In this document: positions 1 through 64,000 of the stretch, piece after piece
How the letters are laid out: each line of letters opens with the position of its first letter
Numbering within the stretch: position 1 is the first letter of the stretch
NCBI RefSeq assembly: GCF_005849285.1
Contig: NZ_CP040517.1
Location: forward strand, 2,858,501 to 2,922,500
Direction: 5' to 3'
From: Luteithermobacter gelatinilyticus
Lineage (GTDB): Bacteria > Pseudomonadota > Alphaproteobacteria > Sphingomonadales > Emcibacteraceae
Length of the DNA stretch: 64,000 nucleotides
Program-made: the position numbers and the translations under genes
The notes under the pieces: generated by a model
The model's input: the letters and a program-made list of their open reading frames with translations, nothing else
The model's database searches: none
Told to the model about the DNA's origin: nothing

Positions 1-1
1 T

Positions 2-169
2 GGCAGCTGGACGGGACAGGAAACCCGGCTCACCTTTGACCCGTTGACCACGGTGGGGGGACTTTGTGACCGGCTGGCGGTGCTGGTCCAGGCACAAAAA
101 ACCGGACCGATTCTGTCCGCCGCGCAAATCGATTTTAAAGCTTCTGTCTATAATAATAACCCCGAGTAA
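2..169 (+). CDS. C-terminal end of an unidentified protein (partial)
   Basis: An open frame enters from the left edge and stops at TAA (167-169), leaving 55 residues that end in NNNPE. The tail is soluble-looking, with a hydrophobic helix-like stretch (DRLAVLVQAQ) and no membrane segment. I do not recognise the family. It lies just upstream of a flagellar FlaEY-like gene on the same strand and is followed by a strong terminator, so it may be the last gene of a flagellar operon; that link is inferred from position only. Confidence 0.6.
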   Translation, partial: GSWTGQETRLTFDPLTTVGGLCDRLAVLVQAQKTGPILSAAQIDFKASVYNNNPE

Positions 170-195
170 CCTCTCATTACCCCCCACAACTGGAT

Positions 196-233
196 GGGCT
201 TTGCCATACATTTTGCCGGCAAAGCCCTTTTTT
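196..233 (+). terminator. Rho-independent terminator
   Basis: A perfect 10-bp stem (GGGCTTTGCC with GGCAAAGCCC) around a 12-nt loop is followed by six T. It ends the partial gene at 2-169 and isolates the downstream flagellar gene as its own transcription unit. Confidence 0.9.
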
Positions 234-280
234 ATGGGGGAGTAATGGCTTATAGAGGAGTAATGCAGGCCACTGTCTCA

Positions 281-320
281 TTTTGGGACACTTTGGGACA
301 CTTTGGCACATTTCAGCACA
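281..320. repeat. Four 10-bp tandem units upstream of flaEY-like gene
   Basis: Units of the form CTTTGGGACA lie head to tail: two near-identical copies and two degenerate ones (CTTTGGCACA, TTTCAGCACA). Spacing of one helical turn in a promoter region suggests phased binding sites, but no known regulator motif is recognised. Confidence 0.4.
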
Positions 321-393
321 GGGACTAGGCAAAATCGTCCTATTGGCAGGGTTTCGGGGCCGTGATAGAGTTTTGATATCAAGAAAATATTAA

Positions 394-427
394 GGACTCC
401 GGGCCATGATCAGTCCTGAAGGAGTCC
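394..427. other. Inverted repeat in the flaEY-like leader
   Basis: GGACTCC (394-400) and GGAGTCC (421-427) form a perfect 7-bp stem with a 20-nt loop, 46 nt before the ATG at 474. It could be an operator or a leader hairpin controlling translation of the flagellar gene. Confidence 0.4.
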
Positions 428-473
428 GGTCGGGAAAGAGGCTCCCGTCATAGCGTTGAACAAAGTGGTCCCC

Positions 474-3269
474 ATGTCGAACTTTACGCTGATCACTCTG
501 GATACTGGCTTACTGGGCAGTTATTACACGGCGCAGTCCAATTTGCGTACCCTGGCGACGGCCTCCGCCTCTTCGGTGCCCGCAACACCCCCTTCCGGCT
601 CCAGCCCAAAGGACATCACCCCTTGGGCCAATGAAGGGGAGCAGGACAGTCTTCTGGTCAGCCGATACAACAAGATCCGCAATGAAACCAGCTTTCTTGA
701 TTTGAATGACGAAGCGGTGAAAAAGGCCGATGGGGATGCGGATTCCGAGGCCCTGTTTGCGCTGTATGTGGCGCTCGACAAACTCAAGACCATTGCCGAC
801 TATGCCGCCGATGACAACACCCTGGACTCACAGCTCGGCCGCCTCAGCAGCCAGTTCAATACAGGCATGAAGGAAGTCCTGGACTATGTGGCGAATGTGG
901 AATTGGACAAACTCACACTCCTGGCCGGGGAAAAGAAAGCCGGATATGAATCCGGTATTGCATTGGGCAAGGATCAGTTTGACCTGGTCGGCCGGGTGGT
1001 TTCCATCGGGTCTGCCGACAAGGTCATCTCTGGCCTGAACGGCACGGAATCTTTCACCCTGAACATCAGCAAGTTCACCGATAATGACGATATCCAGATC
1101 AATCTGGCGGACATTGCCGGAGACATCACCCTCAATAGTCTTGTCAGCCATATCAATGCCCAGATCGCGGCGGTCAAGACCCTGAACAGCGAAGGGGAAG
1201 AGGTTGGTAAATACACCACCCGGTTTGCCGTGGAAGAAGTCAGCGAAGGCCGGTTCGCCCTTAAAATCGACGGTCTCAGTTCGGAAAAGCTGACTTTCAC
1301 CGCTGCGGCACCAGAGCCGGCCCTGTATATTACCGGCACCACCAGAGCCTTTGGGGAAAACCGGGAACAGGCCACGCTCAGCAAACTTGAAGATGTGCTT
1401 GCCCCCGCCAGCAGCCGGAAATTTACCGACACCATAGCCGCCACGGATCTGAGTACGCCTCTGCCACCGCTGGAAGATGAGGACGGCAACGAGATAGAGG
1501 CAGAACAGGATCCCTTGCACACCACGGCGGCGGGCACGGCCGTGGACAGTCAGGGAAATGTCTATATCCTGGGTTCCACCGAAGGAGATTTTGACACCCA
1601 GCGCAACGCTGCCGAAACGTCCGATGTCTATCTGAACAAATATGACGCCAATGGCCGGCTGTTATGGTCCCGGCTGGTGGGCGGCACTGGCGCGGCCACA
1701 GCCTATGACATTGCCATTGATGGCGAAGACAACGTCATTATTGCCGGCCAGGCCGACAGTGAACTGGTCAGTTCGGACGTTTTCGACGGCGCGGACAGCT
1801 TTGTGCGCAAATATGATTCGCAGGGCGAAACTTTATGGACCCGCCAGCTTGACACCCTGGCCGAGGATCAGGCCAACGGTCTGGCCATCGACACCAATGG
1901 GGACATTTATGTGACCGGAACCATTCGCGGGCGGCTCGACAGCACCACCACGCCGGGCGGCGGGGAAGATATTTATGTGCTCAAGTTGAGCGGGGAAGAC
2001 GGTGTCGTCAGCCAGTCCACGCAGATCGGCGGGGCCGGCACGGAACGGGGCAAGGCAATCGCCATTGCCAGTGACGGCAGCATTCTGGTGGCTTCGGAAG
2101 AAGACGGGCAAGCTATCCTGCGCAAACTGGATGCGGCGGATCTTAACACGGAACTGGCCAGCTACGCCCTGGGAGATCTGGGGTATGGCAGCATTGAAGG
2201 GCTGGCGGTGGAGGGGGGCGCCATCTATCTTGCCGGCACCACAAGTACCAACGGCCTGTCCGGGGGCACCGTGGTGGAAGCCTCCAAGGGAGGCAAGGAT
2301 GGTTTTGTCACCCGACTGAGCGATAATGGCACGTCTTTCACACCTGACTGGACTCACTTTCTGGGCACAGGCTCGGCGGACAGCATCGAAGACATCGTGG
2401 CCCAGAACGGTGCCGTCTATGTGGCCGGAAAGACCTATGGAACCCTGAACGGGCAGCAGAAATCCGGCATTATCGACGGTTTTGCCGCCAAGCTGAACGG
2501 CACCACGGGCGCACTGGACTGGCAGCATCAATTGGGCGGCGTCACCGGCTATGGCGGCAGCACCGGCATCGCCTTTTCCCAAAACGGCACCTCCGTATTG
2601 TCGGTTCTGGGCCTGCCGACGGGACAGATTGAGAACCGGGAGACGAGGGATATCGCGACCCAGACCACGGCCCGGCCCGGCGATCATTTTTACATTTCCA
2701 TCAACGGCAAAACCCCGGTCAAGGTGACCATTCGCGAGGGAGACACCTATGACGATCTGGCCAAACGCATCGACCGGCTGTCATTCAGCTTCATCAAGGC
2801 CACGGCCCCTCTGGGCTCCGAAGGGCCGCGACTGAGCATCAAGGCGCAGAACGACGCGGAAATCAAGATTATCGCCGGAAAAGGCGCGCAGGATGCCCTG
2901 GCCAAACTGGGCATGAAACCCGCCACCATTCTGACCTCCGAGGCCCTGTTCGAGATTGGCGAAGAAGCCACGGGCACGGACCCGGACAATCTGGGCGGGG
3001 TGTTTGGGCTGGGCATCGAAAAGCTTCGGGTGCTGCGCACCAAGCAGGAAGCGAAATATGTGGCCGGGCAACTGGAACAGGCCCTGTCTACCATCACCCG
3101 GGCCTACCGCTCCCTGACTTATGACCCCATCAAGGCGGAAATCCTGCGTCAGGGACAAATCGCAGGCCAGGCACCGGCCCATCTCACCAAACAGCTCGCC
3201 AATTATCAGAACGGCCTCAACCGTCTGCTGGCGGGCGGCGGCACTTCGGGCGCAAGCTTGTTCATCTAG
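474..3269 (+). CDS. FlaEY-like flagellar protein with SBBP beta-propeller repeats
   Basis: Large protein (about 931 aa) resembling the Caulobacter regulatory protein FlaEY. The N-terminal 170 residues are helical and flagellin-like (TAQSNLRTLATAS). Residues from about 340 to 740 carry repeated SBBP-type blades of the pattern D-x-x-G-N-V-Y-I-x-G, ending in W-T/S-R. The last 100 residues are again helical (YVAGQLEQALSTI), so a propeller is embedded between two flagellin-like ends. Family knowledge places such proteins in flagellin regulation or the filament; the exact role is uncertain. ATG 474 (MSNFTLIT) is preferred over TTG 456 because it gives a typical axial-protein N-terminus, although neither has a good ribosome site. 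The stop codon TAG is supplied by a repeat element that begins at 3267. Confidence 0.7.
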   Translation: MSNFTLITLDTGLLGSYYTAQSNLRTLATASASSVPATPPSGSSPKDITPWANEGEQDSLLVSRYNKIRNETSFLDLNDEAVKKADGDADSEALFALYVALDKLKTIADYAADDNTLDSQLGRLSSQFNTGMKEVLDYVANVELDKLTLLAGEKKAGYESGIALGKDQFDLVGRVVSIGSADKVISGLNGTESFTLNISKFTDNDDIQINLADIAGDITLNSLVSHINAQIAAVKTLNSEGEEVGKYTTRFAVEEVSEGRFALKIDGLSSEKLTFTAAAPEPALYITGTTRAFGENREQATLSKLEDVLAPASSRKFTDTIAATDLSTPLPPLEDEDGNEIEAEQDPLHTTAAGTAVDSQGNVYILGSTEGDFDTQRNAAETSDVYLNKYDANGRLLWSRLVGGTGAATAYDIAIDGEDNVIIAGQADSELVSSDVFDGADSFVRKYDSQGETLWTRQLDTLAEDQANGLAIDTNGDIYVTGTIRGRLDSTTTPGGGEDIYVLKLSGEDGVVSQSTQIGGAGTERGKAIAIASDGSILVASEEDGQAILRKLDAADLNTELASYALGDLGYGSIEGLAVEGGAIYLAGTTSTNGLSGGTVVEASKGGKDGFVTRLSDNGTSFTPDWTHFLGTGSADSIEDIVAQNGAVYVAGKTYGTLNGQQKSGIIDGFAAKLNGTTGALDWQHQLGGVTGYGGSTGIAFSQNGTSVLSVLGLPTGQIENRETRDIATQTTARPGDHFYISINGKTPVKVTIREGDTYDDLAKRIDRLSFSFIKATAPLGSEGPRLSIKAQNDAEIKIIAGKGAQDALAKLGMKPATILTSEALFEIGEEATGTDPDNLGGVFGLGIEKLRVLRTKQEAKYVAGQLEQALSTITRAYRSLTYDPIKAEILRQGQIAGQAPAHLTKQLANYQNGLNRLLAGGGTSGASLFI

Positions 3270-3340
3270 AGTGAATAGTGATGAGATGGACACGTCATGG
3301 CGAATGAGCGTCAGCGACGACGCAATCCAGTGGACCAGAA
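3267..3340 (+). repeat. TAGAGTGAAT-headed repeat joined to a dispersed intergenic repeat
   Basis: It starts exactly at the flaEY-like stop codon with TAGAGTGAAT and continues with GATGGACACGTCATGGCG, AATGAGCGTCAGCGACGACG and on to about 3340. The same block, inverted and with scattered mismatches, is found at 39905-39985. It is a dispersed intergenic repeat rather than a gene. Confidence 0.7.
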
Positions 3341-3505
3341 AAATGAATCGCTACGCCCCTTTCCCAAATAATGGCTGGAGAGCGCGATGACGCAGGCTCT
3401 GCAGAATGAAACCCCCCAACGGGGTAGATAACGCGATCATCAATCCTCAATGCGCAAAACACATAAATGGAAAGAAAAAAGGGAGAACAGGCGACAAAAG
3501 CCCAG

Positions 3506-3566
3506 AGGGCGGAGCCAGGCAAGTGTGTTCCGTTGGGGGGTCGGATAGTGGGCCTGACTCCGCCCT
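3506..3566. other. Long hairpin in a gene-free stretch
   Basis: AGGGCGGAGCCAGGC (3506-3520) pairs with GCCTGACTCCGCCCT (3552-3566), 14 of 15 positions, around a 31-nt loop. The surrounding 3340-3900 has no convincing gene, and 3620-3900 is very AT-rich with repeated TATTTTTTATAG words. It may be a small structured RNA or a repeat remnant; no known RNA family is recognised. Confidence 0.4.
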
Positions 3567-3912
3567 GCTCCAGAGGCATGGTTTAATCAGCAAACAGCGT
3601 GCCAGTTTTACATGGAGCTTTTAAAACCTAAAAACAAAGATCTATATCCCACTCAAAAACCAAGAAAAAATATAAAAAAGATACCATTCTTCTTTGGGTC
3701 AAAAGTTTTTTGAGAAAAGTGCGGCATTCAAATTTTCTTAAAATGCATTGCGTTTTGCAAAAATCTTGATTTTTTTTCATATTGCAAAAGTCTAAAATAG
3801 TATTTTTTATAGTGTATTTTTTATAGCCGGTTTCTTATTAACCCCCTGCTCACTTTTCTTTTCTAAACTCAAATCCGCAATGATAATACTGTTTTTATGG
3901 ACACAATAACGT

Positions 3913-3928
3913 TAGGGTCCTGACCCTA
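3913..3928. promoter_or_regulatory. Palindromic operator candidate
   Basis: TAGGGTC-CT-GACCCTA is a perfect 7+7 palindrome with a 2-bp spacer, centred about 96 bp before the preferred start of the FliL-like gene. This is the arrangement expected for a dimeric repressor site. The regulator is unknown. Confidence 0.45.
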
Positions 3929-4016
3929 GAATAAAACGGGGCATGGAATGTTCTTAAAATTTCCCTTGACCAGAGCCAGGATAAGCTTTTCCATCCATCA
4001 GAAGGATCAGAGGCTC

Positions 4017-4472
4017 ATGGCCCCCCGGTGGCGGGATGCGGCGCTGGTGCTGATTCTGCTGGGAGTCCTGTTCGCAGGACCAGCCGGCCCCAGTTCAGCC
4101 CTGGCCGCAACAGTACCCCAGGACAATGGAAAACCCCAGGACAATGGAAATCTGGGGGAGGAAATATATTTGATGGTCCCCCCTGTCAACATCAGCCTGT
4201 TCGATCATGGCCGCCCTGCGGGCATTTTAACCATATCTGTGCAGCTGAAAGTTGTTGATGCCAAAAAGCGCGCCGAGGCGCTCCGGCAGATGCCGCGTCT
4301 GAGCGACCTTTACCTGAGAAAAGCCAACAGGCTGTCGCTTGAATATTTTGATATCAATCGTCCGATAAATGTTGCATTATTAACCAGGGTTTATCAACAG
4401 GCCACCGACCGTCTTCTGAAACACGGGGACGCCAGGGTTCTGATTTCCAACGTCGTGGTGCAAAAAAGATAA
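4017..4472 (+). CDS. FliL-like secreted protein
   Basis: About 151 aa. Residues 5-30 form a signal peptide or anchor (ALVLILLGVLFAGP, then ALA before ATVPQ). The rest resembles the periplasmic domain of FliL, the stator-associated flagellar protein: an initial beta strand (IYLMVPPVNISLF), a parallel strand (LTISVQLKV), a middle helix and a terminal strand (ARVLISNVVVQ). A short duplicated linker QDNGKPQDNG precedes the domain. An in-frame ATG at 3948 would add 23 unusual residues; ATG 4017 behind AAGGATCAGAGG is preferred. It lies in the flagellar neighbourhood of the FlaEY-like gene and upstream of an Hpt gene. FliL membership is a pattern-level call. Confidence 0.55.
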   Translation: MAPRWRDAALVLILLGVLFAGPAGPSSALAATVPQDNGKPQDNGNLGEEIYLMVPPVNISLFDHGRPAGILTISVQLKVVDAKKRAEALRQMPRLSDLYLRKANRLSLEYFDINRPINVALLTRVYQQATDRLLKHGDARVLISNVVVQKR

Positions 4473-4575
4473 AAAGATAATCGGTCGGGTGAGTCCCCTT
4501 TTCCTTTGCGGCACATGTCGACGAGACCGAAGGGAAATCCCGCCGACAATATGCCACAGCTTAACCGGGGCAGGC

Positions 4576-4965
4576 ATGGTAAAGACAGAACAAACCATTC
4601 TGAATGCAGCAGCGCTGGAGCAGATCTTCAAAGGGATCCAGGAGCGCTTGCACTGGCCCATTATTCATGAATTGTTGAACGATCTGTCCGCACGGGAAAA
4701 AAAGCTGTTCTGCGCCCTGCATGAAGAGAATAATGCTGCCTGCCGCCTCCAACTCCATAGTCTTAAAAGCCTGGCCGAAACGTTCGGCCTTACGGCTCTG
4801 TCTTGTTATCTGAAGGAAATGGAAAATATTCAGGGGCGTGGTCTCTATACAGCGATCAAAAAAGACGCCCCTTATTTTGCCCGGCTTGTTGGCCAGTCCC
4901 GCGAAGCCCTGCTGGCCTATATGAGCCGTCACCGCCCCGGCTCCAAAAGGTTAAAACGCGCCTGA
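4576..4965 (+). CDS. Orphan Hpt-domain phosphotransfer protein
   Basis: 129 aa, all helical. The segment LHSLKSLAETFGLTAL contains the Hpt signature with the phosphorylatable histidine at about residue 61, followed by the usual glycine and hydrophobic helix. Such domains pass phosphoryl groups between response-regulator receiver domains in a phosphorelay. It has no kinase or receiver domain and no cognate gene next to it; an orphan kinase lies 31 kb away. The start at ATG 4576 follows GGGGCAGG; a longer frame upstream gives residues unlike the family. Its place after the FliL-like gene hints at motility or cell-cycle phosphorelay, which is inference. Confidence 0.7.
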   Translation: MVKTEQTILNAAALEQIFKGIQERLHWPIIHELLNDLSAREKKLFCALHEENNAACRLQLHSLKSLAETFGLTALSCYLKEMENIQGRGLYTAIKKDAPYFARLVGQSREALLAYMSRHRPGSKRLKRA

Positions 4966-5063
4966 CAAAAACGAGGATCATTCGCAAAAAACGAACGACT
5001 GTTTTAAGTTGAAGGGGTCTTTCTTTTCGAGTATGATGAACACCCTGAGAAGTGTAAATAGGT

Positions 5064-5146
5064 GGCGGTCCGAACCGCCTGGCTGAAGAATACCAATCGC
5101 GAGCACCTATGCCAATGGGGAAACATGACATTGGGGAAATGCCAAT
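5064..5146 (+). promoter_or_regulatory. Leader with hairpin and CCAAT-type repeats before a TonB receptor
   Basis: A perfect hairpin GGCGGT-CCGA-ACCGCC (5064-5079) is followed by ATGCCAAT at 5109-5116 and again at 5139-5146, exactly 30 bp apart, with an inverted ATTGG between them (5130-5134). Helically phased repeats 75-110 bp before the receptor start suggest operator sites or a structured leader. No known riboswitch is recognised. Confidence 0.35.
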
Positions 5147-5219
5147 CCAACATGATCTGAAATCATCTTGCCTTTTCAGGAAAACCTTAACGGGCCAACA
5201 GACAATTACGGGAGGATCC

Positions 5220-7928
5220 ATGTCTTACTCAAAATATCTCAAAACCACATCCGCTTTACTGGGGGCCAGCCTGCTCTATGCCCTGCCGTCCCTGGCGACG
5301 GCCCAGGAAGAAGACATTCTGGTTATCGAAGAGGTGGTGGTGACCGGCTCTTACATCAAACGTAAATCCCAGGAAGATTCGCCTTCACCGCTGAATATCC
5401 TGGGCCGTAGCGACATTTCAGCCCAAGGGCTGAATACAGTAGGGGATATCGCGCGCAATTTCACCTTTGCCTCCGGGTCGGAAATCAATACCGACGCCTT
5501 TACCCAGAACTTCAGCACCGGCACCGCCAATGTGAACCTGCGAGGTCTGGGACTGAGCTCCACGCTGGTGCTGCTGAATGGCCGCCGTCAGACCCTATCC
5601 GCTGCTTATGCCGATGACGGTAGCACCTTTGTGGATACCAATTCCTTGGTGCCGATGATTATGGTGGAACGCGTGGAAACCCTCAAGGACGGGGGATCTG
5701 CCACCTATGGGACGGACGCCGTGGCCGGGGTGGTCAACTACATCACCCGCAAGGATTTCGTCGGCTTTGAAATCGAAGGCCGGTTCCAGACCACCACCGA
5801 GGATTCCCAGCGGGACTATGACCTCGGCGCCATCTGGGGTACCGAAGTGGGCGAAGGAGGCAATTTTGTGATTGCCGCTGCCTACAAGAAACGCGATCCC
5901 TTGCGCGCCAGCGACCGGCCGGAGTTGACAGACGGCACCGGCATTTCCGGGTCCGGCCAGCCTGGCACCATCTTCATTCCCGGTGTGACCAATCCGGCGA
6001 CCGGCGACACGCTGCCGCTGATTGATCCGGCCTGTGAAGGCTCGACCCTAAGCATTCCCGACGTCATCGCCCCGGGGGCGGCGCTGGGGCTGCCGCTGGA
6101 TGTGGGGCTGTGCCGGTTCCAGTTCGATCCTTTCTATGACCTGGTGGCGGAAGAAGAAAACTTCCAGGCTTTTGCGTCCTTCACCCAGGACTTTGCCGAT
6201 GACATGAATTTCTATATGGAAGTGGGATACGCCAATAACAAGGCCAACCGCAGCAACGCCCCGGCCTTCCCCATCGCAGAAACCGTTATTGTCCCCTCCA
6301 CCCATCCGGGCACCCCGCTGGAAATCCAGGGGATTCGGGCGGCACTGGGGATCAATCCTGCGGTGCCAAACGTCTTTCTGGGCCGCCTGTTGGGGGGCGA
6401 TGCGGATCCGCTGATTACTGACCATGATAATGAAACCTTCCGCATCGCGGCCGAATTATCCGGATCCATGGGCAGCTCATGGAGTTGGAATCTGGCAGGC
6501 ACCTATAGTGAGAATGAATTCTTCCTCACTGTTGAGGACGTGTTGCGGGATGCTTATTTCAATGCGTTGGCTACGGGCACCTATAACCCCTATGGCACCA
6601 ATCAGACCACCCTGCCCAACAGCCCCGAAGTCATTGACAGCCTGATTGCCGAATTAAGTGTTGTGGGCAATACCAGCCTGTTTACCTTTGACGCGGTGGT
6701 CACCGGCGAGTTGTTCGAACTGGGCGACAATATGGTCAGCGCGGCCTTTGGGGCGCAGTACCGCAATTCGGACATGGACTATGACTGGTCCGATGATTAC
6801 AACGGCCCCAATGGCGACGGCACCAATGGCGGCAACCTGATTACCGGACCAGGCACGGGCGGTAACCTGATGTTCCTGTTTGGCGGCGGCGACTTTGGCG
6901 CGGATCAGGATGTGTATGCCCTGTTTGGCGAATTTCTGGTGCCGCTGGGCGATACGCTGGAAGTCACCCTCGCCGCCCGTTATGAGGATTACGGCGATGG
7001 GCTGAACAGCTTTGACCCGAAAATCTCTGCCTTGTGGCGGCCTATGGACAACCTGTCCTTGCGCGGTTCCTTTAGCACCGCTTTCCGGGCACCAAGCCTG
7101 TTCAACACAGTGGCGCAGCAGACCTCACTGGTGGAAATTGATCTGGCCGGAACCTCCACCTTCCGCCCCGTCACCTCTTTCGGAAGTGCCGATCTGCAAC
7201 CGGAAGAAGCCGACATCTATAATGTGGGCTTCACTTGGGAAATTGTGGAGAACCTGTCCTTCAGCACCGATTACTGGCGCTATGAGTTCACCAACCTGAT
7301 CACTCAGGAAAATGCCCAGTCCATCGTGAACCGGGCCCTGGCCGGGGATATGGCAGCGCTGGCCAAGCTGGATTTCGGAACTCCCGGCGACTTCTCAACC
7401 CTGTTCCGGATCCGCACCGACATCATCAACGCGCCGACCGTGACCACTGACGGGCTTGACCTCAGCCTCAATTACACCCATGACATGGGCACGAGTGGCA
7501 CGCTCAACTTTGGCGCCGAGGCCACCTATGTGTTCCAGTACAGTGCTGTGGATCAGGCTGGCATGGAATTTGACGGGGCGGGCAGCCGCAACTTCAACAA
7601 CTTTGCCCGCTCAATCCCTGAATGGCGCGCCAACGCCCATGTGAGCTGGTATAAGGACAACCATGCGGTGGCGTTCTTTGCCCGCTATATCGACAGCTAT
7701 CTGGATGACCAGAACAATGTGACCGTGCCGAGCTATACCACCTTTGATGCGCAATACAGCTATCTGCTGGGCGATGCGGATGAAAATACCGGCACCCGTC
7801 TTACGGTTGGGGTGATCAATATCTTTGACAAGGATATTCCCCGGCTGGACACCAATGCGGGCTTTGATGTGAAGGTGCATGATCCGCGCCAGCGCATGGT
7901 ATATGTCAGCGTAAAACAGAATTTCTAA
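5220..7928 (+). CDS. TonB-dependent outer-membrane receptor
   Basis: 902 aa, complete. Signal peptide 1-28 (SALLGASLLYALPSLATA), TonB box IEEVVVTG at 36-43, plug domain to about residue 170 (NVNLRGLGLSSTLVLLNGRR, YGTDAVAGVVNYITRKD), then a 22-strand-type barrel ending in a terminal Phe (VSVKQNF). This is the receptor class with the VLLNGRR plug signature seen in marine alphaproteobacteria and often linked to oligosaccharide or peptide uptake; the ligand cannot be read from sequence. The start is ATG 5220 directly after GGGAGGATCC. No substrate-processing genes or FecIR pair sit beside it, and a GC hairpin terminator follows. Confidence 0.93.
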   Translation: MSYSKYLKTTSALLGASLLYALPSLATAQEEDILVIEEVVVTGSYIKRKSQEDSPSPLNILGRSDISAQGLNTVGDIARNFTFASGSEINTDAFTQNFSTGTANVNLRGLGLSSTLVLLNGRRQTLSAAYADDGSTFVDTNSLVPMIMVERVETLKDGGSATYGTDAVAGVVNYITRKDFVGFEIEGRFQTTTEDSQRDYDLGAIWGTEVGEGGNFVIAAAYKKRDPLRASDRPELTDGTGISGSGQPGTIFIPGVTNPATGDTLPLIDPACEGSTLSIPDVIAPGAALGLPLDVGLCRFQFDPFYDLVAEEENFQAFASFTQDFADDMNFYMEVGYANNKANRSNAPAFPIAETVIVPSTHPGTPLEIQGIRAALGINPAVPNVFLGRLLGGDADPLITDHDNETFRIAAELSGSMGSSWSWNLAGTYSENEFFLTVEDVLRDAYFNALATGTYNPYGTNQTTLPNSPEVIDSLIAELSVVGNTSLFTFDAVVTGELFELGDNMVSAAFGAQYRNSDMDYDWSDDYNGPNGDGTNGGNLITGPGTGGNLMFLFGGGDFGADQDVYALFGEFLVPLGDTLEVTLAARYEDYGDGLNSFDPKISALWRPMDNLSLRGSFSTAFRAPSLFNTVAQQTSLVEIDLAGTSTFRPVTSFGSADLQPEEADIYNVGFTWEIVENLSFSTDYWRYEFTNLITQENAQSIVNRALAGDMAALAKLDFGTPGDFSTLFRIRTDIINAPTVTTDGLDLSLNYTHDMGTSGTLNFGAEATYVFQYSAVDQAGMEFDGAGSRNFNNFARSIPEWRANAHVSWYKDNHAVAFFARYIDSYLDDQNNVTVPSYTTFDAQYSYLLGDADENTGTRLTVGVINIFDKDIPRLDTNAGFDVKVHDPRQRMVYVSVKQNF

Positions 7929-7952
7929 GACTTTTTTGATCCGGAACATTGG

Positions 7953-7972
7953 GCGGCCCCTCAGGGGGCCGC
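7953..7972 (+). terminator. GC-rich terminator hairpin
   Basis: GCGGCCCC-TCAG-GGGGCCGC is a perfect 8-bp stem 24 nt after the receptor stop, followed by TTCGCGTTT. The T-run is interrupted, so termination may be partial. Confidence 0.6.
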
Positions 7973-8075
7973 TTCGCGTTTCCGGCCACATCACGCGGCG
8001 CCGGGCTCCCATGGCATGCCCCCCGCCCCCCGGATCAGGGGTGCCTGTCCCTGTCGGGCCGTCTTCTTCGGCTCA

Positions 8076-8327
8076 TTATGGGCGATTCTGCGCGGGCGGA
8101 TCCTCGGGCGGCGGTAATCTCTTGCGGCGCAGCAGCCGCCAGGCGGGCGGGATCAGCAGGGCGAGAAACACTGCCGGGATCAGAATGAAAATATTGGTCA
8201 GCAGTTCCGCGAAAAAATAAAATAGCGCATAGGCATGATCCGCCCGCATGGAACAGGCAAGATAAACATATAAGAGCAGGATCATGCTCAACATCACGGC
8301 GTCGGCCAGATAAAAATTCTCGGCCAC
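8076..8327 (-). CDS. Small membrane protein (unknown), possibly a frameshifted C-terminal half
   Basis: 83 aa with two hydrophobic helices (VMLSMILLLYVYLA and LLTNIFILIPAVFLALLIP) and a basic proline-rich tail (RLLRRKRLPPPEDPP). The only start near the front is GTG 8327, without a ribosome site, and it lies inside the last codons of the preceding membrane ORF. Joining the two ORFs by a frameshift near 8300-8327 would give one four-helix protein of about 165 aa. I do not recognise the family. Confidence 0.45.
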   Translation of the reverse strand: MAENFYLADAVMLSMILLLYVYLACSMRADHAYALFYFFAELLTNIFILIPAVFLALLIPPAWRLLRRKRLPPPEDPPAQNRP

Positions 8328-8560
8328 AGCAGCGGCAAAAGCAAGGTCAGTCCTGCCAGCCCTCCAAGTGTAGTATAGAGAATAAGCTGAAAATATACAG
8401 GGTCCCGCAAGATACTGTCTTCAGGCGGCATAGGCGGTGGATGCATTTTGAAATATAAAGCCAGATCCACCACGCCATATATAATCAGTTGCAGCCCTGC
8501 ATATGTAGAAGCAAGCGTCAGAAGCACCCGACCGGGCCAGCGGCTTATGTCCGTGATCAT
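8294..8560 (-). CDS. Small membrane protein (unknown)
   Basis: 88 aa from ATG 8560, preceded by GGAAG at a good distance. Two membrane helices are visible (RVLLTLASTYAGLQLIIYGV and LILYTTLGGLAGLTLLLPLL) with a proline-rich loop between (MHPPPMPPED). The end overlaps the next minus-strand ORF by 34 nt in another frame. It may be the N-terminal half of a split four-helix protein. Function unknown. Confidence 0.5.
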   Translation of the reverse strand: MITDISRWPGRVLLTLASTYAGLQLIIYGVVDLALYFKMHPPPMPPEDSILRDPVYFQLILYTTLGGLAGLTLLLPLLWPRIFIWPTP

Positions 8561-8852
8561 CAGAACTTCCACTCTCACTCAGGGAGTCCGACCACCGCGC
8601 CCTGATCGGGAAAGGGGTGCCGCCGGGGATTTCTATGTCATTATTCCACCAGTCAAAGATGTCAACAGGATCGGCAAATCTGTCATTGATCTCAAAGGTC
8701 ATTTGGCCTTTGAGATTAATTCTTTTCCGAAGGCAGTCCGCCTGAGCGGTTACTTCTGCCGCCATGGCCAGATAACTATTGCCGAGGGAGAAAAAATCGG
8801 CGGTAAAATCGACAGGCTGGCGGTCGGAAAACCGGCGTGTGAATTTCACCAT
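8421..8852 (-). CDS. Hypothetical protein, overlapping neighbours on both sides
   Basis: 143 aa. The first 95 residues look protein-like and acidic (DIFDWWNNDIEIPGGTPFPI, RARWSD), whereas the last 46 lie over the start of the membrane ORF at 8560 and are low quality. Its ATG overlaps the stop of the upstream ORF in ATGGTGA, which suggests translational coupling or a frameshift in a formerly single gene. Function unknown; the GGTPFPI-x-A-x-W ending resembles C-terminal pieces of large secreted repeat proteins, but that is only an impression. Confidence 0.4.
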   Translation of the reverse strand: MVKFTRRFSDRQPVDFTADFFSLGNSYLAMAAEVTAQADCLRKRINLKGQMTFEINDRFADPVDIFDWWNNDIEIPGGTPFPIRARWSDSLSESGSSDDHGHKPLARSGASDACFYICRAATDYIWRGGSGFIFQNASTAYAA

Positions 8853-9118
8853 CGGCAGCGCTCCATCAGTTGCGCATCTTTCTCGGGCCTCTGAGCGAAA
8901 ATATTGAAGGATTTTTTCTGGAAATCCGTTTTGGCTTCCCGAAACGCGCGGCTGCGGGTGACATAGGACAACAGATTCCGGGCCACAAGGTCAAACGTTC
9001 GGCCCACGCGATCTCCTATAATTTTTGTGTCGAGATTGTCTTGTTTCGTAAGCCTGCGGCCGGTGTGCAGGTAATGGGTGAAGCGCTGTTTTTGAAATTC
9101 CCGGTCCTGGAGATGCAT
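8846..9118 (-). CDS. Hypothetical small basic protein
   Basis: 90 aa, basic. It begins with RFTHYLHTGRRL, a motif like the head (F-x-x-YLRTGRR) of several alphaproteobacterial secreted or phage-like proteins, but without the KFNPYHD segment that usually follows. It ends at TGA overlapping the next start (ATGGTGA). With the three following ORFs it forms a tightly overlapping minus-strand set. Function unknown; it may be the truncated front end of a decayed larger gene. Confidence 0.4.
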   Translation of the reverse strand: MHLQDREFQKQRFTHYLHTGRRLTKQDNLDTKIIGDRVGRTFDLVARNLLSYVTRSRAFREAKTDFQKKSFNIFAQRPEKDAQLMERCRW

Positions 9119-9340
9119 CTGGAATCCCCCAATAAGATGAGAAAGTTCCTGTCTTATATCCTAAAACGCGCAAAAAATAAAGAACAAAAAGTGAACAATT
9201 GAATTAGAAGAATCGGAAGTCGCCCGGCGCTGGAGGTCACGCCGGGACCGATCAGCCCCAGGCTTCACGGCTTATGGATTGTGTCGTTGCGGGGGCACCT
9301 CGCATGACGGTGAAGCTGTGCCGTCATTGCAATTCCCGAA

Positions 9341-9506
9341 GCCTCCTTCCGTCGCTCCCGCGCAGGCGGGAGTCCAGAATTCTTATTGCCAGAATTCTTA
9401 TTGCCAAAATTCTTATTGTAAGCGTTCTTTCAAAAAAACCGTTTCAGACAAGCCAGACGGGACGTCTTTGGTGAGGGGCTGGATTGCCGCCTTCGCGGCA
9501 ATGACG
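9341..9506. repeat. Dispersed intergenic repeat (CCCGCGCAGGCGGGAG / GGATTGCCGC type)
   Basis: It contains the hairpin CTCCCGC-GCAG-GCGGGAG (9355-9372) and the hairpin TTGCCGC-CTTC-GCGGCAA (9484-9501) followed by TGACG. The same two modules in the same order recur at 39747-39832. This is the kind of intergenic palindromic repeat common in many alphaproteobacteria. With the flanking 9200-9640 it fills the gap before polA; no gene is seen there. Confidence 0.75.
9376..9420. repeat. Three 15-bp tandem repeats
   Basis: AGAATTCTTATTGCC is present twice exactly and once as AAAATTCTTATTGTA, head to tail inside the intergenic repeat. This is a likely slippage expansion and a possible variable-number locus. 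Confidence 0.8.
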
Positions 9507-9637
9507 CAGGAAGAAACGGCAAGGACAGAGAGAAACGGCAATGACGGAGGAAGAAGCGGCAAGGACAGGGAAGTAGGGAAATGCGCCGGCCCAGATATTT
9601 TTTCCCTATGGGCAGTGCCCTTTGAGACGCCGTTTTC

Positions 9638-12415
9638 TTAATGCGCCTCGTCCCAATTGTCGCCGACGCCGCAGTCCACAATCAGCGGCACGGCGATCTC
9701 GGCGGCGGGCCGGGCTGCGCCTTCCATTACCTCGCGGATGACGGGGATGCTGTCCTCCACTTCCGCTTCGGGCACTTCAAAAATCAGTTCGTCATGGACC
9801 TGCAACAGCATTTTGGCCTTGAGTCCCGCCCCCTTTAGGGCCTCGGGCATGCGGATCATGGCCCGGCGGATGATGTCCGCGGCCGAGCCCTGCAACGGCG
9901 CATTGATGGCCGCGCGTTCGCCAAAGGCGCGCCGGGCGCCGTTTTTGTCATTGATGCTGGTGATATGGCAGCGCCGCCCGAACACGGTTTCCACATAGCC
10001 GTGACGGCGGCAAAACGCCTTGGTCCTGTCCATATATTCGCGGATGCCGGGGAAGCGTTCAAAATAGGTGTCGATATATTTCTGGGCTTCGCCGCGCGGA
10101 ATGCCAAGCTGGCGGGCCAGGCCAAAAGCGCTGATGCCATAGATGATGCCGAAATTGATGGCCTTGGCCTGACGGCGGACGATCGGGTCCATACCTTCCA
10201 TCGGCACCCCAAACACCTCGCTGGCGGTCAGCGCATGAATGTCGAGCCCGTCATGAAAGGCCTGTTTCAGGCTGTCCATATCCGCCACATGGGCAAGAAG
10301 CCTAAGTTCGATCTGGCTGTAATCAGCGGCGATGAATTTATGGCCCGGCGCGGGGATAAAGGCGCGGCGGATCTTGCGGCCCTCTTCCGTACGGATCGGA
10401 ATATTCTGCAAATTGGGATCGTTGGAGCTTAAGCGGCCGGTGGTGGTGGACGCCAGGGAATAGCTGGTATGAATGCGCCCCGTCTTGGCATTGATCTGGG
10501 ACTGTAGCGCATCTGTATAGGTGCTTTTCAGTTTGGACAACTGCCGCCAGTCCAGCACCCGTGCCGGCAATTCGTGTCCTTCCGCCGCGAGCGTCTCCAG
10601 CACCTCGGCATCGGTGCTATAGGCGCCGGTCTTGCCTTTCTTGCCCCCGGGCAGCCCCATATCCCCGAACAGCACCTCGCCCAACTGTTTCGGCGAGGCG
10701 ATGTTGAATTCTCGCCCGGCCAGCTCGTGAATTTCTTGTTCCAGATGGCTTAAACGTTCGGCAAATTCATTGGACAGGCGCGAGAGTATCTGCCGATCTA
10801 CCAGCACACCGGCCTGCTCCATTTGCGCCAGCACCGCCACCATGGGCCGTTCCAGGGTTTCATAAACCGTCATCATGCCCTCGCGCGCCAGCCGCGGTTT
10901 CAACAGACGGTGCAGTCGACCGGTAATATCGGCATCCTCAGCCGCATAGTCGGTGGCCTTGTCAATCGCCACTTTGTCAAAGGTAATCTGCTTTTTGCCG
11001 CTGCCGCAGATGTCCTTGAAGGAAATGCATTTATGATCCAGATGCAGTTCCGCCAGCTCATCCATACCATGGCCGTTCAGTCCCGAATCCAGAACATAGG
11101 AGATCAGCATGGTATCATCAATCGGGTGAATATGAATGCCGTGTTTCGCCAGAATCAGATAGTCATATTTCAGATTCTGGCCGACCTTGAGCACAGCGGG
11201 ATTTTCCAGAAGCGGCTTGAGCAATGCGAGGGCTTCCTCAAGGGGAATCTGTTCCGGTCCCTTCTGCCCCTCCAGTTCCAGTTCGCCGTCCTCTCCCGAA
11301 ACATGGCCCAGCGGGATATAGCAGGCCCGCCCGGCCTCCACCGACAGCGAAATACCCACCAGTTTTGCGGCCATGGCATTCAGCGAGGTGGTTTCCGTAT
11401 CGACCGCCACCTGATGAGCCTGTTCCGCGCGTTTGATCCAGCGTTTCAGCGCCTCCACCGTGGTCACGGTTTCATACTCCGCCTCTCCCGGGGGGATTTC
11501 TTCCGGCGCCGGGGTCCCCGCCGGCAGGCTGTTGCCCATATGGCTTAAGACCTTGGCCTGAAGGCTGCGGAATCCCTGTTCTTCGAGAAAAGGCATCAGC
11601 ATGTCGGCATCCAGATCCTGGACCTTGAGCTCATCCAGGTCCACAAGGCCCGGCACATCCCGCTTGAGGGTGACCAGCTCCCGGCTGATGCGCGCCATGT
11701 CGGCATGTTCCAGAAGCCGTTCCCGCCGCTTGGGCTGCTTGATTTCCCCGGCCCGCTCAAGCAATTCATCCAGACTACCATATTCGTTGATCAACTGCGC
11801 CGCCGTTTTGACCCCGATGCCGGGAATGCCCGGCACATTATCGGAACTATCCCCGGCGAGGGCCTGGATATCCACCACCTTTTCAGGGGTGACACCGAAT
11901 TTCTCGATCACCTCCTCAACCCCGATTTCCCTGTTTTTCATGCTGTCAAACAGGCTGATCCGGTCATTGACCAGCTGCATCAGGTCCTTGTCGGAGGAGA
12001 CGATACTGACCTCAAAACCCTGTTTTGCGGCCTCCGTGGCATAGGTGGCGATAATGTCATCGGCTTCATAACCGTCGGACTCAATGGCTGGCACGTTAAA
12101 GGCCCGCACCGCCTCGCGGATCAGCGGGAACTGCGGCACCAGATCTTCGGGCGGCGGCGGGCGGTGGGCCTTGTAATCGGGATAGATGTCGTTACGAAAC
12201 GTTTTTCGGGCGGCATCAAAAATCACGGCAATATGGGTGGGCCGTTCCGCATCCTCCAGATCCTGCAACAGCTTAAATAACATGTTGCTGAAACCAAGCA
12301 CGGCATTCACCGGCGTGCCGTCATGGCGGGTGAGCGGCGGCAAGGCGTGATAGGCGCGGAAAATAAAACCCGAGCCATCGACAAGATAAAGATGTTCGGG
12401 TTTTTTGGTGGTCAT
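9638..12415 (-). CDS. polA: DNA polymerase I
   Basis: 925 aa, full length with three domains in the usual order. The 5'-3' exonuclease occupies about 1-300 (YLVDGSGFIFRAYHALPP, GYEADDIIATYA, GDSSDNVPGIPGIG). The 3'-5' exonuclease is about 330-520 with an intact DTETTSL acidic motif, so proofreading should be active. The polymerase domain is about 540-925 with motif A DYSQIELRLLAH, motif B RRQAKAINFGIIYG and motif C QVHDELIFEV. It fills gaps and removes RNA primers in Okazaki maturation and excision repair. It stands alone on the minus strand, with 137 bp to the next gene. The end GDNWDEAH is typical of alphaproteobacterial PolA. Confidence 0.98.
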   Translation of the reverse strand: MTTKKPEHLYLVDGSGFIFRAYHALPPLTRHDGTPVNAVLGFSNMLFKLLQDLEDAERPTHIAVIFDAARKTFRNDIYPDYKAHRPPPPEDLVPQFPLIREAVRAFNVPAIESDGYEADDIIATYATEAAKQGFEVSIVSSDKDLMQLVNDRISLFDSMKNREIGVEEVIEKFGVTPEKVVDIQALAGDSSDNVPGIPGIGVKTAAQLINEYGSLDELLERAGEIKQPKRRERLLEHADMARISRELVTLKRDVPGLVDLDELKVQDLDADMLMPFLEEQGFRSLQAKVLSHMGNSLPAGTPAPEEIPPGEAEYETVTTVEALKRWIKRAEQAHQVAVDTETTSLNAMAAKLVGISLSVEAGRACYIPLGHVSGEDGELELEGQKGPEQIPLEEALALLKPLLENPAVLKVGQNLKYDYLILAKHGIHIHPIDDTMLISYVLDSGLNGHGMDELAELHLDHKCISFKDICGSGKKQITFDKVAIDKATDYAAEDADITGRLHRLLKPRLAREGMMTVYETLERPMVAVLAQMEQAGVLVDRQILSRLSNEFAERLSHLEQEIHELAGREFNIASPKQLGEVLFGDMGLPGGKKGKTGAYSTDAEVLETLAAEGHELPARVLDWRQLSKLKSTYTDALQSQINAKTGRIHTSYSLASTTTGRLSSNDPNLQNIPIRTEEGRKIRRAFIPAPGHKFIAADYSQIELRLLAHVADMDSLKQAFHDGLDIHALTASEVFGVPMEGMDPIVRRQAKAINFGIIYGISAFGLARQLGIPRGEAQKYIDTYFERFPGIREYMDRTKAFCRRHGYVETVFGRRCHITSINDKNGARRAFGERAAINAPLQGSAADIIRRAMIRMPEALKGAGLKAKMLLQVHDELIFEVPEAEVEDSIPVIREVMEGAARPAAEIAVPLIVDCGVGDNWDEAH

Positions 12416-12552
12416 GATGCGAACCTGTAATGTTTGAGTCTAAAACCGAAAAGGTGACGTAAAAACGGAAACATGAAATGATTTGAAATATTGAAAACAT
12501 CCGGCAAAGACAGGGGCCGCTGATCGACCCACCGCCTCATGATCGGACTTCT

Positions 12553-12771
12553 TCACCTGTTTTCGGAACGCTCTCTGGTGACGAATTTGCGACTGCAATA
12601 GGGACAGGTTACCTCTTTCCTGCCCGCCATTTCCAAATAAATCAGCGGGTGGCCCAGCGGCCCCTCCCCGCCATTACAGGACACCCGATGATCATCCACC
12701 AGAACAATATCCTGGTTGAGGATCGCATCGGGAGACATAGCCTGAACTGCAACCGGGGTTTCTTTATTCAT
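12553..12771 (-). CDS. Zinc-finger (zf-CHCC) protein, NDUFS6-like
   Basis: 72 aa. It carries the CHCC pattern: Cys in VSCNG, then GHPLIYLEM, and CPYC near the end, ligands for one zinc ion. The family is homologous to the accessory complex I subunit NDUFS6 and is found across alphaproteobacteria. Ribosome site AGAGGG before ATG 12771. It stands upstream of polA on the same strand and is divergent from the ABC ATPase gene. The length matches the family. Confidence 0.85.
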   Translation of the reverse strand: MNKETPVAVQAMSPDAILNQDIVLVDDHRVSCNGGEGPLGHPLIYLEMAGRKEVTCPYCSRKFVTRERSENR

Positions 12772-13002
12772 GGATGTATCCCTCTTCCTGGATGGCTGTT
12801 ATTCATCCCATTTCGCTTCATCTTTGAGCATCCCCCGCCCCGCCCAAAACTTTCCGGACAAAACCCGGCACAGATCGTGACATATTTGTCATTGACCGTC
12901 ACGGGGCCTGATGCTACCGATAGGTTCCTGTTTAAGAGAATTAACCCTGAGGCTGCAAATAAACAAGATTTTTTTATCCATCCGGCAAGGTAGCGTTTTC
13001 CC

Positions 13003-14091
13003 ATGACCCAGTCTCCCTCCTCCGCCACAGATTTCCCCCCTCATCCAGCCGGGACGAACGCGGCCAATACCGCAACGACGGCATCGAAGGTTTCGGGGAA
13101 AGTTTCCGGGAAAATTTCCGGGGATGCGGCCGCGTCAGTCGATGCCGATCTTGCCATTGAAATCCGGGGACTTGAAAAAGTTTATGCCGGGGGGCGGGGA
13201 ACTGCCCCCAAACGAGCGCTCAAGGGCATTGACCTGAGCATTCCCAAAGGTAGTATTTTCGGCCTGTTGGGCCCCAATGGCGCGGGCAAATCAACCACCA
13301 TCAACATTCTGGCGGGACTGGTGCGCAAAACCGCCGGTACGGCGCGGATCTGGGGATTCGATATTGACGAACATCCCCGCAACGCCAAGGCCCATATCGG
13401 CATCGTGCCCCAGGAAGTTTATTTTGACGCCTTTTTCACCCCCCGGGAAATGCTGGAATTGCAGGCGGGATATTACAATATCCCCAAATCCCGGCGGCGC
13501 AGTGATGAAATCCTGGAAATCCTGCGGCTCAGCGACAAAGCCAATGCCTATTCCCGCACCCTTTCCGGCGGTATGAAACGGCGCCTTCTGGTGGGCAAGG
13601 CCATGGTCCACAATCCGCCCATTCTGGTGCTGGACGAACCCACGGCCGGGGTTGATGTGGAACTGCGCCAACAGCTCTGGGACTATGTCCGGGATCTGAA
13701 TGCGCGCGGCGTGACCATTGTGCTGACCACCCATTATCTGGAAGAAGCTGAAGAACTCTGCGACCGGATCGCCATCATCAATCATGGGGAGGTGGTAATT
13801 TGCGATACCACGCCTAATCTGCTGCGGCAACTGGATGAAAAAGTGGTCATTATTCAGCCAGCCACGCCCTTGTGCGAGGTACCGGAACCGTTACGCGACC
13901 TGAATGCCAGCCTTCGCGAGGACGGCGCATTGCTGATTCATTTCAGCCCCAGCGCCATCAATGTGGGGGAAATCCTGAAACGGGTGCAACAGGCTGGTAT
14001 CGACATCATTGACCTGTCCACCCGGGAAAGCGATCTGGAGGATATTTTCCTGCAGCTCACCCGGAGCGCAGACATGCGCGCCGAAGGATAA
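13003..14091 (+). CDS. ABC transporter ATP-binding protein (ABC-2 type, YadG-like)
   Basis: 362 aa. After a low-complexity N-terminus of about 45 residues rich in S/A/T/K ([10 protein letters not shown]), it has a complete nucleotide-binding domain: Walker [10 protein letters not shown], signature LSGGMKRRL, Walker [13 protein letters not shown] and H-loop [15 protein letters not shown]. It resembles the ATPases of ABC-2 drug or polysaccharide exporters. The membrane permease expected beside it is absent; the next gene is nadB, so the partner must be elsewhere. The extended N-terminus is unusual; a later start cannot be excluded, although no better ribosome site was noticed. Confidence 0.9.
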
Positions 14092-14173
14092 CCCTCCCTG
14101 CCGGAAATTTCCGGCCGGAAGAAAACAACGATTTCAGGAAGCCACAGGGAATCGAGCCAACAGGAAAACAAAA

Positions 14174-15808
14174 ATGCCGGAAAATCATGTTTTTGATGTA
14201 TTGGTGATTGGCAGCGGCGCATCGGGCCTGAGCCTGGCGTTACGGGTGGCGTCCCGCGCCAAAGTCGCCGTGTTGTCCAAAAACAAATTATCTTCAGGCA
14301 GCACCAGCTGGGCGCAGGGGGGAATCGCCGCCGTCCTGCATAACCGCGATACCATGGAATCCCACATCGAAGACACCATGAATGCCGGGGCGGGATTGTG
14401 CCACCGGGACGCCGTATCCTTTATGGTAGAGCGTGGCCCCGCCGCCATTAACTGGCTCACGGAGCAGGGCGTGCATTTCACCACCCGGGAAGAAATCGAC
14501 GGCCGCGATTCCTTTGTGGAAAAGGAATATCATCTGACCCAGGAAGGCGGCCATTCCTTCCGCCGGGTGATTCACGCTGCCGACGCCACCGGCAAGGCCA
14601 TCCAAAGCTCCCTTGAGGACAAGGCCCGGGCGCACCCCAATATCACCCTGTTTGAGAATCACATGGCGGTGGACCTGGTCAGCAATAAAAACCCCGATCC
14701 CAAAAAACGCAAATGCATCGGGGCCTATGTGCTGGACACCCGGCACGGCAGAGTGGAAACCTTTCGCGCCAAAATGACAGTATTGGCCACAGGCGGGGCA
14801 AGCAGGGTTTATCTGTACACCTCCAATCCGGATGGCTCCACCGGCGACGGCATTGCGCTGGCCTGGCGGTTCGGCTGCCGGGTGGCCAATATGGAATTCA
14901 ACCAGTTCCACCCCACCTGCCTGTACCATCCTGAGGCGCGGACCTTTTTGCTGACCGAGGCGCTTAGGGGCGAAGGGGCCTATCTGCGCCTGCCGAATGG
15001 GCGGCGTTTTATGGATAAGTTTGATCCGCGCGCCGAACTCGCGCCCCGCGATATCGTTGCCCGCGCCATCGACCATGAAATGAAACGCCTGGGCTCACAA
15101 AGCGTTTTCTTGGATATTACCCACAAAGAGCCGGCGTTTATCAAGGGCCACTTCCCGACCATTTATGAACGTTGCCTCAAGCTGGGGTATGACCTGACCA
15201 AGGAACCGATCCCGGTGGTCCCGGCGGCGCATTATACCTGTGGCGGGGTGATGACCGATCTTCATGGCCGGACCGATGTGAACAACCTCTATGCCATTGG
15301 CGAGGTCACCCATACGGGGTTGCATGGCGCCAACCGCATGGCCAGCAATTCGCTTCTGGAATGCGTGGTCATGGCGGAAGCCGCCGCCAACGACCTGCTG
15401 TCCAGATTGGGCCAGGAAAAAATTTCCGGCGACATCAAGCCCTGGGACGAAAGCCGGGTGACAGATTCGGACGAAGAGGTGGTGGTGACCCATAACTGGG
15501 ACGAACTCAGGCATTTCATGTGGGACTATGTGGGCATTGTCCGCACCACCCGGCGGCTGCAACGGGCGGCCCGACGTATCGACATGCTGTCCGGTGAAAT
15601 CCGGGAATACTACAGTTCCTTCCGGGTGACCCCCGATCTTCTGGAATTGCGCAATCTGGTGACAGTGGCGGACCTGATTGTGCGTTCGGCGTTGCGCCGC
15701 CAGGAAAGCCGGGGGCTGCATTATACCCTTGATTTCCCGGAAACGGACCCCACCATGGACGGGGTGGACACCATTCTCAAACCGGCCCGCCGGCCCGTAG
15801 CCCGCTGA
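14174..15808 (+). CDS. nadB: L-aspartate oxidase
   Basis: 544 aa FAD enzyme that oxidises L-aspartate to iminoaspartate, the first step of de novo NAD synthesis. Seen: dinucleotide-binding [13 protein letters not shown] at the N-terminus, [29 protein letters not shown], the active-site region HFPTIYERC, and the conserved ending [20 protein letters not shown] with a C-terminal helical domain. The start is ATG 14174 after AGGAAAAC. The usual partners nadA and nadC are not next to it. It converges on the porin gene, with a shared terminator between them. Confidence 0.95.
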
Positions 15809-15810
15809 TG

Positions 15811-15841
15811 CGAAAACGGCCCTCCAGGATATGGAGGGCCG
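15811..15841 (-). terminator. Bidirectional terminator between nadB and a porin gene
   Basis: CGGCCCTCCA-GGATA-TGGAGGGCCG is a perfect 10-bp stem. On the minus strand it is followed by TTTT, so it mainly serves the porin gene; on the plus strand it follows nadB by 8 nt. Confidence 0.75.
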
Positions 15842-15877
15842 CAGTAAATCCGATGATTCTCCTCTAAGAACAAAATC

Positions 15878-16438
15878 TTAGAAGTTATACACCAGACCGG
15901 TCAGGACCTGGATGTTGCGCAGATCGCTTTCATAATCGGTATAGGCAAACGTGGCGCGCAGATTCAGGTTCTGGGCCAGGGCATATTCCCCGCCAACACC
16001 GAAGCGGATGCCGTCGAGGTCCTCGGATTCTTCCATGCCAGCTTCCTTCAGCGTCAGACGGGCATTTTCGTAACCGACAAACGCAAAAGCCAGCATGTTG
16101 TTTTCAGAACCCAGGGTGGTGCCGATGGTGGCGTCGATGCCGAGCTGACGACCGGCGTCAATTTTCGCACCGGCTTCTTCGATAGAAGCGGTGGATTCAC
16201 CCACACGGGCTTCCAGACCCAGCACCAGGTTGTTGCTCATTTGGCTGCGGTAACCAAAGAAACCGCCATAGCTGAACCCGTCGGCCCCAACGTCAACACC
16301 ATCCACATCCACGTTGAAGTCATTGTAGCCGACCTCAACGCCCGCATACGGGCCATGGAACAGCCCCTCTTGAGCAGAGGCCAGAGCCGTACCAGACAGG
16401 AGAGCAGCGCCAGCAAGGGCGATCATCATCTTTTTCAT
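15878..16438 (-). CDS. Small outer-membrane beta-barrel (porin family) protein
   Basis: 186 aa. Signal peptide 1-22 (MMIALAGAALLSGTALASA). The rest alternates as an eight-stranded barrel (GPYAGVEVGYNDF, FSYGGFFGYRSQ, ...), ending with the outer-membrane signature LTGLVYNF and a terminal Phe. Proteins of this OmpW/Opa-like class act as adhesins or small pores; no ligand can be assigned. Ribosome site AAAGG before ATG. The upstream 315 bp (16439-16753) are AT-rich; no gene was found there, only probable promoter DNA. Confidence 0.88.
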   Translation of the reverse strand: MKKMMIALAGAALLSGTALASAQEGLFHGPYAGVEVGYNDFNVDVDGVDVGADGFSYGGFFGYRSQMSNNLVLGLEARVGESTASIEEAGAKIDAGRQLGIDATIGTTLGSENNMLAFAFVGYENARLTLKEAGMEESEDLDGIRFGVGGEYALAQNLNLRATFAYTDYESDLRNIQVLTGLVYNF

Positions 16439-16753
16439 CTTTATGCCTTTACATTATTTTACAGAATATAATTTGGTGTAATACCGGTTGAGCCGGTACA
16501 GCTGATATAAATCCGAAAAAATCTATTTCAAGGGGAAAATTTCAAAAAAATTTAATAATAACAATCTATTGTAAAATTTTATAGAATGAAAACAGAATCT
16601 ATATTACAGAAATATGGTGAAAATATGGAATATCATTCCCCATATCAAGGATGCTCATATTTAGAATGTCAAAATATTATTCGGGGTAGATTCGCCGTCG
16701 CCATACTGCCTTTGAGAGAGAAGATCAGCAGGAAAACCAGGGAGGCAAACAGG

Positions 16754-17122
16754 TCAGGGGATAAGTTTAAAAAACTTGCGATCAAAATATTTCAGCAGCT
16801 GTCTGAGGTCATGACCGCGTTTCAGGATCTGCCCTTGGGCGGAGATCAGCGCATACGCCCCCTGTTTGCGCTCCAGCTTCGGGGTTTTGGTAATGCGGTA
16901 CAATGGCCGTTCGCTGGCCCTCTGGAAGATGGCGAAACAGGCCTGTTCCTTTCCGGCCTGCATGGCGTAATCTTTCCAGTGGCCGGCCGAAACCATACGG
17001 CCATAGATATTCAGAATATGCTGCAATTCTTCGCGGGTGAAAAAAATCTGCTGCGGCGAGGAAGCGGCGGCGGCACCGCCGCCATGATGAAATGGAATGA
17101 TCGTGGACGTCTCATCAACCAT
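16754..17122 (-). CDS. DUF2794 domain protein
   Basis: 122 aa. Nearly the whole protein is the conserved domain: FFTREELQHILNIYGRMVSA, then DYAM, RASERPLYRITKTPKL and QGAYALISAQGQILKRGHDL. The family is restricted mainly to alphaproteobacteria and has no known function. The length fits. It is a single gene; upstream (17123-17493) there is only a palindromic repeat and the promoter of the GST gene. Confidence 0.9.
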   Translation of the reverse strand: MVDETSTIIPFHHGGGAAAASSPQQIFFTREELQHILNIYGRMVSAGHWKDYAMQAGKEQACFAIFQRASERPLYRITKTPKLERKQGAYALISAQGQILKRGHDLRQLLKYFDRKFFKLIP

Positions 17123-17213
17123 ACCCTAAAGATGCGGCGAAACGGCCAGAATTGCAAGCCCTGAATAATGGCGCCATCATGACCATGACCGCCCATAGAC
17201 ACAGAACCGCCAT

Positions 17214-17252
17214 TAGAGTGAATTGTGCATAGGCTGACACAATCCACTCTAG
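17214..17252. repeat. TAGAGTGAATTG palindromic repeat (solo copy)
   Basis: The left arm TAGAGTGAATTGTG and right arm CACAATCCACTCTA bracket a short centre, a slightly diverged member of the dispersed palindromic family described in the findings. It lies between DUF2794 and the GST gene. Confidence 0.85.
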
Positions 17253-17493
17253 GATCAGGCCCCAACACAGGATTTGCCATAAAATTGCCGCGTTTCCATC
17301 TCACTCGCGCCCCAATCCGCCATTACTCTTAAAAATTGCTAAATCCCCTCTGCCAGTTATCCGGATTTTGATCATCTTTACTACCCCTTACACCCTGTCA
17401 TCTTTCGGATAACTGGCTTCTTTTTTTCTCCTGTCATGTTAAGCTGATCTCCCTACGGCAGGTCTATATGAGATGGTATGAAGGAGAGTCCGC

Positions 17494-18183
17494 ATGAAAT
17501 TGTACGAACTGGTCGGCCAGGACCGTAGTCAGGGCTTCAGCCCCTATGTCTGGCGCATCAGAATGGCCCTGGCGCATAAGGGATTTGCGCCGGAACGGGT
17601 GCCGCTCACCTTCACGGAAATTCCGGACAAGCTTGCCTTTGCCAACGCCAAGACGGTGCCGGTTCTGGAGGACGGCGACCAGGTGGTGGTGGACAGCTGG
17701 AATATCGCCTGTTATCTGGAAGACACCTATCCGCACCAGCCCAGCCTGTTTGGCGGCGACACGGGACGCACGCTGGCCCGACATTTCAACATGTCCAGCA
17801 TCTATCATCTCATGCTGCCGCTTTTTAGGGCCATTGTCGCAGACATCTTCGAGGTGATTGATGAAAAGGACCAGGACTATTTCCGCCAGAGTCGCGAATC
17901 CCGGCTCGGCCAGACGCTGGAGGAAATGCGGGCCCGCAAACCGGAAAACCTCAACATCTTTCGGACCAATCTCTGGCCCTATAACGCCACGCTGAAGGAA
18001 TACGCTTTTCTGGCTGGGGACAAACCGGCATATGTGGATTATATCCTTTATGGTATTTTCCAATGGGCCCGATATTGCAGTCCCGATCCCCTTCTCGAAG
18101 AAGAAAGCCCCCTCTATAGCTGGCTGGAGCGCATGGATGAGCTGTTTGACGGGCTGGGCCAGACTCTGAAACGGCGCACCTGA
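17494..18183 (+). CDS. Glutathione S-transferase family protein
   Basis: 229 aa with the two GST domains. The thioredoxin-like domain at about 1-80 holds FSPYVWRIRMALAHKG (catalytic Ser region) and the cis-proline KTVPVLEDG followed by VVDSWNIACYLED (glutathione gamma-glutamyl binding). The helical domain follows, with the capping-box region DYILYGIFQWAR. The YVWRIRMAL form resembles the LigE/beta-etherase-like branch of GSTs. Substrate unknown. A strong ribosome site GAAGGAGAG precedes the ATG. The htpG heat-shock promoter starts 29 nt after its stop. Confidence 0.88.
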   Translation: MKLYELVGQDRSQGFSPYVWRIRMALAHKGFAPERVPLTFTEIPDKLAFANAKTVPVLEDGDQVVVDSWNIACYLEDTYPHQPSLFGGDTGRTLARHFNMSSIYHLMLPLFRAIVADIFEVIDEKDQDYFRQSRESRLGQTLEEMRARKPENLNIFRTNLWPYNATLKEYAFLAGDKPAYVDYILYGIFQWARYCSPDPLLEEESPLYSWLERMDELFDGLGQTLKRRT

Positions 18184-18211
18184 GACAGAAATATGCTTTT
18201 TCAGCGGCGCT

Positions 18212-18239
18212 CTTGAAATTCCGCCCTGTTTGTCCATAT
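18212..18239 (+). promoter_or_regulatory. Sigma-32 heat-shock promoter of htpG
   Basis: CTTGAAA (18212-18218) and CCATAT (18234-18239) are separated by 15 bp, matching the RpoH consensus. The expected start near 18246 gives a leader of about 36 nt before the htpG ATG. This also rules out a longer htpG reading frame starting at 18213. Confidence 0.75.
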
Positions 18240-18281
18240 CTGAAACACGACAGAAAAGGATCAACAGGGGTAAAAGTCACG

Positions 18282-20186
18282 ATGACCACAGAAACACACA
18301 ACACGGATAGTCAAACGGCCAACGCCGAAAAACACGGCTTCCAGGCAGAAGTTTCACGACTCCTGCATTTGATGGTGCATTCCGTTTACAGCGATCGGGA
18401 AATCTTCCTCAGAGAACTGATTTCCAACGCGTCTGACGCTTGCGACAAACTGCGTTACGAAAGCCAGACCAACAAGGACCTGCTGGGCGACGATACCGAA
18501 TTTTCCATTACGGTACGCAGTGACAAGACCGGCAACCGCCTGATCGTCAGCGACAACGGCATCGGTATGAACCGGGAAGATCTGATTTCCCATCTGGGCA
18601 CCATTGCCCGCTCCGGCACATCAGCCTTTCTGGAACAGCTCACCGGAGACACCAAAAAAGACCTGAACCTGATTGGTCAGTTCGGGGTCGGCTTTTATTC
18701 GGTGTTCATGGTGGCCGACAAGGTGACCGTGCTCAGCCGCAAGGCCGGAGAGGACAACGCCTGGACCTGGGAATCCGACGGTCTCGGGGAATATACGATC
18801 TCCTCCGCGGAAAAAGCCGGGCGGGGCACCGACATCATTATTGACCTGAAAGAGGACGCCAAGGAGTTTCTGGAAGAACATCGCCTCAGAAACATCATCA
18901 AAACCTATTCCGACCACATCGCCATCCCGATCAATCTGGTGAGCGAAAAAGACGGCAAGGAACATCAGGACAAGGTTAATGACGGCACGGCCCTGTGGGT
19001 CCGGCCCAAATCCGAAATTACGCAAGACCAGTACAAGGAATTCTATCATCATGTGGCCCATGCCTTTGATGATCCCTGGATGACCCTGCATTACCGGGCA
19101 GAGGGGGTCATTGAATATACCGTATTGATGTTTGTTCCCGGCCAGCGGCCCATGGACCTGTTTGACCCGGCCCGACGCCCCCGCACCAAACTGTATGTCA
19201 AGCGGGTGTTCATCACTGATGACTGTGAGGACCTTGTTCCGGGTTACCTGCGGTTTATGCGCGGCATTGTCGACAGCGAGGATCTGCCGCTGAACATCAG
19301 CCGCGAAATGCTGCAAAACAACCCGGTTATGAACAAAATCAGAAAGGCGCTGACCAATCGCATCCTGTCCGAACTGGAAAAGAAAGCGGAAAAGGATCCC
19401 GACGCCTATGCCACTTTCTGGAAAAATTTCGGCGCGGTGTTGAAAGAAGGCATATATGAGGATTTCGAACGCCGAGAGCAGCTTCTGAAACTGGCCCGGT
19501 TCGAAACCACCGCCGACAAGGGCCTGTCTTCTCTCAAGGAATATGTGGAGCGTATGAAAGACGGGCAGAACACCATTTATTACATTACCGGTGACGACCC
19601 GGAACGCATCAAACGCTCACCGCAACTGGAAGGATTCCGCGCCAAGGGGCTGGAAGTTCTGCTGCTCACCGACCCGGTGGATGACTTCTGGCTACAGATG
19701 GTGACCGAGTTTGACGGCAAAAAACTGCAGTCTGTCACCCGCGGCATGGCCGATCTGGATGAGGACAAGGATAAAAAGGACAAGGCGGACAAAAAGGAAA
19801 CCAGGCCTGAACTTGAGGCTCTGGTCGGTGTGCTGAAAGCCAATCTGGGCGATGAGGTCAAGGACGTGCGCCTGTCCAAGCGTCTTACCGACAGCGCCGT
19901 ATGCCTGATCGCAGATGACGGAGACATGGACATGCATCTGCAACGCCTGCTCAAGGCCCATAAGCAGATTGACCAGATGTCCAGCCGGGTTCTGGAGATC
20001 AACCCCGATCATGACCTGATCAAGGGCTTGGCAGCGCAGGCCACGGCGGACGGGGCTGCTGCCGCCCTCAAGGACGCCGCCCTGCTGCTTTTGGATCAGG
20101 CCCGCATCATGGAAGGCGAAACCCCGGCCGATCCGCTGGCATTTGCCCGGCGTCTCAGCGAGGTAATGAAAAAGGGGCTGCTTTAA
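18282..20186 (+). CDS. htpG: Chaperone HtpG (Hsp90)
   Basis: 634 aa cytosolic ATP-dependent chaperone. The N-terminal GHKL ATPase domain shows REIFLRELISNASDACDKLR, DNGIGM, the lid region GTIARSGT and GQFGVGFYSVFMVAD. The middle domain contains the conserved RGIVDSEDLPLNISREMLQ. The C-terminal dimerisation domain follows a charged linker rich in K/D/E (DEDKDKKDKADKKE). The length is normal. A perfect-looking sigma-32 promoter lies just upstream, so induction by heat is expected. A GC hairpin at about 20220-20255 follows but lacks a T-run. Confidence 0.97.
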   Translation: MTTETHNTDSQTANAEKHGFQAEVSRLLHLMVHSVYSDREIFLRELISNASDACDKLRYESQTNKDLLGDDTEFSITVRSDKTGNRLIVSDNGIGMNREDLISHLGTIARSGTSAFLEQLTGDTKKDLNLIGQFGVGFYSVFMVADKVTVLSRKAGEDNAWTWESDGLGEYTISSAEKAGRGTDIIIDLKEDAKEFLEEHRLRNIIKTYSDHIAIPINLVSEKDGKEHQDKVNDGTALWVRPKSEITQDQYKEFYHHVAHAFDDPWMTLHYRAEGVIEYTVLMFVPGQRPMDLFDPARRPRTKLYVKRVFITDDCEDLVPGYLRFMRGIVDSEDLPLNISREMLQNNPVMNKIRKALTNRILSELEKKAEKDPDAYATFWKNFGAVLKEGIYEDFERREQLLKLARFETTADKGLSSLKEYVERMKDGQNTIYYITGDDPERIKRSPQLEGFRAKGLEVLLLTDPVDDFWLQMVTEFDGKKLQSVTRGMADLDEDKDKKDKADKKETRPELEALVGVLKANLGDEVKDVRLSKRLTDSAVCLIADDGDMDMHLQRLLKAHKQIDQMSSRVLEINPDHDLIKGLAAQATADGAAAALKDAALLLLDQARIMEGETPADPLAFARRLSEVMKKGLL

Positions 20187-20349
20187 GGGTGTTGCCCCGA
20201 TGGAGTTCTACAAACCGGGTGGCCGGGAGAATATCCTCCTGGCCGCCCGCGCCTTGCGCCAAACTCCCGAACAAACAGTTGAACTCTTGTCCCACAAAAC
20301 TTAAGTTATGAGAACAGTTTCCTAACAGTTTTGACAGCAGGTGCGGTTC

Positions 20350-20640
20350 ATGCAGGCGTTATATTTTCTGATTGATACGGTTTTTACTCTTTATATCTGG
20401 GCGATCATTATTTCGATTGTGATCAGCTGGCTGGTGGCGTTTGGTATCATCAATACCCATAACCAATTTGTCTATAACATTTCCTATGCCCTGAACCGGA
20501 TCACGGAACCCGCTCTGCGCCCCATTCGCAACCTGTTGCCGGATCTGGGCGGCATCGATATTTCCCCCATTATCCTGATTATTGCCTTGCAATTCCTTAA
20601 GGTGTTTATCTTACATGATATCCTGCTGCCGTTGATGTAG
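20350..20640 (+). CDS. YggT family membrane protein
   Basis: 96 aa with two membrane segments (FTLYIWAIIISIVISWLVAF and ISPIILIIALQFLKVFIL) and the family core NRITEPALRPIRNLLPDLGG. YggT proteins are linked to osmotic tolerance and division-associated functions, but the mechanism is not settled. ATG 20350 follows CAGGTG and is preferred over GTG 20341. It is the first gene of a close-packed set with yggU (9 nt later), folD (overlap) and marC. Confidence 0.9.
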   Translation: MQALYFLIDTVFTLYIWAIIISIVISWLVAFGIINTHNQFVYNISYALNRITEPALRPIRNLLPDLGGIDISPIILIIALQFLKVFILHDILLPLM

Positions 20641-20649
20641 GGCAACAAG

Positions 20650-20973
20650 ATGGCCACCTGGCTCCACCGCACCCCCACCGGCGTTCGGCTGGCCATCCGC
20701 CTCAACCCCAATGCCGCCCGCAATGATCTGGGCCCCCTGGAACGTCGTGCCGACGGCAGCTGGCATCTCAAGGCGCGGGTTACAACCGCCCCCGAAGGGG
20801 GGCGGGCCAATGCGGCGTTGATGAAACTCCTGGCCAAAACCTTCCGTCTGCCCGTCAGCAAGATTTCAGTTGCATCCGGCGCGACAAACCGTAATAAACA
20901 GATCGACATTGAGGGCGACCCGGAGGCGCTCCACACCCTGTTCAACAACTGGATAAAGGATCGGTTCCCGTGA
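20650..20973 (+). CDS. DUF167 (YggU) family protein
   Basis: 107 aa. The conserved block is [22 protein letters not shown] followed by [14 protein letters not shown]-like sequence, typical of the YggU/DUF167 fold. Function is unknown; the gene often sits beside yggT, as here. Its TGA overlaps the GTG start of folD in GTGA, indicating translational coupling. Confidence 0.92.
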
Positions 20974-21854
20974 CTGCAGATATCATCGATGGCAAGGCCT
21001 TTGCCGCGCGGCTGAAAGAGAATGTCGCCCAGCAGGTGGCACATCTTAAGGAACAACACAATCTTACCCCCGGTCTTGCCGTGGTCATTGTGGGCGAAGA
21101 CCCGGCCAGTCAGATTTATGTCCGTAACAAAAACAAATCCACCCGCGAAGCTGGCATGAACAGTTTTGAACACAGGCTGCCGGCGGAAACCACTCAGGAA
21201 GAGCTTCTGGCTCTGGTGGACACACTGAACAACGATCCTGCGGTTCATGGCATTCTGGTGCAGCTTCCCCTGCCCGGTCATATCGAGGAAAATGCCGTGA
21301 TCGACGCCATCAGCCCTGCCAAGGATGTAGACGGCTTCCATGTGATCAATGCCGGTCTGCTGGCGACTGGGGGCAACGCCATGATTCCCTGCACGCCGCT
21401 GGGTTGCCTGTTGATGCTGAAGGACCGGCTGGGTGACCTTTCCGGTCTGGAAGCCGTGGTGATCGGCCGCTCCAATATTGTGGGCAAACCCATGGCGCAG
21501 CTTTTGCTGAAGGAAAACTGCACCGTCACCGTGGCCCACAGCCGCACCCGGGACCTACCCCAGGTGATCGGACGGGCCGACATCGTGGTCGCCGCGGTGG
21601 GACGGCCGGAAATGATTCAGGGGGAATGGATCAAGGAAGGCGCCACCGTGATTGACGTGGGCATTAACCGGTTGAGCAGCCCAGATGGCAAAAATCGCCT
21701 GGTAGGGGATGTGGAGTTCGAGGGAGCCCGAACCCGCGCTGGCGCCATCACCCCGGTCCCTGGCGGCGTGGGCCCCATGACCATTGCCTGCCTGCTCAAA
21801 AACACCGTGACTGCCGCCTGCCGGCAACATGGCGTTACGGAACCGGAGGTCTGA
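20970..21854 (+). CDS. folD: Bifunctional methylenetetrahydrofolate dehydrogenase/cyclohydrolase
   Basis: 294 aa. It interconverts 5,10-methylene-, methenyl- and 10-formyl-tetrahydrofolate for one-carbon metabolism. Seen: [20 protein letters not shown] with the catalytic Tyr/Lys region, [27 protein letters not shown], the NADP-binding [17 protein letters not shown] and the ending [17 protein letters not shown]. It starts with GTG overlapping the previous stop and ends 5 nt before marC. Confidence 0.96.
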
Positions 21855-21859
21855 ACCTG

Positions 21860-22501
21860 ATGCTGGAGACCTTTCTCGCAGCCTTCATTACGTTGTTTGT
21901 GGTGATTGACCCGCCGGGCATCGCGCCCGTCTTTGCGGTCATGACCAGCGGCACGGACGCCGCGTACAAGCGAAAAATGGTCTTCAAGGCGACGCTGACC
22001 GCCGCCGTGATTCTGCTGCTGTTTGCCTTTCTTGGCAAAAGCCTGCTCAGCGCGCTGGGCATCAGCATGTCCGCCTTCCGGACTGCGGGCGGTTTTCTCC
22101 TGTTTCTGATCGCCATGGAAATGGTGTTTGAAAAACGCACTGAACGACGTGAAAAAAAGGCCGAGCCCGACCGGTTTTATGATGCGCTGGAAGAAGATCC
22201 CGACGATATTTCCGTCTTTCCACTGGCAATCCCCTTTCTATCGGGCCCCGGCAGCATCGCCACCATCATGCTGCTGATGAGCGAGAACCACGGCCATTAT
22301 CTGGACCAGGCGCTGATTATCGGCGCGCTGCTGGCCACACTGCTGTCTGCCGTGGTAATCCTGCTGCTGGCCAGCCGTATCATTGAATTTCTGGGCCATA
22401 CCGTCGCCAATGCGGTCACCCGTATTCTCGGCGTCATCCTCGCCGCCCTGGCCACACAATATATGTTTGACGGCATTCGCACCGCCTTTTTTGCAGCATA
22501 A
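21860..22501 (+). CDS. MarC family integral membrane protein
   Basis: 213 aa with six predicted membrane segments and the family signatures VVIDPPGIAPVFAVMT and PLAIPFLSGPGSIATIMLL. The two related halves give an inverted-repeat-like topology. MarC proteins were once thought to give multidrug resistance; the function is unproven. It is last in the yggT-yggU-folD-marC set, and a perfect inverted repeat lies 16 nt after the stop. Confidence 0.92.
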   Translation: MLETFLAAFITLFVVIDPPGIAPVFAVMTSGTDAAYKRKMVFKATLTAAVILLLFAFLGKSLLSALGISMSAFRTAGGFLLFLIAMEMVFEKRTERREKKAEPDRFYDALEEDPDDISVFPLAIPFLSGPGSIATIMLLMSENHGHYLDQALIIGALLATLLSAVVILLLASRIIEFLGHTVANAVTRILGVILAALATQYMFDGIRTAFFAA

Positions 22502-22516
22502 ATAAAAGACGAAAAA

Positions 22517-22555
22517 TTAGCGCATAAGACAAAACTGCCTTTTGAAATGCGCTAA
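22517..22555. promoter_or_regulatory. Inverted repeat TTAGCGCA...TGCGCTAA, possible enhancer site
   Basis: Two perfect 8-bp arms are separated by 23 nt. The centre (about 22536) is about 119 bp upstream of the sigma-54 -12 element at 22655, the distance usual for an upstream activator-binding site. It could instead be a weak marC terminator, but the long loop argues against that. Confidence 0.5.
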
Positions 22556-22640
22556 CTTTAGGTTTCTCCTTTGTCTCCTCCTTCTTAAAAATTTTAAATA
22601 AATGTTATTTTACAATATGTTATAATTTTCTTCAAAAAAC

Positions 22641-22656
22641 TGGCACGTCTCCTGCA
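22641..22656 (+). promoter_or_regulatory. Sigma-54 promoter
   Basis: TGGCACG-TCTCC-TGCA has the invariant GG (22642-22643) and GC (22654-22655) separated by exactly 10 bp, a near-consensus RpoN promoter. AT-rich DNA lies upstream (22590-22635), suitable for IHF bending. Transcription should start near 22667, 50 nt before the small ORF. Confidence 0.75.
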
Positions 22657-22716
22657 TTTGATAAGGCAACACGAAAGACACACCAACGTTTCGCATAATG
22701 CCAAGGAGATGTACTA

Positions 22717-22845
22717 ATGGAAATCTGGACCCTGATCAGAAGCACCAAAAAATCCGACACCCCCGCGTCAAAAGCTGTCCCGTTGAATGACCGCCATGGC
22801 CGCCGGCTGCGCCGCTGGCGGCGGGCCGCCCTTATCGCGGCCTGA
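22717..22845 (+). CDS. 42-residue basic small protein under a sigma-54 promoter
   Basis: ATG 22717 follows a strong ribosome site AAGGAG at 8 nt. The peptide starts MEIWTLIRSTKKSD, has a short neutral middle, and ends in an arginine-rich helix (HGRRLRRWRRAALIAA). It has no signal peptide; the C-terminus is amphipathic and cationic, which would fit membrane association, nucleic-acid binding or RNA interaction. The unit is complete on its own: sigma-54 promoter, 50-nt leader, ORF, and a strong terminator 27 nt after the stop. I do not recognise the family. It could also be a leader peptide or the coding part of a dual-function small RNA. Confidence 0.65.
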   Translation: MEIWTLIRSTKKSDTPASKAVPLNDRHGRRLRRWRRAALIAA

Positions 22846-22872
22846 CCCCCTCACCCTCACCTGATCTCTTCC

Positions 22873-22899
22873 GCCCGGCCGCTGTGCCGGGCTTTTTTT
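22873..22899 (+). terminator. Strong rho-independent terminator
   Basis: GCCCGGC-CGCTGT-GCCGGGC is a perfect 7-bp GC stem followed by seven T. It ends the sigma-54 small-gene transcript at about 230 nt. Confidence 0.92.
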
Positions 22900-22968
22900 G
22901 TCTTGCGCAAATCGTTGTTTTTTGCTGACAAACCCCCTAAAGCGGCGTATGTGTTGAGGCCTTTTTAC

Positions 22969-23006
22969 TAGAGTGAATTGTAAATAGGTTGGCTCAATTC
23001 ACTCTA
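22969..23006. repeat. TAGAGTGAATTG palindromic repeat (solo, well preserved)
   Basis: Perfect 12-bp arms TAGAGTGAATTG and CAATTCACTCTA flank a 14-bp centre: the reference 38-bp form of the family. It lies 14-32 bp before the MATE start, so it probably occupies that gene's leader. Confidence 0.92.
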
Positions 23007-23037
23007 AAATACCACCACCATGACAGGACTGCCGGAC

Positions 23038-24414
23038 ATGCCGAGTGACAACTGGTTCAGGGATCGACTCAAACGACAGCTTAGCGAGCTGCTTCGTCTG
23101 TCTTTTCCTATCGTTCTGCAACGCCTTGGCATCATGTTGATGGGCATTGTAGACGTGATCATGGTCGGCCGGTATTCGGCGGAAGAACTGGCCTATGCCG
23201 GCATTGCCAATGTGCCGGCCTCGACCGTGATTGTGATCGGCATCGGCCTGCTCATGGGGGTGATGGTGCTGTCCTCCAATGCCCTTGGGGCGCAGCGCTA
23301 CCGGGAATGTGGGCGAATCTGGCAGCGGGGCATGGTCTATGGTTTGGGCCTGGGAATATTGGCCGCGGGCATTTGTCTCGCCGGTGAAGAGATTCTTCTG
23401 ATGTTGAATCAGGCCCCGGAACTGGCCCGCGGCGGGGGTGCGGTGCTGAAGGTACTGGCTCTGGGTATGCCGCTGATCTGTTTGATGCTGGTGTGCAGCT
23501 TCTTTCTGGAAGGCATCGGACGGCCCCTGCCTGGCATGATTTTCATGATATTGGCCAATCTCCTGAACATTTTCCTGAACTGGGTGTTTGTCTATGGACA
23601 TCTGGGCTTCGACCCCATGGGAGCCGTGGGCTCCGCCTGGGCTACCACCAGCGTCCGCCTGTTTCTGGTCGTGGCCCTGGTCAGTTATATCCTGACCATG
23701 AAAGACGCGGATCAGTTTGGCATCCGCCAAAAGGTAGATCTGACGTGGCGCAAATGGAAACGTCTGCGCCATATCGGATATGGCGCGGGTCTGACCAACG
23801 GTGCGGAGCATCTGGGGTTTGTGGTACTCAGCATTTTTGCCGGCTGGATCGGTACCATCGCCCTTGGTGCCACCACCATTGCCCTGAACATTTTGGGCTT
23901 GCCTTTCATGATGTCGGTCGGCATTGCAGGGGCGACTGCCGTACGTGTGGGACTGGCACACGGTCGGCGGGACTGTCGCGACATGATGTTGGCGGGCACC
24001 GCGGGGCTGGGCCTCAACATCCTGGTCATTTTTCCCGTGGCGCTTGTGATGGGGATCTTCGCCCCGACGCTTGCCCTCCTGTTCAGCACTGAGGCGGAAC
24101 TGATCCGAGAACTGATTCCGCTGGTGGGACTGGTCAGCTGGTTATTGGTGTTCGATACCAGTCAAGCGGTGATGGGCAATGCGTTGCGTGGACGCCAGGA
24201 CATCTGGTTTCCCACACTGATCTATATATTTGCCTATAATGTGGTACAGATTCCATTGGTCTGGGTGCTGGCGTTCCCGCTAGGCCATGGCACAAGGGGA
24301 CTGTTTGAAGGCATTATTTATACCAGCATTCTATCCTTTATTTTGCTCAGTTCGCGCTTTTTTTATCTGTCGCATGCGGATTTACAACGGGAAAAACACC
24401 AAGCACTTCCCTAG
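23038..24414 (+). CDS. MATE family efflux transporter
   Basis: About 458 aa, twelve hydrophobic segments in two halves. Family signatures are LSFPIVLQRLGIMLMGIVDVIMVGR near the N-terminus (quoted in part: IVDVIMVGR) and GIAGATAVRVGLAHGR in the second half. MATE proteins export drugs or metabolites in exchange for protons or sodium. ATG 23038 follows ACAGGA at a plausible distance; ATG 23020 is also in frame but has no ribosome site and is only 14 nt from the palindromic repeat. Substrate unknown. Confidence 0.93.
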   Translation: MPSDNWFRDRLKRQLSELLRLSFPIVLQRLGIMLMGIVDVIMVGRYSAEELAYAGIANVPASTVIVIGIGLLMGVMVLSSNALGAQRYRECGRIWQRGMVYGLGLGILAAGICLAGEEILLMLNQAPELARGGGAVLKVLALGMPLICLMLVCSFFLEGIGRPLPGMIFMILANLLNIFLNWVFVYGHLGFDPMGAVGSAWATTSVRLFLVVALVSYILTMKDADQFGIRQKVDLTWRKWKRLRHIGYGAGLTNGAEHLGFVVLSIFAGWIGTIALGATTIALNILGLPFMMSVGIAGATAVRVGLAHGRRDCRDMMLAGTAGLGLNILVIFPVALVMGIFAPTLALLFSTEAELIRELIPLVGLVSWLLVFDTSQAVMGNALRGRQDIWFPTLIYIFAYNVVQIPLVWVLAFPLGHGTRGLFEGIIYTSILSFILLSSRFFYLSHADLQREKHQALP

Positions 24415-24519
24415 AACACAAGAATTTCCTTTTGCCGGATAAGAAATCGCCTTAGGATATGGCCGAAAATTAGGGAACTGTCCCTGGATCATCAACTGAC
24501 CAAAACGTGTTTGTGGAGT

Positions 24520-25254
24520 ATGCTGTATCTTCGTTCGATCTGTTTTAACACCTTTTTCTGGACGGGAACGCCGTTATGGATTCTCTTTGTCCTGATGCCC
24601 CTGATGTTTTGCAACACCGACCAACCCATGCGCCGGGCCATTCGCGTCTGGCTGCGTTTCGTGATCCGCATGCTGGATCTGATCGCCGGCATTCGGGTGG
24701 AAGAGCGCGGGGTTGAACACCTGCCCCGGGACCAGGGTTTTCTTCTGTGCTGCAAACATATGAGCAATCTGGACGCCTTTGTGCTCTTCAACCGGCTACC
24801 CGATCTGACGGCTTTGGGCAAAAAGGAACTGTTTCGGGTGCCCTTGCTCGGTCAGGTGCTGAAGAAACTCAACATTATCTCAATCGACCGCCAGTCCGGC
24901 ACCGCCCATAAAATCACCCCGCAAGTAGCCCAACAGATCAAAAACCAGAAAAAACCCCTATTAGTCTATCCCGAAGGCACTCGGACACTTGTTGGGGAAC
25001 GACGCAAGCTGAAAAGCGGTGCTTTTTACATGCAGCAAGAAGCGGACTTGCCGGTGATCACTGTCGCCACCAATTCGGGCCAGCACTGGATGAAACGCAA
25101 TTTCCGCAAATATCCGGGAACCGTGGTGGTCGAATATCAGCCAGCCCTGCCGCGCGGGCTGAGCAAGGATGACTTCATGAAGCGCCTTGAAAAAAATATT
25201 CTGGACCGCAGCGAGGAACTGATGGGGCTGCGTCCGCCATCAAAAGAAGCCTAA
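24520..25254 (+). CDS. plsC: 1-acylglycerol-3-phosphate acyltransferase (PlsC family)
   Basis: About 244 aa. N-terminal membrane segment (TPLWILFVLMPLMF). The acyltransferase motifs are present: KHMSNLDAF (H-x4-D), the second motif around GKKELFRVPLLG, YPEGTRT, and PVITVATNSG. It transfers a second acyl chain to lysophosphatidic acid in phospholipid synthesis. The start is either ATG 24520 or TTG 24511. Terminators at 25280 and 25344 follow; it converges on a TonB receptor gene. Confidence 0.92.
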   Translation: MLYLRSICFNTFFWTGTPLWILFVLMPLMFCNTDQPMRRAIRVWLRFVIRMLDLIAGIRVEERGVEHLPRDQGFLLCCKHMSNLDAFVLFNRLPDLTALGKKELFRVPLLGQVLKKLNIISIDRQSGTAHKITPQVAQQIKNQKKPLLVYPEGTRTLVGERRKLKSGAFYMQQEADLPVITVATNSGQHWMKRNFRKYPGTVVVEYQPALPRGLSKDDFMKRLEKNILDRSEELMGLRPPSKEA

Positions 25255-25279
25255 AAGAATCAAGAGAAGCGTAAAAAAG

Positions 25280-25307
25280 CGCCGGGGTGAACATCACTCC
25301 GGCGTTT
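25280..25307 (+). terminator. Rho-independent terminator after plsC
   Basis: CGCCGGGGTG-AACAT-CACTCCGGCG forms a 10-bp stem with one G-T pair, followed by TTTGGTTT. Confidence 0.75.
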
Positions 25308-25343
25308 GGTTTCAGCGCTTGGTTGCAACGTTGGGGGTCAGAC

Positions 25344-25377
25344 CCCGGACCGCATAAAGGCGGCCCGGGTTTTGCTT
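25344..25377 (+). terminator. Second terminator, plus strand
   Basis: CCCGGACCGC-ATAAAG-GCGGCCCGGG, a 10-bp stem with one mismatch-type pair, then TTTTGCTTTT. It lies immediately before the stop of the convergent TonB receptor gene and can also act as a hairpin for that transcript. Confidence 0.7.
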
Positions 25378-27681
25378 TTAATAATTATAGGTGATGGTCA
25401 GACCATAGGTGCGCGGATCGCCATAGGTGGCAAAGGCAATACGGCTGCCGCGCTGGGAGAAGATATGGGTGACATAATCCTCATCCGTCAGGTTTTTCAC
25501 CCAGGCCGCCACATTCCAATGATTATCCGCCGAAGTCCAGCCCAGCCGGGCATCAAAAATGTCATAGGCCGGGATAATGGTGATCGGATTGTTGTTGGGA
25601 TCATAAAAGCTGAGGCTCTGATAGCGGTAGCTCAGCTTGGCGGACAGTTCGCTGCCGTCTTCCAGCTGGTGGGTGTATTTCCCATAGAGCGACAGCATGT
25701 GTTCCGGCGCCTGACGCAACCGGTTGCCGGAGAAATCCCCGCCGCCGGACACATCCGGCGTGCCGTCAAACTCGGTATATTCCGCATCCAGGTAAGAATA
25801 GCTGCCGCCCATCTCCAGCCCTTCGGTAAGCAGGGCAGTGAATTCCAGCTCAATCCCCTTGATTTCCGCAGACCCGGCATTTTCGGTGATGAATTCGCCA
25901 AAGGTGCCGCCCTGCGGCTGGAAGAAGCGGGTCACCTGAAGATCTTTGTAATCGGTATAGAACCCGGCCAGGTTAAGCCGCAGACGGTTGTCCCAAAGCT
26001 GGGTTTTGATGCCGATTTCATAGTTGGTGGCGGTTTCATTGTCGAACGGCGTTGTCGCCCGCTCGGCCGTTGACGCCGAACCGGTGAAGCCGCCGGCTTT
26101 AAAACCGGTCGCCACGCTGGCATAGGCGAGGGAGTTGTCATCAAACTTCCAGTCCGCCACCAGACGCCAAGACACATTATCCCAGTCTTCCGAAGCCGCG
26201 ACCTTATCGAAATCCTGCAGCAACAGCCCAATGCCGGACGTGACATCCGCCGCGGCCGTCATTTCCTTTTCCTCATAGGAATAACGGATGCCGCCGCGAA
26301 CCGTCAACTGTTCAGAAACATCATAAGAGGCATCCGCATAAGCGGCGTAACTGTTGGATTCGTTGGTCTGAATAGAAGCCATGGCGCTCGGGAACTGCTC
26401 TCCGTTAATTTCCAGGCCAATAGACGGAAAGAAGAAACTTTCCGTCCGGTCCACTTCTTCATGAGAATAGAAAAGACCGGCCACCCAGTTGAATTTTTCA
26501 CCACTGTTGGACAGCAGACGGAATTCCTGGGTGATCTGTTCTGTCGTTTCGATGGCCGCGTCATTCACGTCAAAGGCGAAACCGGAAGACGCCGGCGCCA
26601 GGAAGTTGGCCGGGCTGACATTCAGCGGCACAAAGGCACTTGACGGCGGTAGGCCCTCGGAATCTTCCAACCAATCGAAGGTGCTTTCCCGATAGGCGGA
26701 AATGGACATGAAAGTGACACTGTCCCCGTCCCAGGTAACTTTCATGTTATACCCTTCTACGTCCCGTTCGGTGAACCCTTCGGTATCAGACAGGGTGGTA
26801 TGCGGATCACCCGCGCCGCCCAAAGCTTCATTGACGGCAATCGGATCAGAGGCACAGCCACAGTCGTGCAGCGGCCCGGCGGAGCCAAACGGCTCACGAT
26901 TGGAGGCGCCCATATTATCATCCGCGCCGTCGGCGGTCAGCATCACTTCCAGTTTTTCGGTCGGCAACCAGCGCAGCGTCGCCCGGTAGGCGAAGGTGTT
27001 GCTTTCGCCCCATTGTTCCCCGAAATGCTCGGATCCCTGTAACACATTGGTCAGGTAACCGTCATGGCTGCGGCGGCTGAAAGAGAATTTTCCGAACAGG
27101 TTTTCGGCAATCTGGCCGCTGAGCATGGCCCCCGTGTCAAACCGGCCGTAATTGCCCACAGTCTGACGGATGCGCAATTCGGTTTCTTCGGTCGGTTTGC
27201 TGGTCACAAAGTTAATCGCCCCGCCAATGGTGTTTTTCCCGTACAACGTGCCCTGTGGACCGCGCAACACCTCGACCCGCTCCAGGTCGAAAATATCAAA
27301 CACCTGGGCTGTGCGCGCCGCGATATAAACATCATCCACGGACACCACGGTGGAATCACTGGCGGAGGCACCGTCTTCCTTGGTGCCAATACCGCGAATG
27401 GCGATTTCTGGCTGCCCCACGCTGAAGGCGGCAAAGGCCAGACCCGGCGTGCGGTTGCCGATGTCCTGAAGATTGGAAATATCGTCCTCACGCAGCTGAT
27501 CACCGCCAATGGCGGTAATGGCGATCGGAATATCCTGCAGGCTTTCGGCCCGTTTCTGGGCGGTGACGGTTATTTCCTCAAGCACAAGGGCTTCTTCTTC
27601 AGCGCCTTGAGCAAAAGAGAGGGGCAGCAGAGCCGCCGCAAGGGCAATAACAGAAGTTGTCGTCGTTAATTTTCTGATCAT
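25378..27681 (-). CDS. TonB-dependent receptor (no STN domain)
   Basis: 767 aa from ATG 27681, which follows GGGAGG. Signal peptide 1-26 (SVIALAAALLPLSFAQG), TonB box EEITVTAQKR at 35-44, plug with IAIRGIGTKEDGAS-like segment and EVLRGPQGTLYGKNTIGGAI, and a barrel ending YGLTITYNY. It closely parallels the next receptor (27843-30398) along its length, including the shared endings DPRTYGLTITYN and EPRTYGVTFTYN, so the two are tandem paralogues. It lacks the signalling domain and is probably the transport partner. The ligand may be an iron chelate or other FecI-type inducer; this is inference. Confidence 0.93.
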   Translation of the reverse strand: MIRKLTTTTSVIALAAALLPLSFAQGAEEEALVLEEITVTAQKRAESLQDIPIAITAIGGDQLREDDISNLQDIGNRTPGLAFAAFSVGQPEIAIRGIGTKEDGASASDSTVVSVDDVYIAARTAQVFDIFDLERVEVLRGPQGTLYGKNTIGGAINFVTSKPTEETELRIRQTVGNYGRFDTGAMLSGQIAENLFGKFSFSRRSHDGYLTNVLQGSEHFGEQWGESNTFAYRATLRWLPTEKLEVMLTADGADDNMGASNREPFGSAGPLHDCGCASDPIAVNEALGGAGDPHTTLSDTEGFTERDVEGYNMKVTWDGDSVTFMSISAYRESTFDWLEDSEGLPPSSAFVPLNVSPANFLAPASSGFAFDVNDAAIETTEQITQEFRLLSNSGEKFNWVAGLFYSHEEVDRTESFFFPSIGLEINGEQFPSAMASIQTNESNSYAAYADASYDVSEQLTVRGGIRYSYEEKEMTAAADVTSGIGLLLQDFDKVAASEDWDNVSWRLVADWKFDDNSLAYASVATGFKAGGFTGSASTAERATTPFDNETATNYEIGIKTQLWDNRLRLNLAGFYTDYKDLQVTRFFQPQGGTFGEFITENAGSAEIKGIELEFTALLTEGLEMGGSYSYLDAEYTEFDGTPDVSGGGDFSGNRLRQAPEHMLSLYGKYTHQLEDGSELSAKLSYRYQSLSFYDPNNNPITIIPAYDIFDARLGWTSADNHWNVAAWVKNLTDEDYVTHIFSQRGSRIAFATYGDPRTYGLTITYNY

Positions 27682-27710
27682 AAGTAGCCTCCCAAATGGC
27701 ATTGAACACA

Positions 27711-27771
27711 GTACCGGTCCGCTCATTTCAGCTGGCGGAATCTTTCGGCATCACGGGTTCAACGTACCGGT
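27711..27771. promoter_or_regulatory. Paired GTACCGGT sites between the two receptor genes
   Basis: GTACCGGT occurs at 27711-27718 and 27764-27771 (53 bp apart) in the 160-bp gap upstream of the shorter receptor. They may be regulator or sigma recognition sites; no assignment is possible from sequence alone. Confidence 0.3.
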
Positions 27772-27842
27772 TTAAAAACCCCTCAATATTTTTTTAATAA
27801 ATTTAACAATTGTTCGGATAATTCGGTCCCGCACGGAACGGT

Positions 27843-30398
27843 TTACTGAAAATTATAGGTGAACGTCACCCCATAGGTGCGCGGCTCGCCAAACAGGGCA
27901 TAATCATTGCCCCCAAGAATATAGAGATGAGAAATATATTCCTCATCCAGAAGATTTTTGGCCCAAAGAGTAATTTCCCAGTCACCTTCCGCCTGCTCAT
28001 ACGCGACAGATGCATCCAGAATGTCAAAAGCCGGTTGGTTGGTCACCCGGTTGTCGGGTTCGCGAAAACTTTCATCCTGATAGCGGTATTCGGCCCTGAA
28101 CCGTAAACGCCCTTCGCCCAGGGGCCGTTCATAATATACCCCGATATCAAAACTGTTTTCCGGTGCCTGACGCAGCCGGTTGCCGGAAAAGTCGCGGCCC
28201 AAAACATCCGTAAACTCATCATAGACCGCCTCCAACCAGGCATAAGACCCCGACAGCTCCAGGCCGTGCCAGAGATTCAGAACAACTTCCAGTTCCACCC
28301 CCGTAAGACTGGCAGACATGGCATTGCTGGTGCGGAACACCCCGAAATTGCCTTCGGTGACAAACTGCACCACCTGTAAATCCCGATAATCGGTATAAAA
28401 ACCTACCAGATTAAAGCGCATCCGGTCTTCCCACCACTGGGATTTGATACCCAGCTCATAGTTCCAGGCGGATTCCGGGCGAATGATACGTTCCGCCAGT
28501 TCGCGCGTGCCCGGTGCCCCCTGAAAACCACCGCTTTTAAACCCTCGCGACAGGCTGCCATACAGCATCAAATCCCGATCCGCCTGCCAGCTGAGCACCA
28601 GACGCGGGGAGAAGTCCGTCCAGTCCCCCTTGTTGGTCAGCTGGAAATCTTCGCGGATGATGGCCGGGGCATTGCCGCTGAGGGCAAGCTGATCCATTTT
28701 CTTTTCTTCATAGGTGAGCCGGGCCCCCAGCTTCAGATCCCAGCCTCGGGCGAAACGATAGCTTAGTTCCCCAAAACTGGCGAGACTCTGGGTGCGGTTG
28801 TTCTGATCCGTCACCGCTGCACGGTCCGGAAACACAAAGGTCTCAACCCTGTGGGTTTTTTCATAAAGGTAATACAGCCCAAACACATACCGCAGGCGTC
28901 TGTCGTCGGGTGAGAGCCAGCGAAATTCCTGGGAAAACTGCTGATGGTCCTCGTCCACCACACTGTTCACCTGCTGATCGGTCAGGTCATTGGGCAGGGC
29001 CACCGAATCCTCCGCCCAGGCAAAACTGTTTTTCCGATAGGCCGTCACGGACAATAGCTGTCCGGCATCGGTCTGCCACGACGCCCGGCTGCTTATCCCC
29101 CACATGTCCCGGTCGGTAAACCCCCTCTCATCATTGGCAGCCCGGCGGACAGACCCGCCCAACGCCGTGAAAATGTCCGTCGGCAAGGCCGCCTCGCCGG
29201 TGGGCTGCCCCGTCTCGTCCAGCAACCGCAATGGCACCCGCCCCACAACGGGAATGCGGCCGGTACTGCCCAAATCATCCCGGCTGTAATCGGCAATCAG
29301 ATCAAATCGCAGATCATTCTCCGGCTGGTACAGCAATTTGGCGCGCAGGCTGAGGTTATTGTCATCCATCTGATCTTCCCCCGGCAGGAAAAGGCTTTCC
29401 TGCCACCCCTCCCGGCGGCGGGAATGAAAGGACAGTTTGCCCAATAGTTTTTCCTCCTCCAAGGGTCCCCCGATTTCCGCCCGAAAGTCCCGACGATCGT
29501 AATTGCCGATCGTGGCCTCCCCGACCATTTCGAACTGGCGGGACGGGTTGCGGGTAATGACATTAATGGCCCCGCCAATGGCATTCTTGCCATATAACGT
29601 GCCCTGCGGCCCGCGCAGGACCTCCACCCGTTCCACATCAAACAGCGCCAAATTGATGGCCGTGATCCGGCCCACATACACATCATCCAAAAACATGGCC
29701 ACGGAATTGTCTAGCGCCGCCCCGTCATCTCCCGAGCCGATCCCCCGCATATGAATGGTGGGCTGGCCCAAACTGAACGAAGAAACGGTCAGCCCCGGGA
29801 TCCGGGTACCGATATCATCCAGATCATAAATGCGCGATTCACGGATATAGGGAGGTCTGATCACGGAAACCGCAAGTGGCACAGTCTGCATGTTTTCCGT
29901 CCGCCTCTGGGAAGTCACAATCACCTCATCAATGGCAGGCACCCAGCCCACAATCTCTTGCGGCGGAACCAGATCTTCCTCTGGAGCGGGGTGTGCCGAA
30001 TCCCTTTTATAAACCGGCCGCGGCAGACCGGGCCCCACGGAAATCGTATTCTGGTCAATAAACCGAAACCCCAATGAGCTGTCCCTGAGCAGCACAGACA
30101 GGGCCTCCCACGGATAATACCGGCCTGACAAAGGCGGCGCAATCAGATCTTTCACATCTTCCTTACGAACCAGAACGGACAGTTCGGCCTGCCGGCCAAA
30201 TTCCAAAAGGGAAAGCGCCAGATCCTGGCGGGCAATATCAAAGGTGAGGCGGCCATAAGACTGGGCCTGGCTTTTTGTCACCGACAAAAAAACCAAAACC
30301 AACAGGACTAAAGCTGACCCTGAGGCAGATGTCTTACGCCATAAACCAGAGATACAATACAGACCAGGGGGCCCCCCCCTTGTTCTGTGATGCCACAT
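27843..30398 (-). CDS. FecA-like TonB-dependent transducer with STN signalling domain
   Basis: 851 aa. Signal peptide to about residue 45 (ALVLLVLVFLSVTKSQA), STN domain 50-122 (LTFDIARQDLALSLLEFGRQ), then a TonB box (DEVIVTSQRR near 157), plug (IHMRGIGSGDDGA, EVLRGPQGTLYGKNAIGGAI) and barrel to the terminal TYNFQ. The STN domain contacts an anti-sigma FecR protein in the periplasm and passes the ligand signal to a FecI sigma factor; those genes are the next two upstream. The start follows GGGAGGAG. It is a paralogue of the receptor downstream. Confidence 0.95.
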   Translation of the reverse strand: MWHHRTRGGPPGLYCISGLWRKTSASGSALVLLVLVFLSVTKSQAQSYGRLTFDIARQDLALSLLEFGRQAELSVLVRKEDVKDLIAPPLSGRYYPWEALSVLLRDSSLGFRFIDQNTISVGPGLPRPVYKRDSAHPAPEEDLVPPQEIVGWVPAIDEVIVTSQRRTENMQTVPLAVSVIRPPYIRESRIYDLDDIGTRIPGLTVSSFSLGQPTIHMRGIGSGDDGAALDNSVAMFLDDVYVGRITAINLALFDVERVEVLRGPQGTLYGKNAIGGAINVITRNPSRQFEMVGEATIGNYDRRDFRAEIGGPLEEEKLLGKLSFHSRRREGWQESLFLPGEDQMDDNNLSLRAKLLYQPENDLRFDLIADYSRDDLGSTGRIPVVGRVPLRLLDETGQPTGEAALPTDIFTALGGSVRRAANDERGFTDRDMWGISSRASWQTDAGQLLSVTAYRKNSFAWAEDSVALPNDLTDQQVNSVVDEDHQQFSQEFRWLSPDDRRLRYVFGLYYLYEKTHRVETFVFPDRAAVTDQNNRTQSLASFGELSYRFARGWDLKLGARLTYEEKKMDQLALSGNAPAIIREDFQLTNKGDWTDFSPRLVLSWQADRDLMLYGSLSRGFKSGGFQGAPGTRELAERIIRPESAWNYELGIKSQWWEDRMRFNLVGFYTDYRDLQVVQFVTEGNFGVFRTSNAMSASLTGVELEVVLNLWHGLELSGSYAWLEAVYDEFTDVLGRDFSGNRLRQAPENSFDIGVYYERPLGEGRLRFRAEYRYQDESFREPDNRVTNQPAFDILDASVAYEQAEGDWEITLWAKNLLDEEYISHLYILGGNDYALFGEPRTYGVTFTYNFQ

Positions 30399-30594
30399 AT
30401 GTGTGACTCCTCCCGAGACTTTATTATCCGTTACCTGTTCTTGTTATATAAATTATCATGACAGGGGCCACGCCCTTTTTGAGGCCATTATGACATGTTT
30501 TTCCTATTCAGGTAATGATGGTGTTGATTTTCGGGATAACATCTGATTCTCAATTTGATTTTCAGAGCGATATCCGGCTTGGGATAGGCCAGAT

Positions 30595-31659
30595 TCAGGG
30601 GCGTGGGTAGAACAGGATCTTCCGATCCGCCGTTCTGACCGCCACCACGTCAAAGGTATTTTCCACAGCCCGGAGGGTTGCGTCGCGGTCGCTCACCTGC
30701 AGAATGGCCACCACCTGCATCTCTTCCAGCGCCGGATCGGCGATCAGGATCTGTTCCTCAAAATAACGGTCCAGATCACGCACCAGCCGGGCAAAACTGT
30801 CCCCGTTATAGATCAATTTGCGCTCGCGCCAGGCCATCACCGCTTCCCGGTCAATGGCATAGGCCTGATTGGGCTGACGGTCATCGCCCAGGACGAAGCC
30901 TTCCGCTGGGGCCAGTGTCGCATCAAAAACCGCCCCGGTTTTATTCAATTCCGCCAGACGCGCGTGATCCACGACCCCAACCGATCCTTCCACCACCTGC
31001 ACCTCGCTGGTGGTCATCCCCCGGCGGATATTGAATTTCGTACCCAGCACCCGCACCACTCCGCCAGCGGTTTCCACCAGAAACGGCCGGGATTCATCAC
31101 GCGTCACTTCAAAAAAGGCCTCGCCACGATCAAGGTAGACCCGGCGTTGCCCGGAGCGATAGGCCACCCGCAATTTGGTATCCGTGTTCAGGAAAATGTG
31201 GCTGCCATCGTCAAGCACCATATCTGCCTGCTGCCCAATGCCGGTTTCATAATGATCCGCCAGAATAATATCGCGATACATAAAAACCATCGTCACGGCA
31301 ATCAGCAAGACCAGTGAGGCGGCCAAGGCGCCAAAGGTGCGCGCCGGCTTCTGGAACGTTGTTTTCCAGTGGCGGCGGGCCCTCTCCTGCATCAAAGAAA
31401 GGGGATCGGGATCCACATCCGAAATAGCGAGTGTATTGGACAGGCCGGTTTTATCCTGTCTGGCTTTATCCTGTTCCAGGATTTTAAAATCATTCCAGAA
31501 AACCTGGATTTCTTCATAGGCTGCGCCATGGGCCTCGTTACGGTCGAGCCAGGCCTGAAATTCATCCCGCAAAACCTCATCCGCCTGAGAGTTCCTCAGA
31601 CGTACGAACCATTCGGTGGCCTCATCCAGCAGTGCTTCATCAATATACTTTTTATTCAT
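30595..31659 (-). CDS. fecR: FecR-like anti-sigma regulator
   Basis: 354 aa inner-membrane protein. An N-terminal DUF4880-like cytoplasmic segment (residues 8-60, EATEWFVRLRNSQADE, WLDRNEAHGAAYEEI), one membrane helix at 108-128 (FGALAASLVLLIAVTMVF), then the periplasmic FecR domain (about 138-235, DGSHIFLNTDTKLRVAY, RGEAFFEV, VRVLGTKFNIR) and a C-terminal DUF4974-like region. It holds or activates the FecI sigma factor in response to the STN receptor. The order sigma, FecR, receptor on one strand is the classical arrangement. ATG 31659 is preferred over an upstream start at 31716. Confidence 0.93.
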   Translation of the reverse strand: MNKKYIDEALLDEATEWFVRLRNSQADEVLRDEFQAWLDRNEAHGAAYEEIQVFWNDFKILEQDKARQDKTGLSNTLAISDVDPDPLSLMQERARRHWKTTFQKPARTFGALAASLVLLIAVTMVFMYRDIILADHYETGIGQQADMVLDDGSHIFLNTDTKLRVAYRSGQRRVYLDRGEAFFEVTRDESRPFLVETAGGVVRVLGTKFNIRRGMTTSEVQVVEGSVGVVDHARLAELNKTGAVFDATLAPAEGFVLGDDRQPNQAYAIDREAVMAWRERKLIYNGDSFARLVRDLDRYFEEQILIADPALEEMQVVAILQVSDRDATLRAVENTFDVVAVRTADRKILFYPRP

Positions 31660-31791
31660 TCTTCCCGAATCCCGCTCTTCCTTCCATAACGATTTAGCGC
31701 GGCATTCCCTCAACAAAAACTTCTACAAAAACTTCGGCGGACACGACTTCCGCCCCACAGTCAATAAAATTGCTAACCCCCCATTATGGTG

Positions 31792-32322
31792 TTATCCCTT
31801 TTCTGCCGGCCGCAACCGACGCCGTAAATGTTTCAGCGCCCGGATCATGTATTTTTCGACCATACTGACGGAAACATCCAGTTCCCGTGCAATCTGATCA
31901 TAGGTTTTATGGTGTGCCCGATGCAGCAGAAAAGCCGTGCGACATTTTTCCGGCAGGTCTTCCAATGCCCTGTAAATACGCCCCAGCTCCTGTCGGCCGG
32001 ACACATGCTGTTCCGGGGACAGTTGCAGGGTTTCTGCAGACATCACCGGCACGGCATCATTGGCCGCTTCCCGAAGATAGCCGCGCTGGCGGCGTTGGCG
32101 GCGCTGACGGTCAACCACCAGATTGGCGGCCGTCTGAAACAGATAGGCCCGGGGATTTTCCATCTTTTCCCAATCCTCGCGGGTCATCAGTTTTTGAAAC
32201 GCCTCCTGCATCACCTCAAGCGCATCTTCCTTGTCCCTTAGACGCGAGACAAGAAAACGCAACAGGGACTCGTTATAGTCCCTGTACATTTTTTTCAGAA
32301 ACTGATGATCCGGCTCAGGCAT
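31792..32322 (-). CDS. fecI: ECF sigma factor, FecI type
   Basis: 176 aa. Region 2 spans about 8-75 (YNESLLRFLVSRLRDKEDALEVMQEAF, quoted in part: LRDKEDALEVMQEAF; NPRAYLFQTAANLVVD) and region 4 about 115-168 (LPEKCRTAFLLHRAHHKTYDQIA, quoted in part; VSVSMVEKYMIRAL). The helix-turn-helix ending VSMVEKYMIRALKHLR is typical of FecI. It directs transcription of the receptor genes downstream when released by FecR. Divergent from the XRE-cupin gene across 125 bp. Confidence 0.93.
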   Translation of the reverse strand: MPEPDHQFLKKMYRDYNESLLRFLVSRLRDKEDALEVMQEAFQKLMTREDWEKMENPRAYLFQTAANLVVDRQRRQRRQRGYLREAANDAVPVMSAETLQLSPEQHVSGRQELGRIYRALEDLPEKCRTAFLLHRAHHKTYDQIARELDVSVSMVEKYMIRALKHLRRRLRPAEKG

Positions 32323-32383
32323 TTTTTAATTTCGGCACTCCCTATGACCTCATCCTACACGAGCACATGCCTCTTTTCAAAAG

Positions 32384-32401
32384 CTATATAGTTCAATATA
32401 G
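32384..32401. promoter_or_regulatory. Operator-like site 1 (XRE-cupin promoter)
   Basis: CTATAT-AGTTCA-ATATAG is an inverted repeat lying 46-64 bp before the ATG of the XRE-cupin gene. The same TATATAGTTCA core recurs in inverted orientation upstream of kbl, so this is probably the autoregulatory site. Confidence 0.6.
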
Positions 32402-32447
32402 TGGAAATACGCAACAACACGGATCACCTGTATATCGCCAACACACC

Positions 32448-33017
32448 ATGTCACGAAACGCTCCCCCCGACGTAGGCCGGAAAATCAAGGAATTACGCAG
32501 TCACCGGCATCTGACCCTGGAACAACTTGCCCAGGCGTCGGGAGTCTCCAAATCCATGTTATCCCAAATCGAACGCGGCCGGACCAACCCGACGGTCGCA
32601 ACACTGTGGAGCCTGACCGGTGCGCTGGGCGTGGCACTCAGCGATCTTCTGGATAGCGGCAGCGACGGCCCCGACCGCCATGACATCGAGGTGCTGAAAA
32701 CCCACCAGACCCCGGAAATCCAAAGCGCCGACGGAAAATGTTCCTTACGTATTCTTGGGCCCATCGACCTCGTCTCCCGCACGGAATGGTATGACATGAC
32801 CCTGGAACCAGGGGGAATTCTCGAATCCGAGGCCCATGCGCCAGGAACGCGGGAACATCTGACGGTTCTACAGGGCCGGCTCAGGGTAAGCAATGGCATC
32901 CGTCATCAGGATTTGGAGAAAGGGGATACCGCCCGGTATGATGCCGACACGCCCCATGCCATTGAAAATCCGGGAAACAAGCCGGCGCGAGCCATCTTGA
33001 TGGTTCTGACCGCATAG
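32448..33017 (+). CDS. XRE-family transcriptional regulator with C-terminal cupin domain
   Basis: 189 aa. Helix-turn-helix at residues 11-66 (LTLEQLAQASGVSKSMLSQI, ERGRTNPTVATLW), then a single cupin barrel from about 105 to 188 (EWYDMTLEPGG, REHLTVLQGRLRV, YDADTPHAIEN), which normally binds a small ligand or metal. This architecture controls amino-acid, polyamine and related catabolic genes. It lies just upstream of kbl-tdh on the same strand, with shared AT-rich operators, suggesting it controls threonine catabolism. ATG 32448 is the sensible start; the open frame extends further upstream only as antisense of the sigma gene. Confidence 0.92.
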   Translation: MSRNAPPDVGRKIKELRSHRHLTLEQLAQASGVSKSMLSQIERGRTNPTVATLWSLTGALGVALSDLLDSGSDGPDRHDIEVLKTHQTPEIQSADGKCSLRILGPIDLVSRTEWYDMTLEPGGILESEAHAPGTREHLTVLQGRLRVSNGIRHQDLEKGDTARYDADTPHAIENPGNKPARAILMVLTA

Positions 33018-33052
33018 GATGTGCCCTTGTGCCCGGCGGGCAGCAGAAAACA

Positions 33053-33073
33053 CAATATAGTGAACTATATATC
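33053..33073. promoter_or_regulatory. Operator-like site 2 upstream of kbl
   Basis: CAATATAGTGAACTATATAT reads in reverse as TATATAGTTCACTATATTG, matching site 1 at 32384-32401 over almost its whole length. It lies about 145 bp before the kbl start. Confidence 0.6.
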
Positions 33074-33077
33074 TATT

Positions 33078-33096
33078 ATATTGAACTTTTCAATAT
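33078..33096. promoter_or_regulatory. Operator-like site 3 upstream of kbl
   Basis: ATATTGAA-CTT-TTCAATAT is a perfect 8+8 palindrome that contains the same TATATTGAAC core as sites 1 and 2. It lies 25 bp from site 2, consistent with cooperative binding of two dimers. Confidence 0.6.
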
Positions 33097-33216
33097 CCTA
33101 TATTATACCCTTATCGTTAAGGCGGTTTCTTTTTTCGGGCGATCAGGCAGGTTGTCCTCATATAAGGCGCGCCGCACAATCATCGCAAGGCAAGACTTTT
33201 AAGGCGGGAAAAACGA

Positions 33217-34431
33217 ATGAGTGAAAAATACACAACATATCTGAGAGGGCAGCTTGAGGCCCTGAAAGAGGCCGGGTTGTACAAACGGGAACGCACCATT
33301 ACGAGCCCGCAACAGGCCGTGGTCCGGGTGGCGGAACAGGCCGGTCAGGACTTTATCAATTTTTGCGCCAACAATTATCTGGGACTGGCCAATGATCCGC
33401 GGCTGGTGGCGGCAGCGAAACAGGCCTTGGATGACTATGGCTATGGCATGTCGTCCGTACGTTTCATCTGCGGCACCCAGTCCATTCATAAGGAACTGGA
33501 ACGGAAGCTGGCCGATTTTCTGGGCACGGAAGATGTGATTCTCTATCCCAGTTGTTTTGACGCCAATGCCGGACTGTTTGAAGCACTGCTCGGAGAAGAA
33601 GACGCCATCATTTCCGATGCGCTCAATCACGCCAGCATCATCGACGGGGTGCGGCTGTGCAAGGCCAAACGTTTCCGTTATGCCAATAATGACATGCAGG
33701 CACTGGAAGACTGTCTGAAACAGGCACAAGACTGCCGGTTCCGGCTGATTGCCACGGACGGGGTATTTTCCATGGACGGTATCCTCGCTAATTTGCCGGC
33801 CATTTGCGACCTGGCCGAAAAATACGATGCCCTGGTGATGGTGGATGACAGCCACGCCGTGGGTTTCATGGGCGAAAGCGGCGCCGGCACCCCGGAATTC
33901 TGGGGCGTTCAGGACCGGGTACATATCCTGACCGGTACATTGGGCAAGGCCATGGGCGGCGCGTCCGGCGGCTATACCGCAGCCCGCCGGGAAATCGTGG
34001 ACTGGCTACGGCAGCGTTCCCGTCCCTATCTGTTTTCCAATACCCTGGCGCCGGTAATCGCCGCCACCAGTTGTACGGTGATTGACATGCTGAAGGAAAG
34101 TGGGGAACTGCGCCGCAGACTGCATGACAATGCCCGCTACTTCCGGACCCGGATGGAAGAGGCCGGCTTTACCCTGGCCGGGGCGGATCACCCCATCATC
34201 CCGGTGATGCTGGGCGATGCGCGCCTGGCGGGCGAGATGGCTGACCGGTTGCTCGAAGAAGGCATTTTTGTCATCGGCTTTTCCTATCCGGTGGTACCCC
34301 GCGGCGAAGCCCGCATCCGCACCCAGATGTCCGCCGCCCACACCTTTGAACAGATTGACAAGGCCGTGGACGCCTTTGTCCGCATCGGACGGGAGCTTGG
34401 GGTCCTCAACGGAGAAGGACAGAAGAAATGA
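33217..34431 (+). CDS. kbl: Glycine C-acetyltransferase (2-amino-3-ketobutyrate CoA ligase)
   Basis: 404 aa PLP enzyme that splits 2-amino-3-oxobutyrate with CoA into glycine and acetyl-CoA, the second step of threonine degradation. Seen: [12 protein letters not shown], the aspartate and histidine of MVDDSHAVG (about D210, H213), and the PLP lysine in [13 protein letters not shown] (K244). The length is normal. Its end overlaps the tdh start in ATGA. AT-rich operator-like sites lie 120-165 bp upstream. Confidence 0.97.
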
Positions 34432-35459
34432 AAGCGCTGGTCAAAGCCAAGGCCGAAGAAGGCATCTGGCTGGAAGACATTCCGGAGCCGGAAATCGGTC
34501 CCAACGACGTGCTGGTCAAGGTGCGCAAGACCGCCATTTGCGGCACCGACATTCACATTTACAACTGGGACAAATGGGCGCAGGACACCATCCCTGTGCC
34601 CATGCAGGTCGGCCATGAATTTTGTGGCGAGATTGTTGACATGGGGTCCGAGGTTCAGGGGCTTGCCCTCGGCCAGCGGGTGTCAGCCGAGGGACATGTG
34701 ACCTGTGGCCATTGCCGCAACTGCCGCGCCGGCAAACGCCATCTGTGCCGCAACACCGAAGGCATCGGCGTCAATCGGCCGGGGGCCTTTGCCGAATATA
34801 TTGCCGTGCCGGCGGTCAATATCTGCCCGCTGCCGGACAGCATCAGCGACGATCTCGGGGCCATCCTCGACCCTTTCGGCAATGCGGCCCATACCGCACT
34901 CAGCTTTGATCTGGTGGGCGAGGATGTGTTGATTACCGGCGCCGGCCCCATCGGCATCATGGCCGTGGCCATTGCCCGGCATGTGGGCGCACGCAATGTG
35001 GTGGTTACCGATGTCAATGATTACCGGCTTGGCATCGCCAAACAGATGGGCGCAACGCGCGCGGTCAATGTCACCCGGCAGAATTTGCGGGATGTAATGG
35101 CAGACCTGCATATGCATGAAGGCTTTGATGTGGGGTTGGAAATGTCGGGGGTACCGGCCGCCTTTGGCGATATGCTGGAAACCCTCAATCACGGCGGCAA
35201 GGTGGCGCTTCTGGGCCTTTTGCCGCAGGATACCGGGGTGAACTGGAATCACGTCATCTTCAAGGGGCTGGAGATTCACGGCATTTACGGCCGAAAAATG
35301 TTTGAAACCTGGTACAAGATGATCGCCATGCTGGAAAGCGGCCTTGATCTCAGCCCGGTGCTGACCCATCATTTCGAAATTTCAGAGTTCCAGGAAGGCT
35401 TTGATGTGATGCGGTCTGGCCATTCGGGCAAGGTCATTCTCGACTGGCAAACACGGTGA
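34428..35459 (+). CDS. tdh: L-threonine 3-dehydrogenase
   Basis: 343 aa zinc-dependent medium-chain dehydrogenase that oxidises L-threonine to 2-amino-3-oxobutyrate with NAD. Catalytic zinc ligands are C38 ([10 protein letters not shown]) and H63-E64 (VGHEFCGEI). The structural zinc loop is [15 protein letters not shown], and the cofactor fold has [17 protein letters not shown]. The motif IYNWDKWA is characteristic of Tdh. Coupled to kbl by a 4-nt overlap, so the two steps are made together. Confidence 0.97.
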
Positions 35460-35471
35460 TTTTCCGACGAC

Positions 35472-35487
35472 GGGCGCTTTGGCGCCC
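35472..35487 (+). terminator. Weak terminator hairpin after tdh
   Basis: GGGCGC-TTTG-GCGCCC, a 6-bp stem 12 nt after the tdh stop, followed by only TT. Termination efficiency is uncertain. Confidence 0.45.
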
Positions 35488-35524
35488 TTCCGCGGCCCGA
35501 CAGGCAAAAAATCAAAACAGACTA

Positions 35525-35553
35525 TTGACGACAGCACACCATCAGGTGTAAAT
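35525..35553 (+). promoter_or_regulatory. Sigma-70-type promoter of tRNA-Pro
   Basis: TTGACG (35525-35530) and GTAAAT (35548-35553) separated by 17 bp, 18 bp before the tRNA 5' end. Confidence 0.55.
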
Positions 35554-35570
35554 GAGGCACCTTCAAAGGT

Positions 35571-35647
35571 CGGGGAGTAGCTCAGCCTGGTAGAGCACTA
35601 CGTTCGGGACGTAGGGGCCGGAGGTTCGAATCCTCTCTCCCCGACCA
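35571..35647 (+). tRNA. tRNA-Pro (anticodon CGG)
   Basis: A 77-nt cloverleaf with encoded CCA. Acceptor stem CGGGGAG/CTCCCCG, D-arm with AGCTCAGCCTGGTAGAGC, anticodon stem CTACG/CGTAG around loop TTCGGGA (anticodon CGG at 35605-35607), T-loop GTTCGAATC. It reads proline CCG codons. Confidence 0.97.
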
Positions 35648-35662
35648 TTTTCTCCTCTCTTT

Positions 35663-35696
35663 ACAGATTACAAAACTGCACAGATTACAAAACTGC
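35663..35696. repeat. 17-bp tandem duplication next to a palindromic element
   Basis: ACAGATTACAAAACTGC occurs twice head to tail, and the second copy abuts TAGAGTG of the palindromic element at 35697. Similar duplications abut the element at 48444 and 63221. Confidence 0.9.
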
Positions 35697-35760
35697 TAGA
35701 GTGAATTGTAAGTAGGTTGGCTCAATTCACCCTAAATGACGCGGTCATCAATTCACTCTA
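35697..35760. repeat. TAGAGTGAATTG palindromic repeat, extended copy
   Basis: The 38-bp palindrome (35697-35734, right arm changed to CAATTCACCCTA) is followed by ATGACGCGGTCAT and another right arm CAATTCACTCTA, so two right ends share one left end. The word GAATTGATGACCGCGTCAT also occurs at 39671-39689. The element ends 11 bp from the stop of the histidine kinase gene. Confidence 0.85.
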
Positions 35761-35770
35761 TATCATGATA

Positions 35771-37450
35771 TCATGACATCACGGTCAGATGGGGCGGGAA
35801 GGTAACTCGGGCCGTCGTCCCTTTGTTCGGGAGGCTCTCCAGGAAAAGTTCGCCCCCCTGCAATTCCACAAACGCCTTGACCAGGGGCAATCCCAGTCCT
35901 GTGCCCTGGTAACTGCGGGTCAGATAGGATTCAATCTGACCAAAAGGCTCAAGCGCCACCTTGATCTCTTCCGCCGACATGCCGATCCCCGTATCGGAAA
36001 CGGAAATGGTCATCCCGGCCCCTTCATCGTAAACCGCCCTGATCTTTACGTGCCCGCCGGGGGGCGTGTATTTGATGGCGTTGACCAGAAGGTTGATCAT
36101 CACCTGTTTCATCAATCTCTCATCAGCCACCAGACCAGGCAACGGCTCCGCCACATCACTTTCCACCGTCAGGTTTTTTTGCTGCGCCGTTTCCTTGGTC
36201 AACCGGATCACCTGGGGCACCAGCTCATCAATCCAAACCGTCTCCTCATGCACGTCGAACTTGCCGGCTTCCACCTTCGACAGATCAAGGATATCATTGA
36301 TAATCTGTAAGAGATGAATGCCGCTTTCATTGATGTCGCGGGCATATTCGGCATATTTTTCGGGGCCGATTTTATTATGGGCCGGGTTTTTGAGAATGTC
36401 GGAAAAGCCGATAATCGCATTAAGCGGCGTTCTCAGCTCATGGGACATCTGCGCCAGAAACTTCGATTTCGCCCGGTTGGCCTTTTCCGCCTGAAACAAG
36501 GCCCGCTCCAGCCGCGCCTGGATGTCATACCGGTCTATCAGGAACCTGATTCGCTGCGCGGTGAATAAAGCCACCACCACAATCAGAAAAATTCCCGATC
36601 CCCAGATCCCCAGGCTCACCTGGCGGGACGCAGCCAGCGCCGAAATATGCGGCAACGGCGTAGCGATTTCCCATGTGCCTCCCGCAACCTGGATGGGCAG
36701 GGCGATCTTCTCCTGAAAAAAAATTTCGGGATCTCCGTAAAAAACGTCTCCCTCGGGCCCGAGACCATCCGCCCCCCGCAACGCCACAGGCATCTCCAAC
36801 GTTTCCAGGCCCACATCCCTAAACAACTGATCCACATCCAACCGGGCACTGACCACCCCCCAGAACGCCCCGGCCCTGTGCTCCGCCGGTATGACGTTGG
36901 AAGCCAGATAAACCGGCGCCCGGGCAAAGAGAAACCCGCCACCCTGAATGGATTTTACCGGACCGGCAAGAATCATTTTTCCGCTATCCCGCGCCCGGAT
37001 CACGGCATCTACCTGATGTGGCAGCTCCTGATAGCGTTTGCCCAACACCATCCGGTTTTCCTCTAGCGGATAGACATAGCGGATTACCATGTCCGGGGCG
37101 GCGCCGATGCTGCGAATGTGGGATTCCTGGCGAAAAAGATACCGGCAATAGGCATCAAACTCTTCCGCATCCAGGTCCGGACGCACCGCGATATATGACG
37201 CCAGCGCCCCCAACTGATAAAAATCCTTCACCAGCTGATATTCAATTCGATACTGAATCATAGACAGGTCATTAAGGATTTTCAGGCGGGTTTCCCGTCG
37301 GGTATTTTCCTGGACAATCCGGCTCACAACCAGCGCGGCAGCCAAAATACATACGATCAGAATCAGGCCAAAGCCCAGATGCATCAGAATTTGCCGGCTT
37401 TTTTCAGTCCTGGCCAGCCGGGAAAATATTTCTGGCATCCTGTATCCCAT
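35771..37450 (-). CDS. Sensor histidine kinase with periplasmic CHASE-like domain
   Basis: 559 aa. Membrane helices at about 22-45 and 280-298 enclose a periplasmic sensor of about 230 residues that resembles a CHASE domain (YCRYLFRQESHIRSIGAAPD, GPVKSIQGGGFLFARAPVY). The cytoplasmic part has a HisKA domain with H337 in MSHELRTPLN and an HATPase domain (N457 region NLLVNAIKYTP, DTGIGM at 486, GTGLGLPLV at 516). No receiver domain and no response regulator gene is adjacent, so it is an orphan and may feed an Hpt phosphorelay. Ligand unknown. Located between tRNA-Pro and msrA, flanked on both sides by palindromic repeats. Confidence 0.92.
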   Translation of the reverse strand: MGYRMPEIFSRLARTEKSRQILMHLGFGLILIVCILAAALVVSRIVQENTRRETRLKILNDLSMIQYRIEYQLVKDFYQLGALASYIAVRPDLDAEEFDAYCRYLFRQESHIRSIGAAPDMVIRYVYPLEENRMVLGKRYQELPHQVDAVIRARDSGKMILAGPVKSIQGGGFLFARAPVYLASNVIPAEHRAGAFWGVVSARLDVDQLFRDVGLETLEMPVALRGADGLGPEGDVFYGDPEIFFQEKIALPIQVAGGTWEIATPLPHISALAASRQVSLGIWGSGIFLIVVVALFTAQRIRFLIDRYDIQARLERALFQAEKANRAKSKFLAQMSHELRTPLNAIIGFSDILKNPAHNKIGPEKYAEYARDINESGIHLLQIINDILDLSKVEAGKFDVHEETVWIDELVPQVIRLTKETAQQKNLTVESDVAEPLPGLVADERLMKQVMINLLVNAIKYTPPGGHVKIRAVYDEGAGMTISVSDTGIGMSAEEIKVALEPFGQIESYLTRSYQGTGLGLPLVKAFVELQGGELFLESLPNKGTTARVTFPPHLTVMS

Positions 37451-37545
37451 GCGGAAACAATCCCTTCATTATTACAGAAAGTATAAAGACGGCATGTTTA
37501 AGATTTTCTTACAATGTCTTTATGCAATATCTTTGCACCCTATAA

Positions 37546-37583
37546 TAGAATGAGTTGAGCCAACCTATTCACAATTCACTCTA
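37546..37583. repeat. TAGAGTGAATTG palindromic repeat, inverted copy
   Basis: Well-preserved arm CAATTCACTCTA with CAACCTATTCA before it, and a degenerate other arm TAGAATGAGTTG. It is joined by a 7-nt spacer to element X. Confidence 0.85.
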
Positions 37584-37590
37584 GTCTTGT

Positions 37591-37673
37591 GACTCTGAGA
37601 TTCGTATCATATTTGTAGCAGGCTATTCGAATTTCAGAGTCAACAAGAAGACTGGTTAATTATTTGACTCTAG
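37591..37673 (+). repeat. Palindromic element X, copy A
   Basis: GACTCTGAGATTCG and CGAATTTCAGAGTC form the arms of a roughly 52-bp palindrome, followed by about 31 bp ending GACTCTAG. The other copy (53136-53218, inverted) differs at two positions by eye. Confidence 0.9.
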
Positions 37674-37747
37674 TGTGGTTTCTGAATTTGAAGTTCCTAA
37701 GTCATATGACATAATCAATAACAGGAACTTCAATTTCACCACACTAG
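37670..37747 (+). repeat. Palindromic element Y, copy A (empty IS site)
   Basis: CTAGTGTGGT at one end and ACCACACTAG at the other, with inner arms GAAGTTCCT/AGGAACTTC around a centre containing GTCATATGAC. The second copy (52182-52259, inverted) differs at one position. Here X runs straight into Y through a single CTAG, the state before IS insertion. Confidence 0.9.
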
Positions 37748-37773
37748 CGCACCTGGCAGGTTCTATCCCTGCC

Positions 37774-38250
37774 TCAGTGACAGGCAATGGTGATTCCGCG
37801 TTTTTCCAGATATTTCTGATGATAGTCTTCCGCCGGCCAGAACGTGCCGGCAGGTACAATTTCGGTCACCACGGGATTGTTCCAGCGCCCGGAACGATCG
37901 GCTTTTTCCCGCGATGCTTCGGCAAGGCGTTTTTGGGTATCGTCCAGATAAAAGATGGCGGAACGGTATTGCGACCCCACATCCGGCCCCTGGCGATGAT
38001 AGGTGGTGGGATCATGAAAGTCCCAGAACTTTTCCAGCAGGTCTTCATAGCTGATGACCGCGGGATCAAAGGTAACTTCCACGGCTTCCGCATGGCCCGT
38101 TGTATCGGCGCAAACATCCTCATAGGTCGGATTGTCATAATGACCGCCAATGTAACCGACCCGTGTGGCCACAACCCCCTCGACCTTGCTGAAGTTCAAT
38201 TCCACGCCCCAGAAACAGCCCGCGGCAAAAATTGCTCTTTCTTCTTTCAT
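37774..38250 (-). CDS. msrA: Peptide-methionine (S)-S-oxide reductase
   Basis: 158 aa, cytosolic. Repairs oxidised methionine (S-sulfoxide form) in proteins. The catalytic cysteine is C12 in FAAGCFWGVE; other signatures are GYIGGHYDNPTYEDVC, TGHAEAVEV, FWDFHDPTT and GSQYRSAIFY. The recycling cysteines of longer MsrA forms are not clearly present apart from the terminal IACH. Ribosome site AGGAGAAGG. Element Y copy A lies 26 nt beyond its stop. Confidence 0.96.
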   Translation of the reverse strand: MKEERAIFAAGCFWGVELNFSKVEGVVATRVGYIGGHYDNPTYEDVCADTTGHAEAVEVTFDPAVISYEDLLEKFWDFHDPTTYHRQGPDVGSQYRSAIFYLDDTQKRLAEASREKADRSGRWNNPVVTEIVPAGTFWPAEDYHQKYLEKRGITIACH

Positions 38251-38408
38251 GGTGCCTTCTCCTGGATATATTCTATTTTTTATTAATTATTAATAAGTTG
38301 TAGAGCTTTTTAGAATTTATAAATTTTTTCTTGTTTTTAGTGGCCCAAGCCCCTATTTATCATAAAGAATATTTAACATTGGAAGTGTGTTATTTCCTGT
38401 GGACGCTT

Positions 38409-38433
38409 TGCGGACAGGTTTCGTCTGTCCGCA
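38409..38433. promoter_or_regulatory. Perfect inverted repeat upstream of a peroxidase gene
   Basis: TGCGGACAG-GTTTCGT-CTGTCCGCA has 9-bp perfect arms, 50 bp before the di-haem peroxidase start. Operator or leader hairpin; the msrA-peroxidase gap (38251-38483) is otherwise AT-rich promoter DNA. Confidence 0.5.
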
Positions 38434-38483
38434 TGCTTCCCGCATACCTCCAATGGTCGAATATATAGTGTAAGGTATTGATC

Positions 38484-39536
38484 ATGAAACTCACCAGATT
38501 ATTTTTCTTCTTTCTGACATATCTGACGGTATTTTTAACCGCCTTTAGCGTCCAGGCCGATGATCTGCTGCGTGAAGCCCGGGACTATTTTTCCCCGCTG
38601 CCGGAAAAAGCCCCCGCCCGCCCCGATAACCCAATTACGCCGGAAAAAGTGGCGCTGGGGAAAATGCTGTATTTTGAGCCGCGTCTGTCAAAAAGTTGGG
38701 TCTTCAGCTGCAACAGCTGCCATAACGTGGCCACGGCCGGCGTGGATATGCGCCCCAAATCCATCGGCCATCGCTGGCAGCTTGGCGGTCGCAATTCCCC
38801 GACCGTTCTGAACGCCGTCTTTAACGAAAGCCAGTTCTGGGACGGGCGTGCCGAAACCCTTGAGGAACAGGCAAAGGGGCCGATCACCAATCCGGTGGAA
38901 ATGGCCCATAGCGAAGAGATGGCGGTGAAAACTCTGTCCGCAATTCCGGCTTATGTGGAGCGGTTTAAGGCGGCGTTCCCGGACGAACAGAACCCGCTCA
39001 CCTATACCAATGCGGCCAAGGCCATTGCCGCCTTTGAAGCGGCCGAACTGCGCACCCCCGATGCGCCTTTTGATCAATATCTGAAAGGGGATACAAACGC
39101 TCTCACCGCGCAACAAAAGCGCGGCCTCAGGGCGTTCATGGATTATGGCTGCACCGCTTGTCATTCCGGGGTCAATCTGGGCGGCAACGGGTTCTTCCGG
39201 TTCGGCGTCTTCAACCTGCCGGATGAACAGGTTCTGCCGCGAAACGACAAGGGGCTCCAGGACCTCACTGGTGACGAGGCCGACGCCTATGTGTTCCGGA
39301 CCCCCACCCTGCGCAATGTGGCGCTTACTGCCCCCTATTTCCATTCCGGCGCCGTATGGGACCTGGGGGAAGCCGTGCGCATTATGGCCGAAAGTCAGTT
39401 GGGCGAAACCCTGACCAACAATGAGGTGGCCGATATTGTGGCTTTTCTGGAAAGCCTGACCGGCAAGCAGCCGGAAATCGCCCTGCCGGTTCTTCCGATC
39501 GGTCCGGCCACCATGAATAAACCCGATGAAGGCTAA
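38484..39536 (+). CDS. Di-haem cytochrome c peroxidase
   Basis: 350 aa periplasmic enzyme. Signal peptide 1-25 (LFFFFLTYLTVFLTAFSVQA). Two haem-binding motifs: CNSCH (76-80) and CTACH (223-227). Family segments are GLGKMLYFEPRLS-like VALGKMLYFEPRLS, ALxFWDGRAETLEEQA (seen as FWDGRAETLEEQA), NPVEM and FRTPTLRNVALTAPYFHSGA. It reduces hydrogen peroxide with electrons from small cytochromes. It stands next to msrA, so the two may form an oxidative-damage pair, although they are divergent. ATG 38484 follows AAGG. Confidence 0.94.
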   Translation: MKLTRLFFFFLTYLTVFLTAFSVQADDLLREARDYFSPLPEKAPARPDNPITPEKVALGKMLYFEPRLSKSWVFSCNSCHNVATAGVDMRPKSIGHRWQLGGRNSPTVLNAVFNESQFWDGRAETLEEQAKGPITNPVEMAHSEEMAVKTLSAIPAYVERFKAAFPDEQNPLTYTNAAKAIAAFEAAELRTPDAPFDQYLKGDTNALTAQQKRGLRAFMDYGCTACHSGVNLGGNGFFRFGVFNLPDEQVLPRNDKGLQDLTGDEADAYVFRTPTLRNVALTAPYFHSGAVWDLGEAVRIMAESQLGETLTNNEVADIVAFLESLTGKQPEIALPVLPIGPATMNKPDEG

Positions 39537-39569
39537 CCAGAACTTGCCAAATTAGAGCTTATCAGGGCG

Positions 39570-39612
39570 GGAGCCTTCCGGACTCCGTTTCCAGGACTCT
39601 CCGGAAAGCTCC
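39570..39612 (+). terminator. Hairpin downstream of the peroxidase gene
   Basis: GGAGCCTTCCGGA pairs with TCCGGAAAGCTCC (12 of 13 positions), with a 17-nt loop. A second hairpin follows at 39621; together they probably end the transcript. Confidence 0.5.
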
Positions 39613-39620
39613 AAAACAAA

Positions 39621-39642
39621 GAGGGAGCCATTTGGCTCCCTC
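39621..39642 (+). terminator. Terminator-like hairpin
   Basis: GAGGGAGCC-ATTT-GGCTCCCTC, a perfect 9-bp stem, without a clear T-run after it. Confidence 0.55.
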
Positions 39643-39669
39643 TGCGTTAACCGCTTCTAAAATACATTG

Positions 39670-39985
39670 CGAATTGATGACCGCGTCATCTGCCATGTTT
39701 TAGGTTCTCATCCGGATATATCCGGATAGCCTACATCATCGCGATCTTCCGAAGCCCCCTTCCGCCGCCCCCGCGCAGGCGGGAGCCCAAAGTCTTTGGT
39801 GATGGCTGGATTGCCGCCTTCGCGGCAATGACGAAGGAGAAGCGGCAAGGACAATGAAGGGGAATCAACGTCATCGCGACCCCCGGAAGGGGGACGACGA
39901 TCCACAAAGGTATATGGCTTGCTTCATCGCTGGCGCTCACTCGCCATGACGTGTCCATCTTCATCACAATTCACACGAGACCTTA
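39670..39985. repeat. Cluster of dispersed intergenic repeats
   Basis: It contains GAATTGATGACCGCGTCAT (39671-39689, shared with 35736-35755), the hairpin modules CCCGCGCAGGCGGGAG and GGATTGCCGCCTTCGCGGCA ending at 39832 (shared with 9341-9506), and an inverted copy of the 3267-3340 block at 39905-39985. No gene is seen between 39643 and 40003. Confidence 0.8.
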
Positions 39986-40003
39986 TCCCTCAGGCGCCTC
40001 GCC

Positions 40004-41389
40004 TCAGCGCCGTTGAAGTTTGTCGATATAATATCCCTGGAACATGTGAATGCCGATTTCCTGGCCGAAATGAACGGCTTGCTCGCTATCACAATGGCAG
40101 AAAATCAACCGCATTTTGCCATGCAGCTTCAGGGCCTCGATCACCTTGAGCCGTTCAACATCCTGCACCATGGCCGGATACGCCTTGGACCAGCGAATTT
40201 TCAGAAAATCCACATTCAGCAGCTTCCGGTCCAGAACACAAACCGATTGCAGGTCCATGGCGTCAATGGACATCTTGCAGCCCTGCGCAGCCAATTTCCT
40301 CTGCGCCTCGTAATAGGCGCCGATGTCGGAAAGCACATCAAACAGTTTCATTTCCAGAATCAGCGGCTGGGAAGAAACCTGTTTATACTCCTGAATAAAG
40401 CTGTCAAAGGACGGGGACAGAACGGTGTCCACATTGATGTTGATGCTTTTAACAGTAGTAAAATCCCTAATCTGACTGATCAGCGCCTGTTGCAACTTGA
40501 TATCAAAGGTGCGGGTCAACCGCTGAAACAGCCATTTGTCCGCATGCAGGTCATATCCTGGCAGAATGGTGTTTTTGATTTCGTCTACGGAAATGAAAAT
40601 TTCCGTAAAAACCGGTTGCGGCGGGGCATTCCCCACAATGACGCAGGCATCCTGACGGCCGATCAGACGGCTGATGTCCATATTCTGCAAGCCGCGCTCC
40701 AGCTTGTCCAGCTCCAAGGGGCCCATGGGCGGCACCTCCGGTTGCCGCAGAAGCGGGTTATATAATGGGCGGGTCGTGGCGGTTTTCCTGTCTTTCCCGG
40801 CCAAGGAAGCGCCCCCCTCAACGGTTTTCTGAGGCATAGCATGGGCGTTGACCTTCTTATCCAGCTTCTCCACCAGTTTCTTAAGGCTCGGCAACGCGCC
40901 CCCGGCCGGTTTCGGCGCGTCAGATTCCTCCGCGTTAGGAGAGCTGCCTTCTTCGCTCTTCAGGGTTTCCACCTTGCCTAGAAAGGCGGTAAAATCCTTT
41001 TCCAGATCATACCAGTCACATAATTCCTCGTCCCGGCCGGCATCCAGATATTGTTGTAATACCGGCGACTCCTTGACCGCCCGGCGGGCTTCCAGCACGG
41101 CCCGATCCAAAGCCGTCACACTGGCGTTTTTGCAGACAAAAAACAGATCAAAATTACCGAGCCAGAACAGGCGGCCATCATTTTTGTGGACCAAACTATT
41201 AAAGGCCGTGGCGATTTTCCGGCGGTGAACGGGTTGTTTGTGCAGGCGGTCCAGCAGCGAAAAATGCAAATGCAGCGCCCGAAAGCCTTTGGGGTGACGG
41301 CGCAAGGATCGGGCATAGCTGTACAGATCGTCAACCTGAGACGGCGGGGCCGAGCTTTCCGCGTATAGAGACCTTTTTTCAGATTGCAT
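40004..41389 (-). CDS. Degenerate GGDEF/EAL-like cytosolic protein
   Basis: 461 aa with no membrane segment. Residues about 225-458 follow the EAL fold (ININVDTVLSPSFDSF, QPLILEMKLFDVL, FLKIRW, ending in IHMFQGYYID), but the catalytic motifs are missing: no EAL triplet, and DDFG is replaced by SIDAMD. Residues about 30-110 look like a worn GGDEF-like domain (GNFDLFFV at 77-84 in the position of the signature). A charged, proline-rich linker (150-220) joins them. It should not make or degrade c-di-GMP but could bind it, like the cytoplasmic part of LapD. It lies 98 bp downstream of a LapG-like protease gene on the same strand. Confidence 0.7.
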   Translation of the reverse strand: MQSEKRSLYAESSAPPSQVDDLYSYARSLRRHPKGFRALHLHFSLLDRLHKQPVHRRKIATAFNSLVHKNDGRLFWLGNFDLFFVCKNASVTALDRAVLEARRAVKESPVLQQYLDAGRDEELCDWYDLEKDFTAFLGKVETLKSEEGSSPNAEESDAPKPAGGALPSLKKLVEKLDKKVNAHAMPQKTVEGGASLAGKDRKTATTRPLYNPLLRQPEVPPMGPLELDKLERGLQNMDISRLIGRQDACVIVGNAPPQPVFTEIFISVDEIKNTILPGYDLHADKWLFQRLTRTFDIKLQQALISQIRDFTTVKSININVDTVLSPSFDSFIQEYKQVSSQPLILEMKLFDVLSDIGAYYEAQRKLAAQGCKMSIDAMDLQSVCVLDRKLLNVDFLKIRWSKAYPAMVQDVERLKVIEALKLHGKMRLIFCHCDSEQAVHFGQEIGIHMFQGYYIDKLQRR

Positions 41390-41487
41390 GCCTGAACGCT
41401 ATCCGAGCTTCGCTGATGAGTGTATCTTTTTGCCGTATCATGCCCAATATCATATCGGGGCAATGGTTAAAATTTAGTATTAATTTT

Positions 41488-42198
41488 TTACATCTTGTGC
41501 AGCCACCAGGCCGTTTCGTTGATGGAATAAAATGGCCGGTAATGGACCACCGCCTGAGCGCGCACCACGTAGGGGATCTGGTTATCCAGAACCCAGGCGG
41601 TCTTGCCCTCATATACCACTAGCACCGCATGCGCCACATCCAGATTGGTATCCTGGACCACCACAATCCGCATATTTTCCGGCGGGATGCCCAGCTCCTT
41701 CAGAGAATAATATTTGGCAATGGCGTAATCCTCGCAATCCCCGTCCTTGGTGAAAAACTGCCTTAAAGTGGCCCAATAGTCCTTGACCCCCCAGTTGACA
41801 ATGTCGGTGATATAGGGGGCCCGGTTCATATAACGGTTCACCTCATCCAGCTGCGTGGCGAAATCCTGCCCCTTAAGTGCTGCGATCAAATCCTTCCACT
41901 CATCCACCGGACACCGGAAATTGGCCGTAACCCGACAGGGCCCTTTGCGCCGGGCGCCAGGGCGGGTTTCTTCAGCATGTCGTTCGACCATGCTGTTCCA
42001 TTTCTTGAAGGCGGATAGCTGGGTGCTGCGCACCTCCCGGGACCCAAACAGCCCCGTCTCTTGGGCCACGGCGCGGGAACTGCCGGAACCGACCAGAACA
42101 AGACCCAGTGCCACAACAAAACACGGAATCACAACCCGGGAAATCATCACCAGAAAACGACGGAAACAATATCCAGAAGACATCACCCCCAAAGACAT
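41488..42198 (-). CDS. Periplasmic transglutaminase-like cysteine protease (LapG/BTLCP family)
   Basis: 236 aa from ATG 42198, after GGGGAGGGG. Signal peptide or anchor at about 18-46 (VVIPCFVVALGLVLVGSGSS). The catalytic triad is complete: C155 in DGDCEDYA, H190 in DVAHAVL, D205 in WVLDNQ, and the DGDCED stretch also carries the acidic residues used for calcium in LapG. LapG of Pseudomonas cleaves a large surface adhesin and is held back by the c-di-GMP receptor LapD. Here a degenerate EAL-like gene follows on the same strand, and a membrane protein with a degenerate HD-GYP domain is divergent. The adhesin substrate is not in the window. Confidence 0.85.
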   Translation of the reverse strand: MSLGVMSSGYCFRRFLVMISRVVIPCFVVALGLVLVGSGSSRAVAQETGLFGSREVRSTQLSAFKKWNSMVERHAEETRPGARRKGPCRVTANFRCPVDEWKDLIAALKGQDFATQLDEVNRYMNRAPYITDIVNWGVKDYWATLRQFFTKDGDCEDYAIAKYYSLKELGIPPENMRIVVVQDTNLDVAHAVLVVYEGKTAWVLDNQIPYVVRAQAVVHYRPFYSINETAWWLHKM

Positions 42199-42556
42199 CT
42201 GGCGGCCCCTCCCCCAACCTGTTCCGGCTCCTGAGGCCGGGGGCAAAGGGCTTGTCCATCCCGACCGAGACTCCCCCCTCCCATTATCAATGCAGATCCC
42301 CACCTGATTTCTAAACATCAACAGGTCCTAATAAAAAACTTTATTTATTAATAACTTGCAACACTATAATATCATGGACGATAATCAGTAAATATCTTCC
42401 GAGCGGACCGGGAACCTTTTTTAAACTTCTTATGAGTATGATATTGATTATAGGCAGAGGATGGTTACCGCTTTCTTAATTTTCAGAAAGCGCACCGTGT
42501 TAAAGGACCAATAAGCTTTTAAAAAAACACAAACAGGTCTCAGAGGGCTGGATATA

Positions 42557-44767
42557 ATGGCGGACTTTTCCCCCTGGAAAATCAGAAGCGCAGGCGCCGT
42601 AATTGCCGTGCTGGTCCTGGCAGCGGCGGTAGCCGCCATGATCTTTGCGCTCAAACTCGCAGACGCGGAAAAGACCCGGGATGAAATCACCTGGCAACAG
42701 CAGATGTCGGTGATCGTGGCCGGCCGGGAAGCCGCCATTGAAGACTGGCTGGAAGAACAGACCACGGCGCTGTCGCGACTGGCGGATAACGCGGCCTTAC
42801 GCATTTATCTTGCCCATGTGATTGAAGACAACGCCCCGACAGGTGAGAAGAACGAAGAGGCGCTGGCGCAAATGGTCTATCTGGAAAATCAGCTTCTCGC
42901 CCACGCCCAGCGTTACGGATACGCCCCTTCCCGCCCGGAAGGCATCGCCGACATCGGGGCCAGTCTCGATACCGTGCCCACGGCGGGGCTGGCGCTGACC
43001 ACCCCTGAAGGGCAGCTTTTGGTTTCCACGCCGGCCATGCCCCCGGTAACCCGCCCCATTGCCGCGTATCTGGAAGCCGGGGCCGGCAGCGATCCCATAA
43101 TATACGGCCCCTATCCGGGGGCCACCGGCGCCCCCCAGATTGCCTTTGTCACGCCGGTGTTCGGGGTTCAAGAGGATGAAACCGGCCTGGCTCTAGGGGT
43201 ATTGGTGGGCATCAAGATTTTGGACCAGTCATTCTACAAGAAACTGCACCAACCCGGCGACATGGCACGCACGGCAAAAAGTTACCTGATCCGTCGCAAC
43301 AACGGGATTATTGAATATCTTTCGCCAATCGAAAGAAGCAATGGCGACCGACACGCCCCACTGACCCTGCTGATGGACGAAAATACCCCGTCTTTGATCG
43401 CGGCCGAGGTCAGTAAAAATCCGGGAAGTTTTGTCCAGGGGCTGGATTATGACGGCAGGAAAGTCATGGCCACCGGCCGGCACATTCAGGGCACGGACTG
43501 GACCCTGGTGCGCAGCGTTGAAGCAAAGGAAATCCTCGGCCAGGTGGAAGAACGCCGGCGCAACATCATCTGGATTTCCGGTCTGATTATTGTGACGGTG
43601 GCGGTATTGTTGCTGTTGATCTGGCGGCATGGTGTATCCGTCCGGGTCAGCGAAGCGGCCAAACGCCAACGCGCCCTGACAGCTAAATTTGAAAAGCTGA
43701 GCCATTTTATGGAAGTGGTCACCGACAGCCAGCCCACGTCGATCACGGCAGTGGATGAAAACGGTCAGTACACATTCGCCAACCGGCAAGCGGAAAAGGA
43801 GCTGGGGCTGATGCGCAATGACATTGTGGGGCAGCCGGTGAAGAAAATCCTGGATCCGGCCCTGGCCCGCGAAACCCTTTCTCATGTGCAAGAAGTTCTG
43901 GATGAAGGCCAACCCGTTTCCCGCCTTGAGACCCAGGAAGAAAACCGGACGACGGTCAAGGCCGATTATCTGCCGTTGATGGTGGGACCGGAAAAAGGAG
44001 TGTTGATCGTGCGGGAAGATATTTCCCTGCTGGTGCGCGAACGGGAACGACGGGAACAGGCATTGAAAAACCTGGTGCAGACCCTGACCATGATCATTGA
44101 CCGGCGCGATCCTTACAGCGCCAGGCATTCCACCCGGGTCAGCCAGGTGGCCCGGACCCTGGCCCGGGAAATGGAATGTGACGAAATTACCGTGGAGACC
44201 GCAGAAATTGCCGGGGCGCTGATGAATCTGGGAAAGATTCTCGTGCCGCGGGAAGTGCTGACACGACCGGGGGAACTATCTTCGGAAGAGCTGATCACAG
44301 TACGCGAAAGCATTCAGAAAAGCGCCGATATGCTGGAAGGGCTGGAATTTGAGGGGCCGGTGGTTGAAACCCTGCGCCAAATCCGGGCCCACTGGGACGG
44401 CAGCGGCAGCCCTGCCGGCCTTAGCGGTGAAGACATCCTGCTGCCGGCCCGAATTATTGCCGTGGCCAATGCCTTTGTGGCCATGGTCAGCGCCCGGGCC
44501 CATCGGCCGGGCCTGGACATGGAAGAGGCCGCCATGATTCTAATGAATGATGCGGACAGAATTTATGACCGGCGGCCGGTGGCCGCACTGCTGAATTATC
44601 TTGAAAACAAAGGCGGGCTTGAGGCCTGGAAAAGTTTTGGCCAGCCTCCCGAATCGCCTGCTTCGGCGCCCCATGCCCAAGAAAAACGGCAGAAGGCTGA
44701 AGAACAGGGCATAGAAAATACCTCCCCCGCACCCAAAGGGCCCGGAAAGGATCCCGAAACCGGGTAA
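42557..44767 (+). CDS. Membrane receptor: periplasmic sensor, PAS and degenerate HD-GYP domain
   Basis: 736 aa. Membrane helices at 12-33 and 337-356 bracket a 300-residue periplasmic Cache-like sensor. A PAS domain follows (about 385-490) and then an HD-GYP-like domain (505-680). H524 of RHSTRVSQVA is kept, but the HD pair is replaced by M556-N557 (ALMNLGKI), GYP reads GSP (617-619), and the later metal-ligand positions are also changed (VANAFVAM for the usual VAD). Phosphodiesterase activity is therefore unlikely; a sensory or c-di-GMP-binding role is more plausible. The C-terminal 60 residues are disordered (A/P/E/K rich). Divergent from the LapG-like gene across 358 bp, which hold only AT-rich promoter DNA. 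Confidence 0.8.
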   Translation: MADFSPWKIRSAGAVIAVLVLAAAVAAMIFALKLADAEKTRDEITWQQQMSVIVAGREAAIEDWLEEQTTALSRLADNAALRIYLAHVIEDNAPTGEKNEEALAQMVYLENQLLAHAQRYGYAPSRPEGIADIGASLDTVPTAGLALTTPEGQLLVSTPAMPPVTRPIAAYLEAGAGSDPIIYGPYPGATGAPQIAFVTPVFGVQEDETGLALGVLVGIKILDQSFYKKLHQPGDMARTAKSYLIRRNNGIIEYLSPIERSNGDRHAPLTLLMDENTPSLIAAEVSKNPGSFVQGLDYDGRKVMATGRHIQGTDWTLVRSVEAKEILGQVEERRRNIIWISGLIIVTVAVLLLLIWRHGVSVRVSEAAKRQRALTAKFEKLSHFMEVVTDSQPTSITAVDENGQYTFANRQAEKELGLMRNDIVGQPVKKILDPALARETLSHVQEVLDEGQPVSRLETQEENRTTVKADYLPLMVGPEKGVLIVREDISLLVRERERREQALKNLVQTLTMIIDRRDPYSARHSTRVSQVARTLAREMECDEITVETAEIAGALMNLGKILVPREVLTRPGELSSEELITVRESIQKSADMLEGLEFEGPVVETLRQIRAHWDGSGSPAGLSGEDILLPARIIAVANAFVAMVSARAHRPGLDMEEAAMILMNDADRIYDRRPVAALLNYLENKGGLEAWKSFGQPPESPASAPHAQEKRQKAEEQGIENTSPAPKGPGKDPETG

Positions 44768-44806
44768 AACGCCAGATAACCAGATAAATTGTTCAGAGAG
44801 GAAAGC

Positions 44807-45247
44807 TCAGGCTTCTGCCTTGGCCAGATCCTGATGTGCTAGCACCGACAGACGCTCCACCAGCCGGCGCCCGACATCACCGCCGCTGCCGGTGATATTA
44901 TCCCGCAGAATCAGGTCCAGCGCCCGAATATGTGCCGTGATCAGCCCCGGATGGGCTTTTGTTTCGGCTGTTTTGACACGCCGCAGATACGCGCATAAAA
45001 GGCGCCCCACATCAGTCATCAGGGGATAGTTAAAACTGCCGCCCAACCCCTTGATGTTATGGGAAAGATCATAAATCTTGTCCAAAGTGAGCTGATCCGG
45101 CACCTTTGCAGTGCCGTCAAATGGGGCCATCAGTGTCCACATATCCTGCACCTGAGTCCGGGTCCAGTCCAGATAGCTCTCGGCAAGCTGATCAATGGCC
45201 ATCGCGGCCTGAACAACAGGATCAGTGTCCTCCCCGGATGTGGTCAT
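44807..45247 (-). CDS. Hpt-domain protein
   Basis: 146 aa, helical. IYDLSHNIKGLGGSFNYPL holds the Hpt signature with the phosphorylatable histidine at about residue 63. It lacks kinase and receiver domains. It converges on the degenerate HD-GYP gene with a 39-bp gap. This is the second orphan Hpt protein in the window (the other is at 4576). Partner unknown. Confidence 0.75.
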   Translation of the reverse strand: MTTSGEDTDPVVQAAMAIDQLAESYLDWTRTQVQDMWTLMAPFDGTAKVPDQLTLDKIYDLSHNIKGLGGSFNYPLMTDVGRLLCAYLRRVKTAETKAHPGLITAHIRALDLILRDNITGSGGDVGRRLVERLSVLAHQDLAKAEA

Positions 45248-45343
45248 TTACTGCCCTTTCTCCTGACCAATCTCTTGATCAATTCGGCCCAAAATCACCG
45301 CTCATACGCCTTATTTATATTTATCTTGGGCCCGATAAAAAAC

Positions 45344-45382
45344 GAGAGTGAATTGTGAATAGCTTGGCTCAATTCATTCTAG
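45344..45382. repeat. TAGAGTGAATTG palindromic repeat, fused to a MITE
   Basis: GAGAGTGAATTGTG ... CAATTCATTCTAG is a solo palindrome whose last TAG is the first TAG of the MITE beginning at 45380; the two elements share their junction. Confidence 0.85.
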
Positions 45383-45654
45383 AGTGAATTGTGAATAGGT
45401 TGGCTCAATTCTGTTGGCGGATTGTGGCCCGCCTCACGCGGAAGACGGCGCCGGGCGATGCGGAGCATCGGGCCAGGCGTCTGACAACGTGAGCGGCCCC
45501 AAGCCGCCAACCCGAAGGGCCGGGCCGGGCCGGTTTGGCCCAGTTCCTGCGGGATTTGGCTGGGCCGTACCGCCAGTATGGCCTGCGCCAAACCCCTGGC
45601 TCCTGAACCAGACCTGACCGGCAGAATGGGTCAACCTATTCACAATTCACTCTA
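45380..45654. mobile_element. 275-bp MITE with 33-34 bp terminal inverted repeats
   Basis: The left end (45380-45413) starts TAGAGTGAATTGTGAATAGG and the right end (45622-45654) is its inverse with three or so mismatches. The interior of about 210 bp is GC-rich, has hairpins such as GATGC-GGA-GCATC and no plausible gene. It is a non-autonomous element; the 38-bp solo palindromes look like end-to-end deletion products. No transposase with such ends occurs in the window. A truncated second copy is at 53225-53291. Confidence 0.8.
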
Positions 45655-45682
45655 ATATACTATATTCCCGGCCGGCGCACCG

Positions 45683-45712
45683 AAAAAAACGCCTTGCCAT
45701 AAAGGCAAGGCG
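45683..45712 (-). terminator. Rho-independent terminator, minus strand
   Basis: CGCCTTGCC-TTTAT-GGCAAGGCG followed by seven T on the minus strand, about 95 bp beyond the small membrane protein gene. A further perfect inverted repeat AGTACTT/AAGTACT lies at 45722-45745. Confidence 0.8.
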
Positions 45713-45777
45713 CTAAAGTAAAGTACTTATCAGGGCTTAAGTACTCAGGGTATATCGAGCTGGAAAAGAAACGCCGG

Positions 45778-45798
45778 AAAAAAAACCGCTGCATGCGG
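45778..45798 (-). terminator. Terminator close to the small membrane protein gene
   Basis: CCGC-ATGCA-GCGG followed by eight T on the minus strand, 8 nt after the stop codon. The stem is short, but the T-run is strong. Confidence 0.65.
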
Positions 45799-45806
45799 CA
45801 AGGGCG

Positions 45807-46016
45807 TTATTCCTGATGTCTGGCTTCCCAGTCCTTGACGACTTCTTCGCGTCTTTTCAGAATGCCGGTAACGACATGAATGCAAAGACCGCCGACAAAA
45901 ACCGTTACGATCATAAATACTGCGGGCAACAGCAGGTCAGGACCTGCAAATTTGATGCTCCCCAGCAGAATCAGGGACAGCAAAATTCCACTTATAATCG
46001 TAATCTTGTTCGCCAT
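45807..46016 (-). CDS. Small two-helix membrane protein with Crp/Fnr-type control region
   Basis: 69 aa. Two membrane segments (ITIISGILLSLILLGSI and LLLPAVFMIVTVFVGGLCIHVVTG, quoted in part: FMIVTVFVGGLCIHVV), then a charged tail (KRREEVVKDWEARHQE). Ribosome site AGAGATT before ATG. I do not recognise the family. Upstream lie a perfect Crp-type palindrome and an Fnr/FixK-type box side by side, so expression probably responds to oxygen or redox state or to cyclic nucleotide. It forms a single-gene unit with its own terminators. Confidence 0.7.
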   Translation of the reverse strand: MANKITIISGILLSLILLGSIKFAGPDLLLPAVFMIVTVFVGGLCIHVVTGILKRREEVVKDWEARHQE

Positions 46017-46053
46017 AATCTCTTTTCCTGTACCGAGTCTTAAGTTACAGCCC

Positions 46054-46069
46054 TGTGAAACCTTTCACA
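46054..46069 (-). promoter_or_regulatory. Crp-type palindrome
   Basis: TGTGA-AACCTT-TCACA matches the Crp consensus TGTGA-N6-TCACA exactly and is centred about 45 bp before the ATG at 46016. Confidence 0.6.
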
Positions 46070-46083
46070 TTGACATAGGTCAA
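46070..46083 (-). promoter_or_regulatory. Fnr/FixK-type box
   Basis: TTGAC-ATAG-GTCAA fits the TTGA-N6-TCAA form of the Fnr/FixK site and abuts the Crp-type palindrome without a gap. Confidence 0.5.
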
Positions 46084-46228
46084 ATACCCCGAAGTCCGGA
46101 AAAATTCAAGCATCTAATTTTTCCTGCGGCACAGGAACCACGAAAACCCTGAGAGGCTCCCGCCTTTGCAGGCGGTCGCCTCACCGGAAACAATGCGAAA
46201 TAAATGATCCGGAATAACAGGATAGAGA

Positions 46229-46855
46229 TCAGGATTCTTCGCGGTAAAAAATATGAGTCCCCACTTTCATTGTCGGCTGCATGTGATTGGCCCAGGACGG
46301 GCTGACATAATCCGCATGATAATGGGTCGAGCGATTGGTGACATCGCGATAATTTTTCAGAAGTACCTTTTCCGCAATGCGCTGGGCCTGCCGCCAGGCG
46401 GCCATTTCATAGGGATTATCCGAGCGTCCGTCACAGGCAAAGGAAAACTGGCACAGGTGCCGCATATGTTCATTCTGAAACACCACACCACAAATGCTGT
46501 TGGGATAACGCGGACTTTCCACGCGATTCATGATGACATGGGCTACCGCCACTTGTCCCTCATAAGGTTCGCCCCGGGCCTCAAAATAAATGGCCTGGGC
46601 CAGGCATCGAAATTCCCTTCTGGACAGGCCGCTCTCAAAAAGTTGCGCCAGCCGGTCACTGTCACCCGGTGAAGCGTTCTGGCGCCCAAAAGCCCGACGA
46701 GGCTGTGCCGAGGATCCGGCCACGGCCGGCGCCGCATTTTTTTCCGGGCCGATTGAGGCCTTGCTTTCCGTTTGCAACGCCATATAAATGGCCGTCAACC
46801 CGACAAGCAGGAAAACAGGAAGCAGAGCATATATAATCGACTGAACCCTTTTCAT
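46229..46855 (-). CDS. SleB-like cell-wall hydrolase
   Basis: 208 aa from ATG 46855 after AAGGAG. An N-terminal membrane anchor (IIYALLPVFLLVGLTAIYMA), a disordered linker (residues 30-75), then the Hydrolase_2/SleB domain: RCLAQAIYFEARGEP with the catalytic Glu, VAVAHVIMNRVESPRYP, VVFQ and CQFSFACDG. Such enzymes cut peptidoglycan glycan strands. In non-spore-formers they act in wall remodelling. A 392-bp gap follows upstream (46856-47247); it holds AT-rich DNA and no recognisable gene. Confidence 0.88.
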   Translation of the reverse strand: MKRVQSIIYALLPVFLLVGLTAIYMALQTESKASIGPEKNAAPAVAGSSAQPRRAFGRQNASPGDSDRLAQLFESGLSRREFRCLAQAIYFEARGEPYEGQVAVAHVIMNRVESPRYPNSICGVVFQNEHMRHLCQFSFACDGRSDNPYEMAAWRQAQRIAEKVLLKNYRDVTNRSTHYHADYVSPSWANHMQPTMKVGTHIFYREES

Positions 46856-47247
46856 GAGCTTTCTCCTTTTGGTCCGGTCAGTACCGGACCGAATGAAGCA
46901 GGATAAGCCAAAACCCGCATTCACAGCACAAGACAGACGTCACCACCGTAACGCCAGGACCAAAACCCTGAACGGAATCCGTTCTGCAAATTTTCCTTGC
47001 AACTATGCTGTCGTGATTTCTTGCGAGTTCAGCGTTTCCTCATAAACTCCGGCTCAAGCCATCTTCCGGAATTTTCTTGCTGCTTATACGCTTCTGAATT
47101 ACTAATTTACTTTACAAGCAGACTCATTAACGCGCTCAAACTTTACTTGAGTCGCGGGGAAACTAATAAAATTTTAATGAAATGTCAATTTTTAGGCAAG
47201 GTTTTCTTAACCTTTGCCCCTCTTCAACCAGGAAACCGGTTTCGCCA

Positions 47248-47583
47248 ATGAATAAAAAATCCATAAAACTCAATGCCTTACAAAAAAGAACACTGGCCCT
47301 GTTTCAGCAACTTGCCAAACGTCCGGAAACGGGGAGTCCGGATGCCGAAACCGGAGAAGTGACCATTTCCTATCTGCCGCGGCCCCATGGCGATCATGTA
47401 CATATCGGGGATTTTGTGATCTCCAGCCGCGATGCCAGCGGTTTTTCCAATGAAAATGTCTGGCGGGCCCTGGAACGCAAAGGGCTTGCCCGGTCCGCCT
47501 ATCCGCTGCAAATTACCTTGACCCGGGCGGGACTCGACTATGACACGGGCCTTTTGGACAGTTTTGAGATTTCCGATCATTAG
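47248..47583 (+). CDS. Conserved alphaproteobacterial hypothetical protein
   Basis: 111 aa, soluble. It shows a conserved-looking core EVTISYLPRPHGDHVHIGDFVISSRDA and LERKGLARSAYPLQITLT with a histidine-rich HGDHVH motif that could bind metal (quoted in part). The ending AGLDYDTGLLD resembles family members annotated only as hypothetical. It lies 50 nt upstream of the secreted methyltransferase on the same strand and may share its transcript. ATG 47248 is chosen because upstream residues are not protein-like. Confidence 0.65.
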   Translation: MNKKSIKLNALQKRTLALFQQLAKRPETGSPDAETGEVTISYLPRPHGDHVHIGDFVISSRDASGFSNENVWRALERKGLARSAYPLQITLTRAGLDYDTGLLDSFEISDH

Positions 47584-47633
47584 GTCGTAAACCAAACCAG
47601 TCACAGACAATAAAATCACTTAAGGGGAAGATC

Positions 47634-48455
47634 ATGATTTCAGGACAGCAAAAACCGTTTATCGTTGTGTTGAGCCTTATTTTCGGACTGCTGCTTGGTG
47701 GCGGCCAAAGCACTGTCACACGGGCCATGACCCTGGAAGAGGCCATTGCCGGCGCCCACCGCAGCCCCCAGAACGTGGCCCGGGACCGCTATCGCCATCC
47801 ACTGGAAACCCTCCGCTTTTTCGGGATTGAACCCCATATGACCGTCGTGGAAATCTGGCCCGGCGGGGGTGGTTGGTACCAGGAGATCCTGGCACCTTAT
47901 CTGCGGGATCAGGGGCGCTATATTTCCGCGTCCTATAACCCCGATTCGTCCCGTGACTATTATGTGCGCTCGCTGAAAAAGGAAAAGGACCGTCTGCAAA
48001 GCCGGCCGGACCTGTACGGCAAGGTGGAAATGACAATCCTGGAGGATCCCGATCATTACGACATCGCTCCTGCGGGCTCTGCCGATATGGTGCTGTCATT
48101 CCGAAATTTCCATAACTGGATGAGCGGCGGGTATGATGAAAAAGTTTTGCGCGCCGTATACAAGGCGCTGAAACCGGGCGGTATTTTCGGTCTTGTCGAT
48201 CACCGCAGCCCGACCAAAGAGTCCAAGGGCGGTTATGTCAGTGTGGGTTATGTCAAGGAGCTGGCAGCAAAGGTAGGCTTCGAATTTGTGGCCGCCTCCG
48301 AAATTAACGCCAATCCAAAGGACACCGGCGATCATGAAAAAGGGGTGTGGACCCTGCCGCCCACCCTGGCCGGGAATCCGGTCGATCATGCGCGCATGAA
48401 AGCGATCGGGGAAAGCGACCGGTTTACGCTCAAATTCCGCAAACCGGCCCATTAG
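47634..48455 (+). CDS. Secreted SAM-dependent methyltransferase-like protein
   Basis: 273 aa. A signal peptide or anchor at 8-30 (FIVVLSLIFGLLLGGGQS) precedes a class I methyltransferase fold: the SAM-binding glycine loop VVEIWPGGGGWYQEIL, acidic strand end, and the post-motif GGIFGLVDHRSP. Related proteins are found in many proteobacteria, with no established substrate; location outside the cytoplasm is unusual because SAM is cytosolic. Its stop codon TAG is the first triplet of a palindromic repeat, and the last residues lie in a tandem duplication. Confidence 0.85.
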   Translation: MISGQQKPFIVVLSLIFGLLLGGGQSTVTRAMTLEEAIAGAHRSPQNVARDRYRHPLETLRFFGIEPHMTVVEIWPGGGGWYQEILAPYLRDQGRYISASYNPDSSRDYYVRSLKKEKDRLQSRPDLYGKVEMTILEDPDHYDIAPAGSADMVLSFRNFHNWMSGGYDEKVLRAVYKALKPGGIFGLVDHRSPTKESKGGYVSVGYVKELAAKVGFEFVAASEINANPKDTGDHEKGVWTLPPTLAGNPVDHARMKAIGESDRFTLKFRKPAH

Positions 48456-48508
48456 AGTGAATCCGGCCCATTAGAGTGAATGGTGAATAGGTTGACCCAT
48501 TCACTCTA
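48444..48508. repeat. TAGAGTGAAT palindromic repeat with 19-bp tandem duplication
   Basis: CCGGCCCATTAGAGTGAAT occurs twice (48444-48462, 48463-48481); each unit joins 9 bp of gene end to 10 bp of element. The second copy continues into a full palindrome ending CATTCACTCTA at 48508. Confidence 0.9.
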
Positions 48509-48539
48509 GGCTTCTACACGAAATTTTGACAAAAGCCTC

Positions 48540-48932
48540 TTAATGCCGCTCGTCCCCCTTGAGATCCAAAGACCACATCAGGCCCACAACCCCGCCTTTC
48601 AGATAAGGCAGGAAAGCAAGCGCCAAGATCAACGAAATCAACGGCCAGACGGTAATCTGTACCCAGGTCGGTGGCTGGAAGGCGGCTTCCACATAAACCA
48701 GTAGCGGGACCACAATATGCCCGACCAGGAAAATGGTCAGATAAGGGGGGAAGTCATCGGCGCGGATCTCCCCAATTGGCGCCTGACAACTGGGACAAGC
48801 CGGTTTCAGCTTCAGATAGCCGGCAAAAATCCTGCCGGTTCCGCATTGCGGGCAGGCTCGTCGCAGCCCCTTGGCGATGGAGGCAAACAGGGTGTCTTTG
48901 CGGCCATAGAACTTGGTGTCGGAATCGGTCAT
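48540..48932 (-). CDS. DUF983 membrane protein
   Basis: 130 aa from ATG 48932 after AAAGG. An N-terminal zinc-ribbon-like segment (RACPQCGTGRIF, PACPSCQAPIG; four Cys) is followed by two membrane helices (LTIFLVGHIVVPLLVYVE and VWPLISLILALAFLPYL). DUF983 proteins are widespread in alphaproteobacteria and have been seen near respiratory genes; the function is unknown. It lies 54 nt downstream of the dehydrogenase gene and may be in its operon. Confidence 0.9.
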   Translation of the reverse strand: MTDSDTKFYGRKDTLFASIAKGLRRACPQCGTGRIFAGYLKLKPACPSCQAPIGEIRADDFPPYLTIFLVGHIVVPLLVYVEAAFQPPTWVQITVWPLISLILALAFLPYLKGGVVGLMWSLDLKGDERH

Positions 48933-48986
48933 GAAATGCCTTTCTGTAATTTTTCGGCTGTCATAAGCGTGTTTCAATCTGTACCG

Positions 48987-49874
48987 TTATTCTTCTGTGA
49001 AACGGGGTTTTGGAAACCGGGCAATCAGGCTTGACGTGTCCCAGCGACCACCGCCCATATGCTGAATATCGGCATAAAACTGGTCCACCAGGGCTGTCAG
49101 CGGCAGCTGCGCCCCGTTGCGGCGGGCCTCATCAAGCACAATCCCCAGATCCTTGCGCATCCAGTCAACGGCAAAACCGAAATCAAATTCCCGGGCAACC
49201 ATGGTCTTGTGCCGGTTGTCCATCTGCCAGCTCTGCGCCGCCCCTTTGGAGATCACTTCCACCACCGCCTCGGGATCAAGTCCGGCCGCCTCAGCAAAAT
49301 GCAGCCCCTCAGCCAGCCCCTGGACCACCCCGGCGATACAGATCTGATTGACCATCTTCGCCAGCTGGCCGCATCCTGTGGGCCCCAGAAGTTGCTGTTT
49401 TCTGGCATAGGCGTCCATAACCGGGGCCACCAAATCGTAATAGGCCGCATCTCCCCCGACCATGATGGTCAGCGTGCCCTGCTCCGCGCCGGCCTGACCG
49501 CCAGATACGGGGGCATCCAAAAAAGCGATGCCCCGGTCCTGGGCCGCAATATCCAGATGCTGGGCCAGTCCTGCGGAGGCTGTGGTATGGTCCACAAAAA
49601 TACTGCCCGCTTTCATGCCGTAAAAGGCGCCGTCCACGCCAAGGGCAATCTCCAACACATCGTCGTCATTGCCCACGCAGGAAAAAACAATATCCGCTCC
49701 TTCCGCCGCTTCGCCCGGCGTGGGCGCGGCGCGCCCGCCATATTCCCTGACCCAGGCGTCAGCCTTGGATTTGGTGCGGTTATAGACCGTGACGTCATTT
49801 CCGGCTTTCTGCAAATGCCCGGCCATGGGATACCCCATAACCCCCAGTCCGATAAAGGCTAGTTTGCGGTTCAT
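48987..49874 (-). CDS. NAD(P)-dependent beta-hydroxyacid dehydrogenase (HIBADH family)
   Basis: 295 aa. The N-terminal Rossmann domain has FIGLGVMGYPMAGHL, followed by VYNRT (NADP-type). The substrate motif is DAPVSGGQAGAEQGTL, and the catalytic lysine sits in CGQLAKMVNQ. The C-terminal helical domain contains the KDLGIVLDEA signature. Family members act on 3-hydroxyisobutyrate, tartronate semialdehyde, succinic semialdehyde and similar; the exact substrate is not decided by sequence, and no valine-degradation genes are adjacent. Confidence 0.9.
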   Translation of the reverse strand: MNRKLAFIGLGVMGYPMAGHLQKAGNDVTVYNRTKSKADAWVREYGGRAAPTPGEAAEGADIVFSCVGNDDDVLEIALGVDGAFYGMKAGSIFVDHTTASAGLAQHLDIAAQDRGIAFLDAPVSGGQAGAEQGTLTIMVGGDAAYYDLVAPVMDAYARKQQLLGPTGCGQLAKMVNQICIAGVVQGLAEGLHFAEAAGLDPEAVVEVISKGAAQSWQMDNRHKTMVAREFDFGFAVDWMRKDLGIVLDEARRNGAQLPLTALVDQFYADIQHMGGGRWDTSSLIARFPKPRFTEE

Positions 49875-49960
49875 GATTTGATACGCCCCCTTAATTTAAT
49901 CTGTGAAAGCCCGTTTTTCCGGTGGGCCCCTTTATGCCAGACCTCCGCCCCCATGATGCC

Positions 49961-50188
49961 TTAATAATGAGGCGGTTTTTCATATAACGGCCGGCCCCCG
50001 GGCCCGTCCTCCTCAAGGCTGTCCAGTCGCCCTTCCGCCTTTTTCAGCAAAAGTCGCAGCCGGTCAATTTCCTGCCACTGACGGTTCACCATATCGCTCA
50101 AGTCCTGAATTTGCAGGTCCTGATGCGCGATACGGATTTCAAGCTCGGTCAGTTTGTCTTCTTCCGGGAATGTGGTGTTTTTTGTCAT
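49961..50188 (-). CDS. slyX: SlyX family protein
   Basis: 75 aa. A coiled-coil (LTELEIRIAHQDLQIQDLSD, RLRLLLKKAEGRLDSL) and the signature ending PPHY. SlyX is a conserved small protein of unknown function. The start is at ATG 50188 or nine nucleotides upstream at 50197. Confidence 0.85.
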   Translation of the reverse strand: MTKNTTFPEEDKLTELEIRIAHQDLQIQDLSDMVNRQWQEIDRLRLLLKKAEGRLDSLEEDGPGGRPLYEKPPHY

Positions 50189-50334
50189 ACCAGCCATATA
50201 CCACGACCGTTTCCCGGCACCAAGCCTAAAACCGCAGATCCGGAAGCTTGCGCGGGGAAGAAAAAAATTGTCTGAACGCAACTAAACCGATAAGCTGTTT
50301 ATCCTGGACGACAACAACAATATGGGGAGAGAAA

Positions 50335-52185
50335 ATGATCAAGCACCTGCTCAGCGGAACGGCCTTCATGGCCCTGACATGTTACGCCGCCACAACATAT
50401 TCTGCCGAATTTGAGAATGTCTATGTCTTCGGTGACAGCCTGTCGGACAACGGTAATGTGTTTGAACAGACCGGCAATACCACCCCGCCGCCGCCCTATT
50501 TCGAAGGTCGCTTTTCCAACGGCCCGGTATGGGCGGAAAAATTCGCCCCGGGCCTCACGCCCATTTCGATCAATCCCACGGCCACAAATCTGAACATGGC
50601 CTTTGGCGGTGCGGAATCCGGTATCGTGGATGCGGGGGGCATTCCCGGTTTCCTGGGACAGCTCGGCCTCTTGCAGCAGGCGGTGGATGGCGGGGTGGCG
50701 CCCCCAGACGGCAATGACCTGATCACCCTGTTCATTGGCGGTAATGACTATCTGGGTCTTCTGGGAACCGCGCCTGATGTGACGGCGGAAGTGGCCACCG
50801 TGCAAAACAATATCGCCACCGGCCTGGGGGGACTGTATCAGTTGGGCGCCCGGAATTTTCTGGTTTTCAACCTGCCGGATCTGGGCACCACGCCGCTGGT
50901 CAATGATGATGCCGCTCTGTCCGCCTTCGCCACCAACCTGAGCGGCGCCCATAATGCCGCTCTGCCGGAGACCATTGCCGCCTTGCAAGGCAATTTCGCT
51001 GACGCCAATTTTATTTTTTTCGATACCGAAACGCTTTTTAACTATGTACTCGACAACAGCGCCCTGTTCGGGTTCACCAATGTGACGGAAGGCTGCCTGA
51101 ACGATCCCGCCTGCGCCACCGCGGACAAAGCAACCCAGGACAGCTATGTGTTCTGGGATGACATTCATCCGACCGAAGGCATGGGCACCCTCATTGCGGC
51201 GGCAGCCAGTGAACTGGTGAATACGGACCGCCATCTTGTGGGGGTTCTGAGCCAGAGTGAGGTGGGGCTGAGCCTGGCCCGAAGCATGACCCGCCCGCTC
51301 ACCACCCGCCTTCATCAGAGCCGCAGCGGGCTTGAGCGCCGCTCCGAAGGGGATCGCGGTTTCGGTTTGTTTTTCACCGGTCAGTATATTCAGGGCGAAC
51401 GTACTCTTGAAGCCACCGCAGCACGCACCGCTTTTGAGTATAACTACAGCCTGTTCACCCTGGGGGCGGATTATCACAACGGGGAAAACCTCTTGATCGG
51501 GATTGCGGGATCCTATGCCTCGGGCGATGCCACACAGGATCTGGGCGGGGGGTTCGACCTCGACAGCTGGCAGATCGCCGGCTACGCCACCTATCTGTAT
51601 AACGCCTTTGCGCTCGAACTATATGGCGGGTATGGCTCAACGGATTATGAAAACATCCAGCGTCCCACGGCCCTGTCCCCCATTGTGGCGACCGCAGAGA
51701 CCGGCGGCGATCACACCACCATCGGCGGGCAGGCCGCCTATCGTTTTGAAGACGAATTGGGCAGCGTCGAAGCCTTCGCCGGCCTGCGCTATATCGACCT
51801 CGGCATTGACGGTTATCAGGAAACAGAGGGGGTCATCTTTAATCTGGATGTGAACCGCCAGGACGTCTCCTCCCTGGTGGGCTTGCTGGGACTGCGATTT
51901 GCCGGCACCTTCACCAGCGGCGAAATTCAGTGGGCGCCGCGGGCCAGCATTGCCTATGAACACGAATTTGACGGGGACCGCAGTCTGACCGGTCGGATTG
52001 TCAACAATACAGCCACCCCGGTTACCGTGTCCGATGACCTGCTGAAGGACCATGTGATCGCCCTTGACCTGGGCCTGGATGTGGCCGTGGGCAGTCTGGT
52101 GCTGAGCGGCGGTTATCAGGCGGAACTTGGCCTCACCGGCGGCCAGCATGAGCAGGTCGTTGGCTCTGTCAGGATGAGATTCTAG
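50335..52185 (+). CDS. GDSL esterase/lipase autotransporter (EstA-like)
   Basis: 616 aa. Signal peptide 1-23. The passenger is an SGNH/GDSL hydrolase with the nucleophile S35 in FGDSLSDNG, the block III region FIGGNDY (about 134-139) and the D275/H278 pair in WDDIHPTE. A 270-residue autotransporter barrel (about 345-616) follows, ending in the outer-membrane signature VGSVRMRF. Such proteins display an esterase on the cell surface. Ribosome site GGGGAGAG. The stop codon TAG is part of element Y copy B, which begins at 52182, so the element inserted exactly at the gene end. Confidence 0.95.
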   Translation: MIKHLLSGTAFMALTCYAATTYSAEFENVYVFGDSLSDNGNVFEQTGNTTPPPPYFEGRFSNGPVWAEKFAPGLTPISINPTATNLNMAFGGAESGIVDAGGIPGFLGQLGLLQQAVDGGVAPPDGNDLITLFIGGNDYLGLLGTAPDVTAEVATVQNNIATGLGGLYQLGARNFLVFNLPDLGTTPLVNDDAALSAFATNLSGAHNAALPETIAALQGNFADANFIFFDTETLFNYVLDNSALFGFTNVTEGCLNDPACATADKATQDSYVFWDDIHPTEGMGTLIAAAASELVNTDRHLVGVLSQSEVGLSLARSMTRPLTTRLHQSRSGLERRSEGDRGFGLFFTGQYIQGERTLEATAARTAFEYNYSLFTLGADYHNGENLLIGIAGSYASGDATQDLGGGFDLDSWQIAGYATYLYNAFALELYGGYGSTDYENIQRPTALSPIVATAETGGDHTTIGGQAAYRFEDELGSVEAFAGLRYIDLGIDGYQETEGVIFNLDVNRQDVSSLVGLLGLRFAGTFTSGEIQWAPRASIAYEHEFDGDRSLTGRIVNNTATPVTVSDDLLKDHVIALDLGLDVAVGSLVLSGGYQAELGLTGGQHEQVVGSVRMRF

Positions 52186-52259
52186 TGTGGTGAATTTGAA
52201 GTTCCTGTTATTGATTATGTCATATGACTTAGGAACTTCAAATTCAGAAACCACACTAG
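52182..52259 (-). repeat. Palindromic element Y, copy B
   Basis: Inverted relative to copy A (37670-37747), with one mismatch by eye over 78 bp. Its first CTAG gives the stop codon of the esterase gene; its last CTAG (52256-52259) is one of the two target duplications of the IS element. Confidence 0.9.
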
Positions 52260-52684
52260 GTTACCGACTCATAAAACCGCATCCATATTTTGATGGCGGC
52301 GAGTTTGACGAGGGCGAGATAGTTTTCGGCATGTTTTTCGAAGCGCGTGGCGATGGCCCGGAAGTGCTTGAGTTTGTTGAAGAAGCGCTCGACGAGGTTG
52401 CGATATCGGTAGAGGAAGGTGCTGAATGCGGGCTTGGACTTGCGATGCGCCAATGGCCTGATGCAGGCCCATCCGCCCTGATCGGCGAGCCGTTGGCGCA
52501 AGGCGTCCGAGTCGTAGGCCCGGTCGGCCAACAGGATTTGTCCTTTGCCAATGACGCCCAGCATATCCTCGGCCGCGCGCCCGTCGTGCGCCTGTCCAGG
52601 CGTCAGCTTGAGCCCGACGGGCAGTCCATTGGCGTCCACCAGGGCATGGATCTTGGTCGTCAGACCGCCTCTCGAGCGCCCCAC
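52256..52684 (-). CDS. IS5-family transposase, second frame (orfB)
   Basis: 142 aa. It holds the second and third catalytic residues: LLADRAYDSD (Asp) and RNLVERFFNKLKHFRAIATR (Glu in the Y-[2]-R-[3]-E-[6]-K signature), preceded by GRSRGGLTTKIHALVDA. It is read in the -1 frame from orfA. Its TAG stop lies in the duplicated target CTAG outside the element, so the stop is provided by the host site. Confidence 0.9.
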   Translation of the reverse strand: MGRSRGGLTTKIHALVDANGLPVGLKLTPGQAHDGRAAEDMLGVIGKGQILLADRAYDSDALRQRLADQGGWACIRPLAHRKSKPAFSTFLYRYRNLVERFFNKLKHFRAIATRFEKHAENYLALVKLAAIKIWMRFYESVT

Positions 52685-53135
52685 GCATCGGGCGTCAGCG
52701 GAACTTCCGGGGCTGGCATCGGGCCCCCCTTTTTTGCGTTCGCCCCATGCTGGTGAACGCGGATGGATGAGGAGTCGATCATTTGCAGATCGCCGTCATA
52801 AGCGGCCGATATCGCCGCAAAAATCCTGTCCCACACCCCCTGTTTCCGCCACCGCACAAAGCGATTGTAGCAGGTCGTCGCAGGGCCATAGCGCTCCGGA
52901 ATGTCCGCCCACGGCGAGCCCGTCCTGAGCCGCCAGTAAATGCCGTTGAGCACCCGACGGTCATCCACTCGCGGAACACCCCGCGGCTTGTTCGGCAACA
53001 GTGGCTCAATGATCGACCATTCAAAGTCAGTCAGTTCATAACGACGACGCGACATCCGTCAACCCTCCTTGTTCAAACTGAACCAAGAGAATCAGATGTC
53101 GCCAAATCTCGCTAGCCCCTTTATGAGTTTATGAC
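52260..53135 (-). mobile_element. IS5-family insertion sequence (IS427-like group), 876 bp
   Basis: Ends GTTACCGACTCATAAA (left) and GTCATAAACTCATAAA (right, inverted) share an imperfect inverted repeat. CTAG at 52256-52259 and 53136-53139 is the target duplication. The two reading frames encode a DDE transposase. It interrupts the X-Y composite; copy A at 37591-37747 shows the same junction with a single CTAG. Both frames are intact, so the element may be active. Confidence 0.93.
52660..53055 (-). CDS. IS5-family transposase, first frame (orfA)
   Basis: 131 aa with the DUF4096-type N-terminus (RYELTDFEWSIIEPLLPNK) and the first catalytic Asp in MIDSSSIRVHQHGA. Strong ribosome site AAGGAGGG. 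At 52724-52735 the mRNA reads AAAAAAGGGGGG; a -1 slip there continues as GGPDASPGSSADA into orfB, giving a complete DDE transposase. Without slippage it ends after GAREAV. Confidence 0.9.
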   Translation of the reverse strand: MSRRRYELTDFEWSIIEPLLPNKPRGVPRVDDRRVLNGIYWRLRTGSPWADIPERYGPATTCYNRFVRWRKQGVWDRIFAAISAAYDGDLQMIDSSSIRVHQHGANAKKGGPMPAPEVPLTPDAWGAREAV

Positions 53136-53218
53136 CTAGAGTCAAATAATTAACTAGTCTTCTTGTTGACTCTGAAATTCGAATAGCCTGCTACAAATAT
53201 GATACGAATTTCAGAGTC
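53136..53218 (-). repeat. Palindromic element X, copy B
   Basis: Inverted copy of 37591-37673 with two differences by eye. It begins with the second CTAG duplication of the IS element and ends GAATTTCAGAGTC, 6 bp before a TAGAGTGAATTG element, the same order as in locus A. Confidence 0.9.
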
Positions 53219-53224
53219 AGAAGA

Positions 53225-53291
53225 ATAGAGTGAATTGCAAAGAGGTTGGCTCAATTCTGTTGGCGGATTGCGGCCCGCCTCACGCGGAAGA
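53225..53291. mobile_element. Truncated MITE copy
   Basis: It matches the first 67 bp of the MITE at 45380 (left terminal repeat plus TTGGCGGATTG-GGCCCGCC, CACGCGGAAGA) with a few mismatches, then diverges. The remainder of the element is lost. Confidence 0.8.
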
Positions 53292-53319
53292 TCACGGAAG
53301 ACAAAAAAACGGACAAACG

Positions 53320-53354
53320 AAAACCCGCCGTCGATCTCAGGTCCGGCGGCGGGG
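53320..53354 (-). terminator. Rho-independent terminator, minus strand
   Basis: CCCGCCG and CGGCGGG form a 7-bp stem followed on the minus strand by TTTTCGTTTG. It ends the ydcH transcript 32 bp beyond its stop. Confidence 0.7.
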
Positions 53355-53385
53355 TATTTTCGTGTCCGGTTTTTTAGGCCGGAGC

Positions 53386-53616
53386 CTATAGCATAGCGAA
53401 AATCTCGTCTTTTAACAAGAGACGTTTTTTATTCAATTCTTTCAAGACCTTGGCCGAAGCTTTCCGGCCGCTGGTCTCCATAAGCCGGATTTCCCTGATC
53501 ACCCGGTCATAGGCATAATGCAATTTGACAAAATACGCATATTTCTGATCAAAATTATTTAACTCTTCCGGGGCCCTGGGAAATTCTTCTGCCAAGGCTT
53601 CCTGCATATGCGGCAT
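53386..53616 (-). CDS. YdcH (DUF465) family small protein
   Basis: 76 aa, helical hairpin-like. Family pattern: EALAEEFPRAPEEL, YAYFVKLHYAYDRVIREI, then LKELNKKRLLLKDEIFAML at the end. The function is unknown; these proteins are common in proteobacteria and often stress- or oxygen-linked. Ribosome site AAAGGA. A perfect Fnr-type box lies 87-100 bp upstream. Confidence 0.85.
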   Translation of the reverse strand: MPHMQEALAEEFPRAPEELNNFDQKYAYFVKLHYAYDRVIREIRLMETSGRKASAKVLKELNKKRLLLKDEIFAML

Positions 53617-53702
53617 GGTTTTTCCTTTCTTCTGGCCCGGTATATTCCGGGGATATACAGCTACCTTACCCGCTTTTCATACCGCGCCTGAAAAATCTGC
53701 CT

Positions 53703-53716
53703 TTGATCTGAATCAA
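53703..53716 (-). promoter_or_regulatory. Fnr/FixK box upstream of ydcH
   Basis: TTGAT-CTGA-ATCAA matches the Fnr consensus exactly. It lies between the ydcH start and the gltD terminator, and ydcH is the only gene reading away from it. Confidence 0.6.
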
Positions 53717-53742
53717 GCTGTTCAGGAAAATTTCTCAACATA

Positions 53743-53774
53743 TAAAAAAAAGCCCCGGACCCAGGGTCCGGGGC
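53743..53774 (-). terminator. Rho-independent terminator of gltBD
   Basis: GCCCCGGACC-CTG-GGTCCGGGGC, a perfect 10-bp stem with eight T after it on the minus strand, about 60 bp beyond the gltD stop. Confidence 0.92.
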
Positions 53775-53833
53775 AAGTGAATTGATCGATATTGGGTATT
53801 TACGATCAAGAATTCTGTTTCATCATGAGGCCG

Positions 53834-55255
53834 TTATCTCGGCAGTTTGGTGCGCCCCATCAGATATTCATCCACAGCGCTGGCCGCCTGGCGGCCTTCG
53901 CGAATGGCCCAAACCACCAGAGATTGCCCCCGGCGCATATCACCGGCCGCAAAAACCTTGGGCAAAGACGTCTGGTATTTACGGGTATCGGCCGCCACAT
54001 TGCCGCGGCCGTCCAAAGCCACTCCCAGCTGCGTCAGCATGCCTTCCTTGACCGGATTGGTGAACCCCATGGCCAGCAGCACCAGGTCGGCTTCAATCTC
54101 AAAATCGCTGCCCTCTATTTTCTGGAAATTCTCATCCACCCGGTGACATTTCAGCGCCGTCACATGGCCATTGCCATTATCCACAAATTCGGCAGTGGCC
54201 ACACTCCAGTCCCGCTCCGCCCCTTCTTCTTGGGAGGTGGAGGTGCGCAACTTCATGGGCCAGTTGGGCCAGGTCAGGCCTTTGTCTTCCTTCAGTGGCG
54301 GCTTCGGCATGATCTCCAGCTGGGTCACCGAAACGGCTCCCTGGCGGAAAGAAGTGCCGATACAGTCGGAGCCCGTATCACCGCCACCGATCACCACGAC
54401 TTTTTTGCCCGCAGCGAGAATATCCCGCTCATTCCCCAGCGGTTCATCCGCAACCCGCCGGTTCTGCTGAGTGAGAAAGTCCATGGCGAAATGAATGCCT
54501 TCCAGGTCACGGCCCGGCACCGGGAGATCACGCGGCTGTTCGGAGCCACCGCACAGCAGCACGGCATCATAATGATCCACCAGTTTCTGGGCCGGAATAT
54601 CCTTGCCCACATGGATGCTGGTCCAGAAGGTGACCCCTTCTTCTTCCATCTGACGGACCCGGCGGTCAATGAGATGTTTTTCCATCTTGAAATCGGGAAT
54701 GCCATAGCGCAGCAAGCCGCCCACACGCCGGTTTTTTTCATACACCGCCACATCATGCCCAGCCCGAGCCAACTGCTGAGCCGCAGCAAGGCCGGCAGGA
54801 CCGCTGCCGACAATGGCGACTTTTTTGCCGGTCTTTTCCTGCGGCGGCTCCGGTTTGACCCAGCCATTTTCCCAGCCTTTGTCAATGATGGCGCACTCGA
54901 TGGTTTTGATGGTAACCGGCACATCCTCAATGTTCAGCGTACAAGCCGCCTCACAGGGCGCCGGACAAATACGCCCGGTAAATTCCGGAAAATTATTGGT
55001 GGAATGCAGGGTTTCCAGCGCCTCTTCCCAGTCTTCGGTCCAGACCATGTCGTTCCAGTCGGGAATCATATTGTTGACCGGGCAACCGGTGTGACAATAG
55101 GGAATACCACAATCCATGCAGCGTCCACCCTGCTGCACCACCACATTTTCCGGCAACGGATTGACAAATTCATGATAATGGCGCACCCGGTCACCGGCGG
55201 GGGCATAAGTCCGGTCCTGACGCGGAATTTCAAGAAATCCTGTTACTTTCCCCAT
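53834..55255 (-). CDS. gltD: Glutamate synthase small subunit
   Basis: 473 aa. N-terminal iron-sulfur region [15 protein letters not shown] and CPAPCEAAC (about 46-110), then FAD binding [17 protein letters not shown] and NADPH binding [15 protein letters not shown]. It passes electrons from NADPH to the large subunit for glutamate formation from glutamine and 2-oxoglutarate. The end [20 protein letters not shown] is typical. It starts 2 nt after the gltB stop behind GAAGGGAG, so the subunits are co-translated. Confidence 0.97.
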
Positions 55256-55257
55256 GA

Positions 55258-58200
55258 TTATGCTCCCTTCTCGGTATACGCTGACAACGTAGTCTGGGCA
55301 GAGGCCATTTCCTCCAGCGCCCGGCGGTATTCCACCGGCATGACCTTGACGAATTTGGGCAGATAATCCTCCAGATTATCCAGAATTTCCCGCGCCCGCC
55401 GGCTGTTCGTATAACGGGCATGGTTTTCCAGCAGGGTGACCAGGCGTTCCCGATCGTTGCCGGACATATTGTTACGCAGCACATCCACCCGTCCGTGGCC
55501 TTCCAGCTCACCGGACTGGTGCTGCAGTTTCGCCATGGCATCCTCATCCGGCAACGGCTCCAGCTCGACCATCGCCAGATTACACCGGCGATCAAAGTCA
55601 CCGGCTTCATCAAGCACATAGGCGATCCCACCGCTCATACCGGCGGCAAAGTTGCGTCCCGTGGGGCCAATCACCACCACACAGCCCCCGGTCATATATT
55701 CACAACCATGGTCGCCAACCCCTTCCACCACGGCAATGGCGCCGGAGTTGCGCACCGCAAACCGTTCGCCGGCAATACCGCGGAAATAACATTCCCCGGT
55801 GATGGCGCCATAGAGCACCGTATTGCCGACAATGATACTTTTTTCCGGCACAATCCTGCTTTCGGCGGGGGGATAAACAATCAGCCGGCCGCCGGACAGG
55901 CCTTTGCCCACATAATCATTGCCTTCTCCTTCCAGCTCCATCGTAATGCCCTTGGCGACAAAGGCCCCGAAGCTCTGGCCCGCCGTCCCCTTGAGCTTGA
56001 TATGAATGGTGTCATCCTCAAGCCCCTTGAAGCCATACCGTTTGGCCAGCTCGCCGGACAGCATGGCGCCGGCGGAACGGTCCGTATTGCCGATCTTGGT
56101 TTCAATCTTGACCGGCGTGCCGTCTTCCAGGGCGGGGCGGGCCTGCTCGATCAACTTGCGATCCAGCACGTCCTCAATATCGTGTTGCTGGGCCCGGGCG
56201 TTATAGATTTTGTCATCCCCGAACGGTTCGATCTTGTGGAACAGTCTGGTGAAGTCCAGGCCATCGGCTTTCCAGTGTTTGATCGCCGCATCTTTTTCCA
56301 AAAGATCGGAACGACCGATGATTTCATCCAATTTGCGCACGCCCATTTGGGCCATGATTTCGCGCACTTCTTCGGCAACAAAAAAGAAATAATTGATCAC
56401 ATGTTCCGGTTTGCCGGTGAATTTACGGCGCAGAACCGGATCCTGGGTTGCGATGCCTACCGGGCAGGTATTCAGATGGCATTTGCGCATCATGATACAG
56501 CCGCTGGCAATCAGGGGAGCGGTGGCAAAACCGAATTCGTCGGCCCCCAGCAACGCCCCGATGATCACGTCGCGCCCGGTCTTGAGGCCGCCATCCACCT
56601 GCACGCACACCCGGTCCCGCAACCGGTTCAGCACCAGGGTTTGCTGGGTTTCGGCGAGGCCGATTTCCCACGGGGAGCCCGCATGTTTGATGCTGGTCAA
56701 CGGACTTGCGCCCGTGCCACCATCATAACCAGCGATGGTGATATGATCGGCCTTGGCCTTGGATACCCCGGCCGCCACGGTCCCGACTCCGATTTCGGAG
56801 ACCAGCTTCACACTGATCCGGGCGTCAGGGTTGACATTTTTCAGGTCATAAATGAGCTGCGCCAGATCCTCGATGGAATAAATGTCATGATGCGGCGGCG
56901 GAGAGATCAGCCCCACCCCCGGCGTCGAATGACGCACCTTGGCAATCACCGGATCCACCTTATGCCCGGGCAGCTGACCGCCTTCGCCGGGCTTGGCACC
57001 TTGGGCGATCTTGATCTGGATATCGTCCGCATTGACCAGATATTCCGTGGTCACACCAAATCGGCCGGAGGCCACCTGTTTGATGGCGCTGCGGCGTAGA
57101 TCACCGTTGCGGTCCGGGGTAAAGCGGTCCGGTTCCTCGCCGCCCTCGCCGGTATTGGACTTGCCGCCGATGCGGTTCATGGCAATGGCCAGCGTGGTGT
57201 GGGCCTCGCGGCTGATAGAGCCAAAAGACATGGCCCCGGTGGCGAAACGTTTGACGATTTCAGAAGCCGGCTCCACCTCATCCAGCGGGATGGGGGTGTC
57301 GGCAAATTTGATCCTGAACAACCCCCGCGGCGTGAGCAGCCGTTCCGATTGTTCATTGATCAGTTTGGCAAAGGCGCGGTATTTGTCCCGGCTGTTGCCG
57401 CGCACCGCATGCTGAAGGTTGCTGATGCTTTCGGATGTCCACATATGGGCTTCGCCGCGCAGGCGCACGGCATATTCGCCGCCCACATCCAGTTGGTTGC
57501 GGTATATCAGATTATCGCCAAAGGCGTCCCGGTGACGCATCACCGTCTCACGGGCAATGGCGTCGAGCCCCACCCCTTCGATGGCGCTTTTGGTATTGGT
57601 GAAATATTTCTCGATAAAGGCACTGTTCAGCCCTACGGCGTCAAATATCTGCGCCCCGCAATAGGATTGGTAAGTGGAAATGCCCATTTTGGACATCACC
57701 TTGAGAATGCCTTTGTCAATGGCCTTGATATAACGGGCCTGAACCGTCGCCACATCCACCTCTTCCGGCAGCTTTTTAGCCAGTTCGGCAATGGTTTCAA
57801 AGGCGAGATAAGGGTTGATCGCTTCAGCGCCATACCCGGCAAGCACACAGAAATGATGCACTTCACGCGCTTCGCCGGTTTCCACCACCAGCCCGACGGA
57901 GGTCCTCAACCCCTTGCGGATCAGATAATGATGCACCGCTGACGTAGCCAGAAGCGCGGGAATGGCGATGCGTTCCGCACTCACCTTGCGGTCTGAAAGG
58001 ATAATAATATTGTCGCCTTCGATCACGGAAACCTCGGCCAGCAGGCAGATGCGTTCAATGGCCGCCTCCATGCCCTGGGCCCCTTCCTTGGCGTCATAGG
58101 TGATGTCAATGGTCACGGTGCGGAAATTATTATCCGGAATGTCGCCAATGGTGCGGATTTTTTCCAGATCCTCGTTGCTGAGAATGGGCTGGCGCACCTC

Positions 58201-59913
58201 AAGCCGCTTATGGGTGCCGACCCCTTCCAGATCCAGAAGGTTGGGGCGCGGCCCGATAAAGGAGACCAGCGACATCACCGCCTCTTCACGGATCGGGTCG
58301 ATCGGCGGGTTGGTGACCTGGGCAAAATTCTGCTTGAAATAGGTATACAGCAGTTTCGGTTTATCGGACAGGGCCGAAATCGGCGTGTCAGTACCCATGG
58401 AGCCGAGCGCCTCCTGGCCGCTGGTGGCCATGGGCGGGAACAGAATCTTCATATCTTCCTGGGTATAGCCGAAAGCCTGCTGTTTTTTCAAAAGCGGGAC
58501 ATCCCCATGATCGCGCGGCACGGATTCCGCCGGCAGATCCTCCAGTTTGATCTGGGTGCGGTTGAGGATCGCCTGATAATCATGGGCGGTGGCGAATTTG
58601 GTTTTAATTTCCTCGTCGGAAATAATGCGGCCTTCCGCCGTGTCGATCAGCAGCATCTTGCCCGGCTGCAGGCGCCATTTTTCCACAATCTTTTCTTCCG
58701 GAATATCCAGCACCCCCATTTCGGACGCCAGGATCACCATATCATCATCGGTCACCAGATAACGGGCCGGACGCAGGCCGTTACGATCCAGTGTGGCCCC
58801 GATCTTGGTGCCATCGGTAAAGGCTACAGCTGCCGGACCGTCCCAGGGCTCCATCAGCGCTGCGTGATATTCATAAAACGCTCGGCGTTTTTCATCCATC
58901 AGCGGATTGCCGGCCCAGGCTTCGGGGATCAGCATCATCATGGCATGCACGATGTCATAATTGCCGGCCACCAGCAATTCCAGGGCATTGTCGAAACAGG
59001 CGGTATCGGACAGACCCTCGGGAATCAGCGGCCAGAGCTTCTCCAGATCATCGCCGAGAACCTTGGATTTCATGCTGTACCGCCGCGCGGCCATCCAGTT
59101 CACATTGCCGCGTACCGTGTTGATCTCCCCGTTATGACAGACCATGCGGAATGGCTGCGCCAGGCTCCAGGTGGGGAAGGTATTGGTGGAAAACCGCTGA
59201 TGCACCAGCGCCAATGCGGTTTCCATATCCGGATCGCGCAGGTCCTGATAATATTCCCCCACCTGTCCGGCCAGCAGCATGCCTTTATAGAGTACCGTGC
59301 GGCTGGAACAGCTGTTGGCGTAATAGAAGCTGGTATCCTCTTCCATGGCCACCACGGCATTGCTGAGCTGCTTGCGGATGATATAGAGTTTCAGTTCGAA
59401 ATCCGCATTGGTTTTGCAATTGTCGCCCATGCCGACGAAACCTTGCGCAATATAGGGCTCGGTTTTTTTCACCCCTTCGCTAAACTTGGAATTGTCCGTC
59501 GGTACCCGGCGCCAACCCAAAAAGATCTGGCCTTCCTGCGCCACCAGCTCCTCGAACTTGGCCTTGATCTTGCCGCGCACCCTTTCGTCATGGGGCAGAA
59601 AAATCATCAACACCCCATATTTTCCGGCCTCCGGCAGATCAATATTCAGTTTGGCGGCCTCTTTTTGCATAAATTTGTCCGGCATCTGAATCAGGATGCC
59701 AGCCCCGTCCCCAGCCAGGGGATCCGCCCCCACGGCACCGCGATGGGTCAAATTCTCCAGAATTCTGAGGCCCTGCTCAATAATGGCGTGGCTTTTTTTG
59801 CCTTTGATATTGGCGACAAAACCGATACCGCATGAATCGCGTTCATTTTCGGGACGATACAGTCCTTGAGCAAGGGGCAGACCCTTATTGTTCAATGGCA
59901 CCTGATGGGTCAT
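55258..59913 (-). CDS. gltB: Glutamate synthase large subunit
   Basis: 1551 aa. A 27-residue propeptide ends before C28 ([10 protein letters not shown]), the nucleophile of the glutaminase domain after cleavage. The central domain, FMN-binding synthase domain ([40 protein letters not shown]), 3Fe-4S cysteines ([15 protein letters not shown]) and C-terminal beta-helix ([21 protein letters not shown]-like, seen as [16 protein letters not shown]) are all present. It channels ammonia from glutamine to 2-oxoglutarate in nitrogen assimilation. AGGAG precedes ATG. Its leader (59914-60130) carries a possible structured RNA; the rest of the 630-bp gap to hrpB is AT-rich with no gene. Confidence 0.98.
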
Positions 59914-60047
59914 CTATATAAGTCTCCTAAGTCCAAATTTACTGCAGGCGCGTCAAAACACTTTTCCGAACCGGGTAATGGGGCGCGGAACTGCCTGCTT
60001 TATTATTTTTCTTTAAGACCATGAGCCGTAAAGTGAGCCGCAACGTC

Positions 60048-60087
60048 GCTCTCCACCTGTCTCAGACAGGCGCAAGGCCGAGAGAGC
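60048..60087 (-). promoter_or_regulatory. Nested hairpin in the gltB leader
   Basis: On the minus strand, GCTCTC (outer) and CCTGTC-TGA-GACAGG (inner hairpin) are closed by GAGAGC, about 135-175 nt before the gltB start. No known riboswitch family is recognised; candidate leader control of nitrogen assimilation. Confidence 0.4.
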
Positions 60088-60550
60088 CCGCTTCACCCCT
60101 TCCATAAAAACGAGTGAAGATACACTTTCAGCGCTGGCCGTAATTTTCCTGCAGATTTGTGGTCTGTTTTATAAAATATCTGCAGTTTAACCCTGTATCC
60201 GATAATATTCCTACCTATACCGTTGCCAAAATGCAAGTTTTTCGTTGCACTGCACACTGATTTTATCTTTTTTCCGATTGCGGATCTTCAGAAAAAACAA
60301 AGTTTTTCAACAAATTAATTCCACGCCACAAACAGAAAAAAAATTCGTATAAACAATTTTTACAGCATAAAATCCTGCAAGAAACTGTTTTCAAACAATT
60401 TAATTTGCAGAGACCAGAGAGCTGCCGGGCGGGGACGCGGGGGACTGGTCCTGGCCGTCATTCTCCGTTATGAACTCTGTTGGTGAACTTTTTTGCAAAC
60501 GGGGCCTTGGACCTAAAGTAAATCCAATCATAATTCACTCCAAAGATGAC

Positions 60551-63130
60551 ATGACAGACAAAACAATGACAGACACCATAAAGGATATTGTTCGGCACAC
60601 CGCACTGCCCGTCCGGGAGATCCTGCAGGATCTGGGCCGGAAGTTGCGCCAAACCCCATCAGTCGTGTTACAGGCCCCACCCGGCGCCGGGAAAACCACT
60701 CTGGTGCCGCTGTTTTTGTTAAGCGAGGGGCTTGCGGGAAACGAAAGGGCGGCAACCGGACGTATCCTGATGCTGGAGCCGCGCCGTCTGGCGGCCCGGG
60801 CAGCGGCCCGGCGTATGGCGGCCATGATCGGTGAGAAAGTTGGCGAAACCATCGGCTATAAAGTGCGTCTCGACAGCAGGGTAAGTGACAAAACCCGCAT
60901 CGAAGTGGTGACCGAAGGGGTTTTTATTCGCTATCTCCAGGAAGATCCGTCCCTGGACGGAATCGGGCTAGTCATCTTTGATGAGTTTCACGAACGGTCG
61001 CTGGATACAGATCTGGGGCTGGCGCTCACCCTGGATTGCCAGCGGGGCCTGCGTGAGGACCTCAAACTGTTGATCATGTCTGCCACTCTGGACGGGGACC
61101 GGGTGGCGGCACTGCTGAACAACGCCCCGGTCATCACCAGCGCCGGCCGCAGTTATCCGGTGGACATCCGGTATCTGGACCGCCCGGTGCAGGGGGCTGT
61201 GGAACAAGCCGTAGCAGCAACTGTAGGCCGCGCTCTGCGGGAGGAGACAGGCAGTGTGCTGGCCTTTCTGCCGGGGGCCGCGGAAATCCGCCGCACCGCC
61301 GCACTGATTGCGGAACAGGCGGGCAATGACATACTGATCTGTCCACTTTTCGGCCAGATGAGCGGCGAGGATCAGGACCGGGCCATTGAACCCGCCCCGC
61401 CCGGGCAACGCAAGGTGGTGCTGGCCACCGATATTGCAGAAACCAGCCTGACCATTGACGGCATTCGCATCGTCGTGGACAGCGGCCTTGCCCGCCGCCC
61501 CCACTATGATGTGCAAAGCGGCATGAGCGGACTGGACACCATACGAATCTCCCGGGCCTCGGCGGATCAGCGGGCCGGACGGGCCGGACGACTTGAACCG
61601 GGGCTTTGCTTCCGACTCTGGCCAGAACCGGAACAGCGCGGCCTGCTGCCGTATACGCCGCCCGAAATCACCCAGGCGGATCTCACGCCGCTGATGCTGC
61701 AACTGGCCTGTTGGGGGGTAAGGGATAGCGGCGAACTCCGTTGGCTGGACTCGCCGGATAACGCAAAAATCGAAGCGGCGCGGGAGGTGCTTACCTCCCT
61801 CGGGGCGCTGGATGCCAACGGCATGATCACGGCCCATGGCCGGGATATGGTGGCGCTGGGCATGCATCCGCGCTTGGCTCATATGGTGTTGAAGGCCCGG
61901 GAAATGGGGCTGGGGTGGCTGGCCGTGGATGTGGCAGCCCTTTTAAGTGAACGGGACATTCTTAAGCTTCGGGAACCGGAAGCCGATTTCCGGTTGCGGC
62001 TGGAAGCCCTGGCCATGGTGGCCCAGAATGAAACGGGGCAGGCCCGGCGGCTCGGGGCCGACATTGCCGCCTGTCGTCGGGTGCTGCGACAGGCGAAACA
62101 GTGGATGAAAGAACTGGGCATCAAAAAACGTCCCGGACAGTCCCTGGAAAAAGCCGGGCTGTGTCTGGCGCTGGCTTATCCCGAACGGATTGCCGGCAAC
62201 CGGCAGCGTCTTTCCGCTTCGTCCCAGCGGCAGGGCCAGTTCCAGCTGGCGGGGGGCCGGGGCGCCGTCCTCCCCCCAGAAGATTCACTGGCGGCTGAGG
62301 ATTTTCTGGCCGTCGCCAGCCTGGACAAAGGCACCCGGGATGCCCGGATTTTTCTGGCGGCGCCGTTGCACCTTTATGACCTGGAAGACCATTTCGAGGA
62401 CCGGATCACCCGGGAAACGCTCATCCGCTGGGACACCCGCAGCGCCGCCGTCCTCAGTCAAAACCGCCGGTTGTTTGGTCGGTTGGTGTTGCAGGACACC
62501 CCCCTGGCGGATCCGCCGGCGGATCTGGTTGCCACTGCCCTGATTGACGGAATCCGGCGTATGGGACTGGGCTGTCTGCCTTGGGATCGAAAAAGCCTGT
62601 CACTCAGGGAACGGGTGGCGTTTATACGCCAACACCGCGAAACCAACCTGCCAGACCTGTCAGAAAAGGCGCTGACGGATACGCTGGAAGACTGGCTGAT
62701 GCCGTATCTTGACGGGATGCGGCGCAAGGAGGATCTGGGAAAGCTGGATCTTTATGCCATCCTGACCGACTTGCTCGGCTGGCACGCCCAACAGGAACTG
62801 GACCGGTTGGCCCCGCCCCGCATCACGGTACCCAGCGGGTCGTCCATGGCCATAGATTACAGCCAGGATCCGCCGGTTCTGGCGGTACGGATGCAGGAAA
62901 TGTTCGGGGCCACGGAAACACCAGCGGTGCTTGAGGGTGAAGTAAAGCTCCTTGTCCACCTTTTGTCCCCGGCGCAGCGTCCGCTGCAGGTCACCCAGGA
63001 TCTGGCCGGGTTCTGGGCCAGCGGTTATGAGACCGTCAAAAAGGAGATGAAAGGCCGCTATCCGAAACATTACTGGCCCGATGATCCGCGACAGGCCACA
63101 CCGACACGGCGGACCAAACCGCGCAGCTGA
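60551..63130 (+). CDS. hrpB: ATP-dependent helicase HrpB (DEAH family)
   Basis: About 859 aa. Helicase motifs: Walker A GAGKTT (45-50), the Walker B/DEAH-type box as DEFHERS (DExH), SATLDGD, LATDIAETSLTIDG and QRAGRAGRLEPG. The HA2 region and the HrpB-specific C-terminal domain follow (HYWPDDPRQATPTRR near the end). HrpB is a bacterial DEAH-box protein; it is non-essential and its role is poorly defined, probably in RNA metabolism. ATG 60551 is preferred; ATG 60566 or an upstream start at 60470 is possible. The stop lies at the head of a 12-bp tandem repeat. Confidence 0.93.
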   Translation: MTDKTMTDTIKDIVRHTALPVREILQDLGRKLRQTPSVVLQAPPGAGKTTLVPLFLLSEGLAGNERAATGRILMLEPRRLAARAAARRMAAMIGEKVGETIGYKVRLDSRVSDKTRIEVVTEGVFIRYLQEDPSLDGIGLVIFDEFHERSLDTDLGLALTLDCQRGLREDLKLLIMSATLDGDRVAALLNNAPVITSAGRSYPVDIRYLDRPVQGAVEQAVAATVGRALREETGSVLAFLPGAAEIRRTAALIAEQAGNDILICPLFGQMSGEDQDRAIEPAPPGQRKVVLATDIAETSLTIDGIRIVVDSGLARRPHYDVQSGMSGLDTIRISRASADQRAGRAGRLEPGLCFRLWPEPEQRGLLPYTPPEITQADLTPLMLQLACWGVRDSGELRWLDSPDNAKIEAAREVLTSLGALDANGMITAHGRDMVALGMHPRLAHMVLKAREMGLGWLAVDVAALLSERDILKLREPEADFRLRLEALAMVAQNETGQARRLGADIAACRRVLRQAKQWMKELGIKKRPGQSLEKAGLCLALAYPERIAGNRQRLSASSQRQGQFQLAGGRGAVLPPEDSLAAEDFLAVASLDKGTRDARIFLAAPLHLYDLEDHFEDRITRETLIRWDTRSAAVLSQNRRLFGRLVLQDTPLADPPADLVATALIDGIRRMGLGCLPWDRKSLSLRERVAFIRQHRETNLPDLSEKALTDTLEDWLMPYLDGMRRKEDLGKLDLYAILTDLLGWHAQQELDRLAPPRITVPSGSSMAIDYSQDPPVLAVRMQEMFGATETPAVLEGEVKLLVHLLSPAQRPLQVTQDLAGFWASGYETVKKEMKGRYPKHYWPDDPRQATPTRRTKPRS

Positions 63131-63162
63131 GCCTGCGGCTGAGTCTGCGGCTGAGTCTGCGG
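63127..63162. repeat. Three 12-bp tandem repeats at the hrpB end
   Basis: CTGAGCCTGCGG, CTGAGTCTGCGG, CTGAGTCTGCGG, beginning inside the hrpB stop codon. Likely slippage product. Confidence 0.85.
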
Positions 63163-63220
63163 CCCCGGTTTTATCCGGTCTGTTCCTGTGGGCCTGGCGG
63201 TGGAATCGGGCATCGCCAAA

Positions 63221-63264
63221 GCCGGTTAGAGTGAGCCGGTTAGAGTGAATTGTGAATAGGTTGG
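63221..63264. repeat. TAGAGTGAATTG half-element with 14-bp tandem duplication
   Basis: GCCGGTTAGAGTGA occurs twice (63221-63234, 63235-63248), the second continuing as ATTGTGAATAGGTTGG. Only the left half of the palindrome is present. The remainder of 63163-63510 has no gene that I can support. Confidence 0.85.
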
Positions 63265-63514
63265 TTATGGCATGAGGCCGCTTCGGAAGTAACCTGTTTG
63301 CGGATGAAATGCCTGCGGCTGTTGTGTATACTTGTTCGCCAGACTGGTGAGTCAGTGGACTCAGCGATGAAAAGACCCATGACGGCGGTTTCGGGCAGTC
63401 GTCCCTTTGCGGCCCCTGATGTATTTTTTGCCCTGATGTATTTTTTTGCAATGAAAATTTAAGTATAAACAGCCGTTTTTTGCGAAAAAATGACCGTCAA
63501 GAAAAAAGAGTAAA

Positions 63515-63530
63515 ATACTAGTTATTGACA
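63515..63530 (+). promoter_or_regulatory. NrdR box 1 (weak)
   Basis: ATACTAGTTATTGACA matches the NrdR consensus acaCwAtATaTwgtgt at about 10 of 16 positions. Its centre is 32 bp (three helical turns) from the stronger box 2, the phasing expected for paired NrdR sites. Confidence 0.45.
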
Positions 63531-63546
63531 AGATGTAGGGGTGTAA

Positions 63547-63562
63547 ATACCATATCTTGTGT
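63547..63562 (+). promoter_or_regulatory. NrdR box 2
   Basis: ATACCATATCTTGTGT matches the NrdR consensus at about 13 of 16 positions, upstream of the ribonucleotide reductase gene. An inverted repeat ACAAGAT (63528-63534) and ATCTTGT (63554-63560) spans the two boxes. Confidence 0.6.
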
Positions 63563-63816
63563 CGAGGGTGATACTAAGGGGATGAAAGGCCGAAAGCCGT
63601 TGCCACACAGGGCTCTAGCAGGCTTGCGTGGGAAAAGTACTGGACAAACCATTGGGCAAATCAGGGCTTTCTTTTCGGCTTCTTCCATGTTTCAGGGTCT
63701 TCCTCATCGGGCAAACTTCAGGCCCAATTCCGACCGGTAGAGTCCATAGTCTCAGGAAAGTTGGCTGTGCCGGTAAATGATTCGGATGAGGGACAATTAA
63801 CCATAAGAGGTGGGAT

Positions 63817-64000
63817 GTGTCGGTTTCAGTTTTAACAGATGCGGTGCAGGTCAAAGATCACTCACGGGTTGAAACGGATCCCTCGCGGGATGCCTTGTTG
63901 ACGGAATTTGGCAAGGCCACGCTGTCGGATCGCTATTTGATGCCGGGAGAAAGCTATCAGGACCTTTTTGCGCGGGTGGCCAGCTATTATGGTGATGACC
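63817..64000 (+). CDS. nrdJ: Adenosylcobalamin-dependent (class II) ribonucleotide reductase, N-terminal part
   Basis: The first 61 codons are visible; the gene runs off the right edge. It starts at GTG 63817 after AAGAGGTGGG. The segment FGKATLSDRYLMPGESYQDLFARVASYY matches the N-terminus of the short NrdJ type (quoted in part: SDRYLMPGESYQDLFARV). The enzyme reduces ribonucleotides for DNA synthesis with B12 as radical source. The leader of about 250 nt contains paired NrdR boxes and a small hairpin GGCCGAAAGCC (63587-63597), and is otherwise gene-free. Confidence 0.88.
   Translation, partial: MSVSVLTDAVQVKDHSRVETDPSRDALLTEFGKATLSDRYLMPGESYQDLFARVASYYGDD

Follow-up and report, generated by a model that had tools for sequence, protein, structure and literature searches.

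Results

Organization of the locus

The stretch of DNA analysed here (the window) comprises 64,000 nucleotides of the genome of Luteithermobacter gelatinilyticus (G000), a single contig of 3.15 Mb. Within it, an intergenic gap of ~500 bp separates a MarC-family gene (21860-22501) from a MATE transporter gene (23020-24414; Pfam). A compact unit at 22517-22899 on the + strand occupies most of this gap and has the following features:

22517..22533, + strand: predicted PspF site 1, TTAGCGCATAAGACAAA; left half TTAGCG strong, right half weak
22539..22555, + strand: predicted PspF site 2, CTTTTGAAATGCGCTAA; right half CGCTAA strong, left half weak
22517-22524 and 22548-22555, + strand: arms of an inverted repeat, TTAGCGCA and TGCGCTAA, read directly
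22556-22640: AT-rich stretch, 78% AT against a window mean of 45%
22610..22622, + strand: weak IHF-like site TTACAATATGTTA, two mismatches to WATCAANNNNTTR
22640..22656, + strand: sigma-54 promoter CTGGCACGTCTCCTGCA (CTGGCACG-TCTC-CTGCA, -24/-12), kept in six genomes
near 22667, + strand: predicted transcription start, placed from the position of the sigma-54 promoter
22703..22709, + strand: ribosome binding site AAGGAGA; GGAGA is invariant across six genomes
22717..22845, + strand: ORF of 42 codons encoding 42 aa, MEIWTLIRSTKKSDTPASKAVPLNDRHGRRLRRWRRAALIAA
22873..22899, + strand: intrinsic terminator, a hairpin (22873-22892) with a 7-bp GC stem followed by seven Ts

The repeat, the AT-rich region, the sigma-54 site, the ribosome site, the 42-codon ORF and the seven-T terminator had all been listed in an earlier, sequence-only reading of this DNA, and each can be read directly where that reading placed it. 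Any one of these parts alone is weak evidence, being common by chance; perfect 8+8 inverted pairs with gaps of at most 40, for example, occur 138 times in the 64 kb window, or ~0.8 times per 380 bp. We regard the unit as real because its parts are conserved in order across six genomes, and not because of any single part. Separately, an inverted repeat, AGAGTGAATTG-N14-CAATTCACTCT, at 22970-23005 lies directly 5' of the MATE start codon (23020) and resembles a repressor operator for this efflux gene.

Conservation within the Emcibacteraceae

Orthologous ORFs of 41-42 aa are present in five further Emcibacteraceae genomes, giving six in three genera. The relative in G001, a member of another genus of the family, was found by its peptide (E 8e-9); it follows a MarC gene, precedes a MATE gene and lies behind the sigma-54 site CTGGCACGCTTCCTGCA. 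Weak matches in G007 and G024, from the third genus, proved to be real, each being a 41-codon ORF that begins 49 nt 3' of a sigma-54 site. A profile built from the four members then found G022 (E 1.5e-13) and G002 (E 2.4e-9), both also behind sigma-54 sites. Profile E values over the six run from 1e-9 to 1e-24, the four best belonging to the members used to build the profile, with G022 and G002 outside it.

In all six copies the ATG is preceded by a GGAGA ribosome site and, at a distance of 46-60 nt, by a sigma-54 site, with a pair of activator sites further upstream, and the order of promoter, activator sites, ribosome site and ORF is the same throughout, with near-identical spacing. Conservation is concentrated in three blocks, namely the activator region, the -24/-12 element and the ORF; it is weak in the spacer and falls to background in the 3' flank. 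Because identity is high in these three blocks and low elsewhere, a protein is favoured over a structured RNA as the product. Nucleotide divergence within the ORF is 32-49% among the pairs counted. The same MATE transporter gene comes next in five of the six genomes; another ORF intervenes in G002, where the distance to MATE is 3.6 kb. The ORF is likewise followed by a terminator-like hairpin in G001, G007 and G024, and in G022 a GC-rich hairpin is followed by a poor T tract. This comparison, together with the presence of rpoN in the L. gelatinilyticus genome, bears out the proposal of the sequence-only reading that the locus is a regulated sigma-54 small-gene unit.

The gene appears confined to part of this group of marine alphaproteobacteria. 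Outside the family, searches covering 248 genomes from the order and 385 from the class returned just short Arg-rich chance matches, and none was found on the plasmids and phages searched. A related-locus search with a two-sequence alignment found no relative, and in the other family genomes inspected the small gene is absent upstream of MATE. When the promoter-plus-ORF pattern was run over genome contigs it matched 19 stretches, three of which encode the protein (those of G022, G007 and G024).

The ORF and its predicted product

The six ORFs are intact in the same frame, pN is lower than pS in 14 of 15 pairs, as fits a coding sequence, and alternative frames are interrupted in nearly all six genomes. 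Of the 133 differences counted over three separate pairs, 58 fall at third codon positions, against 44 expected; the excess is not significant in any single pair. This conserved frame under purifying selection argues for a protein-coding gene, with evidence that is moderate because the ORF is short.

The predicted protein follows the pattern M-x-[IF]-[FW]-...-P-[LIV]-...-[HY]-[GSA]-R-R-x-R-R-x-x-R over 41-42 aa; it has an aromatic N-terminus and an Arg-rich tail with the conserved signature HGRRxRRxRR. The earlier impression that it matches no recognised family holds: Pfam, NCBIfam and PDB gave no match and PHROG gave matches at chance level only. Specifically, Pfam and NCBIfam indicate no homology to PspG, and none of the six members matches Pfam DUF1127 at E values up to 10. 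No stretch is long and hydrophobic enough to span a membrane. An amphipathic N-terminus like helix alpha0 of PspA was also sought; neither the N-terminus nor the tail has a helical moment better than that of shuffles, and we therefore make no claim for an amphipathic helix. The AlphaFold model (two helices, pLDDT 64.5) is of low confidence and too uncertain for use.

A sigma-54 promoter shared in type with pspA

The promoter CTGGCACGTCTCCTGCA has the spacing and sequence expected of a sigma-54 promoter, with GG and GC separated by the canonical 10 nt and a near match to the consensus TGGCACGNNNNTTGCW. Its only departure, CTGC instead of TTGC, recurs at the pspA promoter of the same genome, so that the CTGCA variant is common to both. 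In pattern-based genome-wide scans, the sigma-54 pattern TGGCACGNNNNYTGC has 11 matches in the genome, compared with three for a reversed control, and TGGCACGNNNNCTGCA (TGGCACG-N4-CTGCA) occurs exactly twice in L. gelatinilyticus and twice in G001, each time at pspA and at the small gene. In each of the six genomes the best IHF-like match is found 29-30 nt upstream of the -24 element (p = 0.011 for the summed mismatches). IHF is known to help looping at E. coli psp promoters (PMC3709507), and the match here is weakly suggestive of a similar aid.

The window contains one other near-consensus sigma-54 site, CTGGCACGCTGTTTGCT, at 3605-3589 on the - strand. Directly after it is a long GC-rich hairpin of ~15 bp (region 3605-3480, - strand; z = -2.95, no shuffle folding as well). 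This region lacks a convincing ORF and has no Rfam match, it lies downstream of a flagellin-like gene on the opposite strand, and a sigma-54-dependent small RNA is possible there.

The psp locus and PspF

In L. gelatinilyticus, pspF is divergent from pspA, pspB and pspC, and one of the sigma-54 sites of the genome drives pspA, divergent from this enhancer-binding protein gene. The assignment of pspF rests on TIGR02974 (488 bits; cut-off 444). Its product is 52% identical to E. coli PspF, and its DNA-reading helix is nearly unchanged (LTYHQFRALLKKH vs LTYHQLRHQLKKH), as would be expected if the organism has a PspF regulon. All six carriers of the small gene have pspF, which is found in 24 of 32 family genomes; the small gene is found in only six of the 32 and is therefore dispensable. 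Within the psp operon, L045:5436-6009 also encodes a second PspC-like protein, shorter at 84 aa, and a 90-aa protein that matches the PspB C-terminus weakly, scoring below the cut-off.

Predicted PspF sites upstream of the promoter

The perfect 8+8 inverted repeat is present as described earlier, but it is not a single operator. We rejected that interpretation because its arms are the outer half-sites, TTAGYG and CRCTAA, of two adjacent 17-bp PspF-type sites, and because complete or inner half-sites are present in G022 and G002. These half-sites match TTAGTGTAATTCGCTAA, in the pspF-pspA gap of E. coli K-12, which we take to be a PspF site, as well as sites at Emcibacteraceae pspA promoters, which carry site pairs across the family (for example, TTCACTAATTAATAGTGTATTTCACTAA). 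These matches point to PspF as the most likely activator. Site 1 has counterparts at the same place in G001 (TTAGCGAAAAACAATAA), G007 (TTAGTGTAAAAAGCTAA) and G024 (TTAGTGAAAAATACAAA), and site 2 has counterparts in G007 (GTGGTGTAAATCACTAA), G022 (TTAGCGAAAATTGCTAA) and G002 (GTGGTGCAAATCACTAA), starting 22-23 bp after site 1. Sites of the TTAGYG-N5-CRCTAA type upstream of the sigma-54 promoter are clear across the orthologs and half-good in the window, where each has one degenerate half; better copies stand in the orthologous promoters (TTAGTGTAAAAAGCTAA and GTGGTGTAAATCACTAA in G007, TTAGCGAAAATTGCTAA in G022).

The half-sites are enriched where they would be expected. TTAGYG/CRCTAA hexamers number 10 in the six 60-bp activator regions, compared with 0.27 expected and a maximum of three in 2000 mononucleotide shuffles; there are none at nine other sigma-54-like sites of L. 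gelatinilyticus and one at its pspA site. When the PWM was trained solely on pspA promoters from genomes lacking the small gene, five of the six small-gene promoters beat shuffles at p <= 0.003. The window promoter (p = 0.034) is only modestly unusual, its best-scoring site lying in the AT-rich spacer, and one unrelated sigma-54-like site reaches an equally high score because it is AT-rich. A scan for CTAA-N(75-104)-sigma-54 site returned three places in the genome: pspA, the small gene and one other. This third place (L184 / L030; G000:C1:2283483-2283597) precedes a gene for a secreted-looking Asp/Asn-rich repeat protein and lies ~2 kb from the gene for another, non-PspF enhancer-binding protein.

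Discussion

Based on the comparison of these six loci, we propose that the unit is a small-protein gene, monocistronic and controlled by PspF and sigma-54 as a distal target. We consider this probable as a claim about regulation and coding, which is separate from any role for the protein. The sequence elements, their conservation, the conserved ORF and a psp locus with a near-identical type of promoter are observed in the genomes, and from them we infer PspF binding, induction and translation of the small gene. The sequence-only reading rightly implied an enhancer-binding activator, which can now be named as most likely PspF, the activator of the phage-shock response to membrane damage in bacteria; the predicted signal is therefore inner-membrane or proton-motive-force stress rather than the unspecified stress or developmental signal that it had allowed.

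In the proposed mechanism, inner-membrane stress would cause PspA to release PspF, which would bind both sites within 22517-22555. Looping of the AT-rich spacer, perhaps aided by an IHF-induced bend at 22610-22622, would bring PspF to the sigma-54 RNA polymerase held at 22640-22656. The transcript would run from about 22667 to 22899, and the 42-aa product would be made alongside PspA, PspB and PspC.

Control by an enhancer-binding protein other than PspF is improbable. The genome has nine strong enhancer-binding protein matches, PspF among them, plus one partial and two weak, and the PspF-type sites in the window are imperfect; yet the half-sites match those at E. coli and family pspA promoters, are missing from nine other sigma-54-like sites of this genome, and recur as better copies in orthologous promoters, such as TTAGTGTAAAAAGCTAA and TTAGCGAAAATTGCTAA. 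That the product is instead a sigma-54-dependent sRNA, ~230 nt long and reaching to the terminator, in which the ORF is incidental or one of two functions, we judge improbable as well. Such an RNA would suit a short transcript with a strong terminator, and in E. coli the sRNA PspH is annotated just downstream of pspG, but it is the ORF that is conserved, the leader less so and the 3' part not, and ORF length and ribosome site are constant in the six genomes. RNAalifold gives no supported consensus structure and Rfam no match over its gathering score; on these grounds an sRNA-only reading is disfavoured. A functionless chance assembly of promoter-like and ORF-like parts, which the commonness of the single parts might suggest, is scarcely credible, being already contradicted by the constant order and near-identical spacing despite 32-49% divergence in the ORF.

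The role of the protein is a separate question. The product may be a small basic Psp accessory whose aromatic N-terminus and HGRRxRRxRR tail bind either a Psp protein or the acidic surface of the inner membrane, a speculative assignment that we hold tentatively and at less than even odds. The main rival, rather unlikely in our view, accepts PspF control but has the protein bind RNA. It draws on the Arg-rich tail, and it is the main rival because Arg-rich small proteins elsewhere bind sensor kinases or RNA: among small Arg-rich proteins of the DUF1127 family, CcaF1 is reported to bind RNA and others to bind the membrane sensor kinases PhoR and SsrA (PMC12501420). Against it, no member matches any Pfam family, DUF1127 included, and PspF control points to the inner membrane. 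Like the small protein, DUF1127 proteins (CcaF1, Agrobacterium SDPs, YjiS) are small (often <50 aa), Arg-rich and common in Alphaproteobacteria; the small protein differs in lacking a Pfam DUF1127 match, in its HGRRxRRxRR signature and in its predicted sigma-54/PspF control.

The closest parallel to the proposed arrangement is E. coli pspG, which is likewise unlinked to the psp operon and has its own PspF site and sigma-54 promoter for one small protein. PspG is a membrane protein of ~80 aa (CDS 243 bp), whereas the small gene encodes an unrelated 42-aa Arg-rich protein. PspF has binding sites at both the pspA and the pspG promoter, with one site at pspG compared with the two predicted here (PMC3709507). 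In its two adjacent predicted PspF sites, AT-rich spacer and -24/-12 element, the small-gene promoter resembles that of pspA in E. coli and across the family; unlike pspA, it has no divergent pspF, and its site starts are ~22-23 bp apart compared with 20 bp at most family pspA promoters. In E. coli, PspF is described as having a single target beyond the psp operon, namely pspG, and Enterobacteriaceae are the only group in which the Psp response has been described as PspF-controlled (PMC9239133). The passages searched in a further report mention pspF-linked operons in Alphaproteobacteria and show no such small gene (PMC11237479). The control logic of sigma-54, PspF and an orphan target is known; we did not find the protein family or this target described in the literature searched.

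We tentatively suggest, again with the odds somewhat against us, that the product is an unrecognised phage-shock component: an Arg-rich micro-protein, specific to this lineage, that PspF would induce together with PspABC and that may tune the PspA-PspF-PspBC circuit or help to coat the damaged inner membrane, a role comparable to that of PspG but filled by an unrelated protein. The locus is an example of a small gene found through its promoter anatomy and missed by family models, and it offers a single short peptide with which the working of Psp helpers can be put to the test. If our proposal is correct, it would provide a second, unrelated distal target, in Alphaproteobacteria, and would mean that the PspF regulon recruits lineage-specific small proteins.

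Follow-up and report, generated by a model that had tools for sequence, protein, structure and literature searches.

The locus lies in a window of 64,000 nucleotides of the Luteithermobacter gelatinilyticus genome, a single contig of 3.15 Mb whose nearest named relatives are Emcibacter, Emcibacteraceae MAGs and one genome labelled Kordiimonas. Three open reading frames were confirmed, which encode a LapG-like periplasmic cysteine protease, a membrane receptor with a degenerate HD-GYP domain and a soluble degenerate GGDEF-EAL protein (Table 1). The divergent arrangement of the protease and receptor genes is kept in most loci in which the two are linked. No type I secretion system (T1SS) or adhesin gene was found beside this pair within the window; the genes present here fall short of a full Lap/Dvh operon, in which a T1SS and a retained adhesin are linked. 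The HPt-domain-like gene on the far side of the receptor is found next to it in many relatives from the same order and in 0 of 61 loci outside the Emcibacter-like group. It is a conserved neighbour whose link to the switch discussed below is unproven.

Table 1. Features of the locus, with positions counted from the first base of the window
Feature	Coordinates	Strand	Basis
Soluble degenerate GGDEF-EAL protein, downstream of the protease and co-oriented with it	40004..41389	-	EAL match (Pfam, E 5e-11), fold model, lost catalytic residues
LapG/DvhG-like periplasmic cysteine protease (BTLCP, Peptidase_C93)	41488..42198	-	PF06035, solved LapG relatives, invariant triad
Intergenic region separating the divergent protease and receptor genes; presumed site of both putative promoters	42199..42556	.	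Gene coordinates
DvhD-type receptor: periplasmic dCache, TM, PAS, degenerate HD-GYP	42557..44767	+	Pfam, PDB matches, AlphaFold2 model, residues
HPt-domain-like gene, convergent with the receptor	44807..45247	-	Hpt E 8.7e-4, below cut-off

Protease and receptor

The protease matches the Pfam family Peptidase_C93/BTLCP (PF06035) with an E-value of 2.6e-19, and its closest solved relatives are the LapG structures 4fgo and 4u65. It scores 105 bits (E 4.3e-30) against the LapG model, which does not reach the equivalog cut-off of 320. In two sets of relatives, of 17 and 29 sequences, the triad C155/H190/D205 and the calcium motif GDCED do not vary, and the cysteines C88 and C96 are also invariant in the wider set. 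By its domain, C-H-D triad and calcium motif, the protein is a BTLCP, the only one in the genome. Inspected by eye, its N-terminus resembles a hydrophobic export signal.

The receptor most closely resembles DvhD, a c-di-GMP receptor that controls the LapG-like protease DvhG in Desulfovibrio vulgaris Hildenborough (DVU1020/DVU1019; PDB 9rc0, 9rbz and 9rc2; PMC13090378, 2026). In Pfam, HD_5 and PAS match the receptor above their cut-offs and dCache_1 below its cut-off; the dCache domain is clear in structural comparison. The best sequence matches in the PDB are to DvhD (9rc0, E 9.3e-39; 9rbz, 8e-33), with active HD-GYP proteins following at 1e-19 or weaker, a gap of about twenty orders of magnitude. 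A profile of the receptor family matches DvhD at 8e-67, compared to 3e-34 for the next HD-GYP protein. When an AlphaFold2 model of the receptor, built from 35 sequences (pLDDT 85.9), was compared with the PDB, DvhD structures were the top match for each domain: 9rbz for the HD-GYP domain (Z 26.5), 9rc0 for PAS/HD-GYP (Z 25.3) and 9rc2 for the periplasmic domain (Z 19.3). The remaining dCache crystal structures reached Z values of up to 17.1. This lead is modest and the fold is common, so the modelled periplasmic match supports kinship with DvhD without being decisive by itself; it is a structural match at 14% identity, and no sequence-level match was found between the two dCache domains. The architecture, dCache-TM-PAS-degenerate HD-GYP, is that of DvhD. 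LapD, by comparison, joins a LapD_MoxY periplasmic domain to HAMP-GGDEF-EAL in one membrane protein, whereas GGDEF-EAL occurs here only in the separate soluble neighbour; the receptor is not a LapD. No match to the canonical LapD N-domain was found, a weak result since the control matched nowhere.

In the receptor, the HD motif is replaced by M556-N557 (M556 in 35/35 sequences, N557 in 34/35), GYP reads GSP, and a late metal-ligand Asp is Asn638 in all 35. Judged by these residues, the domain lacks the catalytic metal ligands. DvhD, which has SQ at the HD position, was found experimentally to be a non-hydrolysing c-di-GMP receptor (PMC13090378). Among 12 DvhD positions that contact c-di-GMP or were mutated for it, six are identical in the receptor, with R647 and R650 invariant among relatives; two others are conservative replacements (K to R and E to D) and one is changed from Tyr to His. 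The remaining three DvhD residues (R569, K582 and Y621) are not conserved. By analogy with DvhD, binding of c-di-GMP by the receptor is likely.

Apart from these incompletely conserved nucleotide contacts, the receptor agrees with DvhD in the defining features that could be compared. Both systems have a receptor of the same architecture that has lost its metal ligands and kept most c-di-GMP residues, encoded next to a BTLCP protease with the triad and calcium motif. They differ in that DvhD and DvhG are encoded in one operon, compared to a divergent gene pair here, and in that the pair in the window has an extra degenerate GGDEF-EAL neighbour and no adjoining adhesin or T1SS gene. In addition, DvhG has a long membrane-anchored N-terminus, whereas the window's protease has an apparent signal peptide. 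The LapD/LapG system of Pseudomonas fluorescens (PMC3032545, PMC4359373) shares the LapG-like protease and the expected logic in which a c-di-GMP receptor restrains it.

Linkage of receptor and protease

HD_5 and dCache are common domains, and one explanation of the locus is that an ordinary HD-GYP phosphodiesterase or sensor lies beside the protease by chance. We consider this highly improbable, given that the metal ligands are gone in 35/35 relatives and that the linkage of the two genes is far beyond chance. Among 60 relatives, the receptor was matched in 34 and a BTLCP in 40; a BTLCP was present in all 34 receptor genomes compared to 6 of 26 receptor-less relatives (p 5e-11, which is overstated since the genomes are related). 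The neighbourhood survey proposed in the original prediction found this linkage to be conserved. A BTLCP lies near the receptor in 65 of 80 named loci, almost always adjacent and divergent. The linkage also survives changed flanks: outside the Emcibacter-like group, the BTLCP is kept at 46 of 61 loci, while the other neighbours that the pair has in the window are each found at two or fewer, apart from a generic histidine kinase (5) and the EAL gene (9).

Of 289 alphaproteobacterial genomes drawn evenly, 43 encode a DvhD-like receptor. Apart from the window's locus, 29 of these receptor loci were inspected, and 24 have a BTLCP within about 1.5 kb. Receptors without a nearby BTLCP exist as well (for example, L114, L115, L118 and L123).

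The soluble GGDEF-EAL neighbour

The AlphaFold2 model of the soluble protein (pLDDT 82.3) is a GGDEF-EAL tandem. Its top structural matches are PA0861 and Vibrio cholerae LapD modules, with other GGDEF-EAL tandems close behind. None of 26 sequences retains the second Asp in DDFG or the Glu in AEGVE, while Lys397 and Gln451 are invariant. Judged by these positions, the protein lacks the complete catalytic and metal-ligand set of an EAL phosphodiesterase. The original prediction had read worn GGDEF/EAL-like domains here, an intact C155/H190/D205 triad in a periplasmic cysteine protease, and an HD-GYP domain without the HD pair and GYP in the receptor; the comparisons with relatives bear out all three.

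That prediction went further in proposing that the role of LapD is split, with the soluble protein and the HD-GYP receptor both obligate and jointly replacing LapD. Consistent with this, the EAL gene comes immediately after the protease gene at 17 of the 19 Emcibacter-like loci and recurs at nine of 61 other loci with different flanks, it co-occurs with BTLCP (p 4e-4), and the modelled tandem resembles the cytosolic module of LapD. However, no EAL gene is nearby at 52 of the 61 loci outside the group, the receptor already has a c-di-GMP module of its own, and DvhD functions in Desulfovibrio without such a protein (PMC13090378). Moreover, 10 of 60 relatives have the EAL gene with no BTLCP found, and in several of these it lies in an intact neighbourhood in which neither the protease nor the receptor was found; in two MAGs (G007 and G009), the contig ends directly beside the EAL gene and the missing protease may reflect an assembly gap. 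This distribution disfavours the EAL protein as an obligate partner, and we regard the split as improbable. The protein is best seen as a neighbour of the receptor-protease pair that is either accessory to it or independent. In several of the relatives without a BTLCP, the EAL gene lies near HPt-like and CwlJ-like genes or near an apparent RegA/RegB pair, as read by eye.

Adhesion genes and the proposed switch

Several loci in other genomes place the receptor-protease pair beside adhesion or secretion genes. In Sneathiella chinensis (L130), the pair lies near a TolC-like gene, an HlyD gene and a gene for an ABC transporter that carries a C39-like domain, together with another BTLCP and another DvhD-like receptor; apart from the missing adhesin, this gene set is that of the Desulfovibrio dvh operon. 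At L152, a giant, adhesin-like open frame is convergent with the receptor gene. Its length, 5,954 amino acids, is taken from a second piece of this contig, which overlaps the first and is identical to it over 10,077 bases. The N-terminal part of this protein scores as retention/FecR-like (E 1.2e-7, below the model's cut-off). Giant repeat proteins also adjoin the pair at L121, L146, L161, L162 and L164. Together, these loci indicate that in relatives the module is accompanied by Lap/Dvh-type adhesion genes.

An adhesin substrate was sought in the window's own genome, as the original prediction suggested. Two LapB-like transporter loci encode giant proteins, a 4,513-amino-acid RTX protein and a 2,979-amino-acid tandem-95/VCBS protein; the searches were for RTX and T1SS genes, and further giants may exist. 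The retention model found no LapA-type retention module in the genome, these two T1SS-linked giants included, and no [T/A/P]AAG site was found near the N-terminus of either in the first part inspected, which covers the longer protein partly.

Alternatively, the same receptor and protease could act on an envelope protein other than a LapA-type retained adhesin. The retention model gave one weak match in 60 relatives, compared to matches in 16/16 genomes sampled from other lineages, which, together with the result in the window's genome, favours such a substrate. Yet in all but one of those 16 genomes the matches are below the cut-off only, and many are FecR-like. In addition, the two T1SS-linked giants are present, the model could miss a retention domain that has diverged, and linked relatives have an adhesin context. 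FecR-domain adhesins in the order were rejected as candidates; the matches listed lie in frames of about 270-420 amino acids, the size of FecR sensors. Like the window's protease, HvyA of Caulobacter crescentus is an alphaproteobacterial periplasmic BTLCP with a C/H/D triad. We know of no DvhD-type receptor linked to HvyA. HvyA restrains capsulation, is suspected of cutting another envelope protein, and sets a precedent for a different substrate; unlike the window's protease, it is encoded within a locus for capsule export, and it is cell-cycle restricted (PMC4241560). We view a substrate of this kind as a plausible but not the favoured possibility; the protease in the window's genome may act on an adhesin that has diverged or on some other envelope protein. 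A further reading, that the window's order has a rewired DvhDG in which the protease answers to both the HD-GYP receptor and the soluble GGDEF-EAL reader and cuts something other than a LapA-type retained adhesin, seems rather unlikely.

The locus is probably a Dvh-type c-di-GMP-gated protease module, that is, an adhesion-protease switch. This reading draws on the gene pair and its conserved linkage, the DvhD-like folds of the three receptor domains, the loss of metal ligands and the retention of most c-di-GMP residues. Most likely, a receptor with a dead HD-GYP domain reads c-di-GMP and controls the LapG-like periplasmic protease. A receptor dimer would bind c-di-GMP via its non-catalytic HD-GYP domains, and a change in the PAS-HD-GYP stalk would be relayed across the membrane, so that the periplasmic dCache domain would then restrain the protease. 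A drop in c-di-GMP would free the protease to cut an exported protein within a periplasmic segment. We infer c-di-GMP binding, protease inhibition and the direction of control from DvhD/DvhG and LapD/LapG, and substrate cleavage from homology. A degenerate HD-GYP membrane receptor very probably takes the LapD role for the adjoining protease, as the original prediction had proposed. Its claim that no Lap-type system with such a receptor had been described was mistaken, as DvhD/DvhG is already published (PMC13090378).

It has been suggested that DvhD may have evolved from an HD-GYP phosphodiesterase to replace LapD in sulfate reducers (PMC13090378). In the literature searched, which includes few subscription papers, nothing on alphaproteobacterial DvhDG was found beyond that 2026 paper. 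The Dvh-type design described in Desulfovibrio turns out to be widespread among Alphaproteobacteria; given the frequency of DvhD-like receptors in the even draw, the HD-GYP-type Lap system is not a speciality of sulfate reducers. In Alphaproteobacteria, it usually takes the form of a compact divergent receptor-BTLCP pair, accompanied at some loci by type I secretion genes or a giant adhesin; Sneathiella and L152 are genomes with secretion or adhesin genes beside the switch. The origin of the HD-GYP-type Lap system thereby becomes testable by phylogeny, and a function is suggested for many unnamed HD-GYP and BTLCP genes.

An HPt-like gene and giant RTX proteins

The receptor is faced by a convergent HPt-like gene, an arrangement that recurs in many relatives within the order (loci L075-L094), and this gene is a possible phosphorelay partner. 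Elsewhere in the genome, a LapB-like transporter adjoins each of its two giant RTX-bearing proteins. In the 2,979-aa giant protein, the tandem-95 repeats are nearly identical to one another, and the N-terminus is long and looks disordered.

Coordinates of the HPt-like gene and the giant RTX-bearing proteins
Feature	Location	Remarks
HPt-like gene	window 44807-45247	convergent with receptor; motif HNIKGLGGSFNYP
Giant RTX-bearing protein	C1 (the window's contig):1019502-1033040	outside window
Giant RTX-bearing protein	C1:2179161-2188100	outside window

Receptor-protease pairs in other genomes

The Sneathiella chinensis genome has two paralogous switches: BTLCP and DvhD-like receptor each occur there a second time, inside a type I secretion cluster (L130:52-2941). 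In L130, a response-regulator gene occupies the position of the HPt-like gene. Separately, an alphaproteobacterial-looking receptor-protease pair was found in a record titled Mesoflavibacter, of the Bacteroidota (CP051228.1, L150), which is probably a mislabelled MAG.

Components found apart

Four receptor homologues (L114, L115, L118 and L123) have no BTLCP in more than 9 kb on either side. They form a group with other flanks in common, including a molybdopterin-oxidoreductase-like gene upstream of the receptor homologue in L114, L115 and L123, and are possibly DvhD-like receptors with a different output. The degenerate EAL gene may have a separate role in sister families (L220, L226, L227 and L229), where it lies near what looks to be a RegA/RegB redox two-component pair, as well as genes for SCO1-like and CxxCxxCC proteins; the protease-receptor pair is present in some of these settings and absent in others. 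In genome G004 (locus L078), the EAL gene adjoins the protease gene and the receptor is absent from the position it holds in relatives. Because this genome is a single contig, the absence looks like a true loss. This locus would seem to offer a natural test of the protease without its guard.
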